Source of the DNA: Campylobacterota bacterium
GTDB lineage: Bacteria; Campylobacterota; Campylobacteria; Campylobacterales; Sulfurovaceae
Assembly (NCBI GenBank): GCA_013153675.1
Contig: JAADEA010000149.1
Span: 1-5,715, forward strand
Direction: 5' to 3'
DNA length: 5,715 nucleotides
The translations under genes were made by a program, and so were the position numbers. Shown here piece by piece: positions 1-5,715 of the stretch; the first letter of the stretch is position 1, and each line of letters begins with the position of its first letter. The notes beneath the pieces were generated by a model. That model had not been told where the DNA came from. It did not search any database and saw only the letters and a program-made list of their open reading frames with translations.

Positions 1-1382
1 ATTATTAAAGAGTTATCTCTTATCTCAAAGTGATATTTTATTCTATAAGAGTAGCTAAATAAAATATCGCTAAGTGTGTATATAAATCCTAGCCATTTGA
101 TAATTTTTTTGGAAGGTAAAAGGCTTTTATGCTCTTTTTTAAGGGGTTTATAGATTAATTTATCCCCTTTTGAGCGCAAAATTATAGCAATTAAGAGCAT
201 ATCTTTATGGGTATATTTCCAGTTTAGCTCTTGGGATGCAATATAGTATGCGTGTTTGTGCTCTTCGTAGATTGTTAGAGTCTTTCCTATATTGCTAATT
301 TTAGTGGCATCAGTTAGATGTTTTAGATAGAAGCTATCTAGATTTGCTTTTGAACTTAAAGTATTAAATAGCTCTTTTACAATCTTTACTTTATATTTAA
401 TAGGGAGCTTTAGTAGGTCAAATCTATCATTAATACTTACAATACTTGGATTTAGTTCTTTTGGAAATTTTCCTCCAACTCCTCTTAACATATCATATAA
501 AAATAGCCCTTCTCTAATTCCAACTCCACTTGTAATGATATTATCTATTTTTAGATGCTCTACTATCTCTTTAAATATCAATAGACCACTTTTAATAGTA
601 TCAAATCTACTCTCTTTTATAAAAAGCTTTTTAAGCTCTTTATTATCTTTGGCATTTAATATATTTTCAAAGTGTGAAGTGAAGTTTGAAAAGGAGTACT
701 CAAAGGCGTGTATCTTTTTAAAGCTATAATTGGTTAGCTCCATAATAGATTTAGCTAGAGCTCTTAAGACTCCTCCAATTGCAACAATCTTATCACCCTT
801 AAATGATGGTGGAATTTTTGATATCTCTTTTTTTATAAACTCTCTTGCCTCTTCTATACTTTTATTTTTGTCTAAAAATAGCTCTTTTATTGTAATTGTT
901 CCAATATTTAAAGAGATAGTATCAATTATCTCTTCATCTTTAATTAAGGCTATATCACTTGAGCCTCCACCAATATCAATTGTAACGGCATTGCTGATTG
1001 GTAATAAGTTTTTAGCTGCCACTGCGGCTAAGAATGCCTCTTTTTTCCCATCTATTACTTTAATATTTAGCTTAGTCTTTTCTCTTACCTCTTTAAGAAA
1101 CTCTAATCTATTAGGAGCATTTCTAACAGCAGCCGTGGCAATAACTAAGGTCTTTTTAGCTTTATAATCTTTAATTACATCTTGGAAGGTAGAAAGAGTA
1201 GATATTGTTCTAGCGATTGCTTTTGGTTGAAGATATCCTTTATTTTCAAAGCTACCTTCACTAATTCTAGCATTTGATTTTAGTTGGTTAATAAGGTGAA
1301 AACCAAATCTACTGGTGCGTTGAAAAATTACTAATCTTAAAGAGTTTGAACCAATATCGATAATAGCAACTCGTTTGGGCAT
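1..1382 (-). CDS. ppx: Ppx/GppA-family exopolyphosphatase / guanosine pentaphosphate phosphohydrolase (3' end outside window)
   Basis: Reads leftward from an ATG at 1382-1380 and is open to the window edge (460 complete codons). It belongs to the ASKHA-fold Ppx/GppA family, cytoplasmic enzymes that release phosphate from polyphosphate and/or convert pppGpp to ppGpp. The first phosphate-binding loop is IDIGSNSLRLV (residues 8-18), followed by TAAVRNA (83-89), the catalytic region IDGKKEAFL with Glu115 as probable catalytic base, the second phosphate loop TIDIGGGSSDIA (134-145), and a GGVLRALAK segment. The C-terminal part looks like the HD-like helical domain, but the expected His-Asp is Ser363-Asn364 (KISNIGK), so a metal-dependent HD activity is unlikely. 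Family length is about 480-510 residues, so little is missing. The start lies 3 nt after the ferredoxin stop with a GAGG-type ribosome site inside the ferredoxin's last codons, implying co-translation. Which substrate it prefers cannot be told from sequence. Confidence 0.93.
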   Translation of the reverse strand, partial: MPKRVAIIDIGSNSLRLVIFQRTSRFGFHLINQLKSNARISEGSFENKGYLQPKAIARTISTLSTFQDVIKDYKAKKTLVIATAAVRNAPNRLEFLKEVREKTKLNIKVIDGKKEAFLAAVAAKNLLPISNAVTIDIGGGSSDIALIKDEEIIDTISLNIGTITIKELFLDKNKSIEEAREFIKKEISKIPPSFKGDKIVAIGGVLRALAKSIMELTNYSFKKIHAFEYSFSNFTSHFENILNAKDNKELKKLFIKESRFDTIKSGLLIFKEIVEHLKIDNIITSGVGIREGLFLYDMLRGVGGKFPKELNPSIVSINDRFDLLKLPIKYKVKIVKELFNTLSSKANLDSFYLKHLTDATKISNIGKTLTIYEEHKHAYYIASQELNWKYTHKDMLLIAIILRSKGDKLIYKPLKKEHKSLLPSKKIIKWLGFIYTLSDILFSYSYRIKYHFEIRDNSLI

Positions 1383-1385
1383 ATA

Positions 1386-1637
1386 TTATGCCTCTTCTTC
1401 AAGTTGCTTTAGCTTATATTTTAGCTCCTCAATGCTCTCTACATTATCTGGGTCTGGAACAATGCAATCAACTGGACAAACAGCAATACATTGAGGCTCA
1501 TCAAAAAAGCCAACACACTCAGTGCACCTATCTGGGTCAATAATATAGATTGGGTCATTCTCTTCGATTGAACCAGTTGGACACTCTTCTCTGCAAGCAT
1601 CACACGCAATACACTCATCAGTTATCATTAGTGCCAT
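1386..1637 (-). CDS. fdx: Allochromatium-type 2[4Fe-4S] ferredoxin (YfhL/FdxB-like)
   Basis: An 83-residue soluble, acidic ferredoxin carrying two [4Fe-4S] clusters. Cysteines are at 9, 12, 15, 19, 38, 41, 50, 54 and 58. By the known Allochromatium vinosum pattern, Cys9/12/15 with Cys54 bind one cluster and Cys38/41/50 with Cys19 the other. The eight-residue insertion between Cys41 and Cys50 (VGFFDEPQ), the ninth cysteine (Cys58) and the acidic helical tail (residues 64-83) are diagnostic of this subfamily, whose members have very low and unequal cluster potentials. It is a one-electron carrier; the partner is not shown by sequence. It lies 94 bp downstream of the histidine kinase and 3 bp upstream of ppx. 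The ATG is preceded by AAAAGGTAGA, a good ribosome site. I recall a ferredoxin-Ppx/GppA pairing in H. pylori and C. jejuni, so the neighbourhood is conserved and probably functional. Confidence 0.95.
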   Translation of the reverse strand: MALMITDECIACDACREECPTGSIEENDPIYIIDPDRCTECVGFFDEPQCIAVCPVDCIVPDPDNVESIEELKYKLKQLEEEA

Positions 1638-1731
1638 AGCTCTACCTTTTTGTTGTTATAATTTTAATTACAATGCTTTATAACTTATTTAATCTTAAAT
1701 AGTCTTTAATTATAAACAACCTTAAAAAAAA
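1638..1731 (-). promoter_or_regulatory. Kinase-ferredoxin intergenic spacer with possible weak promoter
   Basis: This 94-bp AT-rich spacer separates the kinase stop from the ferredoxin start. On the minus strand it has a TATAAT at 1714-1709 and a TATAAA at 1682-1677, either of which could be a -10 element; neither has a clear -35, which is common in Campylobacterota. The kinase gene is followed by a T-rich run but by no GC-stabilised hairpin, so read-through from the two-component operon into the ferredoxin is also likely. The AT content makes chance TATA-like hexamers frequent. Confidence 0.3.
1641..1650 (-). promoter_or_regulatory. Ribosome binding site of the ferredoxin gene
   Basis: On the minus strand AAAAGGTAGA precedes the ATG at 1637. 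AAGG sits about 8 nt before the start, which supports this ATG over the in-frame Met4. Confidence 0.6.
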
Positions 1732-3021
1732 TTAATGAATTGGTAACATAATTGTAGCAACTGCGCCCTTTTTGTGGGCTCTATTCTTTAAAGATAGTTT
1801 TGCTTCAATTGAATTAGCCGCATTTTTTGCTAGAAATAATCCAAGTCCTGTTCCGGGAGAATTTTTAGCTCTTTTAAATGGAGCAAAAATATCAAAGTGT
1901 TCTGGAACCCCTGGTCCATTATCTTTTATTCTTACTACCAAATAGTTTTTGCATAAGAAGGAGCTTATTTTTATACTGCTCTTTTTTGGAGTAAATCTAA
2001 TAGCATTTTGGATAAGATTTTGTAGAATCTGTCTTAAGAGAGAGGGTTGAATTTTAGTTTTTAAAGATAGTGGACGAAGCTTTTTTATAATAAACTTCTC
2101 TTCTCTAATTGCTACAATCTCAAACTCCTCTATTAAATCCTCAATAAATTTTATTATATCAATCTCTTTTTTCTCTTCAAACTGAGCCCCTTCAGCTCTT
2201 CCAAAAGCAAGGATTGATTCAATAGTATTATTTAAAGTATCAATTGATTTAATATTTTGCTCTAGCGCTTTGGTTAAAGACTCTATACTTTTATCTTTTT
2301 TTAATAGTGAGACTTGGGCTTTTGTCTTCATAACAGCTAATGGAGTCTTTAGCTCATGTGCGGCTCCAATAAAGAGCTCCTTTTTATATTTTATAAAATT
2401 ATCAACTTTATTGATTAAAGAGTTGATTGCAATCCCTAAAGGTTCAAACTCTTGAGGAAGATTTTTTATATTTATCTTATTAAGCTTGGTCTCATTCATC
2501 TTGGCAATATTTTTGCTTACTATATTAATTGGTCTAATTAACATTTTAGATAGAAAAAAGGCATATATAATAATAATTACCAATGAAGCTATATTGACTA
2601 AAATTACTGCCTTATAGACCACATTTTGAAGATTAATCTTTTTGGTTATATCTTTTGTAAGAACTAAATAGGTTTGGCTTCTAAAGTTATAGGCAAAAAA
2701 TCCTTGCATATAATATTTATTTTTATCTTTTATTATTCTAAAATATTTGGGTTTAAAGTTTAAATAGGGGGCATTTTGCAGTTTTGCCTCAATATTTAAA
2801 GAGTTTTTTAAAATATCTTTTTGAGTATTTAGGATATTAGGAAGATTATAAAAGTCTTTTAATAGATATTTAGCTTGCTGCTCTAGTGACTCTTTTATCT
2901 CTAAATTTGATTTAACTTTTATATAGATATAAAGAGAGAATGAAGTTATTAATACCAGCGTTGCCATAGCAACGCTAAGTTTTAGTAGAAAGTTAACCCT
3001 TAAGCTTCTTCTGAGAAACAA
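1732..3021 (-). CDS. Membrane sensor histidine kinase, partner of the HsrA/CosR-type regulator
   Basis: A 429-residue inner-membrane sensor kinase that autophosphorylates on histidine and should pass phosphate to the adjacent regulator. Layout: basic N-terminus (LRRSLR), membrane segment about 13-34, periplasmic sensor region about 35-136 with no domain I recognise, second membrane segment about 138-158, HAMP linker about 159-210 (Arg-Pro at 163-164), HisKA H-box AHELKTPL with phospho-acceptor His222, then the ATPase domain: N-box NLIQNA (335-340), G1 DNGPGVP (367-373), F-box region around 377-383, and G2 GTGLGL (390-395). All catalytic motifs are intact. The start is TTG, inside the regulator gene (22-bp overlap), 9 nt after an AGAAGAAGAGG ribosome site; an in-frame stop lies just upstream and the next start, Met19, falls inside the membrane segment without a ribosome site. 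Stimulus unknown; the 100-residue periplasmic part implies an envelope or extracellular signal. Confidence 0.93.
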   Translation of the reverse strand: MFLRRSLRVNFLLKLSVAMATLVLITSFSLYIYIKVKSNLEIKESLEQQAKYLLKDFYNLPNILNTQKDILKNSLNIEAKLQNAPYLNFKPKYFRIIKDKNKYYMQGFFAYNFRSQTYLVLTKDITKKINLQNVVYKAVILVNIASLVIIIIYAFFLSKMLIRPINIVSKNIAKMNETKLNKINIKNLPQEFEPLGIAINSLINKVDNFIKYKKELFIGAAHELKTPLAVMKTKAQVSLLKKDKSIESLTKALEQNIKSIDTLNNTIESILAFGRAEGAQFEEKKEIDIIKFIEDLIEEFEIVAIREEKFIIKKLRPLSLKTKIQPSLLRQILQNLIQNAIRFTPKKSSIKISSFLCKNYLVVRIKDNGPGVPEHFDIFAPFKRAKNSPGTGLGLFLAKNAANSIEAKLSLKNRAHKKGAVATIMLPIH

Positions 3022-3671
3022 AAACGATAACCTCTTCTTCTAACCGTTTCAACTGTTGTAATTCCTAATTGTTTGTCCATTTTTTGGCGAATTTGGTTGA
3101 TTGCAACCTCAATCACATTTGGAGTTACAAGCTCAGGCTCTTCCCAAATTGCATCTAAAAGCTGCTCTTTTGAGACAATTTGGTCTTTTCTCATTGCAAG
3201 ATGGGTCAAAACCTCAAATGGCTTTCCTTTTAACTCTACACTCTCACCTTTATAGATAATTTTCTCCTCTTCTGGATTTATTATTAAATCTCCAATTTTT
3301 ATTATATTGCTTCCTCCAAACCTTAGTTTTGCCTCAATTCTCATAAGTAAAATATCAAAATCAAATGGCTTTTTAATATAATCATCTGCCCCAGCTTTTA
3401 ATGCTGCAATTTCACTCTCTTTATCATCTCTTGCAGAAAGAACTATTACAGCAGTCTTATTACTCTTATTCTTTATTTCTGGAATTAAATCGATTCCATT
3501 TCCATCGGGTAACATCCAATCAAGAAGAACTAAATCATAGTGTCTAATACCTAAAAGATATCTTCCATCGCTTAGATTTTCAGCAATATCACTTTGGTAT
3601 CCAAACTCCTTTAAACCCTCACTTAATGTCTGGTTTAGAGTTACTTCATCTTCTATTATTAATATTCTCAT
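3000..3671 (-). CDS. hsrA: OmpR-family response regulator, HsrA/CosR type, with intact phospho-acceptor Asp
   Basis: A 223-residue cytoplasmic transcription factor. Receiver domain, residues 1-118: acidic pocket Glu7-Asp8, phospho-acceptor Asp51 in LLDWMLPDG, switch Ser79 (VLSA), Lys101 in KKPF. Winged-helix DNA-binding domain, about 122-218, with GKPFEVLTHLA, the recognition region TPNVIEVAINQIRQKM and the wing VRRRGYRFCF. From memory this DNA-binding half is almost identical to H. pylori HsrA (HP1043) and C. jejuni CosR, essential regulators of redox, stress and metabolic homeostasis. Those are atypical orphans lacking a normal phosphorylation site; this one has every canonical receiver residue and an overlapping kinase gene. 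The order regulator-ferredoxin-Ppx also resembles, as I recall, the cosR neighbourhood of C. jejuni. The ATG at 3671 follows an extended -10 promoter by about 25 nt, with only a weak ribosome site (GGGAT). The alternative is a close paralogue rather than the true orthologue; OmpR-family assignment is certain. Confidence 0.92.
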   Translation of the reverse strand: MRILIIEDEVTLNQTLSEGLKEFGYQSDIAENLSDGRYLLGIRHYDLVLLDWMLPDGNGIDLIPEIKNKSNKTAVIVLSARDDKESEIAALKAGADDYIKKPFDFDILLMRIEAKLRFGGSNIIKIGDLIINPEEEKIIYKGESVELKGKPFEVLTHLAMRKDQIVSKEQLLDAIWEEPELVTPNVIEVAINQIRQKMDKQLGITTVETVRRRGYRFCFSEEA

Positions 3672-3702
3672 TATTCAATCCCATTTATTAATTTTTTCTT
3701 AA

Positions 3703-3711
3703 ATTATACCA
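3703..3711 (-). promoter_or_regulatory. Extended -10 promoter of the regulator-kinase operon
   Basis: The minus strand reads TGGTATAAT, a perfect TATAAT at 3708-3703 with the TGn extension. The predicted transcription start is near 3696, giving a 5' leader of about 25 nt. No TTGACA-like -35 is seen; sigma-70 promoters of Campylobacterota often lack one. Confidence 0.7.
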
Positions 3712-3725
3712 TAAAAAACTCCATA

Positions 3726-3743
3726 TTTTAAACTATCTTTAAA
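3726..3743 (-). promoter_or_regulatory. Candidate autoregulatory binding site of the HsrA/CosR-type regulator
   Basis: On the minus strand TTTAAAG (3743-3737) and TTTAAAA (3732-3726) form a direct repeat with an 11-bp period, the spacing expected for an OmpR-family dimer binding head to tail. It covers about -47 to -30 relative to the predicted start of the regulator operon. H. pylori HsrA is known to bind its own promoter and, as I recall, prefers TTTAAG-like tandem half-sites. A further TTTAAG lies at 3703-3698. AT richness makes chance matches common. Confidence 0.35.
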
Positions 3744-3812
3744 AAAGTGAATTTTATCTTCTTAAGTTGGTCTAAAAGGAGGGTTATCTTTCATTATGAA
3801 ATATTTTTAAAT

Positions 3813-3828
3813 ATACCCCAGTAGGTAT
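3813..3828. promoter_or_regulatory. Inverted repeat resembling a CsoR/RcnR/CstR-type operator
   Basis: ATACC-CCAGTA-GGTAT is a perfect 5-bp inverted repeat around a C-rich centre, in otherwise very AT-rich DNA. It lies about 14 bp upstream of the -10 element of the transpeptidase gene, overlapping the -35 position. The form, AT arms flanking C/G tracts, is that of operators for the CsoR/RcnR/FrmR/CstR repressor family. No such repressor is in the window, so the assignment is only by resemblance. Confidence 0.25.
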
Positions 3829-3841
3829 TGCATAATAGCGT

Positions 3842-3860
3842 TATAATTTATAAGAAAGGA
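3842..3860 (+). promoter_or_regulatory. -10 element and ribosome binding site of the L,D-transpeptidase gene
   Basis: TATAAT at 3842-3847 predicts a transcription start near 3854. The ribosome site AAGGA (3856-3860) stands 8 nt before the ATG at 3869. The leader would be only about 15 nt, so either this is the promoter or it is a chance TATAAT; CATAAT at 3831-3836 is a weaker alternative giving a slightly longer leader. Confidence 0.5.
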
Positions 3861-3868
3861 AATAAGAG

Positions 3869-4501
3869 ATGAAGAAGTGGTTATTAGTGATTCTAGTTCC
3901 ATTTTTTTTATATAGTTCTAAGTTGATAAAGATAGATTTATCTAAACAAAAGATTTATGCTTTAGAGAATGGAAAAGTTGTTTTTAGTGGAAATATCTCT
4001 TCTGGAAAGAGTACTCATAAGACCCCTAATGGGTGGTTTAGGATTATTGAAAAAGATATAGACCATGTCTCAAATAAATATCCTGAGCCTGATGGTGGAG
4101 CAAAGATGCCCTATATGCTAAGGTTAACCAATACTGGAATTGCTATACATCAAGGCTATCTCCCTGGATATCCAGCCTCCCATGGATGTATAAGAGTCTC
4201 TAAAAGGACTGCAAAAAAGCTTTGGTATTGGAGTAGAATTGGAACAAGAGTAAAGATATATGGAGATGCAAGTAGATATTTGGCTAAAAAGAGAATAAAG
4301 GTAAAGAAGAAAAAAAAGAGGTATGTAGTTAAACGGAGCAAAAAAAGGTATAAAACCTATAAACGCTCTAAAAAGAAGTATATAAGAAGATATGTAAAAA
4401 AAAGAAAAATAAATAAGACTCCTAGAAAGTCTAAAAGATATTATAGAAGAGTAGCTTCAAATTCTGATTATGAGATTGTGGAGATTTATGATGTTTGGTA
4501 G
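3869..4501 (+). CDS. Secreted L,D-transpeptidase (YkuD domain) with polybasic C-terminal tail
   Basis: A 210-residue exported peptidoglycan enzyme. Residues 1-17 are a signal peptide (MKKW, hydrophobic core to Tyr15, small residues Ser16-Ser17). The YkuD catalytic domain spans about 19-132: strand IKIDLSKQKIYAL, TPNGWFRI (52-59), then the active-site signature with His94, Gly96, Ser104-His105-Gly106-Cys107 and Arg109; Cys107 is the catalytic nucleophile. Family members form 3-3 cross-links in peptidoglycan, attach proteins to it, or act as L,D-carboxypeptidases. It lacks the NTF2-like domain of the helical-shape enzymes Csd6/Pgp2 of Helicobacter and Campylobacter, so it is a different, minimal type. 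Residues 140-194 are 34 Lys/Arg of 55 plus seven Tyr, with an internal 10-residue repeat, then an acidic end (SNSDYEIVEIYDVW). It is transcribed divergently from the two-component operon, which may regulate it. Function of the tail unknown; wall or polyanion binding is my inference. Confidence 0.93.
   Translation: MKKWLLVILVPFFLYSSKLIKIDLSKQKIYALENGKVVFSGNISSGKSTHKTPNGWFRIIEKDIDHVSNKYPEPDGGAKMPYMLRLTNTGIAIHQGYLPGYPASHGCIRVSKRTAKKLWYWSRIGTRVKIYGDASRYLAKKRIKVKKKKKRYVVKRSKKRYKTYKRSKKKYIRRYVKKRKINKTPRKSKRYYRRVASNSDYEIVEIYDVW
4331..4390 (+). repeat. Tandem 10-codon repeat within the basic tail of the transpeptidase
   Basis: Two adjacent 30-bp units encode KRSKKRYKTY and KRSKKKYIRR (residues 155-174), identical in the first five residues and sharing the Tyr at position 7. 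At DNA level the units differ in synonymous positions (Arg CGG versus CGC, Ser AGC versus TCT), so the protein pattern is kept while the DNA has diverged. Confidence 0.6.
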
Positions 4502-4504
4502 GTT

Positions 4505-4849
4505 TTAAAACTCTTCTAAATACTCTCTTTCCCACCTATTGGAGAGAGAGACGATACAATCTTTTAAAATGTTTGGTTTAGAGATTTTTAGATAAAGAGA
4601 ATCAATCAATTCAAACTCTTTAAAGATTTCTTCTTTAATAGCAACTAATGCCTCTTCTAATAAAAAGAACTTTTGCTCTTGCATAAGAGTTTTAATTAAA
4701 TTGCAAATTTGCACATAATCTATATAGCTCTTATTCTCATAGCTATAAGAGGCTTTGAGGTTAATAATTACCTCTTGCTCTTTTTCTCTTTCAAAATCTA
4801 GCACACCAATAATAGTTTTAAATCTAAAATCTTCAATCTCTATTGTCAA
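4505..4849 (-). CDS. folB: Dihydroneopterin aldolase (folate biosynthesis)
   Basis: A 114-residue cytoplasmic enzyme of the FolB family, which cleaves 7,8-dihydroneopterin to 6-hydroxymethyl-7,8-dihydropterin and glycolaldehyde. By comparison with the well-studied Staphylococcus enzyme: IIGVLDFERE at 13-22 (Glu20 equals Glu22), DYVQI with Tyr45 (Tyr54), FLLEEAL with Leu64-Glu65 (Leu73-Glu74, pterin anchoring), and KISKP with catalytic Lys91 (Lys100). Length is normal for the family. The start codon is TTG, overlapping the plsY stop as TTGA (4 bp), behind the purine-rich GAGGAAGGAAGAG inside plsY; no other usable start exists nearby, so translation is coupled to plsY. Its stop is 3 bp from that of the convergent transpeptidase gene. 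The pairing with plsY is one I recall from other Campylobacterota and probably reflects co-transcription rather than a shared pathway. Confidence 0.9.
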   Translation of the reverse strand: MTIEIEDFRFKTIIGVLDFEREKEQEVIINLKASYSYENKSYIDYVQICNLIKTLMQEQKFFLLEEALVAIKEEIFKEFELIDSLYLKISKPNILKDCIVSLSNRWEREYLEEF

Positions 4850-5502
4850 ACTACTCTTCCTTCCTCTTTTGAAAGCAATCTTTTAATATTTGGAATATGT
4901 TTATAAAATATAATAAATGCAATTAGATAAAGTGGGGCAAATGAATAGATTCCAGGAAGCCCATCTGGATATATAATTTTTGCACTAATTAAAAGAACTG
5001 CTAGAGCAATTAGCGAAGATAAAGATGATATTTTTAAAACTTTTGCACTAATTGCCCAAGCTAAAAGAGCAATTAGAGTTGGAATTGGAATTAAAAATAG
5101 CAATACTCCAAAGGCAGTTGCTACTCCTTTTCCACCTTCAAATTTTAGATATGGAGAGTAGCAATGTCCAAGCACTGCAAAGACTGCAACTGACCATAAA
5201 GTAAATTCACTTGCTCCAAGATATTTTGCAACTAAAAGAACAATAACCCCTTTTATTGCATCTAAAAACAGAGTTAATGCTCCAAGCTTTTTTGCTAGCT
5301 TTTCATCTTTTTGCTTTAGCACTCTTAAGACATTTGTTGCTCCAATATTTTTGCTGCCAGCCTCTTTTACATTAACTCCTCCAACATATTTTGCAAGCAA
5401 ATATCCAAATGGAATCCCTCCAATAAGATATGCACTAAGATAAAGCATTCCATTAAAGCTTGTAAGTAGCTCAATTAGCCCTTCAATTATATTGCCTATC
5501 AA
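4846..5502 (-). CDS. plsY: Acyl-phosphate:glycerol-3-phosphate acyltransferase
   Basis: A 218-residue integral inner-membrane enzyme that transfers an acyl group from acyl-phosphate to glycerol-3-phosphate, making lysophosphatidic acid, the first committed step of phospholipid synthesis. Motif 1: GSKNIGATNVLR (49-60; Lys51 where many homologues have Gly). Middle signature: LDAIKG (80-85). Motif 2: GHCYSPYLKFEGGKGVATAFG (112-132), the phosphate-binding part. Motif 3: KHIPNIKRLL (201-210), ending SKEE where others have a GTE. Membrane segments lie at about 20-40, 75-95, 100-115, 130-155, 160-177 and 188-200. The start used is TTG at 5502, 5 nt after AAAGGGG; Met19 is an alternative that would give the shorter N-terminus of the E. 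coli protein, but as I recall the H. pylori protein has a similarly long N-terminus, so I keep the TTG. First gene of the plsY-folB operon, with its own extended -10 promoter. Confidence 0.95.
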   Translation of the reverse strand: MIGNIIEGLIELLTSFNGMLYLSAYLIGGIPFGYLLAKYVGGVNVKEAGSKNIGATNVLRVLKQKDEKLAKKLGALTLFLDAIKGVIVLLVAKYLGASEFTLWSVAVFAVLGHCYSPYLKFEGGKGVATAFGVLLFLIPIPTLIALLAWAISAKVLKISSLSSLIALAVLLISAKIIYPDGLPGIYSFAPLYLIAFIIFYKHIPNIKRLLSKEEGRVV

Positions 5503-5507
5503 ACTAG

Positions 5508-5534
5508 CCCCTTTATTTTTTTAATATTGTAGCA
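5508..5534 (-). promoter_or_regulatory. plsY promoter (extended -10) and ribosome binding site
   Basis: The minus strand reads TGCTACAAT (5534-5526), a TGn-extended -10 element, followed after about 7 nt by the predicted start near 5519 and then AAAGGGG (5514-5508), 5 nt before the TTG start. The compact arrangement supports the TTG as the plsY start. Confidence 0.6.
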
Positions 5535-5609
5535 AAAGTAAACTTTTTTAGAGATTTTGAATAATTTAAGAATAGTTTTATTTTAAAGGTAAACTTTATG
5601 GTATACTTA
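5535..5609. repeat. Three related AAAGTAAACTTT-like palindromes between plsY and brnT
   Basis: AAAGT-AA-ACTTT at 5535-5546 is a perfect 5-bp inverted repeat; AAGGT-AA-ACTTT at 5586-5597 has one arm mismatch; ATGGT-AT-ACTTA at 5598-5609 is a weaker copy spanning the brnT -10. The last two form a direct repeat, GGTAAACTT and GGTATACTT, with a 12-bp period. They sit next to the plsY -10 and over the brnT promoter, as operators for a toxin-antitoxin autorepressor would. Confidence 0.4.
5599..5607 (+). promoter_or_regulatory. Extended -10 promoter of the brnT gene
   Basis: TGGTATACT carries TGn plus TATACT (5602-5607). The predicted transcription start, 6-8 nt downstream, coincides with the ATG at 5614, and no Shine-Dalgarno sequence precedes the ATG. 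Confidence 0.55.
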
Positions 5610-5613
5610 TTAA

Positions 5614-5715
5614 ATGGAGTTTGAGTATGATGAAAAAAAGAGTCAAATAAACAAGCTTAAACATGGGATTGATTTTGAAGAAGCTAAAAAACTATGGATG
5701 GATCCTTTAGCTTTT
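5614..5715 (+). CDS. brnT: BrnT-family ribonuclease toxin, N-terminal 34 codons (continues past window)
   Basis: Only the first 34 residues are visible: MEFEYDEKKS, then N13, KHGIDFEEAKKLW (16-28) and DP at 30-31. This is the standard opening of BrnT toxins, small RelE-fold ribonucleases (about 90-100 residues) whose cognate antitoxin BrnA is normally encoded directly downstream and represses the shared promoter. The FEYDExKS...N...KHGIDFEEA pattern is strongly diagnostic. An in-frame TAA immediately precedes the ATG, so the start cannot lie further upstream. It is divergent from plsY with 111 bp between them. The active-site residues and the antitoxin are beyond the window, so whether the module is intact is unknown. 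Confidence 0.88.
   Translation, partial: MEFEYDEKKSQINKLKHGIDFEEAKKLWMDPLAF

What the first reader, a model, noticed from the sequence alone, without database searches (positions are those of the whole stretch)
1732..3671. HsrA/CosR-type regulator with an intact receiver and its own histidine kinase
The regulator's DNA-binding half matches, from memory, HsrA of H. pylori and CosR of C. jejuni nearly residue for residue. Those proteins are known as orphan, phosphorylation-independent regulators. Here Glu7-Asp8, Asp51, Ser79 and Lys101 are all present, and a complete kinase (His222, N, G1 and G2 boxes) overlaps the gene by 22 bp. I infer that this locus keeps the kinase-controlled ancestral state, and that loss of the kinase and of the phospho-acceptor came later in host-associated lineages. 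The kinase's periplasmic sensor region, which matches nothing I know, would then be the lost input to an essential redox/homeostasis regulon.
Basis: partly seen in the sequence, partly recalled or inferred. Interest (0 to 1): 0.8.

Follow-up and report, generated by a model that had tools for sequence, protein, structure and literature searches.

The report
Kinase-paired member of HsrA/CosR regulators
This bacterium has a master gene regulator known from Helicobacter and Campylobacter with its sensor kinase still attached; the pair type is already known, but comparing several hundred related loci suggests that the kinase was lost several times and that the regulator's switch decays afterwards.

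Summary
The window encodes a CosR/HsrA orthologue (3000-3671, minus) and an overlapping HisKA kinase (1732-3021, minus): the CosRS arrangement published in 2014, with phosphotransfer shown for C. fetus (PMC3938529). The window pair is a new member, from a Sulfurovaceae-like lineage.

A kinase lies next to cosR in 235, and all 235 regulators keep E7, D8, G19, D51, M53, S79, A80 and K101. In 145 loci without a kinase, D51 is lost in 114 and kept in 31. No kinase-bearing locus lacks D51, so kinase loss precedes D51 loss. On an rpoB tree of 60 genomes the kinase changes state at least 7 times, once inside the clade holding a named Sulfurovum, so 'host-associated lineages' is too narrow. An 11-bp-period CosR/HsrA box upstream of cosR is enriched with and without kinase; the window has one at 3727-3743. 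The sensor is predicted PAS-like.

Open: whether the phylum's ancestor had the kinase (the most divergent clade lacks it). Phosphotransfer in this pair and its signal are inferred, not shown.

The parts
3000..3671 (-). cosR/hsrA orthologue: OmpR/PhoB-type response regulator, 223 aa, acidic pocket E7-D8, phospho-acceptor D51 (codon 3519-3521), S79, K101
1732..3021 (-). cosS orthologue: membrane histidine kinase, 429 aa from TTG; H222 (codon 2356-2358) in HELKT, N box N335/N339, G1 D367-G369, G2 G390-G394
2608..2934 (-). codons 30-138 of the kinase: end of the TM1 helix, extracytoplasmic sensor with a four-stranded sheet, start of the TM2 helix; PAS-like fold predicted
3727..3743 (-). candidate CosR/HsrA box TTTAAA-N5-TTTAAA (11-bp period) upstream of cosR; the half-site is self-complementary, so the box reads on both strands
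   Evidence: published HP1043 motif of two TTTAAG repeats with a 5-bp spacer (PMC5253667, passages)
3703..3732 (-). promoter-like site: TG-extended TATAAT with the promoter-proximal TTTAAA half-site in the -35 position
   Evidence: 2 overlapping sites found, shuffles mean 1.5: not significant by itself
1386..1637 (-). 4Fe-4S ferredoxin gene; in 64 kinase-less relatives it lies just after cosR
4505..4849 (-). FolB gene, upstream neighbour in kinase-bearing and kinase-less loci
4846..5502 (-). PlsY-type glycerol-3-phosphate acyltransferase, upstream neighbour

Best explanation
The locus is a CosS-CosR two-component system. CosS, with an extracytoplasmic PAS-like sensor, autophosphorylates at H222 and passes the phosphate to D51 of CosR; CosR binds tandem TTTAAR half-sites 11 bp apart, among them one over the -35 place of its own promoter, so the operon is autoregulated. 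This is the kinase-coupled form of the regulator known as orphan HsrA in H. pylori and orphan CosR in C. jejuni. In Campylobacterota the kinase has been lost in several separate lineages; where the old gene order is kept, cosS is simply missing from between cosR and the ferredoxin gene. The regulator kept its DNA-binding half and box while the receiver decayed: kinase-facing and loop positions (G19, M53, A80, D82) changed, and in many lineages D51 followed. Shown here: orthology, motifs, gene order, co-distribution, order of kinase and D51 loss, box enrichment. Inferred: phosphotransfer in this pair, autoregulation, the role of G19 as a kinase-contact position, the signal.
For: Kinase adjacent in 235 loci (window included), with E7 D8 G19 D51 M53 S79 A80 K101 in 235 of 235 (213 distinct regulator sequences). 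Of 145 kinase-less loci D51 is lost in 114 and kept in 31; none of the 235, nor the 3 loci with a displaced kinase, lacks D51. Whole-genome search for the kinase: no match at E 1e-25 in 11 Helicobacteraceae-type genomes, 6 L025-type, 3 L279/L297-type and 9 of the most divergent clade, all with D51, nor in 2 with R8-D51; 9 genomes with an adjacent or displaced kinase gave E 5.4e-63 or better. rpoB tree of 60 genomes: at least 7 kinase changes. The ferredoxin frame begins a median 1364 bp after cosR with the kinase (n=110) and 93 bp without (n=64). TTAAR repeats at period 11 upstream of cosR: 30 of 50 kinase-bearing and 34 of 85 kinase-less representatives, 2.5 and 3.0 expected from dinucleotide shuffles; other periods 0-8. 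C. fetus CosS phosphorylates C. fetus CosR in vitro (PMC3938529).
Against: The most divergent clade (9 genomes) lacks the kinase, with K or R at position 8 in 8 of 8 scored loci; taking it as outgroup, one gain plus six losses costs the same as seven losses. The root of the rpoB tree was set by me on two of its genomes. The independent-pair test on that tree goes the expected way (3-4 agree, 0 disagree, 1-2 no difference) but gives p 0.125-0.25. The H. pylori-type HsrA loci (L185, L188-L191) have G19 although positions 51-54 are deleted and the kinase is gone, so G19 is not lost in every decayed receiver. 91 of the 397 genomes were not fetched; the 60 rpoB genomes were chosen to cover the states. 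C. fetus CosR bound C. jejuni target promoters only very weakly (PMC3938529), against one conserved regulon. The window's single promoter-like site is not above shuffles, and box matches with one mismatch are not in excess in the window (8 found, 14 of 200 shuffles reach 8).
Confidence: 0.87

Rival explanations
1. The kinase joined cosR after the most divergent clade split off (one gain in the ancestor of the rest), so the regulator of the phylum's ancestor was an orphan and the window shows a derived coupling.
For: In that clade cosR is followed directly by the ferredoxin and Ppx-type genes and no kinase is found elsewhere at E 1e-25 in 9 of 9 genomes; equal parsimony if it is the outgroup.
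Against: Its receiver keeps D51, S79 and K101 but has K or R at position 8 in 8 of 8 scored loci, which looks like a decayed canonical receiver and so implies an earlier kinase partner (inference).
Confidence: 0.25
2. The co-distribution reflects shared ancestry only: a few old clades lost the kinase and their receivers drifted for unrelated reasons.
For: Independent pairs are few and do not reach significance; G19 is present in H. pylori-type HsrA without kinase.
Against: D51 is lost in separate groups (thermotolerant-Campylobacter type 44 of 44, Sulfurovum-clade orphans 10 of 10, L126 1 of 1, main Helicobacteraceae type 59 of 72) with different replacements, while 235 of 235 kinase-bearing loci keep it; L126 (S51) stands among kinase-bearing Helicobacteraceae on the rpoB tree.
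Confidence: 0.1
3. The window's CosS is not the main kinase of CosR in the cell; another kinase or a small phosphodonor sets CosR, and CosS acts mainly as phosphatase or on another partner.
For: 21 kinase-less loci keep all five catalytic residues, so D51 can be kept without CosS; cosS is dispensable in C. fetus while cosR could not be knocked out (PMC3938529).
Against: Overlapping genes, co-distribution across 235 loci, and published transfer in C. fetus.
Confidence: 0.07

Closest known systems
CosRS of Campylobacter fetus (PMC3938529)
   Same: CosR with D51, kinase gene directly downstream, histidine kinase motifs; the paper also reports cosS in C. concisus, C. curvus, C. hominis, Wolinella, Arcobacter butzleri, Sulfurospirillum deleyianum and H. 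pullorum
   Different: The window lineage is Sulfurovaceae-like; its phosphotransfer is untested; the signal is unknown in both
HsrA (HP1043) of Helicobacter pylori, PDB 2hqr
   Same: Very similar DNA-binding half; published box of two TTTAAG repeats with a 5-bp spacer, and autoregulation (PMC5253667, PMC9449129, passages)
   Different: No kinase, four residues around position 51 missing, K8; phosphorylation-independent in the literature
CosR structure entries 8uvx/8uuz
   Same: Orthologue; very similar DNA-binding half
   Different: S51, N19 and N53 in the deposited sequence; the matching genomic locus L319 has no kinase next to it
Pseudo-receiver / aspartate-less receiver regulators (PMC12632262, PMC4395418; passages read)
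   Same: Most kinase-less relatives are of this kind
   Different: The window protein is a true receiver by all five residues

Membership tests
CosR/HsrA orthologue group | Full-length best match, well apart from other OmpR-type regulators | tested here: met
   CosR E 9e-108, HsrA E 3e-82, next PDB family E 1e-32; one protein at 75-91% in each of 13 genomes, next at most 38%
CosR/HsrA orthologue group | Tandem TTTAAR box with 5-bp spacer upstream of its own gene | tested here: met
   Window 3727-3743, 0 mismatches to TTTAARNNNNNTTTAAR; enrichment in relatives. Binding not tested
Orphan, phosphorylation-independent HsrA type | No cognate kinase gene and a degenerate receiver | tested here: not met
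   Kinase overlaps the gene; E7 D8 D51 S79 K101 present
CosRS two-component system | HisKA/HATPase kinase directly downstream with catalytic motifs | tested here: met
CosRS two-component system | CosS phosphorylates CosR | not testable with these tools
   Shown for C. fetus (PMC3938529)
Extracytoplasmic PAS-like (PDC/Cache) sensor domains | Long N-terminal helix, antiparallel sheet, fold match to solved members | tested here: inconclusive

The most novel reading that the evidence does not exclude
CosR is a natural series, inside one phylum and largely at one gene position, of the path from a kinase-coupled receiver to a phosphorylation-free pseudo-receiver: the kinase goes first, then kinase-facing and loop residues (M53, and mostly G19, A80, D82), then D51, with the DNA-binding half and its box kept. 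One lineage (G019, G128, G355, G401) carries both forms together: a kinase-type CosR and a second copy with an altered receiver active site and a DNA-binding half 72-84% identical, so both may compete for the same boxes.
Probability: 0.55. Interest if true: 0.68.

Novelty: new member of a known kind. Interest (0 to 1): 0.5.

Why it matters
HsrA/CosR is reported essential in H. pylori and C. jejuni and studied as a drug target (PMC9449129, PMC11432330, passages), yet how orphan, phosphorylation-free regulators arise and what switches them is open. The distribution table turns that into a testable order of events, and the window protein offers a kinase-controlled version from what looks like an environmental lineage. 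It also bears on a published puzzle: C. [quoted passage not shown] fetus CosS even with aspartate at position 51 (PMC3938529). Relatives of the thermotolerant type differ from every kinase-bearing CosR at positions 19 and 53 as well (44 of 44 loci), so the acceptor is not the only difference.

Tried and rejected
Paralogue hypothesis (a separate orphan HsrA elsewhere in the genome): no support in 13 genomes; cannot be checked in the window's own genome, which is not held. Eight genomes of the wider sample do have a second CosR-like copy.

Kinase remnants in kinase-less loci: tblastn hit 4 of 150 loci. L253 and L257 hold a kinase about 0.4 kb further downstream and were moved to the kinase group. 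The L243 hit is an artefact: cosR there is frame-shifted and the hit lies on out-of-frame DNA-binding-domain sequence. The L099 hit covers only 19 residues at the gene overlap; its kinase lies 3.5 kb away. So no true remnant was found with this test.

Labels such as 'thermotolerant-Campylobacter type', 'Helicobacteraceae type' and 'Sulfurovum clade' are mine, from matches to the PDB proteins, named loci in the trees, and the fused rpoB-rpoC reading frame, a Helicobacter/Wolinella trait that I recall. The most divergent clade may be Nautiliales (a guess). The L025-type MAGs may come from termite guts (a recollection from isolate codes, not used).

Thiol sensing by sensor cysteines: 70 of 75 sensors have none, so unlikely. 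Plasmid search: only general OmpR-type matches under 60% identity among the 5000 records kept. Whole-kinase fold search: rows filled by kinase domains, so the sensor was modelled alone. Papers: the lists (10-20 rows shown of up to 273) showed only PMC3938529 with a title about cosS distribution; open-licence papers only.

Rows dropped: 8 second-copy loci and 4 loci cut by a contig end were left out of the counts, and 3 loci with a displaced kinase (L099, L110, L163) out of the 145. Some of L001-L080 repeat genomes of the phylum sample, so loci are not species counts.

Full report
What is there. The window carries, on the minus strand, a 223-aa OmpR/PhoB-type regulator (3000-3671) and a 429-aa histidine kinase (1732-3021) that overlaps it by 22 bp. 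Domains are Response_reg + Trans_reg_C, and HisKA + HATPase_c. The PDB sequences nearest to the regulator are CosR (8uvx, 8uuz) and HsrA (2hqr), E 9e-108 to 3e-82, well ahead of the next family at 1e-32. Neighbours are Ppx/GppA, ferredoxin, [cosS-cosR], an L,D-transpeptidase, FolB, PlsY and the start of a BrnT-like gene.

What is already known. Hwang et al. 2014 (PMC3938529; parts 1-3 of 4 of the text read) named cosS, found it after cosR in non-thermotolerant Campylobacter, and in Wolinella, Arcobacter butzleri, Sulfurospirillum deleyianum and H. pullorum, showed transfer from C. fetus CosS to C. fetus CosR, and noted N or S at position 51 in thermotolerant species. PMC10936212 (passages) repeats that how C. 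jejuni CosR gets its signal is unknown.

Orthology and sample. In 13 genomes reached through named loci, 13 of 13 have one protein of 75-91% identity to the window regulator, next best at most 38%. In a sample of 397 genomes of the phylum, 397 of 397 have a match at E 1e-45 or better. DNA around cosR was fetched for 306 of these 397 (159 with adjacent kinase, 144 without, 3 cut by a contig end); 91 were not fetched. With 80 named loci, 8 second-copy loci and the window, 395 rows were scored.

Kinase and receiver. After two loci with a spacer before the kinase were moved, 235 rows (window included) have the kinase next to cosR. E7, D8, G19, D51, M53, S79, A80 and K101 are present in 235 of 235, D82 in 234 (213 distinct regulator sequences). 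Three more loci have the kinase elsewhere in the genome (G144, G310, G355) and the same signature. The 145 loci without kinase fall into groups: most divergent clade 8 loci, D51 in 8 but K or R at position 8; Sulfurovum-clade orphans 10, D51 in 0; L025 type 7 (6 genomes), all scored residues intact; thermotolerant-Campylobacter type 44, D51 in 0 (N or S); L279/L297 type 3, D51 in 3; L126 1, S51; main Helicobacteraceae type 72, D51 in 13. In all, D51 kept 31, lost 114. Of the 31, 21 have all five catalytic residues.

Order of loss. A search of 46 whole genomes found no CosS at E 1e-25 in the D51-keeping kinase-less genomes (11 + 2 Helicobacteraceae type, 6 L025 type, 3 L279/L297 type, 9 of the most divergent clade), while 9 genomes with adjacent or displaced kinase gave E 5.4e-63 or better; one further match, G227 at 8.5e-26, I take for a general kinase. 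Hence D51 outlives the kinase in several lineages, and the reverse was not seen. M53 is kept without kinase only in the L025 type (7 of 7) and 1 of 3 of the L279/L297 type. G19 is kept in the L025 type (7 of 7), the L279/L297 type (3 of 3) and, against the trend, in 5 of 72 main Helicobacteraceae loci, which are the H. pylori-type HsrA sequences with the deletion at 51-54. In the 13 D51-keeping Helicobacteraceae loci G19 and M53 are both gone (0 of 13), so there they went before D51. Of 42 receiver columns at least 95% conserved in the kinase group, the L025 representative keeps 100%, L279/L297 93%, the D51-keeping Helicobacteraceae subclade 82%, D51-lost representatives 71%, D51-keeping ones with a changed pocket 60%. 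Mean pairwise receiver divergence is 29.1% in the kinase group, 28.9% in D51-keeping orphans with intact pocket, 34.8% with changed pocket and 50.7% in D51-lost representatives; the DNA-binding half gives 13.0, 4.5, 12.5 and 15.9% (the frame-shifted L243 is in the last group). By the offset of the phospho-aspartate (D53 in RR468, D51 here), G19 corresponds to N21 of RR468, one of the positions mutated in the rewired HK853-RR468 interface (entry titles); this mapping is an inference.

Trees. A tree of 137 regulator representatives with the trait columns removed and an rpoB tree of 60 genomes show most of the same kinase-less groups; on the regulator tree the thermotolerant type is not drawn as one clade and 58 of 133 inner branches are open. 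The rpoB tree was rooted by me on two genomes of the most divergent clade. On it the kinase changes state at least 7 times and D51 at least 6, whatever the root. Kinase-less groups there: the most divergent clade; six genomes inside the 9-genome clade (100*) that holds a named Sulfurovum; the L025 type, sister to Sulfurospirillum; the thermotolerant type; a two-genome and a 21-genome Helicobacteraceae group (their relation is an open fork); and G045 among kinase-bearing Helicobacteraceae. The independent-pairs test goes the expected way (3-4 for, 0 against, 1-2 no difference) but is too small for significance, p 0.125-0.25.

Gene order. The ferredoxin frame follows cosR after a median 1364 bp in the 110 kinase-bearing loci where it was found downstream, and after 93 bp in 64 kinase-less loci; FolB lies upstream in 171 and 66 (distances are between open frames, not exact gene starts). 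Ferredoxin was not found in the DNA held for 125 and 82 loci, some of which are short, and lay elsewhere in 2. So in lineages that keep the order, cosS is missing from between its neighbours; no true kinase remnant was seen.

DNA target. Upstream of cosR, TTAAR pairs with period 11 occur in 30 of 50 kinase-bearing and 34 of 85 kinase-less representatives, against 2.5 and 3.0 expected from dinucleotide shuffles; other periods from 7 to 16 give 0-8 (two displaced-kinase representatives, L099 and L163, are in the second group). This is the published HP1043 box (two TTTAAG repeats, 5-bp spacer; PMC5253667, passages). In the window a site without mismatch lies at 3727-3743, its proximal half in the -35 place of a TG-extended -10, the arrangement described for HP1043 promoters. 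Counts of one-mismatch boxes in the window are not in excess.

Two-copy genomes. Eight genomes hold a second CosR-like protein. In four (G019, G128, G355, G401) its DNA-binding half is 72-84% identical to the genome's own CosR while the receiver is 29-36% identical; D51 is present in all four, E7 and K101 in none, D8 in one. Only L239 has enough DNA downstream to say that no kinase follows; the other three are cut short. These are draft genomes, so contamination is not excluded.

Verdict. What goes beyond the papers I found is the phylum-wide table, the order of loss, the further kinase-linked residues and the two-copy lineage.

Noticed in passing
L198, L239, L244, L323 (genomes G128, G401, G355, G019): Second CosR-like regulators lacking E7 and K101, with a DNA-binding half 72-84% identical to the kinase-type CosR of the same genome.
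   Followed up: partly
L324, L325, L326, L327 (genomes G058, G257, G218, G145): More distant second CosR-like copies (DNA-binding half 50-61% identical to the genome's own CosR).
   Followed up: partly
window 5614-5715 (+): Start of a BrnT-like type II toxin-antitoxin gene, cut by the window end; just under Pfam's cut-off (32.6 of 34.5 bits).
   Followed up: partly
window 3869-4501 (+): L,D-transpeptidase (YkuD domain) with a very Lys/Arg-rich C-terminal tail, divergent from cosR.
   Followed up: no
L243 (genome G184): cosR is frame-shifted between receiver and DNA-binding half, the rest readable in another frame; real or assembly error not decided.
   Followed up: partly
L224, L226 (genomes G346, G305): D51 present with R8 and A79 among kinase-less relatives with S or G at 51: retention or return of the aspartate.
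   Followed up: no
PDB 8uvx/8uuz as printed: The deposited CosR sequence has S at position 51, while the papers read give N for C. jejuni and S for C. coli; strain not checked.
   Followed up: no
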